NCBI RefSeq assembly: GCF_001506165.1 | Contig: NZ_CP011427.1 | Span: 1,612,001 to 1,676,000 of the forward strand | From: Pantoea vagans | GTDB lineage: Bacteria > Pseudomonadota > Gammaproteobacteria > Enterobacterales > Enterobacteriaceae | Direction: 5' to 3' | DNA length: 64,000 bases | Part shown: positions 1 through 64,000 of the stretch, in pieces | Layout: each line of letters opens with the position of its first letter | Position numbering within the stretch: the first letter of the stretch is position 1 | Program-made: the position numbers and the translations under genes | The notes under the pieces: model-generated | The model's database searches: none | Seen by the model: the letters and a program-made list of their open reading frames with translations, nothing else | What the model was told of the DNA's origin: nothing

Positions 1-772
1 CAATTTCAACACCCAAATCGCCACGCGCCACCATCACCACGTCAGAGGCGAGGATGATGTCATCCATGGCTTCCTGAGTGGCCACCGCTTCAGCTCGTTC
101 CACTTTGGCTACCAGTTTGGCATCACAACCGGCGTCGCGCGCCAGGCGGCGAGCGTAATTCATATCTTCGCCATTGCGCGGGAAAGAGACGGCCAGGTAA
201 TCCACGCCGATTTTCGCGGCAGTGATGATATCCACTTTATCTTTCTCTGTCAGCGCTTCTGCAGAGAGACCGCCGCCGAGTTTGTTAATCCCTTTATTGT
301 TGGAGAGTGGGCCGCCGACGGTGACTTCGGTGAACACTTTGACGCCCTGAACTTCCAACACTTTCAACTGCACGCGGCCATCATCCAGCAACAGGATGTC
401 GCCAGGCACCACGTCTTCTGGCAGGCCTTTATAGTCGATACCGACTTTTTCTTTGTCGCCTTCGCCTTTGCTCAGGTCTGCATCCAGCAGGAAACGATCG
501 CCCACGTTAAGGAAGACTTTGCCTTCTTTGAAGGTTGATACACGAATTTTAGGACCTTGCAGGTCACCCAGAATCGCCACGTGACGGCCAAGTTTAGCGG
601 CAATCTCTCGCACTTTGTTGGCGCGTAGCTGATGGTCTTCAGCCGTACCGTGAGAGAAGTTTAGTCGCACAACGTTAGCGCCCGCCGCGATGATTTTTTC
701 GAGGTTATTGTCGCGATCGGTAGCTGGACCGAGGGTGGTAACGATCTTGGTTCTTCTGAGACGTCTTGACAT
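1..772 (-). CDS. pykA: Pyruvate kinase II, N-terminal part (cut by window edge)
   Basis: Pyruvate kinase converts phosphoenolpyruvate and ADP to pyruvate and ATP, the last step of glycolysis, in the cytoplasm. The minus strand starts at an ATG at 770-772 and reads [20 protein letters not shown], the typical PykA start, then runs open to base 1. Only about 257 codons are present; the C-terminal half lies outside the window. The position next to hexR and zwf matches the E. coli pykA-hexR-zwf order, which favours PykA (type II) over PykF. A purine-rich stretch precedes the ATG. A CRP-type site lies about 80 bp upstream. Confidence 0.95.
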
Positions 773-849
773 GAAGGACTCCGTTAACAAAGGTTCGTGC
801 CACTTTCGTAGGACACGGTGTGGTCATCTATTCTATATGATCGATGGGC

Positions 850-865
850 TGTGATTCGACTCACA
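850..865. promoter_or_regulatory. Candidate CRP binding site upstream of pykA
   Basis: TGTGATTCGACTCACA has both consensus CRP half sites (TGTGA and TCACA) with the canonical six-base spacer. It lies about 85 bp upstream of the pykA start codon and just beyond the hexR stop, so pykA is the likely target. An overlapping inverted repeat at 861-877 (TCACATT/AATGTGA) could form a hairpin at the end of hexR. Binding is inferred from the sequence match only. Confidence 0.5.
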
Positions 866-883
866 TTGTGAATGTGATGTTAA

Positions 884-1735
884 TTATTTTTCCTGCACGT
901 GTTTTTCCACGCGCGAATCTTTCAGTGCTTCTTTCACTCGTTTCAGATTTTCGCGGAAAACAGCGCCGCGCTGAAGCGTAAATCCTGTCGCCAGAACATC
1001 AATCACGGTTAATTGCGCCAGGCGGGAGACCATCGGCAGGTAGATATCCGTATCTTCAGGTACATCAAGCGTCAGGGCGAGGGATGCTTCTGCCGCTAAG
1101 GGTGAACCCGGAGAGGTGATAGCCAGAACTGTGGAAGCGTTTACACGCGCCAGGCGAGCCAGTTCTATCATATTTTTGGTGCGGCCAGTATGTGATATGA
1201 GAACAAAAACGTCATTTGGTCCACTATTTATGCAACTCATGCGCTGGATCACAATATCCTCTGACCAGATGACCGGCAGATTAAAGCGCAGAAATTTATT
1301 GGTCGCATCATGCGCCACCACGGCGGAGGCACCAAGGCCAAAAAAGGCAATTTTATTGGCCTGTGTTAACGCCAGAATGGCTTTATCGATCGCCTGTAAA
1401 TCCAGCTGTTGTCGTACCTGGCTCAGCCCGGCGAGCGCAGAATCAAAAATCTTGTGGCTATAACTCTCTACGCTGTCATTTTCTTCCACATCGCGGCTGA
1501 CCCAGCTTGGGCCTTTTGCCAGACTCTGGGCCAGACGTAATTTGAAATCGGGAAAGCCGCGCGTGCCCATGCGGTGACAAAAGCGGTTAACGGTCGGTTC
1601 GCTGACCTCGGCAGCCCGCGCCAGCGTGGCAATACTGGAGTGCATTGCCTGTTGCGGAGCGGCAAGGATCTGTTCCGCCACTTTGCGCTCTGATTTGCTC
1701 AGCGCCTCAAGTTGCGCCTGTATGTGTTCCAGCAT
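884..1735 (-). CDS. hexR: HexR, RpiR-family repressor of central carbon genes
   Basis: HexR is a DNA-binding repressor that senses 2-keto-3-deoxy-6-phosphogluconate and controls zwf and other sugar-catabolism genes. The protein has an N-terminal helix-turn-helix of the RpiR type (SEPTVNRFCHRMGTRGFPDF) and a C-terminal SIS sugar-phosphate-binding domain (FFGLGASAVVAHD, LISHTGRTKN). I chose the ATG at 1735, giving 283 aa beginning MLEHIQAQLEALSKSER. This aligns with the E. coli start, and the family is about 289 aa. An open frame continues upstream to 1894 but adds unrelated residues. The Shine-Dalgarno at this ATG is weak, so a start a few codons upstream (MKVIEEHQ) remains possible. hexR is divergent from zwf, with its candidate operator between them. 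Confidence 0.93.
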   Translation of the reverse strand: MLEHIQAQLEALSKSERKVAEQILAAPQQAMHSSIATLARAAEVSEPTVNRFCHRMGTRGFPDFKLRLAQSLAKGPSWVSRDVEENDSVESYSHKIFDSALAGLSQVRQQLDLQAIDKAILALTQANKIAFFGLGASAVVAHDATNKFLRFNLPVIWSEDIVIQRMSCINSGPNDVFVLISHTGRTKNMIELARLARVNASTVLAITSPGSPLAAEASLALTLDVPEDTDIYLPMVSRLAQLTVIDVLATGFTLQRGAVFRENLKRVKEALKDSRVEKHVQEK

Positions 1736-2023
1736 GTCGTTAACCTGATGCTCCTCAATCACTTTCATTAAATGATGAAATCGCTGCCAATTCTCAAGAA
1801 TATACCGTGTAATACCGGCTCGCACGCAGCAGCGGACAAATGTAAGCGCGATTTTTTTGTCATACTTTGATCGTTGCCGGGTTTTTCCCGACAAACATCG
1901 AAACAGAAAAAAAGCCTAAAGCGCACACGACAACACATCTTTGTTCGCCATCATGTTCAAAGTAATGGCTAATGCCACACCGCGTCTGGGTTGTTACGAT
2001 GCGGGGAAAAAAGTACATTGTGC

Positions 2024-2038
2024 TGTAAGAAAATTACA
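2024..2038. promoter_or_regulatory. Candidate HexR operator before zwf
   Basis: TGTAAGAAAATTACA is a near-palindrome with TGTAA/TTACA arms, matching the HexR motif of gammaproteobacteria (TGTAATTAAATTACA type). It lies about 62 bp upstream of the zwf ATG and in the hexR-zwf divergent region, so it could control both genes. Confidence 0.65.
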
Positions 2039-2099
2039 ATAAGGACCTGGGATGATGAGGACGCTCAAACCGGGTATATCCTGCAACGAGGAGAGGAAA

Positions 2100-3575
2100 A
2101 TGGCGGTAACACAAACAGCCCAGGCATGCGATCTGGTTATTTTCGGTGCCAAAGGCGATCTTGCACGCCGGAAACTGTTGCCTTCACTGTATCAGCTGGA
2201 GAAAGCGGGTCAGATTCACGACACCACACGCATTATTGGCGTGGGGCGTGCGGAGTGGGACAAAGACGCGTACACCAAAGTGGTACGTGAGGCGCTGGAA
2301 ACCTTCATGAAAGAGAAGATCGACGAAGCGCTGTGGGACAAACTCAGCAGCCGTCTCGACTTCTGCAACCTCGACGTTAACGACACTTCCCATTTCACCA
2401 AACTGGGCAAGATGCTTGACCAGAAAGAGCGTGTCACCATCAACTACTTCGCCATGCCGCCAAGCACCTTCGGCGCGATTTGTGATGGTCTGGGCGCGGC
2501 CAAGCTGAATGCCAAACCAGCGCGCGTGGTAATGGAAAAGCCGCTCGGTACCTCACTGGAAACCTCACAAGAGATCAACGACAGCGTCGGTAAGTATTTC
2601 GAAGAGAGCCAGGTGTTCCGTATTGACCACTATCTGGGTAAAGAGACGGTTCTGAACCTGCTGGCACTGCGTTTCGCCAACTCTATCTTCGTAAATAACT
2701 GGGATAACCGCACCATCGACCACGTGCAGATTACCGTGGCAGAAGAGGTGGGTATCGAAGGCCGTTGGGGTTACTTCGATAAAGCGGGCCAGATGCGCGA
2801 CATGATTCAGAACCACCTGTTGCAGATCCTGACCATGATCGCCATGTCACCGCCATCCGACCTCAGCGCGGATGCGATCCGTGATGAGAAAGTGAAAGTG
2901 TTGCGTTCACTGCGCCGCATCGACCAGACCAACGTGCGTGACAAAACCGTGCGCGGTCAGTACACCGCCGGCTTTGTGCAAGGCAAAAAAGTGCCGGGTT
3001 ATCTGGAAGAAGAGGGTGCGAACAAGCAGAGCGCCACTGAGAGCTTCGTGGCTATCCGTGTGGATATCGACAACTGGCGTTGGGCGGGCGTGCCGTTCTA
3101 CCTGCGTACCGGTAAGCGTTTGCCGACCAAATGCTCTGAGGTTGTGGTTTACTTCAAAAACCCAGAGATGAATCTGTTCAAAGACTCCTACGCTGAACTG
3201 CCACAGAACAAGCTGACGATTCGTCTGCAGCCGGACGAAGGCGTAGATATCGAGATCCTGAACAAAGTGCCGGGTCTGGATCACAAACACAAACTGCAGA
3301 CCACCAAGCTGGATCTGAGCTACTCCGAAACCTTCAACCAGTCACATCTGGCGGATGCTTACGAGCGCCTGCTGCTGGAAACCATGCGCGGCATTCAGGC
3401 ACTGTTTGTGCGCCGTGATGAAGTGGAAGCGGCGTGGGGCTGGGTGGATTCGATCATTGATGCGTGGAACGCCGATGCTGATGCGCCTAAACCTTATCAG
3501 GCTGGAACCTGGGGCCCTGTGGCCTCTGTCGCGATGATCACCCGCGATGGTCGTTCCTGGAATGAGTTTGAGTAA
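2100..3575 (+). CDS. zwf: Glucose-6-phosphate 1-dehydrogenase
   Basis: Zwf oxidises glucose-6-phosphate to 6-phosphogluconolactone with NADP+, the entry step of the oxidative pentose phosphate pathway. The 491-aa product equals the E. coli length. It contains the N-terminal Rossmann nucleotide-binding motif ([12 protein letters not shown]), the substrate-binding and catalytic signature RIDHYLGKE, and the conserved end [11 protein letters not shown] chose the ATG at 2100 ([12 protein letters not shown], identical to the E. coli N-terminus), preceded by GAGGAGAGG; an in-frame upstream ATG at 2052 only adds non-conserved residues. A strong terminator follows. In E. coli edd follows zwf; here eda does. 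Confidence 0.98.
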
Positions 3576-3587
3576 TCGTTAAAAATG

Positions 3588-3612
3588 AAGCCCGCTCAGT
3601 GCGGGCTTTTTT
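3588..3612 (+). terminator. Rho-independent terminator of zwf
   Basis: An AAGCCCGC/GCGGGCTT stem with a 5-nt TCAGT loop is followed by a run of T, 12 bases after the zwf stop codon. Confidence 0.9.
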
Positions 3613-3639
3613 GTACCCAAAATTCATTCTTCTTAAAAT

Positions 3640-3654
3640 TGAACCAGAGTTTCA
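3640..3654. promoter_or_regulatory. Candidate KdgR box upstream of eda
   Basis: TGAACCAGAGTTTCA matches 12 of the 14 defined positions of the KdgR consensus TGAAACANTGTTTCA as I know it. It lies about 105 bp upstream of the eda ATG. eda (kdgA) is a KdgR target in pectin-degrading enterobacteria, and the kdgR gene itself lies at 60485 in this window. Confidence 0.5.
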
Positions 3655-3759
3655 AAAAATTTTGATATCCGATAGACGCCACTCCAGCCAATCTTGTATG
3701 GTAGAGCCAAATTATTGACAGCGTGGCGTAAGCCGCGCTGATGCCACTAAGGAAACGTG

Positions 3760-4398
3760 ATGAAGAACTGGAAAACAAGTGCTGAACAGATCATGACAAC
3801 TGGCCCGGTTGTGCCGGTGATTGTGGTCAACAAACTGGAACACGCGGTGCCGATGGCTAAAGCGCTGGTGGCCGGTGGTGTACGTGTGCTGGAAGTGACG
3901 CTGCGTACCCCCGTGGCCATGGACGCACTGCGTGCCATGATCAAAGAAGTGCCGGAAGCGATTGTCGGTGCGGGCACGGTGATCAACACCCAGCAGTTGA
4001 AAGAAGTCACTGATGCCGGTGCGCAGTTCGTTATCAGCCCTGGTTTAACCGAACCCTTGTTAAAAGCCGCCGTTGAGGGCCCTGTGCCGCTGATCCCTGG
4101 TATCAGCACCGTGTCTGAGCTGATGCTGGGCATGGATTATGGCCTGCGCGAGTTTAAATTCTTCCCGGCCGAAGCCAATGGCGGGGTAAAAGCCTTGTCA
4201 GCGATTGGTGGTCCGTTCCCGCAGGTGCGCTTCTGCCCAACCGGCGGCATCTCTCCCGCTAACTATCGTGATTACCTGGCACTAAAAAGCGTGCTCTGCA
4301 TTGGTGGGTCTTGGCTGGTGCCAAATGATGCACTGGAAAGTGGTGACTGGGATCGTATTACGCGTCTGGCGCGCGAAGCGGTTGAAGGGGCAAAATAA
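3760..4398 (+). CDS. eda: KHG/KDPG aldolase
   Basis: Eda is a class I aldolase that splits 2-keto-3-deoxy-6-phosphogluconate into pyruvate and glyceraldehyde-3-phosphate; it also acts on 2-keto-4-hydroxyglutarate. It serves the Entner-Doudoroff pathway and hexuronate catabolism. The 212-aa product shows the conserved GTVINTQQ and [10 protein letters not shown] segments and the Schiff-base lysine in FKFFPAEA. I chose the ATG at 3760 ([11 protein letters not shown]), with AAGGA 7 nt upstream; a GTG three bases earlier is also open. In E. coli eda is cotranscribed behind edd; here it directly follows zwf and has its own upstream region with a KdgR-like box. Confidence 0.97.
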
Positions 4399-4403
4399 TG
4401 GCG

Positions 4404-4435
4404 TTGCGGGGGTGGCCTGAGTGCCGCCCCCGCAA
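4404..4435. terminator. Bidirectional hairpin between eda and purT
   Basis: A 13-bp GC-rich stem (TTGCGGGGGTGGC pairing with GCCGCCCCCGCAA, one G-T pair) with a 6-nt loop sits exactly between the convergent eda and purT stop codons. There is no long T-run, so termination is inferred. Confidence 0.6.
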
Positions 4436-4438
4436 TGA

Positions 4439-5617
4439 TTAACCTTCGACCTTCACAGCAGCCGCGCTGGCTATCGCGCGGGCAATGGCGTCATCGGTAT
4501 TGTCACCGGTCGCCAGAGCCACACCCAGACGGCGCTGACCCGCAATTTCCGGTTTACCGAACAGGCGCAGCTGTAGACCCGCACCTAATGCCGCTTCGAT
4601 ATTCACGAACTGCACGTTCTGGCTGTCTAGCTGTGGCAGGATCACCGCCGATGCCGCTGGGCCATACTGGCGAATCCCGCCGATAGGCAATCCGAGGAAC
4701 GCACGCACATGCAGCGCAAACTCTGACAGATCCTGGGATATCAGGGTCACCATGCCGGTATCGTGTGGACGTGGCGAGACTTCGCTGAACACCACCTCGT
4801 CACCACAGACAAACAGCTCGACGCCAAACAGGCCGTAACCGCCTAATGCCTTGACCACCTTCGCAGCAATATCCTGAGCGCGTTGCAGTGCCAGCTCGGT
4901 CATCTGCTGCGGCTGCCAGGATTCACGGTAATCGCCATCTTCCTGACGATGCCCAATCGGTGCGCAGAAGTGGATACCATCCACTGCGCTGATGGTCAGC
5001 AGAGTGATTTCAAAATCAAATTTCACCACACCTTCAACAATCACGCGACCCGCACCCGCACGACCACCTTGTTGCGCGTAATCCCAGGCTTTCTCCAGCT
5101 GGCTGGCTTCACGGATGAAGCTCTGGCCTTTGCCAGATGAGCTCATAACAGGCTTAGCGATGCACGGGAAGCCGATGTCGTGAGCAGCAGCGACAAAGTT
5201 CTCTTTGCTATCGGCAAACTGATAAGTTGAAGTCGGCAGGGACAACTCTTCGGCGGCCAGACGACGAATGCCTTCGCGGTTCATGGTCAAACGCGCAGCG
5301 CGTGCGGTAGGCACCACTTTCTGGCCCTGTGCTTCCAGTTCCAGCAGCTTTTCAGTTGCGATGGCTTCGATTTCTGGCACCACGAAGTGCGGCTTCTCCA
5401 GCGCGATTAATGCTGCCAGCGCATCGCCATCCAGCATATTGATCACATGGCTGCGGTGAGCAACGTGCATCGCAGGGGCATCGGCATAACGATCCACGGC
5501 GATCACTTCCACACCCAGACGCTGACACTCCAGCGCCACTTCTTTGCCCAATTCGCCTGAACCTAACAGCATCACGCGCGTTGCGGCAGGGCGCAGCGCG
5601 GTTCCTAGAGTCGTCAT
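4439..5617 (-). CDS. purT: Formate-dependent phosphoribosylglycinamide formyltransferase
   Basis: PurT formylates GAR to FGAR with formate and ATP, a folate-independent alternative to PurN at step 3 of purine synthesis. The 392-aa product matches the E. coli size. It shows the N-terminal PurT motif [20 protein letters not shown] and the ATP-grasp domain ([30 protein letters not shown]). It is convergent with eda and has a clear PurR box just upstream. Confidence 0.97.
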
Positions 5618-5655
5618 AATTTCACCTTAGCAGTCAAAATGCGCGCGCAGTATAT

Positions 5656-5671
5656 ACGAAAACGTTTGCGT
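5656..5671. promoter_or_regulatory. PurR operator of purT
   Basis: ACGAAAACGTTTGCGT differs at only one place from the palindromic PUR box ACGCAAACGTTTGCGT. It lies about 40-55 bp upstream of the purT ATG, where it would overlap the promoter. Purine-bound PurR is expected to repress purT here. Confidence 0.85.
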
Positions 5672-5778
5672 ACTCACGCATTCGCCTCATTCAGGTTTGC
5701 CATACTTTTCTCGCTCTGACGTTAACTGACACAAGCTGCGGCAGCATAGAAACCGGAAACTTAAACGGGAGTTAAACG

Positions 5779-6420
5779 ATGAGCAATTGGTTGCAGCAGA
5801 TCCAATCGGTGCTGGCGAAAAAAGGCGGCGAGGGAAAATCCGGTGGTTTAAGCGATATGTTGGCACCCGGTGCGCTGGGCGGCCTGGCGGGATTGTTAGT
5901 GGCCAGCAAATCGACCCGTAAGCTGCTGACCAAATACGGTGGTAAAGCGTTGCTGGTGGGCGGCGGCGCGGCGGCGGGTGCGGTGCTGTGGAACAAATAC
6001 AAACAGCGCGTGCGGGAGACACATCAGGATGAACCGGGATTTGGTCAGTTGCAGACGCCAGTTGATCAACGCGCAGAGCGGCTGGTGACGGCCCTGGTGT
6101 TCGCGGCCAAAAGCGATGGGCATATTGATGACCGTGAACGCGCGGCCATCGAACAGAATATCCATCAGGCGGGCTATGGCGCGCAGGCGGAAGCGTTAAT
6201 TCAACAGGCGATGAATCGCCCGCTCGATCCCCAATGGCTGGCTGCTGATGTGAAAAACGAAGAAGAAGCGCTGGAACTTTACTTCCTGAGTTGCGCCGCC
6301 ATTGATGTCGACCACTTTATGGAGCGTAGCTATCTCTCCGCGCTGGGTGATGCGCTGAAGATCCCACAAGATGTACGCGAAGGCATTCAGCGCGATATTG
6401 AGGCAGAAAAAGCCGCGTGA
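5779..6420 (+). CDS. yebE: YebE, DUF533-family inner membrane protein
   Basis: This 213-aa protein begins [19 protein letters not shown]. It has a glycine/alanine-rich hydrophobic stretch at about residues 32-70 ([30 protein letters not shown]) and a soluble C-terminal helical TerB-like domain. It matches E. coli YebE (about 219 aa), an envelope-stress-associated inner membrane protein whose molecular function is unknown. It stands alone between divergent purT and ptrB. The start is set by GGGAG about 8 nt upstream and by the family N-terminus. Confidence 0.9.
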
Positions 6421-6634
6421 GGCGGTAGGGCCAAAGAAAATTTGCCCTTTGAGCAACACACTCCCAGGTTGATGAGCAGGCTGGGGCCGCATCGGGGCAC
6501 GAGGACCGCCAGCTCCGATGCGGCTCCAGACGGCGTGACCGCCAGTTGTTGTACTTCCTGTGCGCTGATGCTTGGCTTCCTGAGTGATAAGTGCCACGCT
6601 TGCTGGATGCTGTTATTCAGGGAAAGGAGCCAAG

Positions 6635-8698
6635 ATGCACCAGCCACAAGCGAAAAAAATCCCCCATGTGATGAACCTGCACGGTGAAATGCGTACCGAT
6701 AACTACTATTGGTTGCGTGATGACGATCGTGAAAATCCTGAAGTGCTGGACCATCTGCATGCCGAAAATGCCTACGGCAAGGCGATGATGGCTTCACAAA
6801 ACAACCTGCAAGAGCGGGTGTTGAAGGAGATCGTTGATCGTATTCCACAGCAGGATCACTCAGTGCCCTATGTGAAAAACGGTTATCGCTACCAAAGTCG
6901 TTATGAAGTGGGCAACGAATATCCACTCTATTTTCGCCAGGCCTTAGATGCGCCAGCCGATGAACCCTGGCAACTGCTGATTGACGGTAATCAGCGTGCC
7001 TCGCATAGCGATTTTTACACCATGGGAGCGCTGGCGATCACGCCAGACAATGAAGTCATGGCGTTAGCCGAGGATTTCCTGTCACGCCGTCAGTACGGCA
7101 TACGCTTTCGCAATCTGCAAAGTGGTAGCTGGTATCCCGAAGTGCTGAGTGAGGCATCTTCAAGCGTGGCGTGGGCGAATGATTCACGCACGCTCTACTA
7201 CGTGCGCAAGCATCCGAAAACCTTGCTTGCCTACCAGGTATGGCGCCATGAACTGGGTCATCCACAATCAGACGACCAACTGGTGTATGAAGAGCAGGAT
7301 GAAAGTTTCCATCTCAGCGTGCACAAAACCACCTCCGAGCATTTCATCCTGATTGCGCTCTACAGCACCACCACCAGTGAAATCCAGCTGATTGATGCCG
7401 AATATCCCGATGCGCAGCCACAGGTATTTTGCCCACGCCGTCGCGATCACGAATACAGCCTCGATCACTACAATCATCAGTTCTATATCCGCTCCAATCG
7501 TGATGGCAAAAACTTCGGTTTGTATCGCAGCGCATGGCTGGCGGAAAACCGCTGGCAAGCCATCATTCCAGCGCGTGATAACGTGGTACTGGAAGATTTC
7601 CAGCTGTTCCGCCACTGGCTGGTAGTTGAAGAGCGCCAGCGCGGCGTGAACACGTTACGACAAATCAACTGGGAAACACAGGAAAGCATTGGAATTGCTT
7701 TTGACGACCCCGCGTATGTCACTTGGTTGGCTTACAACCCCTCGCCAGAGAGCGACACTTTGCGCTATGGCTACTCTTCCATGACCACGCCAACCACGCT
7801 GTTTGAGCTCAACATGGAAAGTGGCGAGCGGCGGGTACTGAAACAGACGCCGGTTCCGGGTTTCAACTCTGACGACTATAAAAGCGAGCACCACTGGATC
7901 ACCGTGCGCGATGGCACTGAGGTGCCGGTTTCGCTGGTTTATCATCGTAAACACTTCAAACCAGGCAGCAATCCGTTACTGGCTTACGGCTATGGCGCTT
8001 ATGGCAGCAGCATGGATGCCAGCTTCGGCACCAGCCGGATCAGTTTGCTGGAACGCGGGTTTGTCTACGCGATTATCCACGTGCGCGGCGGCGGTGAGTT
8101 AGGGCAGCAGTGGTACGACGATGGTCGACTCAAGCACAAGATGAACAGCTTCACCGACTTCATTGATGTCACCGAGGCGTTGGTGGCGAAAGGATACGGT
8201 AATCCGCAGCAGCTCTATGCCATGGGCGGTAGCGCGGGTGGTTTATTGATGGGCGGCGTCATTAACCTTGCACCGGCGTTGTTCCACGGCGTGGTGGCGC
8301 AGGTGCCGTTTGTGGATGTGGTAACCACCATGCTGGACCCCTCAATACCGCTCACCACCGGCGAATACGATGAGTGGGGCAATCCCGAGCAGGAAGAGTA
8401 TTACCACATCATTCGGCAATACAGTCCGTATGACAACATCGAAGCCAAAGCCTATCCGCATTTGCTGGTGACAACCGGCCTGCACGATTCCCAGGTGCAG
8501 TACTGGGAACCGGCGAAGTGGGTGGCAAAACTGCGTGAGTTAAAAACCAATGACACGCTGCTGCTGCTGTGTACCGAGATGGATTCGGGGCATGGCGGCA
8601 AATCTGGACGCTTTAAGGCTTACGAAGGGGTGGCGCAGGAGTTCACCTTCCTGATTGGCCTGGCGCAGGGCAGTTTGCCAGACCGCGTCGATTACTGA
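6635..8698 (+). CDS. ptrB: Oligopeptidase B
   Basis: PtrB is a cytoplasmic serine peptidase of the prolyl oligopeptidase family (S9A) that cuts short peptides after Arg and Lys. The 687-aa product has an N-terminal beta-propeller (about residues 70-400) and a C-terminal alpha/beta-hydrolase domain. The nucleophile motif is GGSAGG and the rest of the triad lies in [12 protein letters not shown] (Asp) and [10 protein letters not shown] (His). I chose the ATG at 6635, with AAGGAG 5 nt upstream, matching the family start [16 protein letters not shown] a few residues in; an open frame extends to 6584 without support. The last 7 bp overlap exoX on the other strand. Confidence 0.96.
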
Positions 8699-9360
8699 TC
8701 GCTCTTGACGTACTTGCGTAGCGCCTGCCTTAACGGTGGGCGCAAATCACGCACATTTTCCAGCACCCAGCGCAGATAGCCCGGATCTTTACGTGCAATG
8801 CTGCCAATGCTCTGTCCGCGATATTTGCCGAACGGGAACACATCACCACTCACTTCTGCTGGCTGGCAACGGCTGACCATCTCACTGGTGTTCCAGCCTG
8901 AGGTTTCCATAATACGGATCAACAGCGCGGCGGTGACATAGCAATCATACAGCGCACGGTGCGCATGCAGTTCGCTCGGCGGGGTCACATCTAGCTTCAG
9001 ACTATGGCGCAGTGCCTGATTGCCGTATTTAATGCCGGGCCACAGTTGGCGTGCCAGCGTCATAGTGCAGATCCATTCACCCGGCATAGTGGGCAGCATG
9101 CGGCGATCAAAACTGGCGTTATGCGCAACATAATGTGGACTGCCGTGATAGCGACCAATCGCTTCTTCTATGGTGGGTTTGTCAGCCACCATCGCTTCGG
9201 TAATACGATGTACCGCCATCGCCTGACGGCTGATTGGCCGGTCCGGGCAGATCAAATCGCTCATCGGATTAACGATCTGACCATCAATCACATCCACGGA
9301 TGCGACTTCGACGACGCCGCCTTGCAAACCACAGGTTTCGGTATCGATAACGCGTAACAT
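8692..9360 (-). CDS. exoX: Exodeoxyribonuclease X
   Basis: ExoX is a distributive 3'-5' DNA exonuclease of the DnaQ (DEDDh) superfamily, acting in mismatch repair and recombination. The 222-aa product shows the Exo I motif [15 protein letters not shown], the Exo II region [11 protein letters not shown] and the Exo III region [16 protein letters not shown]-terminal segment has [11 protein letters not shown], typical of ExoX. Length equals E. coli (220 aa). It is convergent with ptrB, with a 7-bp overlap, and lies 7 bp after holE on the same strand, suggesting cotranscription. Confidence 0.95.
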
Positions 9361-9367
9361 AAATTAA

Positions 9368-9598
9368 TTACTTCTGCTTGGGTTCATAGGGCAGGCGGGA
9401 AAGGGTGAGCGAGGCCTGACGATAGCTCATCAAGCGTTGGCGGAACCAGTCACGCAGCGCTTCTGGCTGTTCACGTTCGACCATTTCAGCTACCACGGGC
9501 ATGTTGTAGCGCTCTTTAAAGGCCACGCCAGCGGCGGCCAGATCGACATTCACTTTGTCTTTCTCTTCCTGCGACAGCAGGGCAAGGTTTTGGCTCAT
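9368..9598 (-). CDS. holE: DNA polymerase III theta subunit
   Basis: Theta binds the proofreading epsilon subunit (DnaQ) in the polymerase III core and stabilises it. The 76-aa product has the highly conserved [20 protein letters not shown] segment and the end [11 protein letters not shown] chose the ATG at 9598 ([13 protein letters not shown]), preceded by AGGAGAAAAGC; an open frame extends 18 codons further upstream but is not conserved. It precedes exoX on the same strand by 7 bp. Confidence 0.95.
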
Positions 9599-9751
9599 GC
9601 TTTTCTCCTGATAAACAGGGGCAAAAGTAATGGTTTCCCCTTTACGGATCAAGGAAATTGGATCGCACCGCAGGTCTCGACACGCTTTAACCAGCGGCGT
9701 ATCCTGCTGCCACGTTTGCAGCAGATGGCTGCATTGAAAAGGGATGAAGTG

Positions 9752-10129
9752 ATGAAGAAAACTGCGTTAAACCCGCTTGTGGCGCTGTTGCTGGCGTCAT
9801 CTACGTTAACTTTCAGTCAGTTTGCACTGGCACATGCCCATCTGAAAACCCCGGTTCCTGCCGACAAAGCGGTGGTCGACAGTTCTCCACAGAATCTGAC
9901 CTTGACCTTCACTGAAGATGTTGAAGCCGCTTTCAGCGGTGTCGAAGTGCTGAATGCGCAGCAACAACCGATGCCAGTGGAGAAGGCCAAACTCAATGAC
10001 AAACAGCATGATCAACTGATCGTGCCGATCAGCAAGCCGCTGCCCGCAGGTGATTACCAGGTGAACTGGCATGTGTTGTCAGTCGATGGTCATAAAACCA
10101 AGGGAAGTTACGCGTTTAGCGTTAAGTAA
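9752..10129 (+). CDS. copC: CopC-like periplasmic copper-binding protein (YobA)
   Basis: The 125-aa precursor has a Sec signal peptide ([20 protein letters not shown]...FALA) ending at AHAH, so the mature protein begins with the histidine that binds Cu(II) in the CopC family. Further candidate ligands lie in [20 protein letters not shown]. It is the CopC/YobA beta-barrel, thought to hand copper to the CopD membrane protein encoded 3 bp downstream. I chose the ATG at 9752 because it starts a perfect signal peptide, with AAGGGATG nearby; the much longer open frame upstream is antisense to holE. Confidence 0.92.
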
Positions 10130-10132
10130 CCG

Positions 10133-11014
10133 ATGAGTCTGAGCACGTTGTGGATTTGCCTGCGCGCACTGCATTTTATTGCGGTGTTCTTGCTGGCTGG
10201 CAGCGCGTTCTATACCGCTCTTCTGGCACCGCGGCGTTATCGAGCGGTGCTGGCACAGCGTCTGCACCGGATATTTGTCACTACCGCGATATTGAGTTTT
10301 CTGAGTGCGTTGCTGATGCTGGCAACACAAACCGGCTTGATGAGCGGCGACTGGCGCAACGTCAGCGATGTCGAAACCTGGCAGGCTGTGCTCGCGACCC
10401 GCTTTGGCAGCGTATGGCGCTGGGAGCTAGGCTTCGCACTGCTCAGCACGCTGGCCTTGCTGTTACGTGGCACACTGCGTCAGCAGCTATTACTAGTGAG
10501 TGGTTTGTTGCAGTTGATGGCGTTGGCTGGCGTCGGGCATGCCGCCATGCGAGATGGTGTTCCGGGCTTATTGCAACAGAGTAATCACGCATTGCACTTG
10601 ATTGCCGCCGCGTTCTGGACCGGTGGTTTATTGCCCCTGTTATTGCTTATGCGTGAAGCCCGTCAGATTGCGTTTCGCACCGATGCGATTCGCTGCATGA
10701 TGCGCTTTTCGCGCTACGGGCATCTGGCTGTTGCACTGGCGCTGATCACCGGGCTGATTAACAGCCTGTTGATTGGCGGTACGCCGCTCAACTGGGGGAC
10801 CACGCTGTGGAGTGCGATGCTGGTGGTCAAAGTGATGCTGGTGATGATGATGGTGGGCATTGCGCTGATCAATCGTTATATTCTGGTGCCACAATTTCGT
10901 GTCGCGGGTAACCAGGCGTCACAACAATTTATTCGCCTGACGCAGCTTGAGCTGCTGCTGGCCATGGTCGTAGTCGGATTGGTCAGCGTGTTTGCTACGT
11001 TGTCACCGGCCTGA
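10133..11014 (+). CDS. copD: CopD-like copper homeostasis membrane protein (YebZ)
   Basis: This 293-aa polytopic inner membrane protein has about eight hydrophobic segments and conserved histidines inside helices (RALHFIAVFLLAGSAF, GVGHAAM, NHALHLIAAAFWTGGLLPL), as in the CopD family. The role is probably copper uptake or transfer across the inner membrane together with CopC; for YebZ this is inferred from the family. It starts 3 bp after copC and is followed by yebY, so the three genes form an operon. Confidence 0.92.
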   Translation: MSLSTLWICLRALHFIAVFLLAGSAFYTALLAPRRYRAVLAQRLHRIFVTTAILSFLSALLMLATQTGLMSGDWRNVSDVETWQAVLATRFGSVWRWELGFALLSTLALLLRGTLRQQLLLVSGLLQLMALAGVGHAAMRDGVPGLLQQSNHALHLIAAAFWTGGLLPLLLLMREARQIAFRTDAIRCMMRFSRYGHLAVALALITGLINSLLIGGTPLNWGTTLWSAMLVVKVMLVMMMVGIALINRYILVPQFRVAGNQASQQFIRLTQLELLLAMVVVGLVSVFATLSPA

Positions 11015-11045
11015 AGAGTAATGAATGAAAAATGAGGTCGATATT

Positions 11046-11390
11046 TTGCTGAAGAAATTGATTCCAGCCTGCATTCTGATGGCACTGTGCAGCCAGGCGA
11101 TGGCCGCGCAAATTATTACCGTCAGCCGTTTTGAGATTGGTAAAGATAAGTGGCCTTTCACCCGTGAAGAGGTGATGCTGACCTGTGAGAAAGACGGCGC
11201 GCTGTTCGCCATCAACCCGAGCACCTTGCTGCAATACCCGCTGAACGATAAAGCCCAGGCGCGCGCTGATGCGGGTAAAGGCACTCAGCAATCAATCGAT
11301 ACCATCGTGGCGGAAGATAAAGCGCATCCAGGCCAGAAAATGAGCCTGCAGCCGATCATCGAGCGCACTCAGCAGTTATGCGGTAAGTAA
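11046..11390 (+). CDS. yebY: YebY, periplasmic protein of the copC-copD-yebY operon
   Basis: The product has a signal peptide and then the conserved YebY body ([47 protein letters not shown]), with two cysteines that could form a disulfide. Its role in copper handling is suggested by the operon only. I prefer the TTG at 11046 (product 114 aa, [20 protein letters not shown]) because GAGG sits 8 nt upstream and it gives an ideal signal peptide; E. coli YebY is 113 aa. An in-frame ATG at 11025 would add seven charged residues ahead of the signal. Confidence 0.9.
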
Positions 11391-11406
11391 TCCTTTCAAA
11401 ATACGG

Positions 11407-11439
11407 GCGTAGCGCACAGTTTTGCCGCTACGCTTGTTT
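11407..11439 (+). terminator. Terminator of the copC-copD-yebY operon
   Basis: A GCGTAGCG/CGCTACGC 8-bp stem with an 11-nt loop and a following TTGTTT begins 16 bases after the yebY stop. Confidence 0.75.
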
Positions 11440-11534
11440 CCTCGATGTGCCAGCACGATCACAGAGTTGGCAGCTTCCTCACCGCAGCGGCGCGGTTGGC
11501 TGGAAATTAATCAATCCTCGACTACCTTTAAAAG

Positions 11535-11634
11535 GCAAGGCGACATCGCCTTCAAAAATGCCAACTTTTAGCGCACGGCTCTCAAAGAGCCATTTCCCTG
11601 GACCCGATACAGGAATCGTATTGGGTCTTTTTTT
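11535..11634 (+). ncRNA. sdsR: SdsR (RyeB) stationary-phase small RNA
   Basis: This is a close match, as I remember it, to enterobacterial SdsR/RyeB, an Hfq-binding RNA of about 100 nt made under sigma-S that represses outer-membrane protein and other mRNAs. Diagnostic pieces are the 5' GCAAGGCGA, the core ATGCCAACTTTTAGCGCACG, the GGCTCT/AGAGCC hairpin followed by ATTTCCCTGG, and the terminator stem GACCCGATAC/GTATTGGGTC with seven T. A sigma-S-like -10 (CTACCTTTA) lies just upstream at about 11522. The location beside yebY, with pphA beyond the prophage, equals the E. coli locus. The prophage joined at its terminator, leaving the RNA intact here. The antisense RyeA/SraC of E. coli would overlap; I cannot confirm it. 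Confidence 0.92.
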
Positions 11635-11636
11635 GT
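11614..11636 (+). repeat. attL core (23-bp direct repeat)
   Basis: The 23-bp sequence from AATCGTATTGGG through a run of seven T to GT is identical at 46634-46656. It consists of the loop and 3' arm of the sdsR terminator, so integration regenerates a complete sdsR on this side. Confidence 0.93.
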
Positions 11637-11666
11637 TAAGTATTCAACATCAATAACTTATCTAAC

Positions 11667-11679
11667 TATCAATGAGTTA
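11667..11679 (-). repeat. Candidate integrase arm site, left (inverted copy)
   Basis: The 13-mer TAACTCATTGATA, on the minus strand here, recurs in direct orientation at 46609-46621. The copies lie 31 bp and 13 bp from the att cores. In the circular phage they would flank attP as an inverted pair, as expected of arm-type Int sites. On this side it also forms part of a CAATAACT/AGTTATTG hairpin at 11651-11682 behind int. Confidence 0.4.
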
Positions 11680-11703
11680 TTGCCCATCCTGTTACACCGT
11701 GTT

Positions 11704-12768
11704 TTACCCTGTGACAACCTCCACCGCCATTTTGCCGCCACTCTTACCGGCCATAATCGCCAATGGATTGCAGTGAATAGCGTCTTCAAGATGATCAGGT
11801 GCGAAGTGGGCATAACGCATCGTTACGCGTATGTCAGAGTGACCAAGGATACGCTGCAGGACAAGTATGTTGCCACCGGCCATCATGAAGTGGCTGGCGA
11901 AACTGTGTCTTAGAACGTGGCTCATTTGACCCTCTGGCAGTTCGATGCCGGAGAGACGGATTACCCGATAGAACTGGCGATAACACTCTTCGAAAAACTT
12001 GCCTTCTTTATCCTTCAACTCGTCATGCAGCTCTTTGCTAATCGGGACGGTGCGGTTGCGTTTGCCTTTGGTATTGATGAACGTGATTTTAAGCGGGGAT
12101 ATTTGCGACGCTTTAAGTGCTGCAGCCTCATTCCAACGACAACCAGTTGAGAGGCATATTTTAATAATCAATGTCAGTTGTGGATTGCCATGTACTTTAC
12201 AAGCCGCAAACAGTTTTTTTATTTGCGTCTCCGTCAACCAAGCCATCTCTTTTTCTGGCTGCTCGAATAAGCGAATGTTTTTGAGTGGGTTGGGGTAGGC
12301 AATTTCGCCCAGACGTTCCAGCTCATTAAATAGAGCACGTAAGAAGGCGTGCTCGCAATTAACTGTGCCGGGTGACACCTTTAGAGATTTAGCACTGGTT
12401 TTATAACCGTTCTCGATTTTCCCTTCTAACCGACTATTACGATAGTGCGCCCAATCTTTTGCCGTGATATTGGCAGCAATAGGATTGTCCAAGCCATTAC
12501 AAATGATATGGAGCTTACCTAAGCGTCCTTTACGGTCGCTGAGTGAACGGCCATGCAAGTTGTACCAGAGATTAATCAACTCGCTTAAACGGCGGTTATC
12601 TTCCTTCTCTGCCAGCCAAGGTTTGGCTTTGCTTTCGTCTAATGTGTACTGCTCGAAGGCAATGGCTTCGGCGCGGGTTTTAAACTGCCTTCTAACACGT
12701 TTGCCATCTCTGCCATTGAGATAGCACTCGCAAAGCCATTTGCCCGTGCTGAGCTTCCTGATCGCCAT
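11704..12768 (-). CDS. int: P2-type tyrosine integrase
   Basis: This site-specific recombinase inserts and excises the phage at the sdsR 3' end. The 354-aa product has a P2 Int N-terminus (MAIRKLSTGKW, GKRVRRQFKTRAEAIAFEQYTL), a SAM-like core-binding region (about 60-165) and a C-terminal catalytic domain. Its catalytic residues are Arg211 (STGCRWNEAA), His284-x-x-Arg287 (HVLRHSF), His310 (LGHSDI) and Tyr319 (MRYAHF), all present. Its 3' end faces attL. Unlike P2, where int follows the C repressor gene, it lies next to ogr with its own upstream region holding a LexA-type box. Confidence 0.95.
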   Translation of the reverse strand: MAIRKLSTGKWLCECYLNGRDGKRVRRQFKTRAEAIAFEQYTLDESKAKPWLAEKEDNRRLSELINLWYNLHGRSLSDRKGRLGKLHIICNGLDNPIAANITAKDWAHYRNSRLEGKIENGYKTSAKSLKVSPGTVNCEHAFLRALFNELERLGEIAYPNPLKNIRLFEQPEKEMAWLTETQIKKLFAACKVHGNPQLTLIIKICLSTGCRWNEAAALKASQISPLKITFINTKGKRNRTVPISKELHDELKDKEGKFFEECYRQFYRVIRLSGIELPEGQMSHVLRHSFASHFMMAGGNILVLQRILGHSDIRVTMRYAHFAPDHLEDAIHCNPLAIMAGKSGGKMAVEVVTG

Positions 12769-12801
12769 TATCTGCCTCCATCTTAAAAATGCAGGCTAAA
12801 A

Positions 12802-12821
12802 TACTGTATGTAAATGCAGTA
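12802..12821. promoter_or_regulatory. LexA-type SOS box upstream of int
   Basis: TACTGTATGTAAATGCAGTA has the CTG-N10-CAG core and TACTG/CAGTA arms of the enterobacterial LexA box. It lies 34-53 bp upstream of the int ATG, between int and the ogr terminator, so SOS induction of int is likely. It closely resembles the second box at 37678. Confidence 0.6.
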
Positions 12822-12852
12822 TTCAATGTTTGATTCTCAGAAAGTAAACATG

Positions 12853-12873
12853 AAAAAGCCCGCATGGCGGGCT
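12853..12873 (-). terminator. Terminator behind ogr
   Basis: On the minus strand AGCCCGCC/GGCGGGCT-type pairing is followed by TTTTT, directly after the ogr stop. It separates the late D-ogr transcript from int. Confidence 0.8.
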
Positions 12874-12876
12874 AGA

Positions 12877-13095
12877 TTAGTGAAGTAGGGGAGGTTGATG
12901 TTGTTGATTGGAGTAGAGCGGAACTTTGTTAACCTGGCCGGGCGAAACAATAATTCCTGCGACTGACTCAAGTGTTTTAAAAGTGCAGCTGCAATTGATG
13001 TTTTGGCACTGGTGGTAACGTTCTTTGGTTTCTTTGGAAACATAACGGCTGCTCTTGGCGTGCGCAGCTGTTTGGCATAGCGGGCAATGCATCAT
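12877..13095 (-). CDS. ogr: Ogr/Delta-family zinc-finger late-gene activator
   Basis: Ogr activates the phage late promoters by contacting RNA polymerase alpha. The 72-aa product has the family zinc site CPLC...CQNINCSC (Cys5, Cys8, then a CX4C pair) and the conserved RYVSKETKERYHQCQN. It is the last gene of the tail operon after D. An alternative start further upstream is not available because the CPLC motif is at the N-terminus. Confidence 0.93.
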   Translation of the reverse strand: MMHCPLCQTAAHAKSSRYVSKETKERYHQCQNINCSCTFKTLESVAGIIVSPGQVNKVPLYSNQQHQPPLLH

Positions 13096-13175
13096 GTTGA
13101 AATCCTTACGGGCAAAGTAGGGCGGCGAAGGCTAATTTTGAATAAGCAAATCGCAGTTTGCAAATTACAGTCTAA

Positions 13176-14351
13176 TTAGCCGGTTTCCGTTTCACCCTCT
13201 TGCACTGACTGATATTCGACATCCGTCAGCAGCACTTCAAATTCCAACTGCGTGGTGTATCCGCCGCTGCTAAGGCTGTGCGTGACTTTACTTATAAGCC
13301 ACGGCTGTGCATCGATTACGGATTTGAATCCGCTAACTTTTACAGGGGTTTCGGGATACAGGTCGGCCCGCCCCATTGCCAGAGTTAGCGAAAACTCAGC
13401 TACTCCTCGCTGTAGCTTTTCCCATTTAGCTTTCGCAGCGCGCATCGCGGTTGCCTTGCTGGAGTAAATCGTCGTCAGCGTAAACACGTTGTCTTCACTG
13501 CCTGCCAGATAATCCCCCTCTTTTACCTCTGGCGTTTTTACGACTTTTGCTTTGGTCTTCTTTGCCGCCGGATGCTCAAGCGCACGCAGGTGACGCTCTT
13601 TTGGCTTGCGCTGTAACTTTACCTTTTTGGGTTTCGGGTCTTTGGTGTGCAACCAGCCTGCCGAAACGCCGGTATATGCCCCACGGTCTGCAATGCTAAA
13701 GCTGTGCCGGTCGCCGTCTTTGCGCGTGATAGTCATTTGCGGGATAGGCTTGCCGCTAATGGTTACACCGTTCCCCGGATTGATGAATAACAGCCTGCCC
13801 GCTTTTACCGCTGCCACTGCACCGTAAAGGGTAGCGAGCCGCGTAAGGAACTTCGCATCAGTCTCCTGCGTCTGGTCGATATGAGACACGACAATCCCGG
13901 CAAATCCCTCTGCCAGCATGGGCTGTAGTTTGTTACGCGTTGCCACATGCGTGACAATTTCGCCCAGGGTAGTATCGTGATAGGACACCTCTCGGCGGGA
14001 ATTCAGAGTGCCGCGAAAATCGGCGCTTCGGGCGCGTATGGTCATCGTATCTGGCGCGCCGTGGTGCTCAACCTCATCAACAGTAAAGCTACCCTTGCCG
14101 ATCAGTGCTTGGCCTACCCACCCAAGGAACAATGAAACCTCCGCACCGCGAACCGGCATTGCCAGCTTGCCGTCAGAATCGTCCAGCTCAATATCAAGCT
14201 GATCGGCCTCAAAGCCACGATTGTCTGTCAGCGTGAGCGAGATAAGCCTGTCTTTGATGTTGGTTGTCACGTCCTGAGAATTCACCTTCAATAGAAAATC
14301 AGGCGTCAGTCTGGCGCCCATCTGTACGGGTAACCCGCTAATGCCGGTCAT
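13176..14351 (-). CDS. D: Phage late control protein gpD (baseplate hub)
   Basis: P2 gpD is the tail tip/hub protein needed for assembly, related to the T4 gp27 hub. The 391-aa product shows the family start PDFLLKVNSQDVTTNIKDRLISLTLTDNRGFEADQLDIELDD and a basic, lysine-rich linker (about residues 245-275, KPKKVKLQRKPKER). P2 gpD is 387 aa. It overlaps U by 4 bp. Confidence 0.93.
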   Translation of the reverse strand: MTGISGLPVQMGARLTPDFLLKVNSQDVTTNIKDRLISLTLTDNRGFEADQLDIELDDSDGKLAMPVRGAEVSLFLGWVGQALIGKGSFTVDEVEHHGAPDTMTIRARSADFRGTLNSRREVSYHDTTLGEIVTHVATRNKLQPMLAEGFAGIVVSHIDQTQETDAKFLTRLATLYGAVAAVKAGRLLFINPGNGVTISGKPIPQMTITRKDGDRHSFSIADRGAYTGVSAGWLHTKDPKPKKVKLQRKPKERHLRALEHPAAKKTKAKVVKTPEVKEGDYLAGSEDNVFTLTTIYSSKATAMRAAKAKWEKLQRGVAEFSLTLAMGRADLYPETPVKVSGFKSVIDAQPWLISKVTHSLSSGGYTTQLEFEVLLTDVEYQSVQEGETETG

Positions 14352-14875
14352 CCTAATAACCCTCCTGCTGAAGAAATAATGCTACCTGCTGCAGACTTCA
14401 CGCTGTCGATTGCCGATGTGATTTGACCTGGCAGATTGCTCACGCAGCTGATTAACCCGCTGGCCTGCTTATTGAGATCACCAAACATTGACGTCAGTGA
14501 TTCATCTACTCGCTTAAGGCTCAGGGTAAACATGATTTTGCTGGCAGCTCCGTTTGGGAAAAACTCGCTGTGCGTATTCGAAATGTTCTCAATAACGTAC
14601 ATGCCGTAAATCATCCCACTGCCACCAATCAAGGGCCACGCCATCCCCTGATCAGCCAACAGGCGAACGGTCATCAGGGAAATTGCACCGCCCGTTATCT
14701 CCGGACGCAACTCCCCCGACAGCGTGATTTTTTCATCACCCGGCCCGATATACTGCGCTGCCGGACGCAGGCCGAACCGGTTATTTGTGGGCCAGCGGTA
14801 ATCGATATTTTGCTGCAGTTCGCCATAAGGCAGCGTCTGTCGCATAAACGGCATCATTCCGTAAACCATCATCAT
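14348..14875 (-). CDS. U: Tail protein gpU (tail terminator)
   Basis: gpU caps the tail tube and connects tail to head in P2-type myoviruses. The 175-aa product has the phage_P2_GpU pattern (YGMMPFMRQTLPYGELQQ, GPGDEKITLSGELRPE). It is slightly longer than P2 gpU (159 aa) through a small-residue-rich C-terminal tail. It overlaps D by 4 bp and starts 3 bp after T. Confidence 0.92.
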   Translation of the reverse strand: MMMVYGMMPFMRQTLPYGELQQNIDYRWPTNNRFGLRPAAQYIGPGDEKITLSGELRPEITGGAISLMTVRLLADQGMAWPLIGGSGMIYGMYVIENISNTHSEFFPNGAASKIMFTLSLKRVDESLTSMFGDLNKQASGLISCVSNLPGQITSAIDSVKSAAGSIISSAGGLLG

Positions 14876-14878
14876 CGG

Positions 14879-17341
14879 TTAATCCTCCCAACCCATTTTG
14901 CTGCGGTTTTGTGCCTGCCGGTTACGCTGCTCTCTCGCCTGATGCTGTGCCATCAATGCCAGCGCATCGTCTTTGGTCATCCCCTCATGCATGTTGATTT
15001 CGTACTGGTAGGTATTCTGACTGCGGTCAACAATACCGCCGCCCGTTGATGGCGCTGTAACAGGCCGATAAGGTGCGCCACCTGTTGCAAGGCTGTATTG
15101 CAGACCGCCAGTGTCCACGCCAGCACCACCCGTCGCTATGGGATCAGGGGACGGAACCTTGTCTTTGAGACCATCCGATTTGGTATCGATGATGCCTAGC
15201 TTTTCCAGCACCCAATCTATGCCGCTTCGCAACTGGTCCAGTGCCTGCCCCGGTATTTTCAGCGCTTCAGCAAGCATGTTGCCAAACTTCTTGCCCATGT
15301 CACCGGCAGCAGCCAACTCAGTCTGCGTTGACTTGACCGGCCCTAGCAGTTTGCCAAACCAGTCCCACAACTCTTTGATTTTGTCACCCACTGCGGAAAA
15401 GATTGGCGTGAGCGAACCAAACGCGCTTCCTATTGGCCCCATCGCAGCGGTAAACCCCTCAGCGAAACCGCTAATAAAGGCGCTGATTGGCTCCCAATAT
15501 TTCCGTACCAGTAGCGCACCCGCGACAATTGACGCCGCCACGGCGACGACTGGCAGTGTTATAGCACCCAGCGCCGTAGCAATCGCGCCACTTGCGATGC
15601 TGAACGCAGAGCCAAGCAGGCCCGCCCCGGCAATCATCGCGTTAACGCCAGCAATGACGGGCCATGCAACCAAACCGACAGCACCTAATACGCCAATGAT
15701 AATTAGACCTGCGGCTGCAATTTTGCCCATCCCGCTCGCCAATGCAGGGTTAGCTTTAATCCAGTTATCGATAGTTAGTAGAAAGGCCGCTGTACCCTGA
15801 GTCAGTTTCCTTAACCCGCTATCCTGCTGGTCAAAGAGATCGGTGCCGATAGCCTCATAGGCCGACTGCAGCTCTTTCAGGTCACCGCCGAGATTGTCCT
15901 GCATAACTTCAACCAATTCAGCGGTCTTTCCATCAGATGCTTTAAACGTTGCTGTAAGTCGGTCAAGCTTACCTGAATAAGCGGCAGACATAAGAACCGC
16001 CGCCGATGAACTGGCCTCTTCACCGAAGATAGCTTTCATATACTCGGCGCGCTGCCCGGTGCCGAGTTTATTGCGGTCAAAACTCGCCTGCATTTCCTTC
16101 AGGATGGCAAAGATCGGGCGGGTATTACCTTTGCTGTCAGAAGTTTTTATTCCCAGCTCGGTGATGGCTTTGTAAGCCTGGCCAGTTGGTGCCTGCAGTC
16201 GACTTAGCACCGCACGGCTACCCGTACCAGCCATTGAGCCGGTAATTTTGGCATCATGCAGCGCACCAACCATGGCGGCAGTTTCTTCAATGCTTACTCC
16301 AGCATTTTTAGCAACCGGCGCGGCGTAGGTCAGCGCATCACTCATCCCGTCAAAATCTGCAGCAGTTTTATTCATAGTCATCGAAAGGACGTCGCCAATA
16401 TGTGCGACCTTGTCATTTGATAACTCAAACGCTGACTTCATTCCCATCAGTAGCCCGGCGTTTTCTTCCATGGTGCGCTTATTTGCCAGCGCCATGTTAA
16501 GTGTTACTGGGGTAGCCGCCTGAATAGCCGCAGCATCTCCACCACTTTTGGCGATGATGATTTGCGCGCCTGCAGCATCGTCTGAAGACGCTGCAGTGGT
16601 GTCACCCAACTGACGAGCCTGCAAACGCAGTGCGGTCATTTCCGCCGAGTCTTTTGCCAGCCCTAGCACCGCCTGCAGTTCTGAGTTTTTCTGAGCAAAA
16701 TCAAATCCGGGCGTCAGTAACGTTCTCGCTGCCATCGCGCCAACAGTCGCAGTACCGATACCGGCAGCACCTGCGTTACGCACCTTAGCCGACAACTCCT
16801 GCCCGCGACGGTAACGCTCACTGGTCTGGTTGAGCCGTTCCTGCTGCATATTCAGGCGCTGCAGCTCCTGCTTTTGGCGACTCAGATTGACGGTTGCCAT
16901 TGCCGAGGCAGATTTAAGCCGCTGCTGCTCAGTGCTAAGGCTGCGAGTTGAAATACCCGCCTGGGTCAGCGCCTCGCGCTGCTGCTGCACTGACAGGCGC
17001 AGTGCGTTGGATTTGGTCTGTAGTTCAGATGCAGCCTGCCGCGCCTTCTCCAGTGCGCGGGCCTGCTGCGTGGTGGGTCGCTCAGTGTTTTTGAAGGCCA
17101 CCGCCAGCGATTCAGCTTCGGCTTTGGCCTCTTTCAGTTTCTGGCTGGTGACGGCGAGCTGCGCACTCGTCTTGCGGAAACCGTCAATTTTTGCCGACTG
17201 CGCATCCAGCTCTTTGATGCTGGTCTGCGTCTGGCGGATTTCAGCGGTCAGCCCTTTCGTGGCTTTTTCGACGGTTTTAAACGGGCGCGTCGCTTTGTCT
17301 ACCGCGTTCAGCAGCACCTGCACTTTGAGGTTATTGCTCAT
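14879..17341 (-). CDS. T: Tail tape measure protein gpT
   Basis: gpT sets tail length and is threaded through the tail tube. The 820-aa product has an N-terminal coiled coil (about residues 10-190, Gln/Lys/Glu-rich), a central phage tail tape-measure domain with TP901-like motifs (GMSDALTYAAPVAKNAGVSIEETAAMVG), and a hydrophobic Ala/Gly/Val cluster at about 535-620 typical of tape measures. The start codon overlaps the end of the E' frame by 11 bp. Confidence 0.94.
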   Translation of the reverse strand: MSNNLKVQVLLNAVDKATRPFKTVEKATKGLTAEIRQTQTSIKELDAQSAKIDGFRKTSAQLAVTSQKLKEAKAEAESLAVAFKNTERPTTQQARALEKARQAASELQTKSNALRLSVQQQREALTQAGISTRSLSTEQQRLKSASAMATVNLSRQKQELQRLNMQQERLNQTSERYRRGQELSAKVRNAGAAGIGTATVGAMAARTLLTPGFDFAQKNSELQAVLGLAKDSAEMTALRLQARQLGDTTAASSDDAAGAQIIIAKSGGDAAAIQAATPVTLNMALANKRTMEENAGLLMGMKSAFELSNDKVAHIGDVLSMTMNKTAADFDGMSDALTYAAPVAKNAGVSIEETAAMVGALHDAKITGSMAGTGSRAVLSRLQAPTGQAYKAITELGIKTSDSKGNTRPIFAILKEMQASFDRNKLGTGQRAEYMKAIFGEEASSSAAVLMSAAYSGKLDRLTATFKASDGKTAELVEVMQDNLGGDLKELQSAYEAIGTDLFDQQDSGLRKLTQGTAAFLLTIDNWIKANPALASGMGKIAAAGLIIIGVLGAVGLVAWPVIAGVNAMIAGAGLLGSAFSIASGAIATALGAITLPVVAVAASIVAGALLVRKYWEPISAFISGFAEGFTAAMGPIGSAFGSLTPIFSAVGDKIKELWDWFGKLLGPVKSTQTELAAAGDMGKKFGNMLAEALKIPGQALDQLRSGIDWVLEKLGIIDTKSDGLKDKVPSPDPIATGGAGVDTGGLQYSLATGGAPYRPVTAPSTGGGIVDRSQNTYQYEINMHEGMTKDDALALMAQHQAREQRNRQAQNRSKMGWED

Positions 17342-17767
17342 CGGGGTCTACTCCGCTACGGATTAAGGCTTTATGCCGCCAGCTAATCAACTCGACCAGC
17401 GGCATGTCGTACATCTCAGAAGGGGGCCAGTGAAAGATGGCGGCGATATCAGCCATCAGGTCATTAACCGTCAGGCCTTTGGGCCACTCTATTCGTCCGA
17501 CTTCGAGGATAAAAAACCAATCACCTTGCCCGCCAGCGCAATCAGGTCAACCGGATCGAGGCTGTTGCACTCCGCTTTGGTCAGCGACGGCATGGTGATG
17601 CGAGGCAGTACGACGATAAGCGAGTCCACGTCAGAACCGGCAATATCGGACAGGCGCACGCCGCGCAGTGAACCCGCGTTAGGCTTCATCAGCTCAACCT
17701 GCTTAATCTCGGTTTCGCCACGCTTGATCGGAAATTCCAGCACAACAATATTTTCATTCAGTTCCAT
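17331..17767 (-). CDS. E+E': gpE+E' tail assembly fusion made by -1 frameshift
   Basis: As in P2, a programmed -1 ribosomal frameshift near the end of E extends it into E', giving a tail chaperone analogous to lambda G-GT. The slippery heptamer T TTT TTA sits at 17516-17510 in the correct E frame (GGT TTT TTA). Slipping back continues ILEVGRIEWPKGLTVNDLMA and so on through a domain with IAAIFHWPP to a stop at 17333-17331, overlapping the T start. E' has no start codon of its own. The coordinates cover the joined product; the frame changes at the heptamer. Confidence 0.85.
17489..17767 (-). CDS. E: Tail assembly protein gpE (unshifted product)
   Basis: This 92-aa protein (MELNENIVVLEFPIKRGETE...) belongs to the phage tail assembly family E/41/14 and is required for tail assembly with its shifted form E+E'. 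P2 gpE is 91 aa. It lies between FII and T in the tail operon. Confidence 0.92.
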   Translation of the reverse strand: MELNENIVVLEFPIKRGETEIKQVELMKPNAGSLRGVRLSDIAGSDVDSLIVVLPRITMPSLTKAECNSLDPVDLIALAGKVIGFLSSKSDE

Positions 17768-17831
17768 AGTTGCTCATCTCTGTTCACTGTAGTCAGGGGA
17801 CAACCAGCGCCGGTCGGCGCTGGCGTCTGGT

Positions 17832-18341
17832 TTATACGAGGCCGATGTTTTTGCGGCGTTCTGCCAGGCGATCAACACCATCGACAATTTCGACCATGTT
17901 CACGGTGTCGATTTCGATCAGTGCTTTGCCGTTAAACGTCAGCTTGTAGTACGTATTCTTACTGGTGATTTTGACTTCGGTGTCCTCACTCGGCTTTGAT
18001 TCGCCAAAGTCGAAAGTCTGGTGCTTACCGCGCACCTCCACCTCTACCGCAATCTCTTCGCCGGTATCGTCACGCTGATAAGAGCCGGTGAAGCGCAGCG
18101 GGATGTCTGATGCGCCCCACTGCGAGAGCACCAGCTCATCCATGCCGCCGATACTCCACTCAATATCGAGCGCGTCATCTTCCAGACCGTTGTCGATATG
18201 CGCCGCGCCGCTCATACCGCCCGCACGGAACGGGTCAAGCTTGCGAGACAGCTTCGGCAGGGTGACGGCTGTCACCACGCCCTGATAGCTGTTAGCGTCG
18301 TTGAAAAGGTTCATCGCCTTTAGTTTGCGTGGCATTGCCAT
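17832..18341 (-). CDS. FII: Major tail tube protein gpFII
   Basis: gpFII forms the inner tail tube. The 169-aa product begins MAMPRKLKAMNLFNDANSYQ, very like P2 FII (172 aa), and keeps the conserved GFTGSYQRDDTGE-type region (RFTGSYQRDDTGEEIAVEVE). It follows FI by 12 bp. Confidence 0.95.
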   Translation of the reverse strand: MAMPRKLKAMNLFNDANSYQGVVTAVTLPKLSRKLDPFRAGGMSGAAHIDNGLEDDALDIEWSIGGMDELVLSQWGASDIPLRFTGSYQRDDTGEEIAVEVEVRGKHQTFDFGESKPSEDTEVKITSKNTYYKLTFNGKALIEIDTVNMVEIVDGVDRLAERRKNIGLV

Positions 18342-18353
18342 TTATCCGGCTCC

Positions 18354-19523
18354 TTAGCTGTTTACGGATGCGGCGAAGTTCGCCAGATAGCTGTCGGTAA
18401 TGCGCTGGCGTAACGTCAAATCTTCCAGCGGTGGAACCGGCGTGTAGTCGTAATCGATAAAGAGTTTGCCCGCCTTCAGGCTGTCTTTATCGTTGGCGCT
18501 TTCGTCATACCAGGCTGTTGCGCCCAGCAGATAACCCGCGCTGCACAGCTCGCGAAACTTCGCGTTGATACCCGCGATAATTTCTTTGACCAGTACCGGC
18601 GTCAGCGGCTTATCGTTCGCCCACATGTGGGCTTCCGCCATCGTGTCGGCCAGTACCTGTGCGGTGCGGGTGTAGTTCTCAAACTGGAACAACGGATCAT
18701 CACTGCAGGTGCGGTTGCCCCAGAAGCGGAAACCGTCCTTGCGGATAAGCGTGGTAACGTCCGCCTCGTTGAGCAGGTCTGCGTCGGTGCCAACCTGCTG
18801 CAAATCCCAGAACACTGAAGCCGAAATGCCGGTGACACCGTTTACGCCAACGTTCGACAGGGTTTTATGCCAGCCAGTGTCGTTGTCGATTTTGGCGCGC
18901 AGGCCCAGCGCACGCGCGGTGGCGTAAGCGGTATCGGACGCATTGGTGGTGGTGTTCCACGCGAGGAAGTCAGGCCAGATCACCATCAGCTCACGCTGGC
19001 TGAAGTTCTGACGATACAGGCGGGCTTCAGAAATGGTCTTGCACTCCCACGCCGATACATAGGCGAAGGCGCGCAACTGCTGCGCAATGCTCGCAAGCGA
19101 GGTTGCCACTTCCAGCGAGTCGAGACCGGGCACGCCGAGAATGCGGGGTTTCACATCGAGCTGAGTCTGCGCCGCGAGCAGCGCTTTCATGCCGGTGTAC
19201 TGCCCGTTAGCGTCGGTCCCTCCGATGATATTTGAAATGGTTTCGGCATCGTCAGCGCCTTCCGACACGCGCACTACGACGGTGACGGGTTTCGACTGGT
19301 CAGCGATTGCCTGCAGGGATGATGCGAGCGTGCCTTTCACGCCAGCTTTGCCGACTGCACCCTGCACGTTGATGATAAGTACCGGCGTGTTCAGCGGGAA
19401 CGTTGCCGCGTCCGCATCTTCGGCGGTGCAGACCATGCCGACAATCGCGGTTGATACGGTGGAGATGGTGCGCGTGCCGTCGTTGATTTCGACGACGCGG
19501 ACACCGTGATGATAATCTGCCAT
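18354..19523 (-). CDS. FI: Tail sheath protein gpFI
   Basis: gpFI is the contractile sheath subunit. The 389-aa product starts [20 protein letters not shown], as in P2 (396 aa), and shows the sheath signatures [20 protein letters not shown] and [20 protein letters not shown] chose the ATG at 19523 because AGGAG lies 8 nt upstream and it matches P2; an open frame continues three codons further. It is the first gene of the FI-FII operon, downstream of the 19612 terminator. Confidence 0.95.
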
Positions 19524-19611
19524 CTGTTGCACTCCTGGTTAAAGGTGTGCTCAGGGTGTCAGGTCAGTAAGGCAGGTGCATGCGGTTGCGGTTTGCTCAT
19601 GGATCCGCGGA

Positions 19612-19635
19612 CAAAAGAAAAGCCCCGCAGGGCTT
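19612..19635 (-). terminator. Terminator between the fibre operon and FI
   Basis: On the minus strand AAGCCC/GGGCTT, with a 4-nt loop, is followed by a T-rich tract (TTTTCTTTTG). It lies downstream of the small ORF at 19661 and upstream of FI, separating the V-to-G operon from the sheath operon. Confidence 0.7.
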
Positions 19636-19660
19636 ATCTCAGTCTGGTCAGGCGGTGACA

Positions 19661-19951
19661 CTAAGCCATTACCGCCACGTAAACCAGTGCGCAGGCGATA
19701 ACAGGCACAAGCATATCCAGCAGGCTCGGCATATCCCACGCCCTGATGACAAACCCTCCCCACCAAGGCATATTCTCGCGGTGTCCGTTTCCGAACTCGG
19801 CGATCCAGCGATATTCAGCCTGCGTCTGCTCGCGGGCGATAAACCACAGACAGCCCAGCACTGCACCGCTGAGCCAGTCACCCAGCATCAGACCGAAGAT
19901 GCACTGCACCGCAACGGCGGCGCAGGCGTGGAACACTGGCGAGAAATCCAT
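19661..19951 (-). CDS. Uncharacterised small phage membrane protein
   Basis: This 96-aa protein begins MDFSPVFHACAAVAVQCIFG. It has two or three hydrophobic helices (about residues 6-35 and 73-95) around a polar middle with EYRWIAEFGNGHRENMPWWG. Its start codon overlaps the tail-fibre-assembly stop (TAATG), so it is translationally coupled. Similar small ORFs sit here in other P2-like prophages, but I know of no function. In P2 this position, between G and FI, holds Z/fun, a phage-exclusion gene, so a superinfection role is possible but unsupported. Confidence 0.6.
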   Translation of the reverse strand: MDFSPVFHACAAVAVQCIFGLMLGDWLSGAVLGCLWFIAREQTQAEYRWIAEFGNGHRENMPWWGGFVIRAWDMPSLLDMLVPVIACALVYVAVMA

Positions 19952-20604
19952 TACACGGCCTCCGCATCTGGCGCAGCAGGCCACGTGATATCAGGAGCGG
20001 AAGACGTGTCTAACGCCTGCAGAGCCTGAATGTAGGTCATCCACTCAGTCAGCGCAGCCTTGTCCGCATCGGTGATGATGCCGAGCATTAGCTGCGTCTG
20101 CCACGCCTGCGTCGTGCTGTTTGCCACAGCGATGAGTCTGGCCTTTTCAGCATCGGCAATCTTCACTAAAGCCGCCTGCTGCGCGGCTTTATCGGTCACC
20201 CATTTTTTACCGTTCCACGTATCAAACGCGGTTGCGGGTTTGAGTAGCGTGGTACCTGTTGGATATTCACCGGCCTGGCTGATTACCGTGGCAGTGCCGT
20301 TTTCGGTGCTGTATACCGTTTCGCCTCGATGGTCTTCAACCAGTTGCCAACCGCCATTAAAGATCATGGCTTTGCCCTGCTCAGCATCGGGCGGAGCAGT
20401 GCAGGTTGAATTAGCAGGGATACCTACACCAACTGAAACATACTCCTCGCTTGAGCCGGTAAACTCCCCTGTGTTGGGATCGTAACTGTGTACGGTCAAT
20501 AAACCGGTTTCTTTCGCCAGCCCTGTTTCATCCAAGCTGGTATAGATGATTACTGGCTCGGTGGGCAATACTTCCGTCGATGTATCTTCTTTAACGTCGG
20601 TCAT
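19951..20604 (-). CDS. G: Tail fibre assembly protein (gpG position)
   Basis: This 217-aa protein has the C-terminal caudovirus tail-fibre-assembly pattern (FDTWNGKKWVTDKAAQQAAL, ADAEKARLIAVANSTT, WQTQLMLGIITDADKAALTEWMTYIQAL). Such chaperones fold or attach the fibre encoded just upstream; its start abuts the H stop (both at 20604). The N-terminal half is divergent, as usual for host-range modules. Confidence 0.88.
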   Translation of the reverse strand: MTDVKEDTSTEVLPTEPVIIYTSLDETGLAKETGLLTVHSYDPNTGEFTGSSEEYVSVGVGIPANSTCTAPPDAEQGKAMIFNGGWQLVEDHRGETVYSTENGTATVISQAGEYPTGTTLLKPATAFDTWNGKKWVTDKAAQQAALVKIADAEKARLIAVANSTTQAWQTQLMLGIITDADKAALTEWMTYIQALQALDTSSAPDITWPAAPDAEAV

Positions 20605-22622
20605 TATGCTGCCCTCACGATATAGTTAAATGCAATGTTACGGGGACGGGTTTCGGTGGCAGTGTTGCCAGAAGCTCCGCTGGTTGTCACCGTCTGGGTA
20701 TTATCAACGCTATAGGTTGAATCAAGGCTACCGCGATCGCTATCCGTTGTTCTCAGCGGAACCGCCACAGTATGAGTGTGTTGCTGCAGGGCATGGCCCT
20801 GTGCACTCAGAAGCTCTCGACTGCTATCAACGCCGCGTCCGTCATCCCAGCCACGAATGAACTCGCCACGAAGATCGGGCAATTTGAGGGACGGGTAAGC
20901 CTTCGCCAGCTCCGGGTAAGTCGTCGCACTGAATGACGCGCCGTTGCATTTCAGCCAGCCAGCCGGTGCTGTCTCCGCAGGCCACGGCAAAGGCACTCCG
21001 ATCGGCACGGCATTGATCGTTGTTGTTACCTGCTTCCAGTCAGCAAGAAGAGAACCAGCTGCGCTGTACCCACGGAACCAAAGAGAAGCGGCAGCACCTC
21101 GACCCGATACCCCAATCTGGATAGGCCGCAACTCACGTTGAATGTTCAGGCCTGCAAAATCCTCCCCACTAACGGGGTTATGCGCTGTTGCCTGATCGTC
21201 TGAAGCTTTAGCATTCACAAATTGTGTCGAAGTGGTGTTACCAGACTGCCCCGGATTGAAAATGTAATTAGGTGCAGTTGTGCTGTTCACGCCCAACCCC
21301 CACCCTTTTACCAGCTCAACAGTTGCCGTTTCTGTCCACGCCGTCCAGACGGTTGCGGTACCGTTTCCTGTACGTTTCCACTCTCTGTCGGAATTTCCCG
21401 ACGTAACTGAAACACTTCGGAATGTCTGTAATATCTCTCCGCTGCTTCGTTTCATCACATCAACAGTACCTACAAGAGCGGCAGGCATATTCGTTGCAGA
21501 CGTCGTTACGGAATAACGCCCAGGAGCAACTAACGTGTTGAGGTCACCAGAGAAATATCCCGACTGAGTTTGATAACCAACCATCTGCCACTCAAGCCAG
21601 ACAGGTTTAGATGCATCCCATGCTGCACCCAGCGTGCGGATATAAATTGTCCCGTATCGCGTAATATATTCCTGAGTACAACCGTACAGACCTGCTGGAA
21701 AAATATTCAAAACCCCCTGTGTTGCTTCCGGGAGGTTTGGGTTTGTCTGGGTTGTAGATGATCCGATAGACCATGAACCCATCGATAATGGCCCCAGAGA
21801 ATTGGTATCAATCCCACTGGCGATACTCCCCATTACTTTAAACGCAGAATCATTTACGGCTTTTACTGCTTTCGGCGTAGCTGCCTGCGTTTCGCTGGTG
21901 CTGTTGATATCGCTACTGAGCTGGCTTTCTAGCAAATACTGCCCATGTGGATCAGCCGCATCGTTGTGCGCCTTCATCAATGCTTGTCCAAACGCAGTGG
22001 TCGCTATCTGCGTATCATTTTTTGTGACAGCAGGCGTTGGCGCTTTAGGGGTTCCAGTCAGCGTCGGACTGGCCTTCGGCGCATACTGCGTGTGCGGGTC
22101 GGCTGCAGCAACATGCTTTGCCATCAGGTCATCGGCATAGGCTTTCACCTCAATCACCGCGTTATCAACGTACTGGCGAGTCGCCAGCACAATCGACGGG
22201 TCGATTTTGAGCGTCACCGCGTCGGTGCTGCTGACAATCAGGATCATGCGCACGGTCTGCGTGCGCCCGCTGCCCTCCTGCAGTTGCGGCTTGTAGGTCT
22301 CGGCGCAGTTGGCTACCGCGATTAGCACGCCGTCAGCATCAAACAGGCCAATTTCGCGAATCCAGAAGCCGCCCTCCGTTTCAGGTATCACCTGTTCGGC
22401 GATAATCTGGCTGCTGTTCGCCGCATCGATACTCAGCGAATTCAGCGCCGCGCGGCGCTTCTCGCCGACCAGCTTGGTTTGTGTGGCATTGGGTGTTGGT
22501 AGCGTGCCGCCACCGTCGCCCACCGCCATCTGTGTAATCTGCAGCTTGGTACCTAGCGCGGCGGCGTTTGCCAGTTTGGATGCGCCAAGGTTCGTCAGCA
22601 GGGCATAATATTTTGTCGTCAT
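20604..22622 (-). CDS. H: Tail fibre protein gpH
   Basis: gpH is the receptor-binding side fibre. The 672-aa product has the conserved P2 fibre N-terminus for baseplate attachment (MTTKYYALLTNLGASKLANA; about residues 1-160). A repeat region follows with ADPHTQYAPK and ADPHGQYLLE, then a variable shaft. A C-terminal collar-type domain (PAGWLKCNGASFSATTYPEL, LPDLRGEFIRGWDDGRG) ends it. No invertase or inverted duplicate fibre end is visible, so there is no sign of fibre switching. Confidence 0.92.
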   Translation of the reverse strand: MTTKYYALLTNLGASKLANAAALGTKLQITQMAVGDGGGTLPTPNATQTKLVGEKRRAALNSLSIDAANSSQIIAEQVIPETEGGFWIREIGLFDADGVLIAVANCAETYKPQLQEGSGRTQTVRMILIVSSTDAVTLKIDPSIVLATRQYVDNAVIEVKAYADDLMAKHVAAADPHTQYAPKASPTLTGTPKAPTPAVTKNDTQIATTAFGQALMKAHNDAADPHGQYLLESQLSSDINSTSETQAATPKAVKAVNDSAFKVMGSIASGIDTNSLGPLSMGSWSIGSSTTQTNPNLPEATQGVLNIFPAGLYGCTQEYITRYGTIYIRTLGAAWDASKPVWLEWQMVGYQTQSGYFSGDLNTLVAPGRYSVTTSATNMPAALVGTVDVMKRSSGEILQTFRSVSVTSGNSDREWKRTGNGTATVWTAWTETATVELVKGWGLGVNSTTAPNYIFNPGQSGNTTSTQFVNAKASDDQATAHNPVSGEDFAGLNIQRELRPIQIGVSGRGAAASLWFRGYSAAGSLLADWKQVTTTINAVPIGVPLPWPAETAPAGWLKCNGASFSATTYPELAKAYPSLKLPDLRGEFIRGWDDGRGVDSSRELLSAQGHALQQHTHTVAVPLRTTDSDRGSLDSTYSVDNTQTVTTSGASGNTATETRPRNIAFNYIVRAA

Positions 22623-23227
22623 GCGCGCACTTCCGTCAGGTCAATGATATGTAGCGCAACGGCTGTATAGCCGGTGCCGCCCACGGTGATAGTTTCAGGG
22701 ATATAGGGATAAACTGTCAGCTCGTCACCCAGATAACAGGCTGCGCCAACGCTAAAAGGCCCGGACGAATCGAGATTGATGGACAGGCCAATGAGGTGAC
22801 GACTTAACGGCTTGGCGTCCGATATCATCCGCTCCAGCTCGTTGTACATTTCCTCGGTGATGCCGGTATCGAGCACGCCCACGTCAAGCCGGAATGTGCC
22901 AGGCGTCTCGTTGGTCTTCCACCACTCAATAACGCGGATCAGATAGCCGAGCGGCTCAACCACGCGACGGATAGCACCGATGGTGCCTTTGCGCTGATGC
23001 ACTGCGCGCGCCGCCGCCACGACAGACCGCTTGGTGAACTCATTCCATCCGGTATCCCAGCGGTCTACCGACCACGCCCAAGCCAGATAAGGCAGCAGGA
23101 CTAACGGGCATGCGTAGGGATTCCAGAGCAGGCGCAGCGGGACATTCATCGTACTCAGATTTGACAGTGCTTCAGCCGCCGCCACCTCAAGCAGAGACGA
23201 ACCGGTGGGAAGCAGGCGATCACTCAT
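22619..23227 (-). CDS. I: Baseplate protein gpI
   Basis: gpI is a baseplate wedge component of the P2 tail (tail_P2_I family). The 202-aa product begins MSDRLLPTGSSLLEVAAAEA and contains WNPYACPLVLLPYLAWAWSV and WDTGWNEFTKR, hallmarks of the family. P2 gpI is 176 aa. Overlaps with J (8 bp) and H (4 bp) indicate coupled translation. Confidence 0.93.
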   Translation of the reverse strand: MSDRLLPTGSSLLEVAAAEALSNLSTMNVPLRLLWNPYACPLVLLPYLAWAWSVDRWDTGWNEFTKRSVVAAARAVHQRKGTIGAIRRVVEPLGYLIRVIEWWKTNETPGTFRLDVGVLDTGITEEMYNELERMISDAKPLSRHLIGLSINLDSSGPFSVGAACYLGDELTVYPYIPETITVGGTGYTAVALHIIDLTEVRA

Positions 23228-24128
23228 CCGACCCCCCGACGCTCAGCGTGTAGCCGGTGCAGTATGCCGCCTGCGTTTTATCCAGCACGACGTCGGCAAC
23301 CGGCTTAATCAGGTTTACGCGCTGCACGCCTTCGACGTGCATAGCGGCATAGAGTGCGGACAGTCGAATGTCGCGCCCGAGTCGCTTTTGCGTGCCGATG
23401 TAAGCGACGAGTTTTGCCTCAGAAGCGGTGCGAATAGGCTCCGCCTCTGGCCCCGGATAGAGATACAACTCGGCTTCAATCTCGTAATTGATGATGACTG
23501 CAGACTGGACTGTTACCCGATCAGCAACCGGGCGCACGTTCTCGTCATTCAGAGCGGTATCGACGACGGTCAGCAAATCATCCGCCGCCGTTCCGTTACC
23601 CTCGCGGGCTAGAATGGTCACCGTCACCACGGCGGGTGACGGGCTGATGGCTGATGCATCTGCCACGCGCCCGTCTGCGCTTCGGGCGTGGTACTCATAT
23701 GCGCCAGACGGCCCGGCAACACTCAGCCCCTCAAATGCACCCGCAATGCGCACGCGGAAATCGTCGTCACTTTCCATGACCGCTGCCACTGGCGGAATGG
23801 CGGTATCATCTGCCGGTGTGATGGTAAGGCGAGTCACGCCGTTATTTGCACCAAGCTGGTCTAAGTCGTCATCAACGGCATAAGCCACCATGACGGCGCG
23901 TGCCGCCTCGTTGATGCGCTGGCGCAGGATCACTTCACGGTAGGCGTTTTCCTGCAGCACCTTAACGATGGGATCGGACTCCAGCGCCAGCACGCGGGCG
24001 ACGGCCTCCTGCTGGTCTTCCGGGTAGAGCGAAATCAGCGTGGACTTTCGCTCAGCCAGGAGCGTTTCATAATCGAGCACTTCTACCACGTCGGGTGCAG
24101 GAAGCTGGCTCAGGTCAATGGTTGCCAT
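23220..24128 (-). CDS. J: Baseplate protein gpJ
   Basis: gpJ is the baseplate_J-like wedge protein at the edge of the P2 baseplate. The 302-aa product equals the P2 length and shows MATIDLSQLPAPDVVEVLDY, PEDQQEAVARVLALESDPI and DDDLDQLGANNGVTRL. It follows W by 4 bp. Confidence 0.95.
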   Translation of the reverse strand: MATIDLSQLPAPDVVEVLDYETLLAERKSTLISLYPEDQQEAVARVLALESDPIVKVLQENAYREVILRQRINEAARAVMVAYAVDDDLDQLGANNGVTRLTITPADDTAIPPVAAVMESDDDFRVRIAGAFEGLSVAGPSGAYEYHARSADGRVADASAISPSPAVVTVTILAREGNGTAADDLLTVVDTALNDENVRPVADRVTVQSAVIINYEIEAELYLYPGPEAEPIRTASEAKLVAYIGTQKRLGRDIRLSALYAAMHVEGVQRVNLIKPVADVVLDKTQAAYCTGYTLSVGGSDE

Positions 24129-24132
24129 GTTC

Positions 24133-24483
24133 TCAGCTCACAGGGATGGTTAAGGAAAAGGGTTGCAGGCTGTCGGCCCGGTTGCCCGTCAGGTCGACCA
24201 CCATCGCGCCGTTGTAATCCGACTCAAAGCTGATAGCGGTGAGCCTTACGCGCGGCTCCCAGCGCAGCAACGCCACATAGCAGGCCGACATAATCTGCAG
24301 GCGCAGTGACTCGTTTTGCGGCTGGTCAATCAGCGCTGAAAGCAGCGATCCGTATTCGCGGCGCATGATGCGGGTGCCAATCGGCGTGATCAGAATGTCG
24401 CGGATTGACTGGCGAATATGCTCGATGTCCGTCAGCGCTTCGCCGGTCTCCCGGTTCATGCCGATATATTTTGCGGTTGTCAT
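24133..24483 (-). CDS. W: Baseplate protein gpW (T4 gp25-like)
   Basis: gpW is the gp25-like baseplate wedge protein. The 116-aa product starts MTTAKYIGMNRETGEALTDI and has the family motif IRDILITPIGTRIMRREYGS. P2 gpW is 115 aa. It overlaps V by 4 bp. Confidence 0.95.
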   Translation of the reverse strand: MTTAKYIGMNRETGEALTDIEHIRQSIRDILITPIGTRIMRREYGSLLSALIDQPQNESLRLQIMSACYVALLRWEPRVRLTAISFESDYNGAMVVDLTGNRADSLQPFSLTIPVS

Positions 24484-25070
24484 TGTGGCCCGTCCGTTCT
24501 GCTGCCGCCGCGCTCTATGCCGCCGTGGTCGTGGTCATCAACCACAACGCCATTTGAATCAAACTTGCCGCCGCTGTGGCTGACGTCTCCGCTCATCTTG
24601 CCGCCCTCTGAAAACTCAAATGTTTTGGCTTTTAAGTGCGCCGTGCATTCAACCTCTGGCGTGCTCAGCAGAATTTTCACCGCTGCCTCAATGGTGGCGG
24701 TCTGTACGCCGGTTGCTTTCAGCGCTCCGTTTTCCGGTTCGTATTCAATTACAGCGCCGTCAGGGAATGACCAGTGCAGAGCTTCAGCAGATGCGGATGG
24801 GGCGGGGTTGTTATCAGAGAAGATGCCCGGTAGCACAAACCCTGTATCGAGTTCACCGCCGAGGCATAAAACGAGCACCTGCTCGCCGACCGACGGGGCA
24901 TTCCATGAACGGGTTTTACCCGCACGGGCAGACAGCCAGTGAAGCCAGTCAGTTGTGTTATTTCCCGTATCCACGCGGCATAACCCGTCGTCCAGTTTTA
25001 CGGCGGAGACGGTGCCAATGCGGATAAGGTTGCGCAGCAGGCGCAGGATTTCAGAGAGTTGTTCGTTCAT
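24480..25070 (-). CDS. V: Baseplate spike protein gpV
   Basis: gpV is the trimeric tail spike that punctures the outer membrane. The 196-aa product has an OB-fold N-terminus (KLDDGLCRVDTGNNTTDWLHWL, PSVGEQVLVLCLGGELDTGF), then a beta-helical region. Its C-terminal end carries VVDDHDHGG, the His-rich iron-binding tip. I chose the ATG at 25070 (MNEQLSEILRLL), which matches P2; a TTG six codons upstream is also open. An 11-bp perfect hairpin lies immediately before this ATG. Confidence 0.93.
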   Translation of the reverse strand: MNEQLSEILRLLRNLIRIGTVSAVKLDDGLCRVDTGNNTTDWLHWLSARAGKTRSWNAPSVGEQVLVLCLGGELDTGFVLPGIFSDNNPAPSASAEALHWSFPDGAVIEYEPENGALKATGVQTATIEAAVKILLSTPEVECTAHLKAKTFEFSEGGKMSGDVSHSGGKFDSNGVVVDDHDHGGIERGGSRTDGPQ

Positions 25071-25098
25071 GGCAAGATGATGCTTCAATCATCTTGCC
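25071..25098. repeat. Perfect 11-bp hairpin abutting the V start codon
   Basis: GGCAAGATGAT and ATCATCTTGCC are exact complements around a 6-nt loop and end directly before the V ATG. In the V mRNA leader it would occlude ribosome access, or it may act as a boundary between the late operon and the opposite-strand cargo. A CTGTT-N11-AACAG dyad at 25113-25133 further up could be an Ogr-type late activator site, although its spacing (N13 between TGT and ACA) and position are not canonical. Confidence 0.45.
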
Positions 25099-25232
25099 TT
25101 GCAAAAATGATGCTGTTTATTGATCTCTAACAGGACAAACAGAGGGTAAAAAGAGCTTATATTTAATGATTACTTAAAAGTAAAGCTTTGTTAATGTATG
25201 TGAGCAAATACTACTTATCTTGTGGGGTAATC

Positions 25233-25607
25233 ATGGAAGAAGTGGAGTTTTTCAACGATGGCAATGTAAGCGTCTCTAGCGCACGATTTCGTGTCGGGGC
25301 AAGCACTTATGCAATGCAGGGCGTAACATCAGTTAAGCGTGCAAAAAAAGATGCTAATAAATTCCCAGCAATATTGATGGTTTTTATTGGTGCATTGATG
25401 ACTTTCGGTGCTGACCAAATAGGCTCGAAAATTTTTGGCGTTGTATTGGTGGTCGCCGGAATTATTGTATTTAGGAAAATGAAGGCTGAATATAGCGTTT
25501 ATTTAAATAGCTCATCTGGTGAAAGTCAAGCATTAAAAAGCAAAGATGTATCGTATATCGATCAGGTCATTGACGCTTTGAACAAATCAATTGTACACAG
25601 AGGCTAA
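25233..25607 (+). CDS. Small membrane protein, DUF6232-like (cargo gene)
   Basis: This 124-aa protein has an N-terminal strand-rich region (MEEVEFFNDGNVSVSSARFRV, then YAMQGVTSVKRAKKD). Two hydrophobic helices lie at about residues 48-68 and 72-85, and the tail is cytoplasmic and ends VIDALNKSIVHRG. I recall this pattern from the DUF6232 family, whose function is unknown; the assignment is from memory. It is AT-rich, on the opposite strand to the tail genes, and followed by the SIR2-like gene after a hairpin, so it is probably cargo. The ATG at 25233 is preceded by TGGGG; a start at 25188 would add 15 residues. Confidence 0.75.
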   Translation: MEEVEFFNDGNVSVSSARFRVGASTYAMQGVTSVKRAKKDANKFPAILMVFIGALMTFGADQIGSKIFGVVLVVAGIIVFRKMKAEYSVYLNSSSGESQALKSKDVSYIDQVIDALNKSIVHRG

Positions 25608-25610
25608 GAC

Positions 25611-25636
25611 ATTTAAGGAGCCTTGGCTCCTTAAAT
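25611..25636. repeat. 12-bp perfect inverted repeat between two cargo genes
   Basis: ATTTAAGGAGCC and GGCTCCTTAAAT are exact complements with only TT between them. It lies 3 bp after the DUF6232-like stop and 21 bp before the SIR2-like start. There is no clear T-run, so it may be a terminator, an RNA-processing site or an attenuator. Confidence 0.6.
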
Positions 25637-25657
25637 GATTGAAGGGAGATGATTGTC

Positions 25658-26677
25658 ATGGATTTAATAACTTTTAGTGAAGCATTAAAGAAATCGGAAG
25701 CTCAGAGGAAAAGACATATTCTTTTGGGAAACGGTTTTAGTATAGCTTGTAAGCCAGATATATTTATCTATGGGCGTCTATTCGAAAAAGCAAGGTTTGA
25801 TAAGCTTTCCCCCTCTGCGAAAAAAGCCTTTAGTATAATGGGCACTGAAGACTTTGAGAAAATCATTAAAATATTGAGAGATTCGAGTGATGTACTTCAA
25901 GCATATGATGTTGCCGACCAGAGCATCGTTGACCAGTTATTAGAGGATTCTGAAGCTCTTAAAGAGCTACTTGTTGAAACTCTGGCTACAAGCCATCCTT
26001 CACATCCCGGAGAAGTTAGTGAACTGCAATATCAGTCTTGCAGGCGATTTCTAAATAATTTCGAGCGCATTTATACTCTTAATTATGATTTACTACTATA
26101 TTGGACTTGCATGCATTGCGAAGAAGGAAAAAGTCCAACAAGCGATGATGGGTTTAGAAAACCTGCCGATAATTATGATGCTGATTATGTAACTTGGGAA
26201 CCTAATAATGCTCACGGACAGAGTCTTTTCTTCCTGCACGGTGCTTTGCATCTTTTTGATGCTGGCTATGAGTTAAGAAAATTCACATGGGTCAATACCA
26301 AAGTGAGACTCATTGAGCAAATTCGTAAGGCAATGAGTAACGATCTTTTCCCGGTCTTTGTTTCTGAAGGAACATCTAAAGAAAAAATTGAAAGGATTAG
26401 ACATAACGACTACCTTGCCAAAGCTTATCGAAGCTTCAGTGAAATAACCGGAGCATTGTTCATTTATGGACATTCTTTAGCTGAAAATGATGAGCATTTT
26501 CTTGGTGCAATTGAAAATGGGAAGATAAGACAGCTTTATGTTGGTATATATGGAAATCCTAATTCAAACGATAATAAAAAAATAATTAGGCGCGCCAATA
26601 AGATGGCATTAACTAGGAAAAGACATACCTTGGAAGTTTACTTCTACGATGTCTCGTCAGCAAATGTTTGGGGATAA
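25658..26677 (+). CDS. SIR2-like (DUF4917-type) protein, candidate phage-defence NADase
   Basis: In the numbering of the longer open frame from 25649, the protein has SIR2-type Rossmann landmarks in order. These are a glycine-rich loop LLGNGFSIAC (25-34), a TNYD-like YTLNYDLLLYW (142-152), a candidate catalytic His in FLHGALHLF (195-203), and FIYGHSLAENDEHFL (271-285), the GxSLxxxD motif of SIR2-like defence proteins. The nearest family I recall is DUF4917. Related SIR2 proteins deplete NAD+ during phage infection; that activity here is inference. I prefer the ATG at 25658 (339 aa) because AAGGGA is 10 nt upstream; the ATG at 25649 is too close to it. AT-rich, on the strand opposite to late genes V and S. 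Confidence 0.75.
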   Translation: MDLITFSEALKKSEAQRKRHILLGNGFSIACKPDIFIYGRLFEKARFDKLSPSAKKAFSIMGTEDFEKIIKILRDSSDVLQAYDVADQSIVDQLLEDSEALKELLVETLATSHPSHPGEVSELQYQSCRRFLNNFERIYTLNYDLLLYWTCMHCEEGKSPTSDDGFRKPADNYDADYVTWEPNNAHGQSLFFLHGALHLFDAGYELRKFTWVNTKVRLIEQIRKAMSNDLFPVFVSEGTSKEKIERIRHNDYLAKAYRSFSEITGALFIYGHSLAENDEHFLGAIENGKIRQLYVGIYGNPNSNDNKKIIRRANKMALTRKRHTLEVYFYDVSSANVWG

Positions 26678-26679
26678 GC

Positions 26680-27135
26680 CTAACGGATTTCCCCTAGAGC
26701 TGACAGTATTGTATTAAAGATCATCATTTCATCTGTTTTGGATAGTCCTAAAAGCGGGCGAGCAATGTATTGCATATCTTTACTTCCGCGAGAGGGCCTG
26801 TCCCTTAATCCGTATTGATGCACTCTTACCATGCGTTGCACATGTCCAACAAACTCGACCGCAGCCTCATCGGAAGTCGCCCGTGCCTTCATATATTTCG
26901 CCGTGCGCAGCTTGGCAAACATCTCACGCTTAACCCGACCTTTCTTGCCGCGTATCGGCTGCTCCTTGCGCGGCTTATAAGGCGTGCCATCTGGTGACTG
27001 CTGTTTCTTAATGTTCTGCTGCTGGCTGGCGCGCAGCTTCTTCGCGATGTTGCGCGCCATCTCTTTGCGCGACTGCGCGGACAGGTTGCCGATCAGCGCA
27101 TTAAGGCGGTCATTAACCAGCTCTAAGTCGCTCAT
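26680..27135 (-). CDS. S: Tail completion protein gpS
   Basis: gpS is required for tail completion in P2. The 151-aa product has the phage virion morphogenesis family pattern (MARNIAKKLRASQQQNIKKQQSPDGTPY split around residue 30-60, then KRGRVKREMFAKL-like basic stretches). Its ATG at 27135 overlaps the R stop (ATGA), supporting this start over the GTG at 27144. Its end lies 2 bp from the cargo SIR2-like gene on the other strand. Confidence 0.9.
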   Translation of the reverse strand: MSDLELVNDRLNALIGNLSAQSRKEMARNIAKKLRASQQQNIKKQQSPDGTPYKPRKEQPIRGKKGRVKREMFAKLRTAKYMKARATSDEAAVEFVGHVQRMVRVHQYGLRDRPSRGSKDMQYIARPLLGLSKTDEMMIFNTILSALGEIR

Positions 27136-27599
27136 GACTGCCACTCACTGATGAGCTGGCCGTGCGTAAAAAGCTGCAGCGGCCGCGCATCATTCTCCGC
27201 CAGCGGATTTTCGCCAACGTGCTCGACGTGAAGTTCATCACCCACGCGCCGGATAATCACCCGCTCGGTGAGCTGGAGGTCAATACTGATGTCGCTCGCC
27301 GTGTCGCTGATCACGTCCGCCTTGAACGTGAAGCCGTTCTGCTGCTTCTCTTTCGTCGCCATGATGTCGGGTTCATTCACCCGCAGCCATTCCAGCAGCG
27401 GCACAATCAACAGGTCGATATTGCCGGTGTAGTCGGTGATCACCATGTTCAGCCGGTACTGATATTCAAACGACAGCGAGGTGGCGAGCGTGGACACAAT
27501 GCGCCCGCTGTCGATAAACACGTTAAGGCTGTCAGGGTTGCGCTGCAGTAGCGGCACGCTGTCGGTGAGCGTCTTGCGCAGTTGTTGCGGTTTCAGCAT
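27132..27599 (-). CDS. R: Tail completion protein gpR
   Basis: gpR is a tail completion protein of the P2 tail-R family. The 155-aa product equals the P2 length and begins MLKPQQLRKTLTDSVPLLQR, with the conserved TDYTGNIDLLIVPLLEWLRV and GFTFKADVISDTASDISID. It overlaps lysC upstream and S downstream. Confidence 0.94.
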   Translation of the reverse strand: MLKPQQLRKTLTDSVPLLQRNPDSLNVFIDSGRIVSTLATSLSFEYQYRLNMVITDYTGNIDLLIVPLLEWLRVNEPDIMATKEKQQNGFTFKADVISDTASDISIDLQLTERVIIRRVGDELHVEHVGENPLAENDARPLQLFTHGQLISEWQS

Positions 27600-27852
27600 T
27601 GTGTTGTTCCTGGCACTCTTTGATTACTTCAATCTGCAGCCCGCAGGACGCGAGCGCCGCCTCAAGTTGGCGGTTATCCGCCGCCAAATCGCCCGCTGTT
27701 TTCAGGCTGTTGCCCGGAACCGGGCAGCTTGTTACGCGCGGACAACCAATCCAGATAATCTCTGGCGCTGGCGAAGGCGGGACGGCTGTGCAGCCGGATA
27801 ACGTCATCAGGCAGAGCAGCAGCAGACCACTCACGTAAAATCGGACTCGCAT
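27532..27852 (-). CDS. lysC: LysC, Rz1-like outer membrane spanin lipoprotein
   Basis: Rz1-type spanins pair with Rz (LysB) to fuse inner and outer membranes at lysis. The 106-aa frame starts MRVRFYVSGLLLLCLMTLSG and has a lipobox LTLSGC, then a proline-containing stretch (VPPSPAPE). It is nested out of frame in lysB, as in P2 and lambda, and runs into R. The ATG at 27852 has GAGGG 6 nt upstream; an in-frame start at 27879 would disturb the signal peptide. Confidence 0.85.
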   Translation of the reverse strand: MRVRFYVSGLLLLCLMTLSGCTAVPPSPAPEIIWIGCPRVTSCPVPGNSLKTAGDLAADNRQLEAALASCGLQIEVIKECQEQHNAETATTAQDAHRQRAATAAQP

Positions 27853-28126
27853 CGGTTTCCCTCTGTATCTGTGCTTCACGGGTTAAGGCTCCGGCGCTGG
27901 CGCGTCCCTGCATCAGCCGCAGCGCGGCCTCGCGCTTTTGTCCCTGCAGATTTTCACTGTTAAGACGGTTGATCGCTTTGTCGCGGCTCTTTATGCCTGC
28001 CGACAGCGTGCCGATAATACGCTGCGCTCCCGCCAGCTCGTCACTGGCAACCGACCAGCGCCAGCCGGTAAACGCCAGCGCCAGCAACACGACGGCAATT
28101 AGCGTTGCGGTAATGCGCATCACCAT
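27674..28126 (-). CDS. lysB: LysB, Rz-like inner membrane spanin
   Basis: The 150-aa protein has one N-terminal membrane helix (about residues 5-24, TATLIAVVLLALAFTGW) and a periplasmic alpha-helical region (ELAGAQRIIGTLSAGIKSRD and following), as in P2 LysB. It contains lysC in another frame. GAGGGGGC precedes the start; an ATG two codons later is equally possible. Confidence 0.87.
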   Translation of the reverse strand: MVMRITATLIAVVLLALAFTGWRWSVASDELAGAQRIIGTLSAGIKSRDKAINRLNSENLQGQKREAALRLMQGRASAGALTREAQIQRETDASPILREWSAAALPDDVIRLHSRPAFASARDYLDWLSARNKLPGSGQQPENSGRFGGG

Positions 28127-28632
28127 GCCCCCTCAAGGCACCATGCCAGCTCCCGCACGCGGCGGTTATCCAGCCCCTGATTAAACACGCCTTTCACGTA
28201 CACCCAGCGCGGCAACTGGTAGCAGGCTGCGCGCCAGTGGCTCTCATTCAGCAGCTTCACCATCGTTGAGCTGCAGGCATTGCCCGTGCCGACGTTGAAG
28301 GCAAGCGACACTAGGGCGTCGTATACCTTTTGCGGCACGACCGTAAAGAGACAGCGAGCCAGCGCTTTTTCGGTACGCAGCACGTTGGCAATAAACGTGC
28401 CTGCCACCTGTCGCTCGGTGATAGTTTTACCCGGCACGACGCCGACCGTGTTGCCGATGCCGTCCGTCCATTTGTCCGCGTCGCACTTATATGGACTCAG
28501 GCGGCAGCCTTCGTAATCGGCAATCAGCTTTAGCCCCTCGATCGAGGTGTGCAGTTGCTGAAACCCCGGTATGGTGGCTGCGATGACTAGCACCACGCCG
28601 ACCGCGCAGCGCTTAACGATTTGCAGATTCAT
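28120..28632 (-). CDS. Endolysin: GH24 lysozyme with SAR-type N-terminus
   Basis: This lysozyme (muramidase) degrades peptidoglycan at lysis. The 170-aa product has the T4-lysozyme-family catalytic triad pattern Glu41-8aa-Cys50-5aa-Thr56 (YEGCRLSPYKCDADKWTDGIGNT region). The weakly hydrophobic, Ala/Val/Gly-rich N-terminal helix (about 8-22) has a flanking Cys9, as in signal-arrest-release endolysins of the P21/P1 type, which are exported by Sec and released when the holin depolarises the membrane. It fills the position of P2 gene K. The ATG at 28632 is chosen because it starts the SAR helix. Confidence 0.9.
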   Translation of the reverse strand: MNLQIVKRCAVGVVLVIAATIPGFQQLHTSIEGLKLIADYEGCRLSPYKCDADKWTDGIGNTVGVVPGKTITERQVAGTFIANVLRTEKALARCLFTVVPQKVYDALVSLAFNVGTGNACSSTMVKLLNESHWRAACYQLPRWVYVKGVFNQGLDNRRVRELAWCLEGAW

Positions 28633-28834
28633 AGTCCCCCCGGCTGATGCGCCCACTCAGGAAAAGCTGGTAGGTTTTGCGGCGGTAATACCAGCTCACG
28701 AGAAACATGCCGACGCCGAGCACCATGCCGAGCAGCGTTGCCACGTCCTGTAAATCCCACTTGCCGAGCCAGCCCATCACCACCGCTACGCAGTAGGTGA
28801 TAAAGGCGGTGATGCGCTCCATTGTGATGTTCAT
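28613..28834 (-). CDS. Phage holin, HP1/class II type
   Basis: The 73-aa protein has two membrane helices (about residues 5-22 and 30-48, ITAFITYCVAVVMGWLG and VATLLGMVLGVGMFLVSWYY) and a basic C-terminal tail with RISRGDYESA. This is typical of small class II holins beside SAR endolysins. It overlaps the lysozyme start by about 20 bp. The ATG at 28834 (MNITMERITAFITYCV) is preferred to the one four codons upstream. Confidence 0.87.
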   Translation of the reverse strand: MNITMERITAFITYCVAVVMGWLGKWDLQDVATLLGMVLGVGMFLVSWYYRRKTYQLFLSGRISRGDYESANR

Positions 28835-28836
28835 AG

Positions 28837-29043
28837 TCAGTCCCATAGGTTCACGGTTTCGCCCGTTGATGATTCCGGCAGCTCAGGAAGGTCAACCGGC
28901 CAGCCGTGCGGAAGCACCGCTCCGGCATCAGCGAGGCCGGGATTTGCGGCAAGCACGGATTCCATGACCTGCTGCGTGCGGCCGTAATACCGATAGCAGA
29001 GGTTATCCACTGTATCGCCCTGCAGCGCGTAAACCCGCGTCAC
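28837..29043 (-). CDS. X: Tail protein gpX
   Basis: gpX is an essential small tail protein with a LysM-like fold, thought to sit at the baseplate hub. The 68-aa product (67 aa in P2) shows VYALQGDTVDNLCYRYYGRT, matching phage_tail_X. It overlaps L by 4 bp and lies 2 bp before the holin. Confidence 0.95.
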   Translation of the reverse strand: MTRVYALQGDTVDNLCYRYYGRTQQVMESVLAANPGLADAGAVLPHGWPVDLPELPESSTGETVNLWD

Positions 29044-29507
29044 AGCAGGCTCACGATGCAGCCGGGGCGCTCACCGACGCGGCTGATACTGAACCGCGCA
29101 TCGCGCCAGTATTCGTCGGCACTGGACTCAACGGCGCTGGCCTTATTCGCTCCGCTGGCGTCGTAGCCGCGATAACGCTCGGCGATGGTGGCGGCGGTGA
29201 TCGCCTCAACGGCCGCGAGGTAGTAGGTGATTTTCTCGCTTACGCCGTCCAGCGATTCGGCCGGAACGTCAGCCAGCGTTTTGAAGCCCGCCGCCATGCG
29301 ATCGGCGCGCCATTCGTACAGCTCGGCGTTCACTTCGGCAATCGCCGTTTTCACCGCCAGCCGCAGGCGCTGCGCGGTGACGGTTCCCTCATAGCGCAGC
29401 GATTCGCGCAGCTGCTGCAGGTCGATGTCAGGCCAGAAAAAGGTGTTCTTAACCGGCGGCTCGTCAGTCTCTGCCGGTCGCTGTGCTGCAATTACCAGCG
29501 TGCTCAT
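29040..29507 (-). CDS. L: Head completion protein gpL
   Basis: gpL is a head completion/stabilisation protein added after DNA packaging. The 155-aa product contains FFWPDIDLQQLRESLRYEGT and TAIAEVNAELYEWRA, as in the P2 gpL family (169 aa in P2). About 90 bp of non-coding sequence separates it from M. Confidence 0.93.
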   Translation of the reverse strand: MSTLVIAAQRPAETDEPPVKNTFFWPDIDLQQLRESLRYEGTVTAQRLRLAVKTAIAEVNAELYEWRADRMAAGFKTLADVPAESLDGVSEKITYYLAAVEAITAATIAERYRGYDASGANKASAVESSADEYWRDARFSISRVGERPGCIVSLL

Positions 29508-29597
29508 AGTTGGCCTCAGAATAGGTGGGCGGTGGAGGACGACGCAGACACTGAAAGTGCGTTGCCGTCCTGCCGCCCTGCGCGGGGTCGCGTCCGG

Positions 29598-30266
29598 TCA
29601 GCGGCTGGCCTGCGCCTGCTTTTTCATGGCAGTAGCCAGCCGCTCTATGTCTTTTTTCACGCCGCAGCCCTCATGCAGCTGCAGCGCGCGTTTCAGGTGG
29701 TTCATCGCTTCCAGAGTCCCGCCCGCGTCGCGATAGGCATACCCAGCGATTTTGTGCAGCTTGGCGCGCACCTGATCGGGCATGTCTTCGGCGTCGGTCA
29801 GCCGGATGGTTTCAAGCAGCGGCGCAATATCGATCGCCTCTTTTGCCGTCCAGGCACGCGTCGCGGCGCTGGCTACTTCTTCGGCCAGCAGGTACGGCAG
29901 GCTGTCACGTTTAAAACCGTCGGGCGGAACCAGATCGTGCTGCAGTGCGTAGCGGGCGATTTCAAGCGCGCCATTTACGTCGCCGGTGTCCAGCCGCCAG
30001 ATCATGACGGTCATCACGATGGCATCCTGCGCGCCGCGCCCGCTGTTCATCACGCCTGCAATCCACGGCAGGTAGTCGGGCAGCAGCTGGCGTTTAAGCT
30101 CCGCTTTGCGCTCGACCGAGTGGATTTTTTTCAGGCGGCGCTTGTCCTCGTTGAGTTTCACGAGCATCTGCTCATAGCCGGTGGCGTGGCGCAGCGGATT
30201 CGCATTCCGCTGCGTTTCGGTTTCGGCCTGAATGCGCATCCGGTGACGGCGGGCGGGACTCAGCAT
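29598..30266 (-). CDS. M: Terminase small subunit gpM
   Basis: gpM is the endonuclease subunit of P2-type terminase that, with gpP, cuts cos and starts packaging. The 222-aa product shows RRHRMRIQAETETQR near the start and LLPDYLPWIAGVMNSGRGAQ, family hallmarks. P2 gpM is 247 aa. Confidence 0.94.
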   Translation of the reverse strand: MLSPARRHRMRIQAETETQRNANPLRHATGYEQMLVKLNEDKRRLKKIHSVERKAELKRQLLPDYLPWIAGVMNSGRGAQDAIVMTVMIWRLDTGDVNGALEIARYALQHDLVPPDGFKRDSLPYLLAEEVASAATRAWTAKEAIDIAPLLETIRLTDAEDMPDQVRAKLHKIAGYAYRDAGGTLEAMNHLKRALQLHEGCGVKKDIERLATAMKKQAQASR

Positions 30267-30269
30267 GCG

Positions 30270-31343
30270 TTACTCTCCCGCCGGTGCTTCGGCTTCTTCC
30301 TGCGTGGTGAAATCACCGATTTCGATGTTCTCGATCACGCAGCCCGCCGCGTAGTCTTCCACCACGTAGTCTTCGTTGGCTGACTCGTAGTTTTCGATGC
30401 GGTCGCGCTTCGGCACTTCTTCGATGTGGCGGCGCTGCGTGCCTTCCTGCCAGTAAATCGACAGGTTATCGGTGCGGGTGATCATCATGGCGTTGGCCGG
30501 GAAGTACGGCACGCGCACGGCGGGCAGGTTGCCGATGCGCTTCTGGCTGACGATGAGATCGGCGGCCAGCTGCTCAGTGTTCGGCTGTGTCTGGTTGACG
30601 ATCGGGAAATACTTGTCGGCAAGCAGCTGACGACCAACGATAACGACTAGCTCCGGGTCTTCCTGATACCACGGCTCGATCAGGTTGTTAGTGGCGTCCA
30701 TCACCAGCGCGTCGAGGTTGGCATAGTCGCCACCCTTACCGATGCGAATGGTCGGCGAAATCACCGCACCCGCACCGTCGGTGATTTTGCTCATCACGCG
30801 GGACGGCGCTTCGTTGCGGTACTTCTGCAGCCAGCCCACGGCCACGTCCTGCAGCATCGGGTTCGCCGCGCGGTTTGATGTCTTGGCGCGGTGCGTGCCG
30901 TTGAAACCGATCATGATGCGGTCAAGCGCCTGACGCTGAATAATGGCGTCGCGTAAGCGCGTCTGGAAATCTTCGTAGCGCGCCCACAGGTCAAGCGTGT
31001 TGTAACGGATGTGGAAATCGAAGTTCACCTGCACGCACTCATAGCCCTGGCTGTCCAGCGATGCAAAGTCAGCGGTTTCGCGCTCGTCGCCGCCTGCGGT
31101 ATCGGTGGTGCTGGCAATCGAGCCGGACACACCGACGCCGATTTTTTCACCCTTCATTTCAGGGACGGGCACGATGTTGATGCGTGTCAGAAACGCGGAC
31201 GACTCCTGCACACGGGTCATCAGCTTCTGCGTGACGGACGGCTCGACGCTGAATTTTTTGTTCATGTCGTCGATTTCAACGCCGTTAAGTTCGGCGACGC
31301 GGGACATATAAGCGTTAAATTTGAAGCGGGTTTGCTTGCGCAT
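30270..31343 (-). CDS. N: Major capsid protein gpN
   Basis: gpN builds the icosahedral head and has the HK97 fold. The 357-aa product matches P2 gpN (357 aa) and begins MRKQTRFKFNAYMSRVAELN, with FHIRYNTLDLWARYEDFQTR and the end region YAAGCVIENIEIGDF. It is processed by the protease in gpO. Confidence 0.96.
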   Translation of the reverse strand: MRKQTRFKFNAYMSRVAELNGVEIDDMNKKFSVEPSVTQKLMTRVQESSAFLTRINIVPVPEMKGEKIGVGVSGSIASTTDTAGGDERETADFASLDSQGYECVQVNFDFHIRYNTLDLWARYEDFQTRLRDAIIQRQALDRIMIGFNGTHRAKTSNRAANPMLQDVAVGWLQKYRNEAPSRVMSKITDGAGAVISPTIRIGKGGDYANLDALVMDATNNLIEPWYQEDPELVVIVGRQLLADKYFPIVNQTQPNTEQLAADLIVSQKRIGNLPAVRVPYFPANAMMITRTDNLSIYWQEGTQRRHIEEVPKRDRIENYESANEDYVVEDYAAGCVIENIEIGDFTTQEEAEAPAGE

Positions 31344-31374
31344 TGGCTTTCCTGTTTATCAGTGTTCGGATTTA

Positions 31375-32223
31375 TCAGCAGTCGGTCATCACGCTGGATT
31401 TGTTGTCGCCGCCGGTGGCAGGCGGACGGCGGTTAAAGTTGCCGTCGGTACGGGTGAGCGTGTCCTGCAGCGCACTAAGCGCTTCGCGGTCTTTACCGTG
31501 TTCGGTTTCCAGCGTGTCGATGCGAGCGGTGAAAGATTTTTCCAGCGCCGCCAGCTGCTGCGCGTAACTCTCGCCGTTGTGCTGCACCTGCTCAGCCACG
31601 GCCGTTACGGCTGCGCTCACGTCGCTAAAGCGCTCGTCGTCAGTTTTCTCTTTGCGAGTAAACAGATCTTTCACGCGGGACAGCAGCGACGGAGCGGCGT
31701 CGGCTTCTTCATAAAACTTAATCAGGGTTTCTTCGGCGGCGGTAAACAGGTTGTCTTTGTCCAGCTTGCGCGACGCCAGCGGGTTGGCTTTCGCCGTGGC
31801 GCTGAAACTCAGAATCTCGGTGCCGAGGCTCGCCGGGTCGTCGGTGACGGCCAGGCCAACCAGATAGGCTTCGCCGGTGTCGGCAAACTTGGTGTTGATT
31901 TCAACCGAGGTGTAAATCTTCTGGCGTGCTTTGGTCAGGTCGATCAGCTCCGGCGTCGGGTCGATGTAGCCGAACAGGGCGAGTTTGCCCGCCAGTGCGC
32001 CTTCGGTGATTTCTTCCACTTCAACTTTCGTCACGTCGCCATAACGTCGGAACGGGCTGTCGGCAGCATAGCCTTTGATGTGTTCCATGTTGACGCGCGC
32101 ACCGTACACGGTCGGGTCGTAGTTCTTCGCCATCTGCGAAATCCACTCGCGGGAAATCTCGCGGCCGTCGGTGGTTGCACCCTCAACGGCGATGCGGAAA
32201 CGCTTTGCTTTGGTTGTTGCCAT
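31375..32223 (-). CDS. O: Capsid scaffold and protease gpO
   Basis: gpO acts as scaffold through its C-terminal coiled coil and as a serine protease through its N-terminal half, cutting itself, gpN and gpQ. The 282-aa product (284 in P2) has FRIAVEGATTDGREISREWI, ARVNMEHIKGY with the catalytic His region, and YTSVEINTKFADTGEAYLVGL with the catalytic Ser. A helical C-terminus follows. I chose the ATG at 32223 (MATTKAKRFRIAVEG) by the P2 start; an upstream open extension runs to 32292. Confidence 0.94.
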   Translation of the reverse strand: MATTKAKRFRIAVEGATTDGREISREWISQMAKNYDPTVYGARVNMEHIKGYAADSPFRRYGDVTKVEVEEITEGALAGKLALFGYIDPTPELIDLTKARQKIYTSVEINTKFADTGEAYLVGLAVTDDPASLGTEILSFSATAKANPLASRKLDKDNLFTAAEETLIKFYEEADAAPSLLSRVKDLFTRKEKTDDERFSDVSAAVTAVAEQVQHNGESYAQQLAALEKSFTARIDTLETEHGKDREALSALQDTLTRTDGNFNRRPPATGGDNKSSVMTDC

Positions 32224-32368
32224 TAAACAGGCTCCGGTCAGTGGGTTGTTTCGGTTCGGGGTCAGTTTCCCCGTCGCCACCTCATCCCTCAACGAAAGCC
32301 AGCCCGCTCACGTACCAGCAAACAGCCAGTGCAGGCGCGCCATTTTCGGCATCGGTAGCCTTAGCGGC

Positions 32369-34132
32369 ATGAACATGACACCCGGCACTATCATCAGCGA
32401 TCCGCGCCGTCAGGCTGCGCTGCTTTACTGGCAGGGATATTCCGTGCGCCAGATTGCGGAAGCGATCGGACAAAAAACGCCGACCGTGCAGAGCTGGAAA
32501 CTGCGCGACGAGTGGGACAGCATCGCGCCCATCAGTCGCGTGGAAGCCAGCATGGAAGCGCGGTTGATTCAGCTCATCATGAAAGAGGTCAAAGGCAACG
32601 GTGATTACAAAGAGATAGACGCGCTCGGCCGCCAGATTGAGCGGCTGGCGCGCATTGAGCGCTATCGCAGCAGCGGCAACGAGGCCGACTTAAACCCCAA
32701 CGTGCGCAACCGCAACAAAGGCGAACGCCAGCCGGTGATTAAGAATTTGTTCAGCGACGAGCAGACCGAAAAGCTCACCGGCCTGTTTATGGATAACTGC
32801 TTTGAATACCAACTCAACTGGCACAAAGCCGGGCTGGCGCACCGCATCCGCAACATCCTCAAGTCGCGGCAGATTGGCGCGACGTTTTACTTCGCCCGCG
32901 AGGCGCTGATTGATGCGCTCACCACCGGCCGCAACCAGATTTTCCTGTCGGCCAGCAAGGCGCAGGCGCACGTCTTCAAAAACTACATTCTCGACTTTGC
33001 CCGACAGGCTGACGTTGACCTCAAAGGCGACCCGATTGTGTTGCCCAACGGCGCGCGCCTTATTTTTCTCGGCACCAACGTGCGCACCGCACAGAGCTAC
33101 ACCGGCAATCTGTACCTGGATGAATATTTCTGGATCCCCAAGTTTCAGGAGCTGCGTAAGGTTGCCAGCGGCATGTCGCTGCACAAGAAGTGGCGCACCA
33201 CTTACTTTTCCACGCCGTCCAGCCTGTCGCATAGCGCCTATCCGTTCTGGTCGGGCGAGCTGTTTAACAAAGGGCGGCGCAACCGCAATGAACGCATCGA
33301 GCTGGATCTCTCACATTCTCACCTGGCGAAAGGCGCACTGTGCGGCGACGGCCAGTGGCGGCAGATTGTCACCGTTGAGGACGCACTGACGGGCGGCTGC
33401 AACCTGTTCGACATCGATCAGCTGCAGCTCGAATACAGCCCGGCGGAGTATCAGAACCTGCTGATGTGTGAATTTGTGGACGACGAAGCCAGCGTGTTCC
33501 CGTTCGCCGAGCTGCAGACCTGCATGGTGGACAGCATGGAAGAGTGGGACGACTTCAATCTGTACGCGCTGCGCCCGTTCGATTACCGGCCGGTGTGGAT
33601 TGGCTATGACCCTTCACACACAGGCGACAGCGCCGGATGTGCTGTGATCGCGCCGCCGCTGGTTGCGGGCGGCAAGTTCCGCGTGCTGGAGCGCCATCAA
33701 TGGCGCGGCATGGATTTCGCCGCGCAGGCACAGTCGATCAAAGAACTTACCGAAAAGTACACCGTGGAATACATCGGAGTTGACGCCACCGGCATCGGTC
33801 AGGGTGTGTTCCAGCTCGTGCGCCAGTTCTTCCCGGCGGCGCGGGAAATCAAATATTCGCCCGAGGTGAAAACCGCAATGGTGCTGAAAGCCAAGGACAC
33901 CATCAGCAGCGGCCGCCTCGAATACGACGCAGGCCAGACTGACATCACGCAGTCATTTATGGCTATCCGCAAAACCATGACGGCCAGTGGCAACCGCTCA
34001 ACCTACGAGGCCAGCCGCAGCGAGGAAGCCAGCCACGCCGATGTCGCGTGGGCAATCATGCACGCGCTGCTTAACGAACCGCTCACCGCTGCCAGCGGCG
34101 GCGCTAACCCTTCATTTATGGAATTTTACTGA
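32369..34132 (+). CDS. P: Terminase large subunit gpP (ATPase)
   Basis: gpP powers DNA packaging. The 587-aa product (590 in P2) has an N-terminal helix-turn-helix (SDPRRQAALLYWQGYSVRQI). The ATPase segment contains KSRQIGATFYFAREALID and LYLDEYFWIPKF (Walker B-like), and the RNase-H-like nuclease domain shows WIGYDPSHTGDSAG and YIGVDATGIGQGV. I chose the ATG at 32369 (MNMTPGTI); the frame is open to 32171, antisense to O. It is divergent from O, as in P2, and shares 1 bp with Q. Confidence 0.95.
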   Translation: MNMTPGTIISDPRRQAALLYWQGYSVRQIAEAIGQKTPTVQSWKLRDEWDSIAPISRVEASMEARLIQLIMKEVKGNGDYKEIDALGRQIERLARIERYRSSGNEADLNPNVRNRNKGERQPVIKNLFSDEQTEKLTGLFMDNCFEYQLNWHKAGLAHRIRNILKSRQIGATFYFAREALIDALTTGRNQIFLSASKAQAHVFKNYILDFARQADVDLKGDPIVLPNGARLIFLGTNVRTAQSYTGNLYLDEYFWIPKFQELRKVASGMSLHKKWRTTYFSTPSSLSHSAYPFWSGELFNKGRRNRNERIELDLSHSHLAKGALCGDGQWRQIVTVEDALTGGCNLFDIDQLQLEYSPAEYQNLLMCEFVDDEASVFPFAELQTCMVDSMEEWDDFNLYALRPFDYRPVWIGYDPSHTGDSAGCAVIAPPLVAGGKFRVLERHQWRGMDFAAQAQSIKELTEKYTVEYIGVDATGIGQGVFQLVRQFFPAAREIKYSPEVKTAMVLKAKDTISSGRLEYDAGQTDITQSFMAIRKTMTASGNRSTYEASRSEEASHADVAWAIMHALLNEPLTAASGGANPSFMEFY

Positions 34133-35154
34133 TGAGCAAACGCAACCACCGCAAGGCATTCACCGCAAAAAACCAGCCCGCACAGGACGCGTCACAACCG
34201 TTCGAGGCGTTTACCTTTGGCGAGCCGACGGCGGTACTCGATAAGCGCGACATCATGGATTACGCCGAGTGCATCCATAACGGCCGCTGGTATGAGCCGC
34301 CGGTCAGCTTCCACGGCTTGGCAAAAAGCCTGCGCTCGGCGGTGCATCACAGCTCGCCGCTGTATGTGAAGCGCAACATTCTGGCCTCAACGTTTATCCC
34401 GCACCCTCTGCTGAGCCAACAGGAGTTCAGCAAGTTTGCGCTCGACTATCTGGTGTTTGGTAACGCTTTCGCGGAGCTACGTCGCAACACACTCGGCAAA
34501 CCGCTGCGTCTGGAAACGTCACCGGCCAAGTACACGCGGCGCGGTGTGGAAGAGGGCGTTTACTGGTTTGTGAATGAGTGGAAGGATGCGCATCAGTTCG
34601 AGGCGGATCAGGTATACCAACTTATCGAGCCGGATGTGAATCAGGAGCTGTACGGCCTGCCGGAATACCTCAGCGCACTTAATTCGGCCTGGCTGAATGA
34701 GGCGGCGACGCTTTTCCGCCGGAAGTATTACCAGAACGGCGCGCACGCGGGTTACATACTTTATATGACCGACGCCGCGCAGAGCAGCAGCGATATTGAG
34801 CGCATGCGACAGGCGATGCGCGATACCAAAGGGATCGGCAACTTCCGCAACCTGTTCATGTATGCGCCCAACGGCAAGCCGGACGGCATCAAGATTTTGC
34901 CTCTGAGTGAGGTGGCAACGCGGGATGATTTCTTTAACATCAAGAAGGCCAGCCGCGATGATTTGCTCAGTGCGCACCGCGTACCGCCACAGATGATGGG
35001 GATTATCCCCGACAACACTGGCGGGTTTGGAGATGCGGTTAAGGCGGCGCAGGTGTTTGTTCGCAATGAGCTGACACCATTGCAGGAGCGAATGAAGGAG
35101 CTAAACGATTGGCTGGGTCAGACAGTAATTAGATTTCAAGAATACAACCTTTGA
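34132..35154 (+). CDS. Q: Portal protein gpQ
   Basis: gpQ forms the dodecameric portal at the capsid vertex through which DNA enters. The 340-aa product (344 in P2) contains FTFGEPTAVLDKRDIMDYAE, DYLVFGNAFAELRRN and AHRVPPQMMGIIPDNTGGFG, signatures of the PBSX/P2 portal family. It follows P with a 1-bp ATGA-type overlap and ends at a hairpin shared with the retron gene. Confidence 0.95.
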   Translation: MSKRNHRKAFTAKNQPAQDASQPFEAFTFGEPTAVLDKRDIMDYAECIHNGRWYEPPVSFHGLAKSLRSAVHHSSPLYVKRNILASTFIPHPLLSQQEFSKFALDYLVFGNAFAELRRNTLGKPLRLETSPAKYTRRGVEEGVYWFVNEWKDAHQFEADQVYQLIEPDVNQELYGLPEYLSALNSAWLNEAATLFRRKYYQNGAHAGYILYMTDAAQSSSDIERMRQAMRDTKGIGNFRNLFMYAPNGKPDGIKILPLSEVATRDDFFNIKKASRDDLLSAHRVPPQMMGIIPDNTGGFGDAVKAAQVFVRNELTPLQERMKELNDWLGQTVIRFQEYNL

Positions 35155-35157
35155 TAA

Positions 35158-35176
35158 AAGCCCCTTAATGGGGCTT
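35158..35176. terminator. Hairpin terminator shared by Q and the retron gene
   Basis: AAGCCCC/GGGGCTT with a TTAAT loop lies 3 bp after the Q stop. The retron reverse transcriptase stop codon on the other strand lies inside the loop. T-rich sequence follows on the minus-strand side (TTTTATC), so it can end both convergent transcripts. Confidence 0.75.
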
Positions 35177-36895
35177 GCTTTTATAATCTTTGATTATTGC
35201 TTTAATTGAGTCAAACAGAACATTAAATCCTTTAAACTCGATGCTATTCTTTTTAACTTTAACGACATACTCAGCAAAGTGATTTTTCCCATAGTGCTTA
35301 GAAGAATCAAAGTTTCCTTTGTAGCTAAAACTTTTCTTCCCAAGTTTTTCATTGAGTGTCTTAGCATCAAAAAAATCCTCAATAGCACTATCCCCACCCA
35401 TTACCAAAGGGGTTTGCAGTATATATAAGTTTTTTATAATATGGGTAAAGGTGTCGGTATTATCGAACTTACTTTTAGTTATCTGACTTACCAATGATCT
35501 CACACTTGGCGCGCCTGAATCATTATCAATTAAAATTATAACGGGCTGAGGCAATGAGAACCTTTTGAATTCATCACAATAACTTGAATAGTTACTAATT
35601 AAATTCCCAATATCACCCGTACCCCCTGTAACTCTAAACAATTCGCCAATGGTTTTAGATGGCCTGAAGAAATCCACTTTCAATTCTTTGCTTAATATAA
35701 GTGAGCGGTGCTTGGCTGCCTGAGAATGCAAAGCACACTTTAAATAAACTATATCAGTCTTACCCTCACAAACAATTAATGGTTTTTTACCAGATACGAA
35801 ATTTTTAAAGAAAAGCATATCTCTATACATTCTGCTGTCAGCATCAAAAATGCTATCCATCAAAGCTTTTGTTGGTTTTTTTGGTATGACATACTCAGTT
35901 GCAGTAGTGATTCTATGTTCACGCCTAACGTTATGAATGTGTCCCAATATGCCAGTTACGTAATTTATGTTTTCCTTTTTTTCTGGCTTGGCATTGATTG
36001 CGTATATCTCTTTACCACTTTTCATTTTGTGCCAAATAACTCTAGCGCGATTCCTGTAATCCGAAGGAACGTTAACCTTTTTGTTTACTATGAGTCCCGT
36101 GACATCTTGTCTAGAATCACAAAATTGAAGTCTGTTTTTTTTGACATTTACTTCAAAACCACACTTATCTATAACTTTGTTTAAACTGGTCCCAATTGTC
36201 ACATTTCCGTTTTCAAAAATCGCCAGTTCTTTCGGGAACTCTTTAAGGTTAGTTGAAAACGTCAAGTCATCAGCATACCTCGTATAAAAACAACTATGTT
36301 TTTTTGCAAGTGATGCGAGTCTTATATCAAGTATTCCAGCAATTAAATTAGAAACAATTGGTGATGTTGGCGCCCCTTGTGGTAGGCCGCTTTGATAACA
36401 GCAAATATTAGCTAAGGCTTTTGCAACCTCGTCTTCCAACTCAAAGTGTTTATTATTTTTAAAAAATCCATAAACCCTTCCAAAATGAATTTGTCCAAAA
36501 AAATCTTTTAAATCTAAATTCAGAACATACCTACTATTTTTGTGAGGGATGGCATTAGTTATTATTGACTTCCCTTTAATGAAACCATGAGAAATAGAAG
36601 TAATTTCTTTGTCATGATCCCTATGTCCCTCTAAAATGCAAATTATTCTAAAACACTCCTGTAATAAAGCTGCAACCTTCTTCTGTATATCTTTTAAATC
36701 TTTAACGGGAACATTTATTCTACGCGCAGTACCATCCTTCTTTGGTATTGTGAATGTAGTATATTTCGGGAGTCGGAGTCGGTTTATGCCGTAAATGGCA
36801 TAAGTTATTGCTTGGAAAGGAACTGAAAGCACCTCCGCCAAATCTTTAGTGTTATTAGCCGATTTTAACAAAGATAGTTTGTTATTTTTAGACAT
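35165..36895 (-). CDS. Retron reverse transcriptase fused to TOPRIM domain (Ec67/Eco2 type)
   Basis: The 576-aa protein makes msDNA from the RNA encoded upstream. The RT part (about 1-330) has RRINVPVKDLKDIQKK, the retron-specific NAIPH (114-118), motif A LNLDLKDFF (Asp128), LPQGAPTSP (171-179), the catalytic YADD (207-210) and the retron VTGL motif (265-268). The C-terminal part (about 365-576) is TOPRIM-like: VCEGKTD (375-381), LIDNDSG (455-461) and IEDFF (505-509). Retron Ec67, also found in a P2/186-like prophage, has the same RT-TOPRIM fusion at 586 aa, where the fused domain is the likely toxic effector. The gene is AT-rich, unlike neighbours Q and A. Confidence 0.93.
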   Translation of the reverse strand: MSKNNKLSLLKSANNTKDLAEVLSVPFQAITYAIYGINRLRLPKYTTFTIPKKDGTARRINVPVKDLKDIQKKVAALLQECFRIICILEGHRDHDKEITSISHGFIKGKSIITNAIPHKNSRYVLNLDLKDFFGQIHFGRVYGFFKNNKHFELEDEVAKALANICCYQSGLPQGAPTSPIVSNLIAGILDIRLASLAKKHSCFYTRYADDLTFSTNLKEFPKELAIFENGNVTIGTSLNKVIDKCGFEVNVKKNRLQFCDSRQDVTGLIVNKKVNVPSDYRNRARVIWHKMKSGKEIYAINAKPEKKENINYVTGILGHIHNVRREHRITTATEYVIPKKPTKALMDSIFDADSRMYRDMLFFKNFVSGKKPLIVCEGKTDIVYLKCALHSQAAKHRSLILSKELKVDFFRPSKTIGELFRVTGGTGDIGNLISNYSSYCDEFKRFSLPQPVIILIDNDSGAPSVRSLVSQITKSKFDNTDTFTHIIKNLYILQTPLVMGGDSAIEDFFDAKTLNEKLGKKSFSYKGNFDSSKHYGKNHFAEYVVKVKKNSIEFKGFNVLFDSIKAIIKDYKSKPH

Positions 36896-36922
36896 ATTAT
36901 CATCTTCAGAATATGAGGGGGT

Positions 36923-37051
36923 GAGGAACTATAGGCACTCATTAAGCACAACGGCCGCCCATTATCGGCAACCTGAACACATTGATAGCATTCCGCCGGA
37001 CATTTTTTTCACATATCACGCTTCGTGATAAAAGATCTGCCTATAGCCCTC
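36923..37051 (-). ncRNA. Retron msr-msd RNA gene
   Basis: On the minus strand the RNA starts near 37051 and ends near 36923, 28 nt before the RT start. The closing stem a1/a2 is CTATAGGCA (37046-37038) pairing with TGCCTATAG (36937-36929), extended by GAGG/CCTC after a small bulge. Just after a1 comes AGGCAGATC, where the G of CAG is the expected 2'-5' branch guanosine. The msr hairpin TATCACG-AAG-CGTGATA (37030-37014) follows. The order a1, branch G, hairpin, msd, a2, including GTGC...GAGTGCCT near a2, mirrors Ec67 as I remember it. The fold of the msd part (about 36945-37000, with CGGCGG/TTGCCG pairing) is uncertain. Confidence 0.85.
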
Positions 37052-37057
37052 AATATA

Positions 37058-37086
37058 TTAATATTCTAACTTTAATGTTTGTTCAA
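37058..37086 (-). promoter_or_regulatory. Sigma-70-type promoter of the retron
   Basis: On the minus strand, TTGAAC (37086-37081) and TATTAA (37063-37058) are separated by exactly 17 bp. Transcription would start about 7 nt later, at the GAGG that begins the predicted msr-msd RNA. Confidence 0.65.
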
Positions 37087-37265
37087 CTACTTTTAAGTTC
37101 AAAGCGGAAAATAATTGGATATCAGATTTCCTGATGCATTTTTGTTCAGGGTATTTTCATTGCCTGCATCTTGGTTGTAGACACCGAATAGGGACAGTTT
37201 TCGGTTGAAAGCATGTGGAAATCGTCACAACCAGGTTTGAAACATGTTTTCACCCCTCGCGCGCA

Positions 37266-37284
37266 ATGCTATCCCCGCCACGCC
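37266..37284 (-). other. cos site (P2/186 type cohesive end)
   Basis: On the minus strand GGCGTGGCGGGGATAGCAT differs at one base from the 19-nt cohesive end of phage 186 and at few from that of P2, as I recall them. It lies between the Q side and the A side, as in the P2 map. Terminase (gpP/gpM) would cut here with 19-nt overhangs. Confidence 0.85.
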
Positions 37285-37292
37285 TGCCCGCT

Positions 37293-37395
37293 TCATGCAT
37301 CGCTTTTCATGCAGATGCATGCACCACGAGAAGCCGCACCAGCAGTGGGCGCTATAGCGATAGGCGATCCTATTTGGATCATGCGAAATCATGCA
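37293..37395. repeat. Reiterated TCATGC(A/G) motif beside cos
   Basis: TCATGCA or TCATGCG occurs at 37293, 37307, 37379 and 37389, with a GCATGCA at 37317. This clustering next to cos could be the terminase recognition (cosB-like) region or simply biased sequence. Confidence 0.35.
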
Positions 37396-37419
37396 CAAGA
37401 ATGCGGTTTGCTGCACCAC

Positions 37420-37443
37420 AAAAAAAACCACCAAAATGGTGGC
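37420..37443 (-). terminator. Terminator of the early A operon
   Basis: On the minus strand GCCACC/GGTGG, with an ATTTT loop, is followed by eight T. It lies about 30 bp after the 58-codon ORF stop and before cos. Confidence 0.85.
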
Positions 37444-37471
37444 TTAGGGCAGGGGAGTTACCGAGATGAAA

Positions 37472-37648
37472 TCATTCAGCTTGGCGGAAAATGGCATCCT
37501 GATAAATCGCCGTATCAATCATTCCCGCCATCTCACTGATCATCGACAGAGCCATTTTTAACTCATCTTCTTTGCAATGCGCGACAAGTGATACGTCAGC
37601 AATGAACTGAATTCTTGCCACGGTCTCGCTAAGATTATCTATATCCAT
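37472..37648 (-). CDS. Small acidic phage protein under LexA-type control
   Basis: The 58-aa protein begins MDIDNLSETVARIQFIADVS and continues as an amphipathic, helical, Glu/Asp/Ala/Met-rich chain ending in FRQAE. GAGGAG lies about 11 nt upstream of the ATG. An SOS box lies 30 bp upstream, after the A stop. In phage 186 the LexA-controlled gene beyond A is tum, the anti-repressor; this protein is much shorter and I do not see Tum or DinI similarity. Its function is unknown; a role in induction is possible from context alone. Confidence 0.7.
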   Translation of the reverse strand: MDIDNLSETVARIQFIADVSLVAHCKEDELKMALSMISEMAGMIDTAIYQDAIFRQAE

Positions 37649-37677
37649 CAGCCGATTAACTCCTCTTTTTCATGAAT

Positions 37678-37697
37678 TACTGTATGTATAAACAGTA
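37678..37697. promoter_or_regulatory. LexA-type SOS box between A and the 58-codon ORF
   Basis: TACTGTATGTATAAACAGTA contains CTGT-N8-ACAG with TACTG/CAGTA arms, almost the full LexA consensus. It lies 30-49 bp upstream of the 58-codon ORF, where it would block the promoter until SOS induction. Confidence 0.8.
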
Positions 37698-37754
37698 CCA
37701 TGGTGATAAGGAATCGTAAAGAATCGTGCAACTCTGATTGGTCCGAACGCTGCT

Positions 37755-40055
37755 TTAATGAGCAGCCCTACTAGTTTTATGTCGTTTTGCTAGCGAAGCA
37801 AATCTTTCTAGAACTGTTGAGGGCTTCCTTCTGTCCCTGAACAGATGTCCCCTGCTACCACTCCAGAATGACTGCTCACCAACTTTGAGTTTACGGCCAC
37901 TCATTATCCAAGTGATCTCACCTTCGGATAGGTGCAAACGCGAGACATCGTGGAATATCTCTTTAAGTTGCTCGCGTTTCTCCAATTGCTGCGCGGTTGG
38001 GGTTGGTGGTGACTGATTTCGCTTCTTAACCGGTGTGCTTTCGTGCAGTCGCCGCAAAATACGCCGCCTTTCTGCTCGTGTTGGCGGACTTGAGAAATCG
38101 AGAGGGGTATCAACTGGCGGCGACGCCGTACAGTTATTGACAGAACTCCAAGAGGGCGCGGACGCGCCCTTAACGTCAACGGCCAAATCAACGGCACGCT
38201 TCGTCACAATTTTCCACTGAGTCAGTCGGGTTAGGATTGGCGTATCTGCGCCCGCTTCGGTTGCATACACGCCTTTGATACGCACGGTTTCTTCGCCGTA
38301 AGCGTTGAGATCTTCGCTCGGTTGATACCATGTGCGCACGGCCAGCTCATCCCGACGCACAAATGCGCCGCCCTGTGCGTTAACATAGCCAGCCCAATCG
38401 CCTGCATCAGCAGCGTCATGCACGGCAGCAAACTCGATACTGAGTCCATGTGCGGTTTCACTGTCGGCCATGCGGCGCAGTTCGCGATACACCGTGACCG
38501 GCGCTCCACCAACAAACTGGAACTGGCGAATGTGCCAACGCGCAGCCCATGCCGAAACGGCGGGCGCGGTGTCTTTAAGTTCTTTACCACTTTCGTCGTC
38601 CAGCTCGCCGTCGAGCGCATAGCCATCAATATTTTTTGAAATGTATTTAGCCACATAACCGGTGGCGCTGCCTTTGTCGGGATCAATGGCTTCGGCATGA
38701 AAGCGCGCTCTGCGAGCTTTTTCGCTGGTTAGTTCTACACCATCTTCACGCCATGCATAGTCGCTGATCACCTCACGCACACGATCGATATTTTCAGGCA
38801 GCATAAACATCAGCATGTGCCAATGTGGTGTAGCATCGTGATGGGGTTCGGCAACACGAATACCAAAGATGCGGATTTCTTCGCGATGCAGCTTGGCGCG
38901 AATTTTCTGCCAGACGTTGCAAAGGTAACGCTGCGTGTCTGCCGGGCTAGCGCCATTCCACTTACGGTTACGATGACCGGTCTTGATAGTAGCGTGGTAG
39001 CGAGAAGGCGCGGTAATCGTATAAAACTCACCGACAAATCCCATGTCGTTGCAGATGTTTTCAAATCCGCGAATGCGGTTCATCAACTCGCAGCGCTTAA
39101 TGGCGGGATTTGACACACTGGAATCAAACTTGTCGATTAGGCTAATTCTCTCGCCGGTTTCTTCATTCTCCAACTCAAGCCCTTTAAGAAACTCTCGCGT
39201 GCGGCGCTTTTGCTCGCGCCACTCCGACACTGTCATTCTGCTGGCATAGGGCGTGTGTTTTTTGCTGACGTTGGCGAGGGCGATTTGCAGATGTTCACGC
39301 CATGATGCCGCGATACGACGCAGGCGACCCTTCCACCATTTCTCGGTCTGCATGCGCAAAATCGCGGGTGTGACTTCTTCCGGCTCAAAGAATCGAGACG
39401 TGACCTTTTCCCAAAGTGGCGGAGTCTGGTTGAATTCGCCGGTGATGGTGGCGGCGGTCATGTAGATTCGATGTGTGTATTTGTAATCTGATTCGCTGTC
39501 AGATTGAGCATGCGCTTGCACCAGTTCAGCCAGGGTAAAGTTGGCAATGTCACCAGCCAGTAAATCAACATCGGCACGAGTCATATCAGGCAAGCGGTTA
39601 AAACGACGCATCAATTCCCATAGCGCGCCACTTGCTCTGGCTGAGCCTTTTGCATTGTCTGAATTATTAGTGAGTAGGGTTTGTGTTCCGGCCTTCATCT
39701 CGCCTAGGCGATACTTGGTGTTCACACATTCAACGCGTGGCAATGTGCGCTCAACAAATGTCTTTGTTAAGTACGCATTGGCACGGGCAATGCCCTGTGA
39801 TTTTTCCAGTTCGGCGACGCGCCTCCTGACATCGAGCTGTATCAGCGTTGGCTGCTGAGCGAGTAATTGCTCAGCATGCGCCAAAGCCGCAATCAATTGA
39901 TCGCGGCTTCGCAGTTCCTGATAGGTAGGATAGGGGCTGGCAATGGCTTCCCGTGGAGTATTCCACGGGTAAGCATATGCTTGCGACTCACCATGATTGG
40001 TATTAATTTCTTCGCTAATATCAGAAAGGGAGGCACACATTGGAACCGGAATCAT
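37755..40055 (-). CDS. A: Replication initiator gpA (HUH endonuclease)
   Basis: gpA nicks the phage origin, which in P2 lies within its own gene, and starts rolling-circle replication. The 766-aa product (761 in P2) has YPWNTPREAIASP near the N-terminus, the metal-binding HUH-type motif PHHDATPHWHMLMF (about 400-413) and the tyrosine motif YVAKYISKNIDGYAL (about 465-480). Many downstream residues match P2 A. The ATG at 40055 has AAGGG about 10 nt upstream and directly abuts a TAG that ends the upstream ORF on the same strand. Confidence 0.94.
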   Translation of the reverse strand: MIPVPMCASLSDISEEINTNHGESQAYAYPWNTPREAIASPYPTYQELRSRDQLIAALAHAEQLLAQQPTLIQLDVRRRVAELEKSQGIARANAYLTKTFVERTLPRVECVNTKYRLGEMKAGTQTLLTNNSDNAKGSARASGALWELMRRFNRLPDMTRADVDLLAGDIANFTLAELVQAHAQSDSESDYKYTHRIYMTAATITGEFNQTPPLWEKVTSRFFEPEEVTPAILRMQTEKWWKGRLRRIAASWREHLQIALANVSKKHTPYASRMTVSEWREQKRRTREFLKGLELENEETGERISLIDKFDSSVSNPAIKRCELMNRIRGFENICNDMGFVGEFYTITAPSRYHATIKTGHRNRKWNGASPADTQRYLCNVWQKIRAKLHREEIRIFGIRVAEPHHDATPHWHMLMFMLPENIDRVREVISDYAWREDGVELTSEKARRARFHAEAIDPDKGSATGYVAKYISKNIDGYALDGELDDESGKELKDTAPAVSAWAARWHIRQFQFVGGAPVTVYRELRRMADSETAHGLSIEFAAVHDAADAGDWAGYVNAQGGAFVRRDELAVRTWYQPSEDLNAYGEETVRIKGVYATEAGADTPILTRLTQWKIVTKRAVDLAVDVKGASAPSWSSVNNCTASPPVDTPLDFSSPPTRAERRRILRRLHESTPVKKRNQSPPTPTAQQLEKREQLKEIFHDVSRLHLSEGEITWIMSGRKLKVGEQSFWSGSRGHLFRDRRKPSTVLERFASLAKRHKTSRAAH

Positions 40056-40552
40056 CTACACAACGCCCTTATTACGCCGAGAATATTCACTTTCTGGCTG
40101 GCGGGAGAGCGCCTCTACGCGCTGTAAGACTTTTATCAGCGCGCGACATGTATGCTGCTTGCGACGCGTTCTTGAGTCAGACACAAAATTACCGACCAGA
40201 GCGTTGGCTTGGTTCAAAATCCAGTCGAGACGACCTTGCTCGTCTTTTCGAATGGAATACTGGAGCAGATTGGCTACCACACGGAGAATGGAAAGGCTCA
40301 GTTCAGCGCGCATTGAATAACGTGCTCCAACAGCTAGAGAGCAGCCATAGACACGAATTCTATGAGTGGGATGACTGGGAATCTCTACAGTCAGATATTC
40401 ACATTTCGCTTCAAGCGACTCGTAGGACTGTTGAGTTTTTCTGCGCGGGAGATCCACGATTTCTGCCAATGCCGACAGACTTGTTTTTGGTTCCTGATCA
40501 CTTCGGGAAATTCCTCTGCACTCTGATTGCTGGAACTGTAAGTCCTGCATAG
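40040..40552 (+). CDS. Possible cargo ORF opposite to the early operon (competes with 40056-40640)
   Basis: The 170-codon frame from a TTG has an excellent Shine-Dalgarno (AAAGGGAGG, 6 nt spacing). The product looks globular, acidic and aromatic-rich (LFEWNTGADWLPHGEWKG, FYEWDDWESLQSDI). It overlaps the first 16 bp of A and would interrupt the otherwise continuous minus-strand early operon. I recognise no family. Only one of this and the antisense ORF is likely to be real; the sequence alone does not decide. Confidence 0.45.
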   Translation: MEPESSTQRPYYAENIHFLAGGRAPLRAVRLLSARDMYAACDAFLSQTQNYRPERWLGSKSSRDDLARLFEWNTGADWLPHGEWKGSVQRALNNVLQQLESSHRHEFYEWDDWESLQSDIHISLQATRRTVEFFCAGDPRFLPMPTDLFLVPDHFGKFLCTLIAGTVSPA

Positions 40553-40640
40553 ATCTCAACGGTTGATAGCGAAATGACACCGGGATGTCGTAATGGACTG
40601 CATCCGATTTATGCTGAACGTGAGATTTAGAATTACTCAT
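40056..40640 (-). CDS. Possible early-operon ORF between traR-like gene and A (competes with 40040-40552)
   Basis: This 194-codon ORF fits the operon perfectly: its ATG overlaps the TraR-like stop (ATGA), AAAGG lies upstream, and its TAG directly abuts the A start codon. The product is basic, with helical segments (LSLSILRVVANLLQYSIRKD, LDWILNQANALVGN), and resembles nothing I know. Such tight junctions are the rule in this operon. The antisense ORF nevertheless looks more protein-like, so confidence is limited. Confidence 0.45.
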   Translation of the reverse strand: MSNSKSHVQHKSDAVHYDIPVSFRYQPLRSMQDLQFQQSECRGISRSDQEPKTSLSALAEIVDLPRRKTQQSYESLEAKCEYLTVEIPSHPTHRIRVYGCSLAVGARYSMRAELSLSILRVVANLLQYSIRKDEQGRLDWILNQANALVGNFVSDSRTRRKQHTCRALIKVLQRVEALSRQPESEYSRRNKGVV

Positions 40641-40864
40641 GCCGCACCGCCTTTGCGAGCATTTCCAAATCTTTCTTCAATGTCCTGGCAGCATACGCAG
40701 CGGGTCACGCCATGAATGGCGCGGCGACGTTGTTCTGGGATAGGAGCGTTGCAGTCCTCACAGAATGACGCAGATACACCTACAGGACGATTAGTGATTA
40801 ACGCGATGCTGCGTTCGAGCATTTCCTCGGTACGCTGCTGCACAATATCCATTGAGTCGGCCAT
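40637..40864 (-). CDS. TraR/DksA-family zinc-finger protein
   Basis: The 75-aa protein has the DksA-type zinc site CEDCNAPIPEQRRRAI...TRCVCCQDIEER (C-x2-C and C-x2-C, about residues 35-59) after an N-terminal helix. Phage TraR-like proteins bind the RNA polymerase secondary channel and can mimic DksA/ppGpp. P2-like phages carry it in the early operon just before A. Its start overlaps the previous stop (TGATG). Confidence 0.9.
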   Translation of the reverse strand: MADSMDIVQQRTEEMLERSIALITNRPVGVSASFCEDCNAPIPEQRRRAIHGVTRCVCCQDIEERFGNARKGGAA

Positions 40865-41094
40865 CAGTGCGTCTCCGCAATTTGCGTTTGGATTTTTTCG
40901 ATTTCCTGATGGAGCAGTTCGGCAGCTTCAATCGACGATAATTCGTCGTGACGGATTTTCGCGGCCAATATGTTCAGACGATTGACCATCAAGTCAGCGC
41001 GATCGCGACGCTCTTCTTTGCGCGCGTCATTGAGCATCATGTCGAGGTCGATATATGAAGCCGTTTGTTTAGATTGGGATGAATAAATCAGCAT
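40864..41094 (-). CDS. DUF2732-family early phage protein
   Basis: The 76-aa protein MLIYSSQSKQTASYIDLDMM... is helical, with LNDARKEERRDRADLMVNRL and LSSIEAAELLHQEIEK. This pattern is the DUF2732 family of P2/186-like phages, of unknown function. AGGA lies 6 nt before the ATG. It overlaps the TraR-like gene. Confidence 0.85.
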   Translation of the reverse strand: MLIYSSQSKQTASYIDLDMMLNDARKEERRDRADLMVNRLNILAAKIRHDELSSIEAAELLHQEIEKIQTQIAETH

Positions 41095-41160
41095 GTAATT
41101 TCCTGTTTTTGGGCAAAGTGAATCCCGGCGGGTTTACGCCAGTTAATTGCATTGAGTTAA

Positions 41161-41502
41161 TTAGTTAGAAAGCGTCATTCGCTTAGGGAATAAACTCACA
41201 ACGGCTTTTAATTGGTTCATTGCACGAATGACTGCGGATTTTTCATCGGTGCTTAATTCGCTAAAATCAGCGCTGTGTCGGTCTTTACCGATATTCGCCA
41301 GGAAAAAGATTGCGCTTAGTGCGCGCTTATTGTCCTGGTAGTTGTTGTCTCTCACATCACGTATTGAGTCGAAGAATCGCGATAAATCTTTTTCACCGTC
41401 GCCGCCCTTAAACTGCGAGCGCAATAACGCAACGTGATTGAGTGCGGCGACGCGCTGACCGGCACTCAATTCGACAAGCATTGAATCGCCTTCAATAGCC
41501 AT
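41161..41502 (-). CDS. DUF5347-type early phage protein
   Basis: The 113-aa protein contains LSAGQRVAALNHVALLRSQF and NRRALSAIFFLANIGKDRH-like segments that I associate with DUF5347 in P2-like prophages; the function is unknown. I chose the ATG at 41502 (GAGAGG, 6 nt upstream). It overlaps the end of the Fil-like ORF by 37 bp; the ATG at 41481 would avoid most of this. Confidence 0.8.
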   Translation of the reverse strand: MAIEGDSMLVELSAGQRVAALNHVALLRSQFKGGDGEKDLSRFFDSIRDVRDNNYQDNKRALSAIFFLANIGKDRHSADFSELSTDEKSAVIRAMNQLKAVVSLFPKRMTLSN

Positions 41503-41654
41503 GATTTGCCTCTCTTGGGTATTGCCTGAGATCGTGGTGCGCCTGAAACCTTTTTAACCGGATGCCAGCGCTTACCGTTATAACCTAAAATCCATCCGTG
41601 CCCGTAGGACATTGACGGGCTTTGCCTCTTGAGCTGTGCAGCAAATGAAATCAT
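41466..41654 (-). CDS. Fil-like (DUF2724) phage filamentation protein
   Basis: The 62-aa basic protein, with SMSYGHGWILGYNGKRWHPV, resembles the small Fil protein of phage 186, whose expression causes host filamentation. It sits in the same place, after cII and before the small early ORFs. Activity here is inferred from the resemblance. Confidence 0.75.
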   Translation of the reverse strand: MISFAAQLKRQSPSMSYGHGWILGYNGKRWHPVKKVSGAPRSQAIPKRGKSWLLKAIQCLSN

Positions 41655-41663
41655 GGCTGCACC

Positions 41664-42173
41664 TCACACCACGCCGAACGAAGCGCCAAGGACGCTGATC
41701 GCATCGACTGTAGAAGACAAAGCAGGGTTAGCCTGTATGCGCGCTTGAACAGCGATTGCGGCCAGCGTTAAGCAGCGAATACCGCTATTCACGTTTTGTA
41801 GTAGACCGCGTTTGCAGCTCGCGCTTAATTGCTCAGTTGAGATCGCGCCAGCAGCGAGTTGACCAACCTCAGCGGTGGCTTTCATCACATACAGTGGCAG
41901 CTTGTCGTTGGCGACTTCGTTGACCGGCACGCAAGGCAAGCACTGGATTTGTGCAAGCAAGCCATCAATGAGCGTCGCATCTTCGGTGACATCGGTAAGC
42001 GTTAACACTTCTTGCACGGTGAGCTGGTGCGGCTGGTCGGGATTAAGTTTGTTACGCAGCGTTTGCGCGCGCATGCCAGCTTGCTGTGCAACGTCTTTCA
42101 TGTTGTGCGCTAACGCGAACTTGCGACAAGCGTCGTCGTAGTGCGTATGGGTAGAAACCTTGAAATCAAACAT
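41664..42173 (-). CDS. CII-like phage regulatory protein
   Basis: The 169-aa protein starts MFDFKVSTHTHYDDACRKFA and contains MKDVAQQAGMRAQTLRNKLN, the helix-turn-helix of the P2-like CII family (186 CII). In 186 it activates repressor transcription to establish lysogeny. The open frame extends upstream to 42269, but conservation begins at this ATG, with GAGG 11 nt upstream. Confidence 0.88.
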   Translation of the reverse strand: MFDFKVSTHTHYDDACRKFALAHNMKDVAQQAGMRAQTLRNKLNPDQPHQLTVQEVLTLTDVTEDATLIDGLLAQIQCLPCVPVNEVANDKLPLYVMKATAEVGQLAAGAISTEQLSASCKRGLLQNVNSGIRCLTLAAIAVQARIQANPALSSTVDAISVLGASFGVV

Positions 42174-42204
42174 GTTTGAAATGACCTCAACTTGCAAAAT
42201 CAAA

Positions 42205-42606
42205 TTAGGGTTTGATGTAGCGACATTTGATTGCGTGTTGGCGGTTTTTTTCACGCCAAGCTGCAACATTGATTAAGGCATTGCCGTGTTTGATCATCGT
42301 GGTCTCGGCCTTCTCACCGGTCTTTTTATTGGTGCGATTCTGCGTAAGAGTGCGAGTAGGAGTTGGTGCCAATAAAACTACGCCATTGGATATCCATTTC
42401 TCGAGTACAGAGTCACTGATGCGGTTCGCTGCGGCAAAGTCTTTCTTAGACATGGTAGGGGAAGTCGCTAGCGCGACAGCTTTGTTAACAGCCTCGTTAA
42501 CCGCTTCGCTGATAACAGGCATCAAAATTGCAGCGACATTGGCAATTAAATCTTTAGATTGCACTAAGTCAAATGCGTTTTGGCTGTTTGCATTTTCAGT
42601 ATGCAT
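42205..42606 (-). CDS. cox: Cox/Apl-like excisionase and repressor
   Basis: The 133-aa protein has a winged-helix motif (MSKKDFAAANRISDSVLEKWI...GVVLLAPTPTR) like Cox. Cox is the first early gene and turns off the repressor promoter while directing Int to excision. It has a longer N-terminus than P2 Cox (91 aa), with an alternating Val/Ala/Glu helix at about 20-50. It is divergent from the repressor, sharing the switch region. Confidence 0.85.
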   Translation of the reverse strand: MHTENANSQNAFDLVQSKDLIANVAAILMPVISEAVNEAVNKAVALATSPTMSKKDFAAANRISDSVLEKWISNGVVLLAPTPTRTLTQNRTNKKTGEKAETTMIKHGNALINVAAWREKNRQHAIKCRYIKP

Positions 42607-42652
42607 AACGCAGTATCTCCTCGTGGTCGTTTTGTTCTACTGTGTTTCATGT

Positions 42653-42666
42653 GGTGTGAATACACC
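42653..42666. promoter_or_regulatory. Candidate repressor/Cox operator in the immunity switch
   Basis: GGTGTGAATACACC has perfect GGTGT/ACACC arms around four bases and lies in the 114-bp space between cox and the repressor start. A related TGTTTC...GTGT sequence precedes it. Binding by CI or Cox is inferred from position. Confidence 0.45.
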
Positions 42667-42720
42667 TTAGATCGTAAAAGCGATTTGGTAAATGATTATT
42701 TATCACTTAATGGTGTTTTT

Positions 42721-43563
42721 ATGATTGAAGAGAAGGGCGGCAGTACTCAGATTCTCGAGAGACTCATGTCTTCTTATGGGGTTAACACTCAGAAAGATCT
42801 CGCGGCGGCGCTTGGCATACCCGCTAACAACATTAGTGGATGGACTCAGCGTGATAGCGTTCCAGGTAATGCCATCATCAAATGCGCATTAGATACTGGA
42901 GCTGAATTGCGTTGGCTGGTATCTGGAGAACTTGCAAAAGCAAGTTTTATTAGAGGGGCCGATGCATTAATAGGCAAGGTTCTTTATGACGAGATAACTT
43001 CCAGTGGTGGTAAACCTGTCCTGCGCAGGATAATGGATGCCTATGGTTTTACACTTCAAAAGCAGCTCTGCGAACGTCTTGGCATATCTTCTGGGACAGT
43101 TAGTACGTGGGTTCGCAGGAATTATTTTCCTGGTGATGTTGTTGTAACATGTGCTCTTGAGACTGGTGCATCATTACAATGGTTAGCTACAGGGAAGGAA
43201 AACCAGAAAAAGTCTTTAGATAACGAACACAATGTTACTTCTATTCCTAAAAAAAATCTCAATGATGGCGTTTTAATTGATACGGGCTTTTGGAGTGTAG
43301 ACCTAAGCATTATTTCTAATGTTATAAAAACTCCCATATTGATATCCAGTAATACAGACCTTTGGATAATTGACGGGAGTGTTAATGAATTAAGTAATGG
43401 ATTGTGGCTTCTTGGTGTTGATGATAAATATGATATTTATAAAGTAGCACTACTCCCTGGAAAAAAAATAAGTGTTAATTCTGGAGGGGATAGTTTTGTC
43501 TGCATGGATAATGAAGTTTATGGTTATGGAAAAGTGGCAGTTACTATCGGAAAAAATTTTTAG
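42721..43563 (+). CDS. cI: CI-type immunity repressor with two helix-turn-helix repeats
   Basis: The 280-aa product carries two tandem copies of the phage CI DNA-binding domain: LMSSYGVNTQKDLAAALGIP...NISGWTQRDSVPG (about 13-60) and IMDAYGFTLQKQLCERLGIS...TVSTWVRRNYFPG (about 99-150), each followed by a LxWL(V/A)(S/T)G ending. The C-terminal part (about 170-280) is beta-rich, as in 186-type CI oligomerisation domains, and shows no Ala-Gly cleavage site I can recognise. The start at 42721 avoids a long non-conserved extension from 42580. Divergent from cox; followed on the same strand by the ATPase-HNH pair. Confidence 0.85.
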   Translation: MIEEKGGSTQILERLMSSYGVNTQKDLAAALGIPANNISGWTQRDSVPGNAIIKCALDTGAELRWLVSGELAKASFIRGADALIGKVLYDEITSSGGKPVLRRIMDAYGFTLQKQLCERLGISSGTVSTWVRRNYFPGDVVVTCALETGASLQWLATGKENQKKSLDNEHNVTSIPKKNLNDGVLIDTGFWSVDLSIISNVIKTPILISSNTDLWIIDGSVNELSNGLWLLGVDDKYDIYKVALLPGKKISVNSGGDSFVCMDNEVYGYGKVAVTIGKNF

Positions 43564-43612
43564 GGTAAGATGGTAACGGTATTAGGGCGATTAATTATTT
43601 ATTGAGGTCGAC

Positions 43613-45271
43613 ATGGAACTTGTTTATGTCTTCGCTTTAGAACATAAAATACTAAATGGTTTCGGCGCAAAATTTAGCTCTAATTTCGATGTTAGTGTTA
43701 CTGATGAAGTCATATCCATCAATAGAAATACAAAATCGGTTGATTATTATGATGGCCTTAGCATTAAGGCCATTGTCGGTAAAAATGGGGCAGGAAAATC
43801 ATCTTTATTAGATTTTATTGAGGAGTCTTGTAATCAGTATACGGAATCTAGAGGTTTCATTATCTGGCATGATCCAGAAAGGGATGAAATTATTATTCAT
43901 GACATTGGTCGCACACTCTATACATTCAGCGTTGATTCTTGTCTACAATTTAAAATTGTAGAAAACAATAGTGCTTTTTTTAAAAAAAACAACCATAAGA
44001 TCTACAAAGTAAACAATTTGCCATCGAATGATTTATTTATAAAAAAAAGGAAGAAAAAAAATGTTGTTGACCTTTCACTAGGAGCCCAAGGGAAGCTAAA
44101 AGGGAAGGGCAGAGCTAACAATCTGAAGCGTTTACTCGATTTTTTTAATGACAGTGAATGGTTGGCAAACAAGCAAGCTAAATACACATATACATTTCAT
44201 TTCAATCCTCCCAGCACTTCAATTAATCGTTGGGTCGAACAAATAATTAAGAACGAAGAGGAGTACGTTGAAAGTGACCTCGTAATTAGAGTTAAGAATC
44301 AGTTTGAAGAATATACAAACCAAGATGTTTTCAATGAAGAAAAAAACACAATAGATTCTATTTCTCAAACTTTATTAAGAAGAAATATATTTACTTTTAT
44401 AAATACTTTCCCCTCTATCCATATTGGTAATAGGAAATTCACAGATGAGTTTTGTTTGCACACTCTATTTGACTCGAGATATTGCGAGAGTTTAAATTAT
44501 GAAGATTTCGTAGGTGACTTAATATCATTTAAAGAGAAATGGAACATTGATAATAAAAAGCCTGATTATTCCATTGACAATGATTATTTTAGATTTCATT
44601 GCGCAAGGTTTTTTGATTCGATATTGAGCCTCACTGAGATAGTATATTACAGCGTAATGAATGGTAACGTTAGACGTGGTAATGAATTTAATAGCAATGA
44701 TTATTTAGTAGTGGTGTCGGTTTTACATAGCTTGTCTGCTCTTCCCTCTGGGTTGGCTAATAATTTTCGTTATGGGTGGGAAGGATTCAGTACTGGAGAA
44801 TTGGCAAAATTAAATTTATTTTCATCTATTTATAATATTGTGTCTGGTGATGCTATTAGTGGGTTGGTCATTATTGATGAAGTTGATCTTTTTTTACATC
44901 CAGAATGGCAAAGGAGCTTTGTCAGTGAATTGATTTCATTTAATAAAGAATACAACCGTGCAAAACTCCAATTTTTAATCACGACTCACTCCCCACTAAT
45001 AATCGGAGATCTACTGTCAGATGATATAATTTCAATGTTTATTCCAGATAACGGTGTTCCATTAAAAATAAAGCCTTATGGTTTTGGTACGGAAATTACA
45101 GATGCCTATGTATTAGGAATGCATATACAATCAACTTTCGGAGAGCATTCAAGGCTAAAACTCCTTGAGTTAATTGATAAAAAGAAAAGAAATGAAATTT
45201 CGGAAGACGATAAAAATTTGATAAGAATGATATCCAATCAAGAATTAAAACGGAACTTATTAAATGATTAA
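43613..45271 (+). CDS. ABC-type ATPase of a defence-like ATPase-HNH pair (PtuA-like)
   Basis: The 552-aa protein has Walker A GKNGAGKS (56-63), a signature-like FSTGELAKLNLF, Walker B LVIIDEVDLFLHPEWQ (about 418-433) and an H-loop LITTHSPLIIGDLL. This is the AAA15/OLD-like arrangement of PtuA in Septu and in Ec78-type retrons. Lys/Asn-rich insertions fill the middle. It is AT-rich, follows the repressor by 49 bp (GAGG before the ATG), and overlaps the HNH gene by 8 bp. Expression from the repressor promoter in the lysogen is likely. Defence activity is inference; no RT gene adjoins it. Confidence 0.85.
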   Translation: MELVYVFALEHKILNGFGAKFSSNFDVSVTDEVISINRNTKSVDYYDGLSIKAIVGKNGAGKSSLLDFIEESCNQYTESRGFIIWHDPERDEIIIHDIGRTLYTFSVDSCLQFKIVENNSAFFKKNNHKIYKVNNLPSNDLFIKKRKKKNVVDLSLGAQGKLKGKGRANNLKRLLDFFNDSEWLANKQAKYTYTFHFNPPSTSINRWVEQIIKNEEEYVESDLVIRVKNQFEEYTNQDVFNEEKNTIDSISQTLLRRNIFTFINTFPSIHIGNRKFTDEFCLHTLFDSRYCESLNYEDFVGDLISFKEKWNIDNKKPDYSIDNDYFRFHCARFFDSILSLTEIVYYSVMNGNVRRGNEFNSNDYLVVVSVLHSLSALPSGLANNFRYGWEGFSTGELAKLNLFSSIYNIVSGDAISGLVIIDEVDLFLHPEWQRSFVSELISFNKEYNRAKLQFLITTHSPLIIGDLLSDDIISMFIPDNGVPLKIKPYGFGTEITDAYVLGMHIQSTFGEHSRLKLLELIDKKKRNEISEDDKNLIRMISNQELKRNLLND

Positions 45272-46460
45272 TTATATTCTTCACTTTCCAAAGGAATTGA
45301 CAACTAAAATTAGAAACGAATTTTGCACGACTGTTATGATAAACCTTGAACGGTTACGCGAAAATTGTCGTGTAAATGATGCTGAAAACTTCGGTTCTCT
45401 ATCAAAGTTATCATCAAGGAAAAACATTTTAAGGATCATCTTTTGCAAACCCAGTCGTTTTAAAGAATTAATAGAAGAGGTTTTCGTTTCTCTTCCTGTG
45501 ATAGCTGATAGGTATAACCCTAAGCGTATCTTTGCAAATGGTAATTTTAATTATGAACTCCTAGAGTTGCATGCTTCTTCAACGCGAGCTAAAGAAATTC
45601 ATAGTGTAGTCAAAAGTAGCTTGTCTGCAGAATTGTTAAGATTACACAGAGACTTTGATTCGTATATTTGTAGTGACCTTAATAGAAAGCTCAATGCCAC
45701 TAACAGTATCGGTAACACAAAAAAAATCTTGCTAAGAGTTAAATTACTTGCAAGTGGAGAGGGGAGACTCACTAAAGAGGAAAAAACTTTGTATCCATCT
45801 TGGGTTCAGGAGTTTTACGGAGCGTTTGATTATGAACTGCTCAGTCGAGACTATGGTTATAATTTAGTTGCCTCTAGTCAGCTAAGTGTATGTCCATATT
45901 GTAATGCGGAAGAAATACCGTTGATACTGGGTGCTAAGAAAACTCATAGACCAGCATTAGATCATTTTTTGCCTAGGTCAAAGTATCCGTTTTTAGGAAT
46001 TTCAATTTATAATTTAATACCGGCAGGTAATATTTGCAATACATCATTCAAAAGTGACATTGACTTTTTAGACGGTTACCTTAACCCGCTTGTTAGTGGT
46101 GTCGAACACAAGAGTTTATTTAATTTTGAGTTCAATGCTTTATTAAATTTAGTCGATATTAGATTAAAAAAAATCCAAGCATTTGAGAAAAATAAAAATA
46201 TTTTTGAGTTAGAGGCTCGCTATTGCTCACCTTATTATGAGGAAGTTTACTTAGACATTAGAACCAATTACAAAATCCTAAAAGATTTGAATAAAAATGA
46301 AGTTGATATTTCTAAAGACAAGTTTTTAATTAATCAATTCTTCAAGATGAATGGTTCATGTAATAAAACACAAAATTTAAAGTTCAGAAAAGAAGCGTTG
46401 CGGCATGTGATATTTAATCATAAGCTTGTAAATACGCAAGAAATTGAAGTGGTTGAATGA
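45264..46460 (+). CDS. HNH nuclease partner of the ATPase (PtuB-like)
   Basis: The 398-aa protein carries a zinc-coordinated HNH motif: CPYC (210-213), ALDHFLPRSKYP with Asp-His at 233-234, IYNLIP with Asn250 and a second metal site NICNTSF (Cys258). This is the same pattern as PtuB and Ec78-type effectors. The N-terminal 200 residues and the C-terminal 130 are helical and unfamiliar, making it longer than a typical PtuB. The 8-bp overlap with the ATPase gene shows they form one unit. It ends 170 bp before attR. Confidence 0.85.
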   Translation: MINYILHFPKELTTKIRNEFCTTVMINLERLRENCRVNDAENFGSLSKLSSRKNILRIIFCKPSRFKELIEEVFVSLPVIADRYNPKRIFANGNFNYELLELHASSTRAKEIHSVVKSSLSAELLRLHRDFDSYICSDLNRKLNATNSIGNTKKILLRVKLLASGEGRLTKEEKTLYPSWVQEFYGAFDYELLSRDYGYNLVASSQLSVCPYCNAEEIPLILGAKKTHRPALDHFLPRSKYPFLGISIYNLIPAGNICNTSFKSDIDFLDGYLNPLVSGVEHKSLFNFEFNALLNLVDIRLKKIQAFEKNKNIFELEARYCSPYYEEVYLDIRTNYKILKDLNKNEVDISKDKFLINQFFKMNGSCNKTQNLKFRKEALRHVIFNHKLVNTQEIEVVE

Positions 46461-46608
46461 AATTTTAGGATGAACTGTTGTGACAACCAAATTATGAAGC
46501 AATAGAGATTACATATGTAGGATAGATTTGCTGCTCGCAAATTAAGAGAAAGTTTTGTAGCAGCAATCGTCTGTTTCGATGTGGCCAATTTATCGCCATG
46601 TCGGTAAT

Positions 46609-46621
46609 TAACTCATTGATA
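46609..46621 (+). repeat. Candidate integrase arm site, right
   Basis: TAACTCATTGATA is identical, in inverted orientation, to 11667-11679. It lies 12 bp from the attR core on the phage side. Confidence 0.4.
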
Positions 46622-46633
46622 AATAGACTAATA

Positions 46634-46656
46634 AATCGTATTGGGTCTTTTTTTGT
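46634..46656 (+). repeat. attR core (23-bp direct repeat)
   Basis: This is an identical copy of the attL core: the 3' arm and T-run of the sdsR terminator, without the 5' arm. The bacterial sequence resumes after it. Confidence 0.93.
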
Positions 46657-46790
46657 GGATTAAAACACTCCTCATAACGTTCATAAAGTGCACGATCTCC
46701 CCAGTTATTCTCTGAATCAAACCAATCCCACCGTGTTAAATTCCCCTGATGCCATTAGCCAACAATACCAACCACAACGAGAGTCGTTCG

Positions 46791-47117
46791 ATGTTAAAAC
46801 CTGCCATCCTGTTCACCACGCTGTTGCTGCTCAGCGGCTGCGCGCTCAAGCAATACCCGCAATCACCCAAAGTCAGTGATGAAGAAGCGCAAACCTACAA
46901 TTGTGCGACGCTCGATCAGGAGATCGCCAAGACCCATAGCGTGCAGCAGCAGATTGACAAAACCGGTGAGTTTGATGCTTTAACGGTGATCGGCTTCTTA
47001 GGTGATTTTGGTATCGGCAACGGCATCGCAAAGGCCAGCGCTAACAAGCACGCAACGGCGCGGTTAAACGAGTTGGAGCAGCTAAAAACGGTGCGTTGCG
47101 GTCATCCAACGGCGTAG
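46791..47117 (+). CDS. Putative lipoprotein
   Basis: The 108-aa protein has a lipoprotein signal peptide with lipobox LLSGC (Cys17) after MLKPAILFTTLLLL. The mature part is alpha-helical and charged, with a short Gly-rich hydrophobic stretch (FDALTVIGFLGDFGIGNGIA) and two cysteines (CATLDQE, VRCGHP). I do not recognise a named family. The ATG at 46791 is chosen because the signal peptide begins there; an open frame extends to 46749. No E. coli counterpart at this locus comes to mind. Confidence 0.8.
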   Translation: MLKPAILFTTLLLLSGCALKQYPQSPKVSDEEAQTYNCATLDQEIAKTHSVQQQIDKTGEFDALTVIGFLGDFGIGNGIAKASANKHATARLNELEQLKTVRCGHPTA

Positions 47118-47225
47118 AGAATCAAGCCAGCACTAAAGTTGCGGACATTTATCAGCAGCCAGTGAGTGTGAAAAATGGTATAAGGGTGCGCATCATTTTT
47201 TATTGCCGGTTAATAAGGACTCTTC

Positions 47226-47393
47226 ATGGCAAATGCGCAATATCTTCTCTGGGTAATGATTGGCACCTTAACACTGCTGAGTATCTTTATTGGAGTCGTG
47301 GTCGGTCGGACAAAAACGCCTCGTGTCGGCTTTGCTACCTTTGCCGGATTGTGGGTGTTTTTCCTGCTGGCGATCTTCTTTCTTTCCCATTAA
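47226..47393 (+). CDS. Small two-helix membrane protein (55 aa)
   Basis: This ORF begins MANAQYLLWVMIGTLTLLSI and has two hydrophobic helices separated by a basic loop (VVVGRTKTPRVG). AAGGA lies 7 nt before the ATG and a TATAAG -10-like element lies about 50 bp upstream. It is almost entirely membrane segment, so it is probably a small inner membrane protein; function unknown. Confidence 0.75.
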   Translation: MANAQYLLWVMIGTLTLLSIFIGVVVGRTKTPRVGFATFAGLWVFFLLAIFFLSH

Positions 47394-47400
47394 GGGAGCT

Positions 47401-47427
47401 ATTTGCCACACGGTTTGTGTGGCAAAT
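47401..47427. terminator. Perfect inverted repeat between convergent small genes
   Basis: ATTTGCCACAC and GTGTGGCAAAT are exact complements around a 5-nt loop, between the stops of the 55-aa gene (+) and the 92-aa gene (-). It probably serves as a bidirectional terminator, although the T-runs are weak. Confidence 0.6.
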
Positions 47428-47434
47428 CAATACA

Positions 47435-47713
47435 TTAAGCGGTGTGGTTTAACGCGGCGCGATGCTGAGCGATCAGCTTATCAGCCATGTAGCGGTCTTC
47501 CTCATGCTGAGAAATATAATATTCATAGGGATCGTGCACGCCAAGGCTTTCAATATAATTCAGGTGGGCTTGTTTCACTTCACGGTTAATATATTGCACC
47601 ACCTCTAGTCCATAATCATCTGCATAAACCGGCGCTCGGCTTTTAATATCGCGAATCAAATCCGCGTTATTATGCATGAAAAGCTCCAGATCGATTTTGT
47701 AATAGTCTTTCAT
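47435..47713 (-). CDS. Hypothetical soluble protein (92 aa)
   Basis: The acidic, tyrosine-rich protein (MKDYYKIDLELFMHNNADLI, HDPYEYYISQHEEDRYMADK) has no membrane segment. AAGGAG, 7 nt before the ATG, and a well-formed terminator-like repeat behind it support a real gene. I do not recognise the family. Confidence 0.75.
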   Translation of the reverse strand: MKDYYKIDLELFMHNNADLIRDIKSRAPVYADDYGLEVVQYINREVKQAHLNYIESLGVHDPYEYYISQHEEDRYMADKLIAQHRAALNHTA

Positions 47714-47842
47714 TGCTCACTCCTTGCTGTGAATACTGTTCTAAGCGTAGCAAAAGGCTTTAGCGCGTTGTGACTACAAGTGCCAGCAGGATGGTTGAAT
47801 GAGCATCACTTATGTAAGCGAAGCGTAAAAATCAATAGTGAG

Positions 47843-47861
47843 AATGATAGTTAATATCATT
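47843..47861. promoter_or_regulatory. Fur-box-like palindrome
   Basis: AATGATAGTTAATATCATT has perfect 7-bp arms. The inner TGATAGTTAATATCA fits 12 of 14 positions of the 7-1-7 Fur motif TGATAATNATTATCA. It is 130 bp upstream of the 92-aa gene and also upstream of the structured region to its right; the controlled gene is unclear. Confidence 0.35.
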
Positions 47862-47880
47862 TAACTTGTTCGGAATTGTC

Positions 47881-48014
47881 TTAGTTGGTAAAGTCTTCGC
47901 CGTCCCGCACAGAGCTAACGCCTTTAATGAGCGCCGGAGATAAGCGCCGGACGGGACTTTCATCAGGGCTGCAGGACGCAGCCTGTGTTGAAACTTCACA
48001 AGCGAGTGAAACGC
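47881..48014. other. Repeat-rich, probably structured intergenic stretch
   Basis: There is no convincing ORF here. It contains a 9-bp direct repeat AGCGCCGGA (twice within about 24 bases near 47930-47955), long-range GTCCCG/CGGGAC arms around it, and a GGCTGC/GCAGCC hairpin near 47970. It lies downstream of the 35-codon gene on the minus strand. It could be a structured 3' UTR, an sRNA or a repetitive extragenic element; I cannot tell which. Confidence 0.3.
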
Positions 48015-48122
48015 TCACCCCACAAACAGCAGATGCACCAAGCGCGCAAGCGATTCCAGTAGCAGCAGGCTGCCCAGAAATATAAACACCAATACGCCAA
48101 TAAATTGTTTACGGCTGCTCAC
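48015..48122 (-). CDS. Small single-helix membrane protein (35 aa)
   Basis: A GTG-started ORF reads MSSRKQFIGVLVFIFLGSLL then LLESLARLVHLLFVG: a basic N-terminus and one long hydrophobic helix. A very strong Shine-Dalgarno (AGGGAGGG, 6 nt before GTG) supports translation. Architecture is like that of the many small inner membrane proteins of enterobacteria; I cannot name it. It is divergent from pphA. Confidence 0.65.
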   Translation of the reverse strand: MSSRKQFIGVLVFIFLGSLLLLESLARLVHLLFVG

Positions 48123-48205
48123 GCTGTTCCCTCCCTTGGCTCCATCTCACCGGACTATACTTTAAGCCGGGTTCACTAAACTTCCAGTCAACCGGGAAAG
48201 ATTAC

Positions 48206-48853
48206 ATGTTTTACCAAACGGTGAGTGCCAAAACGTGGCGTAACATATGGGTTGTTGGTGATTTACATGGTTGCCGCGCCCAATTGGATTCGCAACTGAT
48301 CCTGCATGACTTCGATAAACAGCAGGATTTATTGCTGTCAGTGGGTGATCTGATCGATCGCGGACCCGATAGCCCCGGCTGTTTACAGCTGCTGCAAGAG
48401 CCTTGGTTCCGCTGCGTGCGTGGTAACCATGAACAAATGGCGCTATCAGCGCTGGATGGGCATGACCCTATGTTGTGGATGATGAACGGCGGTGACTGGT
48501 TTTGGCAGTTAAAAGGCGCGGATTTAATTGCAGCGCGCCATGCATTGAAACGCTGCGCCGATTTACCGTTGATTTTACATATCGAGTTAGCGGATCGCGT
48601 GGTGGTTATCGCCCATGCCGACTATCCCGCCAGCCATTATCAGCTGGGACAAGACGTTGACTGGCATCAGGTGGTGTGGAGCCGTGATCGCCTGGGGCGC
48701 CATCATCGCGGGACATCCACCAGCATCGACGGTGCCAGCGATTTCTATTTCGGTCACACGCCATTGGAGCAGCCACTCAATGTGGCGAACCAGCATTATA
48801 TCGATACCGGTGCGGTGTTTGGTAATCGATTAACGCTGGTTCAACTGCAGTAA
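48206..48853 (+). CDS. pphA: Serine/threonine protein phosphatase 1
   Basis: PphA is a lambda-phosphatase-type metallophosphoesterase, linked in E. coli to signalling of misfolded envelope or heat-damaged proteins. The 215-aa product has all PPP motifs: GDLHGC (metal ligands), GDLIDRGPDS, RGNHEQM, HADYP and FGHTP. E. coli PphA is 218 aa and its gene adjoins sdsR, so this is the right flank of the phage target site. The start MFYQTVSAKTWRNIWVVGD has GGGAAAG upstream. Confidence 0.93.
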   Translation: MFYQTVSAKTWRNIWVVGDLHGCRAQLDSQLILHDFDKQQDLLLSVGDLIDRGPDSPGCLQLLQEPWFRCVRGNHEQMALSALDGHDPMLWMMNGGDWFWQLKGADLIAARHALKRCADLPLILHIELADRVVVIAHADYPASHYQLGQDVDWHQVVWSRDRLGRHHRGTSTSIDGASDFYFGHTPLEQPLNVANQHYIDTGAVFGNRLTLVQLQ

Positions 48854-48856
48854 GGA

Positions 48857-50281
48857 TTAACGGAACAGACGACCATCACGCACCAGCTCGCGGGGATAGC
48901 TGTTTTTGATGCGATTGCTGACTTTCTTGGCTAATCCCAGCGGTTGCTGCTGATAAGTGACGATGACTTCATCCTGCGTAGGTAACGTCTCAGGACGGAT
49001 ATCCTGGCCACGGTACCAGCTTTCCGCTTCGTCAATGGTGAGTTCAAAATCTAACGCGCTGCCCGGCTGGGTAAAGGAGATCACCGCTTCATGCTGCCAG
49101 CGATAGCCTTTAGGAAAGGTCTCTGCCAGCTTCACGCCGATGCGCGAGAAGCGCACTCTGCCCAACCAACTTTCCAGCGCGGCAGGGAATAGCCACAACT
49201 CTTTGTCGCGTTGCCACAAGGTATGATTCTCATCCCACTGGATACCCACTTTCGCTGCCGCTTGCTGCACTTCGGCAGAGAGTTTACGGCTGGCCGGTGA
49301 GAAGGGCAGTTTGCCCACTTTATAGGTCGGCGCAGGCAGTGCCGGGATACGGGCGGTTTTGCGCAGGCGTGCAACGAAAAAGCCTTCGCTATCGAAGATC
49401 TGCGGGAACACGTGTAAAAATCCTTCAGGTGTCAGCGCTTGCTCTGCCCCCGCAAACAAGCCGTCCAGCGGCACGATTTCCACAGCGTCTGGATAACGCT
49501 GTTGCAGCCAGGCAATCACCTGCTGATTCTCAATCTGGTTCAGGGTGCAAGTGGAGTAAATCAGCGTGCCGCCCGGTTGCAGGGCATGAAAGGCACTGTC
49601 GATAAGATCGCGTTGTGTGGCGGCAATCTCTTCGGTGCTGGCAAGGGTCCAGTTACGCAGCGCATCGGCGTCTTTGCGTACCACGCCTTCGCCGGAGCAG
49701 GGGGCGTCCAGCAGGATGGCGTCAAACTGTTCAGGGAGTGCAGCGCCAAACACGCGGCCATCAAAGTGGGTCAACGCCACGTTACTGACGCCGCAACGGC
49801 TGATATTGGCGTGCAGCACTTTCACGCGGCTGGCCGAATACTCATTGGCGAGGATGGCACCCTGATTGCGCATCAACGCGGCCATTTGCGTGGTTTTGGA
49901 TCCCGGCGCAGCGGCTACATCCATCACCTGACGCGCATCGGGTGCGGCATCAAACAGTGCCGTTACTGGCAACATCGAGCTGGCTTCCTGAATATAGAAC
50001 AAACCACTCAAATGTTCGGCGACGCTGCCGAGCGGAAGTGACTCGTCGTCTCGCTCAATCCAGAAACCTTCCGGACACCAGGGAATCGGCGTCAGACGCC
50101 AGTTGTAGTGCGCGGTGTGCGCCAGAAACGCCTCAACGCTGATTTTTAGCGTGTTGACGCGCAGGCTGCGGCGCAGCGGTTGTTGACTGATCGCCAGAAA
50201 AAGCTGCAGTTCATTTTCATCAGCGAGGCTGGCGCGCATCAGCGCAAGGAAATCTTCGGGAAAGCGATCGGACACAGACAT
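48857..50281 (-). CDS. rsmF: 16S rRNA m5C1407 methyltransferase
   Basis: RsmF methylates C1407 of 16S rRNA in the 30S subunit, using S-adenosylmethionine. The 474-aa product has the SAM site [17 protein letters not shown], the catalytic motifs [10 protein letters not shown] (Cys) and [11 protein letters not shown] (second Cys), and a C-terminal PUA-like domain ending [14 protein letters not shown] chose the ATG at 50281 ([15 protein letters not shown]) by alignment with E. coli; the frame is open to 50323. It is convergent with pphA, with a 3-bp gap. Confidence 0.95.
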
Positions 50282-50356
50282 ATACCGGGGCATCAAATGA
50301 AGCGCGAAGTGTAACACGTGCAAACAAAACGGGCAGCCCGCAGGCTGCCCGATTGC

Positions 50357-52996
50357 TTAATTGGGGTCCGGAATCGCTGTTCCCCAGTTGCGCCACTCTT
50401 TCGGCGCTTCATCTTGCAGCAGGAAGTGCTTATCGGCTCCGGCCTGTGGTGCCAGTGGCACCGTCGGCGGGGTGGCAAACTGAATGCCGCCACGGATAAA
50501 TTGCTGGAAGGTGCCGGTTTTCACCACGCCGCCAATCAGACCGAAGTCGAGGTTATAGCCGGAGGCCAGCCAGAACACTGAGTTGTTACGCACCAGATGC
50601 TGATATTTCTTGCTGATGCGCAGGGCGATCTGCACGCGATCTGCCATGTTGCCCAATGAGGTGCCGGTTACGGTACCCACTTCAACCCCACGGAACAGCA
50701 CAGGGGTGCCCAGCGACAGCGAACCGGCTTCGGTGGCATCCACATAGATGTTAAGACCGTTGAGGTAGCGCGAATCGGTAATGGTGCTCTCCTGCAACTC
50801 AAACACGCGGGCCTGAGCACCTTTACCCGGATCGACGTTGAGATAGGGCTGGAGCAGCGTTTCCAGATGGTTGACGCCTGCGGCCGAAATTTCCGGTGAT
50901 ACGACCGAGAAGCGACTGCCGACGCGCGCGAAGTCCTGTACATATTCAGGATACAACACGGCTTTTGCCACCACCTGGTTGTTATCTTTACTCAGTGCCA
51001 GTGATTCGACCTGACCAACATTGATACCGAGATAGCGAATCGGCATACCGGCTGCCAGTTTGCTGGCGTCAAAGGTGTGCAGGGTGATTTGGCTACCCAC
51101 GGCACGCGCGGCGGTTTCAGACGAATAAAGAACGCGCTTCACGCCTTTTGCCGCTTGAGCGCCAGTCAGGTTATCGAAGCTGATAGCGCCTTTCAGCGCA
51201 CGATTCAATGGCGAAGCCTGCACCGTTAAGCCGCTGCCGTTGAGCTGGACTTTCGCACCGCCTTCGGCCCAGAACACACTTTCACTGGTGAGCAATTTGC
51301 GATACTGCGGCTCGATGTGAATGGAGATCTCAAAGGCATCGGCACGCGGTACTACGTCTACCACTTCACCCACCTGGAATTTACGATACAGCACCACAGA
51401 ACCGGCCTGTACGTCTGGCAAACTTTCTGCGGTCAGTTTCAAGGTAGTTGGCGGCTGATCGCCAACGATGCCTTCCTGCGCACGTTCGGCGTCGGCATAT
51501 AAAGGATAACGCGAGGAAGGATCGCCTTTCGCACCCGGTACCAGGCGAATACCACCATCGACCCATTCACGGGCGCTGGCACCCAACACCTGCATCCCAT
51601 CGAGACCAAACTTCACATCGAGACGGCTGTTAACGATAAACTTGCTGTCAGCGTGCACCAGATGACGGAATTCTGGATTGATCGCCACCGCGAAGCTAAT
51701 GCCGTTCTCATCCAACTGGCGAGAAATAATCTGACCGATCTTCATGCCATACAGCATCACGGGTTGGCCCTCATCGATGCCGTAGGTTTCTGGCGCACTC
51801 AGTTTAACCGTGAGCACATCGGGTTTTTGCAGCAGAGTTTCGCTGGCGGGTAATACCGTGAAATGATCCTGCGGCTCGCCTTCACCGGGCACCAGTTCAA
51901 AAGTGTTGCCGGTGAGCAGGCTGCTGAGATTGGTATCGGTCAGGCTTAGTTTTGGTGCGCGCATCTCAATACGCGTGCCGCTGCGCATTAGACTGGTAAC
52001 CGATGGGTCGACAGTCAATTCGCCCGTGACTTTGCCACCAGGCAGCAGGTTTAGTTTGGTGAGCGTACCGACTTCCAACCCTTGATACATTAAGGGTGTA
52101 CTGTCCGCTTTCAGGTTATCGCCATTCGGCAAATCAAGGCTGATTTGCACGCCACGTTGGCTGCGTGCCAGGTCAGGATACAGCTGATAGTTTTCATCGC
52201 TGTTTGCCTGCTGGCCGTCATTCGGGGAGTCAAAGGCAATGGCACCATTGACCAAAGCGGCCAGACTCTCTAGTTTGACCTTGGCACCACTTAGGCTGAC
52301 ATCGGCATCGACACCGGACACATTCCAGAAGCGACTCTGCTTTTTCACCAGGTTGACGAAGCGGCGCTCAATCAGTACGTCGACGGTCACGCCATCGGTG
52401 TTGCTGTTGATGCTGTAGTCATAGACGCGGCCCACCGGGATTTTACGGTAATAGACCAGGGAACCTGTATTCAACGAACCCAAATCGGGTGAGTGCAGGT
52501 GGATTAGCAGTTCACCGGTATTGACGCGGTATTTCGGTTGCGTATCTAACGCGGTGAAATGCTCACGTGGATTACCGCCACCGGGCATCATGCCGATATA
52601 GTTACCGCCGACCAGGGCGTCCAGGCCAGAAACTCCAGCCAGTGAGGCTTTCGGTGTCACCAGCCAGAATTGAGTGTTGTCTTTCAGCGCATCGCGCATG
52701 TCACTCTTGATACTGGCCTTGATCTGGATGCTGTGATAGTCATCGCTCAGCACGATACCCTGCACCGTACCCACTTCCACACCTTGATAACGAATGGGCG
52801 TGCGTCCCGGCACGATGCCGTCTGCGGTCTGGAAGTTAATGGTAATAGTGGTACCGCGCTCCTGGTAATTGGTCCATAGCAGCCAACCCGCAATCAGCAG
52901 GGCAATAATGGGCAATAACCAGAACGGCGAAATCTTGCGTTTATTACGCAGATTGGCGCTAGTCGGTGTAGTCGGCGTTTCCTGTTGCATGTGCAT
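50357..52996 (-). CDS. letB: LetB (YebT), seven-MCE-domain lipid transport tunnel
   Basis: LetB forms a hexameric tube of stacked MCE rings that carries lipids between inner and outer membranes. The 879-aa product has one N-terminal membrane helix ([20 protein letters not shown]) and seven MCE repeats, seen as [49 protein letters not shown] and FRGVEVG. It begins inside the end of letA (38-bp overlap), so the two are cotranslated. Confidence 0.96.
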
Positions 52997-54245
52997 CCCA
53001 GATCAGGCGGCTATCAAGCCACTCTACAGCCATAATGGTCAGGATGACTGCCGCGCCAAAATAGAGCGCGGCAGGTCCCATGGTAAAAGCCAGCAGTTGA
53101 TCGCGATTCACCAACGACATGGTGACCGCAATCACGAACAGATCCAGCATCGACCAACGTCCCACCCAGGTGATGGCACGCAGCAATCGAATACGGGTTT
53201 TGATGCCCTGTTCGCATTTAAAATGGATGCTGAGCAGTAAGGTCAGCATCACTAACACTTTGGTAAACGGCACCAGAATACTGGCGATAAACACCACCGC
53301 CGCGACGGGCACGTTGCCGGAAGCCAGCCCCAGAATACCGGAGAAAATGGTATCTTCGCGGCGCGCACCGTTGACGTAAACCACTGAAATCGGCAGCAGG
53401 TTAGCGGGGATCAGTAGCACAATCGAAGCAATCAGCGCGGCCCAGGATTTCTGCAAACTGTGGCGACGACGGAAATCGAGCGGGGTGTGACAACGCATAC
53501 AGCGCCCGCGATCGTCCGGCACGCCGGTTTGATGACAGTTCAGGCAGACCTGCCACTGTTCAGGAGGAGAGGTTGGCACAGCCTGCGGATAATAGTGTTC
53601 CCACAGCTCCTCAACGTTAAGGTGAATCAGCGTGAGCAGGCTCAGTACCGTCAGCGCGATATAGGCCACCAGACCGTAGCCCACTTCCAGCGCGGCATAA
53701 TCCTGCACCTTTATAGAAGCGACTGCCACACCGACCAGATAGATATCCAGCATCACCCACTCTTTTAGCTTCTCCAGCATCAGCAATACCGGGCGCAGGT
53801 TCATACCGAGGGCGTGGCCAATCCATAAGTAGCAGATGCCCGCGACTAAGGTCATAGGGGCACCAATGGTGCAGAACGCCACCATGGAGGCAGTCAGGAC
53901 GTTGCCCTGTTGCGCCATCTGGATCACACCTTCCACCAGGCTGGCGTTGATGCGCATGCCAAGTAAGCGAATATCTACCAACGGCAGGCTAAAGGCGAAG
54001 GGCATCAGCACGATCATGGTCACGGCCATCACCGTGAGGCGCGTCATTGACCAGTCGCGGCCGTTTTGAATCTTTGCATGGCAACGCGGACAGTGCGCAG
54101 CCTGATGCGATTTCACATCCGGTAAGGAAAAAAGGGTATCGCATTGCGGACAACGCTGATAACGTGCGTGGGGCAACGTCTGGCTGATAGCGTGAATTTT
54201 CATAGGTGACGCAAATGGCCCATCGTTCGTTACAGTTACCGGCAT
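52959..54245 (-). CDS. letA: LetA (YebS), PqiA-family membrane partner of LetB
   Basis: LetA is the inner membrane component that delivers lipids to LetB. The 428-aa product has two zinc-ribbon modules ([10 protein letters not shown]...CPRCHAKI near the N-terminus; CLNCHQTG...CMRCHTPL in the middle), each ahead of a four-helix membrane block, the PqiA architecture. Length matches E. coli (427 aa) from the ATG at 54245; an ATG 14 codons later is possible. It is divergent from msrC. Confidence 0.95.
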
Positions 54246-54420
54246 GCTGAGCAGAGCAATCTGTCTGCAACATTCTGTGGTCCGAGAAAATTCTTAACCA
54301 CCGACTGCTAAGGGTATAGTAACTAACACAATGATTCACCTTGTGGGGCTGGATTATTAGTGCTTATTTTAACAACTGAGTGACAACAAGGTCACGACAG
54401 TGACGAGTTATGGTTAAACA

Positions 54421-54921
54421 ATGAACAAAAAAGCCTTTTATGAGGATTTAAATCGCGATGTCCGTGCACTGTTAGCGGGCGAAACCTCTTTCCTTGCGGC
54501 ACTGGGCAATTGCAGTGCGCTGTTGTTTGAGCGTCTGGAAGGTGTGAACTGGGCGGGATTCTATTTGCTGACTGAACCGAACACGCTGGTATTGGGCCCA
54601 TTCCAGGGCAAAATCGCGTGTGTGCGTATTCCGGTGGGCAAAGGAGTATGTGGCACAGCGATTGCAGAGGATAAAGTGCAGTTAGTTGAAGACGTGCACG
54701 CATTCCCGGGACATATCGCTTGTGATGCTGCCAGCAACGCAGAAATCGTGATTCCTCTGAAAGTGAATGGCACCGTTGTGGGTGTGTTAGACATTGATAG
54801 TACGGTTTATTCTCGCTTTGATAGTGAGGATGAAACGGGGCTGGTGGCCCTTACCGACGGGCTTTGTGAAGTGCTGGCGGGCAGCGACATCGTAAAATTT
54901 ATTCAGCTGACGCGCAGCTAA
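54421..54921 (+). CDS. msrC: Free methionine-(R)-sulfoxide reductase
   Basis: MsrC (YebR) is a GAF-domain enzyme that reduces free L-methionine-(R)-sulfoxide with thioredoxin. The 166-aa product has the active-site cysteines in GKIACVRIPVGKGVCGTA and GHIACDAASNAEIVIP and the family segment LEGVNWAGFYL. E. coli MsrC is 165 aa. It has its own promoter region, between divergent letA and the following proQ. Confidence 0.95.
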   Translation: MNKKAFYEDLNRDVRALLAGETSFLAALGNCSALLFERLEGVNWAGFYLLTEPNTLVLGPFQGKIACVRIPVGKGVCGTAIAEDKVQLVEDVHAFPGHIACDAASNAEIVIPLKVNGTVVGVLDIDSTVYSRFDSEDETGLVALTDGLCEVLAGSDIVKFIQLTRS

Positions 54922-55017
54922 TCGACTGGATCACATAGCATTTGGCGATGTTGTCATTATAATGTCGCCTGTTCATGCCTGCTCTGGTCGGCAAACCCGT
55001 AGTAATCAGGAAATTTC

Positions 55018-55704
55018 ATGGAAAATCAACCTAAGTTGAATAGCAGTAAAGAAGTTATCGCCTTTTTGGCGGAGCGTTTTCCGCAATGCTTTAGCGCCGA
55101 TGGCGAAGCGCGTCCGCTCAAGATCGGTATCTTCCAGGATCTGGTTGAGCGCGTTCAGGGTGAAAACAGCCTGAGCAAGACGCAACTGCGTTCGGCCTTA
55201 CGTCTCTATACCTCTAGCTGGCGTTATCTTTACGGCATTAAAGCCGGTGCGACCCGTGTCGATCTCGACGGCAACGCCTGTGGCGTGCTGGATGAGCAAC
55301 ACGTGGAGCACGCGCGCAAGCAATTAGAAGAAGCTAAAGCGCGCGTTCAGGCGCAACGCGATCAGCAGCGTGCGAAGAAGCGTGAAGCCGGTGAAGAGAC
55401 CGCTGAGCGTCGCCCGCGCAAGCCCGCACCGCGTAAAGCGGCTGAAGGCGGCGAAGCTGCACCACGTAAGCCTCGTCCACAGGCTCCGCGTGCGGCGTCG
55501 ACTGAACGCCAGGCTGCACCACGCCCGCCGCGAGCAATACCTGTCACTGACACCTCAACTTTGCAGCTCGGCCAGAACATCAAAGTTAAAGCAGGCAAAA
55601 GTGCAATGGACGCCACCATTCTTGAAATCACCAAGGATGGCGTTCGGGTACAGCTCGCTTCCGGCATGGCAATGATTGTGCGCGCAGAACACTTGCAGTT
55701 CTGA
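55018..55704 (+). CDS. proQ: RNA chaperone ProQ
   Basis: ProQ binds structured sRNAs and mRNA 3' ends and influences ProP osmoregulation. The 228-aa product has an N-terminal FinO-like domain ([40 protein letters not shown]), a Lys/Arg/Ala/Pro-rich linker (about 120-175) and a C-terminal Tudor-like domain ([20 protein letters not shown]). It runs to within 19 bp of prc, the usual proQ-prc operon. Confidence 0.96.
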
Positions 55705-55723
55705 AACGGAGGCTGACCCTGGC

Positions 55724-57760
55724 ATGAACAACATTTTAAAGATCGGTATGATCGCGGGCCTGCTGTTAGCAGGCCCCACCTTTGGCGCAGACAACATTAC
55801 CCGCGCCGACCAGATTCCCCAGTTACATGAAGATCCACAGCATCCTACCGTCAGCGAACGCGTCACATCGCGTTTTACCCGCTCTCATTACCGTCAGTTC
55901 GATCTCAATCAGGATTTCTCTGCGAAAATTTTTGATCGCTACCTGAATCTGCTCGACTACAACCATAATGTGCTGCTGGCCTCTGACGTTGCTCAATTCG
56001 CCGATAAGAAAACCACCATCGGTGATGAACTGCGCAGCGGTAAGCTGGATGTATTTTACGATCTCTACAATCTGGCGCAGAAACGCCGCTTTGAACGCTA
56101 TCAATATGCGCTGAGCGTGTTGAACCGCCCGATGAATTTCACCGGCAATGACACCATTGACATTGACCGTTCAAAATCGCCATGGCCAAAGAGCACAGAT
56201 GAGCTGAACGCGCTGTGGGATGCCAAAGTTAAATATGATGAGCTGAGCCTGAAACTGGCGGGCAAAGATGACAAAGAGATCCGCGAAACGCTGACCAAGC
56301 GTTACAACTTTGCCATTCGTCGTCTGGCGCAGAGCAACAGTGAAGACGTGTTCCAGCTGGCGATGACCGCGTTCGCGCATGAAATCGACCCGCACACCAA
56401 CTACCTGTCACCACGCAATACCGAACAGTTCAACACCGAAATGAGCCTGTCACTGGAAGGCATCGGTGCTGTGCTGCAAATGGATGATGACTACACGGTC
56501 ATTAACTCTATGGTGGCGGGCGGTCCAGCGGCGAAGAGCAAATCCATTAGTGTGGGCGACCGCATTGTCGGCGTGGGCCAACCGGGCAAGCCGATGGAAG
56601 ATGTGATTGGCTGGCGTCTGGATGATGTGGTCTCCAAAATTAAAGGACCGAAGGGCAGTAAAGTGCGCCTGGAAATCCTGCCAGCCGGTAAAGGCACTAA
56701 AACCCGTACTGTGACCCTGACGCGTGAGAAGATCCGTCTGGAAGATCGTGCCGTTAAAGGTACGGTTCACAATGTGGGCAAAGAAAAAGTCGGCGTGCTC
56801 GACATTCCTGGCTTCTATGTCGGCCTGACTGACGATGTGAAAGTGCAGCTGCAAAAACTGCAGAAGCAAAACGTCGACAGCATCGTCATCGACCTGCGTA
56901 CCAATGGCGGTGGTGCATTGACCGAAGCGGTATCGCTCTCTGGTCTGTTTATTCCAAGCGGCCCAGTGGTGCAGGTGCGTGACAATAACGGTCGCGTACG
57001 TCAGGACAGCGATAACGACGGCATCGTGTATTACAAAGGTCCGTTGGTGGTATTGGTCGATCGTTTCAGTGCCTCAGCGTCTGAAATCTTCGCCGCAGCC
57101 ATGCAAGACTATGGTCGTGCGTTGATTGTCGGTGAGCCGACCTTTGGTAAAGGCACCGTCCAGCAGTATCGTTCGCTGAACCGCATCTACGATCAAATGC
57201 TGCGTCCAGAGTGGCCAGCGCTGGGTTCTGTGCAGTACACCATCCAGAAGTTCTACCGTATCAACGGCGGCAGTACTCAGCGTAAAGGCGTTACGCCAGA
57301 TCTGCTGATGCCAACCGGCGTGGAAGCGGCAGAGACAGGTGAGAAGTTCGAGGACAACGCGCTGCCATGGGATAGCGTGAATGCGGCGACTTACACCAAA
57401 ACCGGTGATATCACCGCGCTGGTGCCGCAGTTGACCAAAGAGCATGCCGATCGTATCGCCAAAGACCGCGAGTTCCAGTACATCCTGAAAGACATTGCGC
57501 GCTTTGATGCTATGAAGGACAAGCGCAACATCGTGTCACTCAATCTTGCCCAGCGTGAGAAAGAGAACCACGAAGATGATGCACTGCGTCTGGAGCGTAT
57601 CAACGCCCGCTATCAGGCCGAAGGCAAAGCACCGCTGAAGAGCCTGGATGATTTGCCAAAAGATTACAAAGAGCCGGATCCGTACCTGGATGAAACGGTT
57701 AACATCGCCAATGACATGGCTCAGCTGGAGAAATCCCAGCCTGCTACTAGCGCGAAGTAA
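55724..57760 (+). CDS. prc: Tail-specific protease Prc
   Basis: Prc (Tsp) is a periplasmic C-terminal processing protease that degrades proteins with non-polar C-termini, trims PBP3 and, with NlpI, controls MepS. The 678-aa precursor has a signal peptide (MNNILKIGMIAGLLLAGPTF), a PDZ domain (INSMVAGGPAAKSKSISVGD) and the Ser/Lys protease site (VDRFSASASEIFAAAMQDYG, GEPTFGKGTVQQYR). I chose the ATG at 55724 (ACGGAGG upstream); an earlier in-frame start inside proQ would spoil the signal. Confidence 0.96.
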   Translation: MNNILKIGMIAGLLLAGPTFGADNITRADQIPQLHEDPQHPTVSERVTSRFTRSHYRQFDLNQDFSAKIFDRYLNLLDYNHNVLLASDVAQFADKKTTIGDELRSGKLDVFYDLYNLAQKRRFERYQYALSVLNRPMNFTGNDTIDIDRSKSPWPKSTDELNALWDAKVKYDELSLKLAGKDDKEIRETLTKRYNFAIRRLAQSNSEDVFQLAMTAFAHEIDPHTNYLSPRNTEQFNTEMSLSLEGIGAVLQMDDDYTVINSMVAGGPAAKSKSISVGDRIVGVGQPGKPMEDVIGWRLDDVVSKIKGPKGSKVRLEILPAGKGTKTRTVTLTREKIRLEDRAVKGTVHNVGKEKVGVLDIPGFYVGLTDDVKVQLQKLQKQNVDSIVIDLRTNGGGALTEAVSLSGLFIPSGPVVQVRDNNGRVRQDSDNDGIVYYKGPLVVLVDRFSASASEIFAAAMQDYGRALIVGEPTFGKGTVQQYRSLNRIYDQMLRPEWPALGSVQYTIQKFYRINGGSTQRKGVTPDLLMPTGVEAAETGEKFEDNALPWDSVNAATYTKTGDITALVPQLTKEHADRIAKDREFQYILKDIARFDAMKDKRNIVSLNLAQREKENHEDDALRLERINARYQAEGKAPLKSLDDLPKDYKEPDPYLDETVNIANDMAQLEKSQPATSAK

Positions 57761-57777
57761 TCTTCAGCGTCGTCAGA

Positions 57778-57804
57778 AGCACCGCTCAGGCGGTGCTTTT
57801 TTTT
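57778..57804 (+). terminator. Terminator of the proQ-prc operon
   Basis: An AGCACCGC/GCGGTGCT 8-bp stem with a TCAG loop is followed by eight T, 17 bases after the prc stop. Confidence 0.93.
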
Positions 57805-57979
57805 GCGCTAAGATCATTGTTTATCGTGGCTAATGGGCAGATTCAGGCACACCATTACCAAATGTAAAGTTATGTCTTTTTAGACACTTAAAGATTAAGG
57901 TTGCTTGAAATGCTGCGCAATGAACATAGGATATATATCCGCGCATGAGCGCGAGCACAACTGAGGAAGATTAACGTTT

Positions 57980-58861
57980 ATGATGCGTATTGCGCTTTTC
58001 CTGGTCACCAACCTGGCGGTGATGTTGGTATTCGGACTGATTCTGAGTCTGACAGGAATCCAGTCAAGCAGTGTTCAGGGTCTGATGATTATGGCAGGTC
58101 TGTTTGGCTTTGGCGGTGCGTTTGTTTCACTGCTGATGTCCAAGTGGATGGCGTTACGATCCGTTGGCGGTGAAGTGATTGAACAACCCCGTAACGAGAC
58201 AGAACGCTGGTTGATGGACACCATCAGCCGCCAGGCTCAACAGTCCGGCATTGCGATGCCGCAGGTGGCGATTTACCACGCGCCAGATATCAACGCCTTT
58301 GCGACCGGTGCGCGTCGTGACGCCTCATTGGTGGCGGTCTCGACCGGTTTACTGCAAAACATGAGCCGTGATGAAGCGGAAGCGGTGTTGGCGCACGAAG
58401 TGGCACACATCGCCAATGGTGACATGATCACCATGACGCTGATCCAGGGTGTGGTGAACACCTTCGTGATCTTTATTTCACGTATTATTGCGCAGGTGGC
58501 TTCTGGCTTCCTGTCGGGTAACCGCGATGGCGAAGAGAGCAGCAACGGTAACCCACTGGTCTATTTTGCCGTTGCTACCGTACTGGAACTGGTGTTTGGT
58601 ATTCTGGCCAGCATTATCACCATGTGGTTCTCACGTCACCGTGAATTCCACGCCGATGCCGGTTCTGCCAAATTAGTCGGACGTGAGAAGATGATTGCCG
58701 CCCTGCAGCGCCTGAAAACCAGCTATGAGCCGCAGGAGCCCAGCAGCATGATGGCGTTCTGTATTAACGGTAAAAGCAAATCGTTGAGCGAGCTGTTTAT
58801 GTCGCACCCGCCATTAGACAAGCGCATCGAAGCGCTGCGTAATGGCGACTATTTGAAGTAA
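57980..58861 (+). CDS. htpX: Membrane protease HtpX
   Basis: HtpX is an M48 zinc metalloprotease of the inner membrane, part of the Cpx/heat-shock response with FtsH. The 293-aa product has four hydrophobic segments, the zinc site HEVAH (in [17 protein letters not shown]), the third ligand Glu in [13 protein letters not shown] and the conserved N-terminus [15 protein letters not shown]. It matches the E. coli length. A GTAAA element at about 57864 could be half of a CpxR box. Confidence 0.96.
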
Positions 58862-58877
58862 TCGATAGTTGAATGAA

Positions 58878-58908
58878 CAAGGGCGCCTGATGGCGCCCTT
58901 GTTGTTTT
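58878..58908. terminator. Terminator between htpX and yebQ
   Basis: CAAGGGCGCC/GGCGCCCTTG with a TGAT loop is followed by TTGTTTTT after the htpX stop. It sits between convergent genes and could serve both. Confidence 0.85.
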
Positions 58909-60290
58909 TAAGCGTCTGTCACGGCACGCGATTGTGACATGCGCGCCATGCTGACCACAGCAGCAACGCTGGCAAAGATGCCTGCCAACACTAACGACGC
59001 GTGGGTGCCGCCATCATTGAAGAGGTTCAGCATCAAGGCGACCAGGGCTGCCCCCATGCTTTGACCCACTAAGCGTGCAGTACCGAGCATACCGCTGGCT
59101 CCACCGCTTCGGTTACGCGGCGCGGAAGAGACAATGGTGTGGTTATTGGGAGACTGGAATAAGCCAAAACCGGCACCGCATAAAATCATGCGCCAGATAA
59201 TATCCGCATCCGTTGGCTGTGACGGTAAGAGCGCCAGCAGGAATAAACCGGACGCAAAGATCGCCAGCCCTAATCCGCCGAGTAACCCCGCATGGACGCG
59301 TCCAATCAGTCGGCCTGCAATCGGTGCCATCACGCTGGTTGCCAGCGGCCATGGCGTGAGTAACAGCCCTGTCGCCACTTCATCACGGCCCAACACGTTC
59401 TGCATGAAAAAGGGCAGAGACACCATCGCCAGCATCTGCGCACAGAAGGAGCAAACCGACGTGCACATCGACATGGCAAAAATCGGGATGCGCAGCAGGT
59501 CCACGGGCAGTAACGGCACGGTCATGGAGAGCTGACGGCGAATAAACACCACGCCAACCACCACCAGTGCCACCACCTCGCCCAGAATTAATCCGCGATT
59601 CTGGCCTTGTGCAAAGCCACTTAATGCTGAGATCAACAAGCCGAAGAACAGGGCGTTCATGATTGCACTTGGCACATCAAATTTCTGTTGGGTGGCTTTC
59701 TGCGTGTTATCCGGCAGGAAGCGCAACGCCAGCCACAGCGCCAGAACACCAATCGGAATGTTAATCAGGAAAAGCCACTTCCAGCTGGCGATAGAAAGGA
59801 TTGCTGCGGCAACGGTCGGCCCGGCGGCACTCGATACCGCCACGATCAGCGAGTTAATCGCCATGCCGCGTCCAAGGAAACGCTGCGGATAGATGATGCG
59901 AATCAGCGCCGTATTCACGCTCATCAACGCAGCACCGCCAAACCCCTGCAGGATGCGCGCCACGGTCAGCATATTTAGTGAAGAGGAGAGGGCGCAAAAC
60001 AAGGAGGTCGCGATAAACAGTGCCAGACCCACCTGATAAACACGTCGGTAACCCAGCATGTCACCCAGGAAAGAGAGTGACAGCAGTGAAATCACAATGG
60101 CGATTTGGTAGGCGTTAACAATCCAGATTGATTCCGCGGGGCTGGCATTCAGCTCACGTGCAATGGTGGGCAGCGCCACATTGGCGATAGCGCCGTCTAA
60201 CACGGCCATCATGATGCCCAACGCAATAGTGATAATGGCACCATAGCGCTGCGGAACGGGCAATCCATCCTGAGAAAGTGTAGGGGACAT
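58908..60290 (-). CDS. yebQ: YebQ, DHA2-type MFS drug transporter
   Basis: The 460-aa protein is a major facilitator of the 14-helix DHA2 type, predicted to export drugs or other small molecules using the proton gradient. It has the MFS motif GDMLGYRRVYQVG after TM2 (loop 2-3), GAIANVALPTIA in TM1 and NIPIGVLAL in TM5-6. It is very like E. coli YebQ (457 aa); its substrate is unknown. It is divergent from kdgR. Confidence 0.9.
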   Translation of the reverse strand: MSPTLSQDGLPVPQRYGAIITIALGIMMAVLDGAIANVALPTIARELNASPAESIWIVNAYQIAIVISLLSLSFLGDMLGYRRVYQVGLALFIATSLFCALSSSLNMLTVARILQGFGGAALMSVNTALIRIIYPQRFLGRGMAINSLIVAVSSAAGPTVAAAILSIASWKWLFLINIPIGVLALWLALRFLPDNTQKATQQKFDVPSAIMNALFFGLLISALSGFAQGQNRGLILGEVVALVVVGVVFIRRQLSMTVPLLPVDLLRIPIFAMSMCTSVCSFCAQMLAMVSLPFFMQNVLGRDEVATGLLLTPWPLATSVMAPIAGRLIGRVHAGLLGGLGLAIFASGLFLLALLPSQPTDADIIWRMILCGAGFGLFQSPNNHTIVSSAPRNRSGGASGMLGTARLVGQSMGAALVALMLNLFNDGGTHASLVLAGIFASVAAVVSMARMSQSRAVTDA

Positions 60291-60484
60291 AAAAAGGAAT
60301 AAGTGAAGTCAGTGAATATCATCATGCTAATCAATTATGTGATGGAAAGCACCGAATTCATTGACAAAAAATTACGAAGGAATGTGTCTTACAATGCGAT
60401 TCGTTGCCGCCACTGGGCTGAAACGCATATACTGGCGTTTCTGTTCCGTTTTTTTTGAAACACAGTCAAAAAAGGATACGCGCA

Positions 60485-61276
60485 ATGGCGAGCAGCGATA
60501 ACGATAAACAGCCAGATTCCGTTTCATCCGTGATGAAAGTATTCGGCATACTGCAGGCGCTCGGAGAAGATCGCGACCACGGCATCACCGAGTTGTCGCA
60601 GCGTGTGATGATGTCGAAAAGCACGGTATATCGCTTTCTGCAAACCATGAAATCGCTGGGTTATGTGGCGCAGGAAGGCGAAAGCGAAAAATACTCGCTG
60701 ACGCTCAAACTGTTCGAGCTGGGGGCGAAAGCCCTGCAAAACGTGGATTTGATTCGCAGTGCAGATGTGGAGATGCGTGAGTTATCGCGCCTGACCAAAG
60801 AAACCATCCACCTCGGTGCGCTGGAAGAAGACAGCATTGTCTACATCCACAAAATCGATTCACTGTATAACCTGCGCATGTATTCGCGCATTGGTCGGCG
60901 AAATCCATTGCACACTACCGCGATTGGTAAAGTGCTGCTGGCCTGGCGCGATCGCAATGAAGTGCAAGAGATTCTGAGTGAAGTGGAGTTTCGCCGCAGT
61001 ACCGCCAATACCATCGTCTCGGCGGATGCTCTGCTGGATGTGCTGGATCAAGTCAAAGTACAGGGCTTCGGTGAGGATAACGAGGAGCAGGAAGAGGGTT
61101 TACGCTGCATCGCGGTGCCGGTCTTCGATCGCTTTGGTGTGGTGATTGCTGGGCTGAGTATCTCGTTCCCGACAATTCGTTTCTCGGAAGAGGGTAAAGC
61201 GGAGTATGTCGCGATGCTGCACCGTGCGGCACGTAATATTTCCGATCAAATGGGCTATCACCAGTATCCTTTCTGA
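60485..61276 (+). CDS. kdgR: KdgR, IclR-family repressor of pectin/hexuronate genes
   Basis: KdgR represses KDG and pectin catabolism genes and is released by 2-keto-3-deoxygluconate. The 263-aa product has the IclR helix-turn-helix (GITELSQRVMMSKSTVYRFL) and a C-terminal effector domain (ETIHLGALEEDSIVYIHKID, NEEQEEGLRCIAVPVFDRFG). I chose the ATG at 60485 (MASSDNDKQPDSVSSV), equal in length to E. coli; AAAAGGA lies upstream. A candidate KdgR box lies before eda at 3640. A GAAACA half site is visible just upstream at about 60456. Confidence 0.95.
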   Translation: MASSDNDKQPDSVSSVMKVFGILQALGEDRDHGITELSQRVMMSKSTVYRFLQTMKSLGYVAQEGESEKYSLTLKLFELGAKALQNVDLIRSADVEMRELSRLTKETIHLGALEEDSIVYIHKIDSLYNLRMYSRIGRRNPLHTTAIGKVLLAWRDRNEVQEILSEVEFRRSTANTIVSADALLDVLDQVKVQGFGEDNEEQEEGLRCIAVPVFDRFGVVIAGLSISFPTIRFSEEGKAEYVAMLHRAARNISDQMGYHQYPF

Positions 61277-61284
61277 TACAGATT

Positions 61285-61308
61285 AACGGGCTGTTTCCAG
61301 CCCGTTTT
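61285..61308. terminator. Terminator between kdgR and yobH
   Basis: AACGGGCTG/CAGCCCGTT with a TTTC loop and TTTT lies 8 bp after the kdgR stop, between convergent genes. Confidence 0.85.
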
Positions 61309-61313
61309 CATGA

Positions 61314-61550
61314 TTAATTGTCTACCACTTCACCGCTTTTCTTCAGCAATGGGCAATCTGTAACACCCACAATGCCACTGTCCGTATGCAAGTATTGCGC
61401 GGTGATCACACCTCGCGCTGTCAGATAGCTACACTGCAAACCCAGACCGGCCGCATTTTTATTGCTGCCTGTTAGTACGCCATAACCGGTAAACAACATG
61501 GCCAGCCAAATCACGCCCACCACGATAATCGCTCGAATGAAAAGTTTCAT
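61314..61550 (-). CDS. yobH: YobH, small secreted/membrane protein
   Basis: The 78-aa protein has one N-terminal hydrophobic segment (FIRAIIVVGVIWLAMLFTGY) and a conserved soluble part with two cysteines (NAAGLGLQCSYLTARG, GVTDCPLLKKS). It closely resembles E. coli YobH (79 aa), of unknown function. The ATG at 61550 has AAGGAG upstream; a longer frame to 61715 is not supported. It is in the kdgR-yobH-yebO neighbourhood as in E. coli. Confidence 0.9.
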   Translation of the reverse strand: MKLFIRAIIVVGVIWLAMLFTGYGVLTGSNKNAAGLGLQCSYLTARGVITAQYLHTDSGIVGVTDCPLLKKSGEVVDN

Positions 61551-61768
61551 TTTATCTCCTTGTGATACACAACGCAGCTGTCCTGAAGTCGCTGCCATTT
61601 CTATAGTAGCAGCATGCCGCGTCCTGCCGATGAAATCGATCAGAGATAACTGAAAGCCATACAGATGCGGGATAATCTGCTTTCCGCCGGCAACCATTAT
61701 CTTTTCCGCACACAACGAGTAGAATCAGCGGCGGTGTAAGTGTTTTATGTATGACAATAGAGGCAGTT

Positions 61769-62044
61769 ATGAACGAGTTAGCCGCAAATACCAGTCCGCT
61801 GTTGAGCTATGGCGTACTGGCCATCATTATTGTTGTGGCCTTTATCGCCTGGTTCTTCGTCAACCGGGCCAGCGTACGTGCCAGTGAACAGATCCGTTTA
61901 CTGGAAGCGCTGTTAGAAGAGCAGAGAAAACAAAATGCGCTGCTGCGCCGCCTCGCGGATGCTCAGCCAGCCACAGCAAAACAGCAGGAAGAGGAAGATG
62001 CCATAGAGCAGCGCGACTTCATCCGCATGATTCCAGAACGTTAA
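61769..62044 (+). CDS. yebO: YebO-like membrane protein
   Basis: The 91-aa protein has one membrane helix (GVLAIIIVVAFIAWFFVNRA) followed by a coiled coil (EQIRLLEALLEEQRKQNALL) and an acidic tail, the YebO pattern (95 aa in E. coli); function unknown. The ATG at 61769 has AGAGG 7 nt upstream; an ATG six codons earlier lacks a ribosome site. It lies 15 bp before the hydrolase gene, so the two may be cotranscribed. No mgrB-like ORF was seen between yobH and yebO. Confidence 0.85.
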   Translation: MNELAANTSPLLSYGVLAIIIVVAFIAWFFVNRASVRASEQIRLLEALLEEQRKQNALLRRLADAQPATAKQQEEEDAIEQRDFIRMIPER

Positions 62045-62059
62045 ACACACGGAGCAGTA

Positions 62060-63064
62060 ATGGCCTGGCAAAACCCCTGGTATGACGCATCGCTGGCACA
62101 TCACACGCCAGAAGGCTTCCGCAACCCGGAAGAGGAGTTGCGCCAACCAGGGGATTTGCAACGCTGGCGACGCGAGCGAAAGGCCGACAACCTGCCACGC
62201 CCGCCGCAAGCCGGATATCCCGCCTTTATTGATCGCTGGTGCCAGACCACAGATTTAAGTGGCGATGATGACCGCATCTGGTGGCTGGGCCATGCAGCAT
62301 TGCTGCTGCGCCTCAATCAACGTTACATCCTGATTGACCCGGCACTCTCATCACGCGCGTCACCCCTGCCGTTTGCTGGACCGCAGCGTAAAACCCCAGC
62401 GCCACTCAGTATCGCGCAGTTGCCGCATCTCGATTTCGTCCTGATTTCGCATAATCACTATGATCATTTGGATCGCCCGACCATCAAACGTATTGCACGT
62501 CATTTTCCTGCTGCACAATTTTTGGTGCCACTGGGCATGGGGGAATGGTGTCGCAAACGTGGGGTGCGCAATATCAGCGAATTTGATTGGTGGCAGTCCA
62601 GGGACGTTGCAGGACTAACATTTACCGCAGTGCCGGCCCGGCACTGGAGTATGCGCACCTTCTGGGACCGTAACCGATCTCTCTGGTGTGGTTGGGTGAT
62701 GCATAACCAGAATCTGAATTTTTGGTTTTCGGGTGACAGTGGTTACAGCGATAATTTGCTGGAAATTGGTAAGCGTTTGGGCCCATTCAATCTTGCGGCA
62801 TTGCCGATTGGCGCCTATGCACCAAAATGGTTCATGCGGGGACAGCATATGGATCCCGATCAGGCGGTAGCATTGTGGCAAGCTATTGGCCGCCCCCTCA
62901 CGCTGCCTATTCACTGGGGCGTGTTTGAACTGGCAGATGATCCGTTAGATGAACCCCCAGTGGTGCTGGCACAGGCAATGGATGCTGCAGGCGAAGATAA
63001 AAGGCGCTTCGCGCCCTGGAGAATAGGTGAGAGCCGCACTCTGCAAAATATCGATTCGGATTAA
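62060..63064 (+). CDS. Metallo-beta-lactamase-fold hydrolase, NAPE-PLD-like
   Basis: The 334-aa protein has the MBL zinc motif SHNHYDHLD (about 130-138), further ligands in PARHWS and SGDSGYSD, and PIHWG near the C-terminus. The family is the N-acyl-phosphatidylethanolamine phospholipase D-like (beta-lactamase_2) group of Zn phosphodiesterases. There is no signal peptide, so it is cytoplasmic. The substrate is unknown. It has no counterpart at this place in E. coli that I recall. Confidence 0.85.
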   Translation: MAWQNPWYDASLAHHTPEGFRNPEEELRQPGDLQRWRRERKADNLPRPPQAGYPAFIDRWCQTTDLSGDDDRIWWLGHAALLLRLNQRYILIDPALSSRASPLPFAGPQRKTPAPLSIAQLPHLDFVLISHNHYDHLDRPTIKRIARHFPAAQFLVPLGMGEWCRKRGVRNISEFDWWQSRDVAGLTFTAVPARHWSMRTFWDRNRSLWCGWVMHNQNLNFWFSGDSGYSDNLLEIGKRLGPFNLAALPIGAYAPKWFMRGQHMDPDQAVALWQAIGRPLTLPIHWGVFELADDPLDEPPVVLAQAMDAAGEDKRRFAPWRIGESRTLQNIDSD

Positions 63065-63597
63065 TCCTAAGCGCATTTTGTTAAATCAAGCAATGCGGTG
63101 CATTTTTTTAACATTTATTTGTTGTCTGGATAGTTAAAATTAAGATAACCGCCAAATTCGTTATGCATATATTTGGGGCAATCCTCAGTTTATTTTCCTG
63201 ATTTTGGTGCAAAACTATTTATGAGTTGTACCTAATACCGACTGCTGTACAAGTTTTGCGCAATGCACGATTGTTGCATTAAGTGCGAACTTTTTGCCGG
63301 AATATTTTATTCATGCCATATTAGTGCAATATTTTTCGCATAATCTAAACCGCTTTAATTGTGCTGGTTTTTGGTAACCCGCTACGCTTGACTAATGTAC
63401 TTACTGGCGCTAACTACTCTGAAGCATAACCCTTTTTTGCTCATATGAATGTGTCGCTGTCAATATGACAACTGGTCTGCTGTGCGGCTTTTCAGCCAAT
63501 TATGTGCGTTGTGTCGATCACCGTTTAAAAATGGCTTGCCATTAATTTGCGAATATGTGATAACGACTCGTGGGTCAAACGAGGTACAGTTCTGTTT
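63065..63597. other. Intergenic region between hydrolase gene and yobF-cspC
   Basis: It is AT-rich with no convincing ORF. A weak hairpin AATGC/GCATT with a T-run at 63092-63110 may end the hydrolase transcript. The remainder probably carries the promoter and long leader of the yobF-cspC transcript; I could not pick a single promoter with confidence. Confidence 0.5.
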
Positions 63598-63672
63598 ATG
63601 TATGGCATCTTCAGTAAAGAAGTTACGAGTAAAGACGTTGACGTTGAATACTGCTTCCTTGCCGAACCTTAA
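63598..63672 (+). CDS. yobF: Short YobF-like peptide (24 aa)
   Basis: The frame reads MYGIFSKEVTSKDVDVEYCF then LAEP and stops at TAA. E. coli YobF, as I remember it, begins [20 protein letters not shown] and continues to 47 aa. Here the codon after Pro24 is TAA, while the following in-frame codons still resemble YobF for about ten residues (ISASFSNVS). So the gene is shortened relative to E. coli, or 24 aa is the natural length in this lineage. In E. coli it is cotranscribed with cspC and made under stress. Confidence 0.65.
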   Translation: MYGIFSKEVTSKDVDVEYCFLAEP

Positions 63673-63755
63673 ATTAGTGCCTCATTCAGTAATGTCTCTG
63701 GTTTCTCTGTAAGACTGCCTTCGGGCAATATAAACAATCAAAGGAATTTGCAAAA

Positions 63756-63965
63756 ATGGCAAAGATTAAAGGTCAGGTTAAGTGGTTCAACGAGTCTAAA
63801 GGTTTTGGTTTCATTACTCCTGCTGACGGCAGCAAAGATGTGTTCGTACACTTCTCTGCAATCCAGGGTAACGGCTTCAAAACTCTGGCTGAAGGCCAGG
63901 CTGTTGAGTTCGAAATTCAGGACGGCCAGAAAGGTCCAGCAGCAGTAAACGTTACTGCTATCTGA
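63756..63965 (+). CDS. cspC: Cold-shock-like protein CspC
   Basis: The 69-aa OB-fold protein has RNP1 (KGFGFI) and RNP2 (VFVHF) RNA-binding motifs and begins [20 protein letters not shown]. It differs from E. coli CspC at about one residue by memory (AEGQAVEF). CspC is constitutive rather than cold-induced; it acts as an RNA chaperone and antiterminator and raises RpoS levels. AAAGGA lies 9 nt before the ATG. The place after yobF and near kdgR fits cspC rather than cspE. Confidence 0.96.
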
Positions 63966-64000
63966 TTTCGTTCTCAGACTTGGTGCCATGCGCCACTGAC

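Follow-up and report, generated by a model that had tools for sequence, protein, structure and literature searches.

A probable type I-C retron between gene Q and cos of a P2-like prophage in Pantoea vagans

The stretch of Pantoea vagans DNA analysed here, 64,000 nucleotides that we call the window, contains a P2-like prophage in which a gene for a reverse transcriptase (RT) fused to a Toprim domain lies behind a structured RNA gene. Judging from its sequence, we identify this locus with high confidence as a type I-C (Ec67/Eco2-type) retron that is complete and that the prophage carries, between gene Q and cos, as defence cargo. Family models, the match to Eco2, the noncoding RNA (ncRNA), the RT tree and the Q-cos position all agree with an earlier note on the window that had proposed an Ec67/Eco2-type retron carried by the prophage. 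The class is said to have been first seen in phage phi-R67. A report of this particular element was not found in the literature searched, and we make no claim that it is unpublished.

The RT-Toprim protein retains its catalytic residues

The protein-coding part of the locus consists of the following features:
35165-36895 (- strand): RT-Toprim fusion protein, 576 aa (NCBIfam, PADLOC and PDB matches)
36266-36277 (- strand): RT catalytic motif YADD, aa 207-210 (ORF translation and homologue alignment)
35753-35767 (- strand): Toprim motif EGKTD, aa 377-381 (E374 and D378 in Eco2); E and D identical in 120/120 aligned homologues
35519-35527 (- strand): Toprim motif DND, aa 457-459 (D460 and D462 in Eco2); both D in 119/120 aligned homologues, with one gap

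The 576-aa protein scores 623.5 bits against NCBIfam NF038237 (retron_Ec67_fus; retron Ec67 family RNA-directed DNA polymerase/endonuclease; cut-off 450) and 670.8 bits against the PADLOC model RT-Toprim_I-C, with RT-TIR (type XII) and RT-protease (type XI) as the next-best PADLOC retron families. Its best matches in the PDB are structures of Retron Ec67 (9lm3 and 9i2f/9i2g/9s1f), aligned with residues 1-572 at an E-value of 3.9e-104. A Pfam scan of the protein recovered the RT alone (PF00078, 78 bits) and listed no Toprim model. The fusion to a TOPRIM domain, described in the earlier note, is borne out by the EGKTD and DND motifs, by the NF038237 and PADLOC family models and by full-length similarity to Ec67/Eco2. 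The RT motifs that it had listed (NAIPH, QGAPTSP, YADD and VTG) are likewise all found in the open reading frame (ORF) at 35165-36895 (- strand) and include the retron-type NAxxH, YADD and VTG. An AlphaFold2 model built from a 19-sequence alignment has a mean pLDDT of 86.2 and a pTM of 0.56.

Individual residues were compared with Eco2, which is encoded by locus L133 (1325 bits, residues 1-586 of the PDB sequence), and across the 120 best matches to the window protein, homologues chosen by their similarity to it. The residues kept relative to Eco2 are F48, Y207, D209, D210, H289, E377, D381, D457, D459 and E506 (window numbering), among which all of the Toprim metal ligands E, D, DxD and E are present (E377, D381, D457, D459 and E506). 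A possible loss of a metal ligand, raised by A504 at the position of Eco2 S513, was considered and dropped: the column is variable, and the residue preceding it is S or T in 114 of the 120 homologues. The lysine corresponding to K546 of Eco2 (K537 in the window) is kept in 119/120. When 30 residues named in PMC12405507 were checked against the L133 translation, 29 agreed; the exception was the catalytic lysine K562, which could not be mapped, residue 562 of that translation being a D.

A conserved msr-msd RNA gene lies upstream of the RT

Upstream of the RT gene, with 29 nt between a2 and the start codon, lie the parts of the ncRNA:
36925-37050 (- strand): retron ncRNA (msr-msd), minimum extent (covariance model R1 and RNA fold)
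37038-37050 (- strand): inverted repeat a1, pairing with 36925-36937
36925-36937 (- strand): inverted repeat a2, pairing with 37038-37050
37037 (- strand): predicted branch guanosine (rG15 in Eco2), an invariant column after a1 in 40/40 alignment rows
37014-37030 (- strand): msr hairpin with a stem of 7 bp and a loop of 3 nt, like that of Eco2 (covariation and alignment)
36939-37001 (- strand): msd template of a predicted 63-nt msDNA, its ends set by alignment to Eco2 (L133)

The earlier note had placed an msr-msd RNA gene with a1/a2 arms, a branch G and an msr hairpin at 36923-37051 and had suggested a covariance-model search of the region. The model used here, R1, was trained on 35 ncRNAs beside other RT-Toprim genes, with the window and the four other loci of its clade (L115, L116, L118 and L119) left out. 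Its sole full-length match in the 64 kb falls at 36925-37050 (- strand) with 62.5 bits and an E-value of 1e-15; the one other match is partial (E 0.43) and reads the same hairpin on the opposite strand. Together with covariation and the alignment to Eco2, this match upholds the gene and its parts. R1 also gave a full-length match at 71 of 76 further loci, or 65 of 70 outside the window's clade, the remaining six being the window's own copy L114 and clade loci L115-L119. In four of the five misses (L037, L130, L156 and L159) the RT gene has fewer than 130 bases of upstream sequence; the fifth, L199, is a genuine miss. Of the loci in which the row-picking pattern described below had failed, three (L008, L055 and L085) were left out of this test. 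Folded as RNA, 36920-37055 (- strand) has a z-score of -4.29, and none of 200 shuffles was equally stable. The 15-base start of the ncRNA, GGGCTATAGGCAGAT, occurs in one of 392 genomes of the bacterial family, the window's own.

Covariation was examined across 40 retrons. In the predicted helices 96.3% of cells are paired, compared with 28.9-41.1% when the partners are slid, and 16 of the 20 pairs show changes on both sides. The rows of this alignment were picked by pattern and, except for L007, by at least 8 paired a1/a2 bases; twelve with identical ncRNA were dropped, as was L039 for too few pairs. Because rows were selected by a1/a2 pairing, the counts for the a1/a2 helix, where 10 of 13 pairs change on both sides, lean towards pairing. 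The msr hairpin helix was not used in choosing rows; there, two-sided changes are seen in 6 of 7 pairs, with 98.9% of cells paired. Four of five covariation measures exceed all 500 shuffles; the fifth, further pair types, does not rise above them (36 vs 33.5, with 74/500 shuffles reaching 36).

Rfam returned no credible match for the ncRNA at gathering or permissive thresholds, which would suit a chance hairpin that happens to adjoin a solitary RT-Toprim gene. The E-value of 1e-15 from an independent covariance model, the covariation across 40 retrons and a drop in conservation just upstream of a1 leave that explanation a negligible probability. When the window is compared with the four clade loci, identity amounts to 77.8-86.5% in the ncRNA, 60.2-71.8% in the RT gene and only 40-48% (gapped alignment) in the 100 nt that precede a1.

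These identities also bear on whether the retron looks intact but is inactive, making msDNA poorly or carrying a Toprim that no longer acts, as cargo en route to loss. Consistent with inactivity are a weak promoter, the lack of a retron in all ten same-genus prophages examined (both described below) and an msd whose predicted DNA fold is no better than chance: z is +0.69 in the window, with 153/200 shuffles as stable, and +0.05 in Eco2 (L133), with 93/200. Among the clade loci, z is -2.66 in L115, -0.60 in both L116 and L118, and -1.07 in L119. However, the reading frame is open, the catalytic residues are present, and an ncRNA more conserved than the RT gene is unlike what would be expected of dead cargo. 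We therefore regard an inactive retron as very unlikely.

Promoter and terminator signals

Two further signals flank the transcribed region:
37058-37086 (- strand): putative promoter TTGAAC-17-TATTAA; 8/12 consensus bases, with similar spacing in four relatives
35158-35176 (+ strand): terminator-like hairpin after Q, between the convergent genes (listed by the scan for the + strand only)

The earlier note had assigned the retron its own promoter with 17-bp spacing. A sequence with that spacing is indeed present, and L115, L116, L118 and L119 have a similar one, in which a TTG-starting hexamer is followed by 17 bases and then a TA-starting hexamer (TATTAA, TAAAAA, TAAAAG, TACAAA). These pairs end 14-16 bases before the GGCA of a1 (16 in the window). 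Several hexamer placements were tried. Outside L118 and L119, the pairs share the best score or rank second to it. However, the window's sequence matches only 8 of 12 consensus bases, and a promoter scan of 34900-37600 did not list it, finding 5 promoter-like sites against a shuffle mean of 7.9. Eco2 (L133) has no TTG/TA hexamer pair of such spacing. Overall, a promoter at 37058-37086 is weakly supported.

The hairpin after Q extends over the final codons and the stop of the RT gene; on the RT strand, read by eye, the same hairpin is followed by a poorer T run. The C-terminal Pro-His of the RT also occurs in L116 and L119, which have GC-rich inverted repeats of differing sequence, and L115 ends in Lys-His.

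The retron belongs to a distinct sub-clade of type I-C

In a maximum-likelihood tree of 41 RT cores, a check that the earlier note had proposed, the RT falls inside the I-C set, which is split from other RTs with a support of 99. The window forms one clade with L115, L116, L118 and L119 (support 100), far from Eco2. Four outgroup RTs, presumed to come from group II introns, have long branches and join the retrons at a support of 27, so the root of the tree is not meaningful. Four RT-TIR (type XII) and RT-protease (type XI) retrons, which have another effector domain, were included and are placed outside the I-C set. One locus, L010, is RT-TIR XII by its best PADLOC score and also has a match to RT-Toprim I-C that spans most of it. 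The four clade loci come from IMG/VR. Their msd ends resemble the window's (L117 carries the ncRNA of L115), and their phage backbones differ from that of the window.

Three proteins (P0001-P0003) are 86-95% identical to the window protein. Within the bacterial family, 8 of 392 genomes encode a protein above the Ec67 family cut-off; for the order the figure is 11 of 394, and both counts include the window's genome. Within the genus, 4 of 61 genomes have full-length relatives: the window's own and three at 39-42% identity. Organisms named among the protein-search matches include Enterobacter, Dickeya, Klebsiella, Yersinia, Pseudomonas and Burkholderia, and the best 80 loci of a scan with one genome per species include full-length relatives in Proteobacteria, Firmicutes and a cyanobacterium. 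The earlier note had pointed to the element as an apparent new member of its class outside Escherichia; with relatives in many other genera, this is not remarkable.

Comparison with Eco2 suggests a shared mechanism

According to PMC12405507, the Eco2 ncRNA has its branch at rG15, an msr hairpin, a template start at rG52 and an msd of 67 nt. All of these fit L133, and the same alignment columns give 63 nt in the window. The two retrons have in common the RT-Toprim fusion, the a1/a2 repeats, the branch G, the msr hairpin with its 3-nt loop, a similar msd length, the active-site residues and a location in a P2-like phage where they face Q head-on, with cos on the other side. In sequence they are well separated, with 36.7% identity in RT-Toprim and 52.4% in the ncRNA. 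Four residues that contact RNA or DNA in Eco2 are changed in the window (T249 to Q257, R264 to K272, Q329 to V336 and K418 to T415).

The same source describes the Eco2 Toprim, the part that the earlier note had presumed to be the effector, as an RNase and Eco2 as a phage defence in E. coli, with escaper mutants that point to the phage nuclease DenB (PMC12405507). By analogy, the RT of the window would begin 2',5'-linked DNA on the branch G and copy the msd to give roughly 63 nt of msDNA, which would remain bound to the protein and hold the Toprim RNase inactive. An infecting phage would damage the bound msDNA, as DenB is implicated in doing for Eco2, and so free the Toprim. The freed Toprim would cut RNA and stop the infection; other lysogens, and with them the prophage, would be protected. 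Taken together, msDNA synthesis, inhibition, RNase activity, trigger and defence probably hold for the window as they do for Eco2.

One element of Eco2 may be missing from this scheme. Loop 328-342 of Eco2 joins the monomers of a trimer, and its R332 is needed for defence, according to PMC12405507. The alignment leaves D331, R332 and Y333 without a partner in the window protein, and a trimer like that of Eco2 may therefore be assembled differently here or not at all. The three residues also lack a counterpart in 118, 117 and 117 of the 120 homologues, respectively, in a loop that aligns poorly. The trimer loop with R332 is a feature of Eco2 and not a defining one of type I-C, and the alignment gives a sign that the window's sub-clade does not share it. 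A more far-reaching proposal, which we hold only tentatively and think rather doubtful, is that the sub-clade is a type I-C variant without this loop, with a shorter msd that keeps its own ends (template start GTCCGG, end CTTAATGA), and is assembled and triggered otherwise than Eco2, perhaps by sensing a phage enzyme other than DenB.

The retron occupies a cargo slot of P2-like phages

The prophage and the genes around the slot are as follows:
11614-46656: P2-like prophage, with 23-bp direct repeats at 11614-11636 and 46634-46656
11704-12768: integrase, inside the prophage
34132-35154 (+ strand): phage portal gene Q (PF04860, 66.8 bits)
37755-40055 (- strand): phage replication gene A (PF05840, 407.6 bits)
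37259-37291: cos-like sequence, with the same core in Erwinia phage ENT90 (L194), L116, L118, L119 and the Eco2 locus L133

We take 37259-37291 to be the cos of the prophage, which fits its place between Q and A. The retron accordingly lies between Q and cos, as the earlier note had stated, and converges on Q in the same layout as the Eco2 locus. PMC9122126 describes the Q-A region next to cos as a hotspot for defence genes, retrons among them, in P2-like phages of E. coli.

Among 45 loci compared, 19 contain both Q and the RT, and the RT converges on Q in 18 of these (the exception is L129); the 19 include near-copies (L001/L114, L132/L133/L164 and L033/L125/L127). Two loci have Q without the RT (L032 and L194), and 24 have the RT without Q, in sequence that often spans just 1.5 kb per side. 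Similarity of the RT and of the portal to those of the window disagree: L115 has an RT 77% and a portal 48% identical, whereas L151 has an RT 35% and a portal 78% identical. The first-ranked phage record for the backbone, ENT90 (HQ110084), has a portal 84.5% identical and lacks the retron. Its match to the window breaks off at 35099 and resumes at 37244; the stretch in between measures 247 bp in ENT90 and 2144 bp in the window.

The same slot was examined in ten prophages of the genus, namely those with full-length, unbroken portals of at least 84% identity among 37 places in 28 of the 61 genomes; broken or partial portals were left out (for example in G767, G784, G787, G795 and G808). None of the ten (nine genomes; portals 84-94% identical) has an RT match in the slot, and all ten have one or more ORFs of 150 aa or longer there. 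There are 21 such ORFs, on both strands and partly overlapping, of which ten from nine loci were scanned and none from L325. Pfam or PADLOC identified an AAA ATPase (L321), an nSTAND protein and an OLD-like Toprim ATPase (both L322), PDC-S42 (L323), DUF2971 (L324), Schlafen/AlbA_2 (L326), PP2C (L327), a type IIG restriction enzyme (L328) and CwfJ_C_1 (L329); the ORF of L330 matched neither database, and PADLOC itself matched 4 of the 10. In the other three genomes of the genus with a full-length RT-Toprim, the gene is not beside a close Q: the two are more than 1 Mb apart in G806, and neither G240 nor G755 has a match to Q at E 1e-60.

The position next to cos, seen both here and at the Eco2 locus, could also mean that the RT-Toprim serves the phage otherwise, in replication, in packaging or in excluding P2-like relatives only, and is not a general defence. 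We consider such a role highly improbable. Relatives occur on plasmids and many chromosomes (a tally made regardless of phage context), the RT stands without Q at the 24 loci mentioned above (many of them short in sequence), and related phages fill the slot with unrelated genes, some of them defence-like. Eco2 itself, moreover, defends E. coli (PMC12405507). Defence cargo thus remains the reading that we prefer.

Several other features of the prophage and its borders were observed. The 23-bp attachment repeat overlaps the 3' end of an SdsR/RyeB small RNA gene (11538-11636), and the phage therefore appears to integrate there. At the right end of the prophage, 43613-46460 (+ strand) encodes a 552-aa AAA ATPase and another protein of 398 aa that match the candidate defence pair PDC-M62A/B (110.1 and 111.4 bits), with weaker matches to PtuA/PtuB. 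A DUF4917 protein at 25649-26677 (+ strand) matches the candidate defence family PDC-S21 with 429.6 bits. Counting the retron, the PDC-M62A/B-like pair and the PDC-S21-like protein, the prophage carries three modules that are defence systems or candidates for them. ARAGORN called a tRNA-Ala (cgc) at 30168-30241 (+ strand), almost wholly within a phage ORF at 29598-30266 (- strand); the call is probably a false positive. A match to the rydB small RNA (58 bits) lies at 47902-47964 (+ strand), about 1.2 kb beyond the right end of the prophage.

Discussion

The locus is a clear addition to a known retron type in a known cargo slot. It adds to type I-C a complete and well-bounded sub-clade, with an ncRNA more conserved than its RT gene, beside a relative whose structure has been solved. 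This sub-clade helps to sort general features of Eco2, such as the branch G, the msr hairpin and the metal ligands, from those that are possibly specific to Eco2, such as the trimer loop and the msd sequence. The comparison also shows that P2-like phages whose backbones are quite different harbour type I-C retrons in the cos-Q slot, and that in these phages similarity in the RT does not go along with similarity in the portal. Of the new information, the sharp delimitation of the sub-clade is the most useful, along with the sign that it does not share the trimer loop of Eco2.
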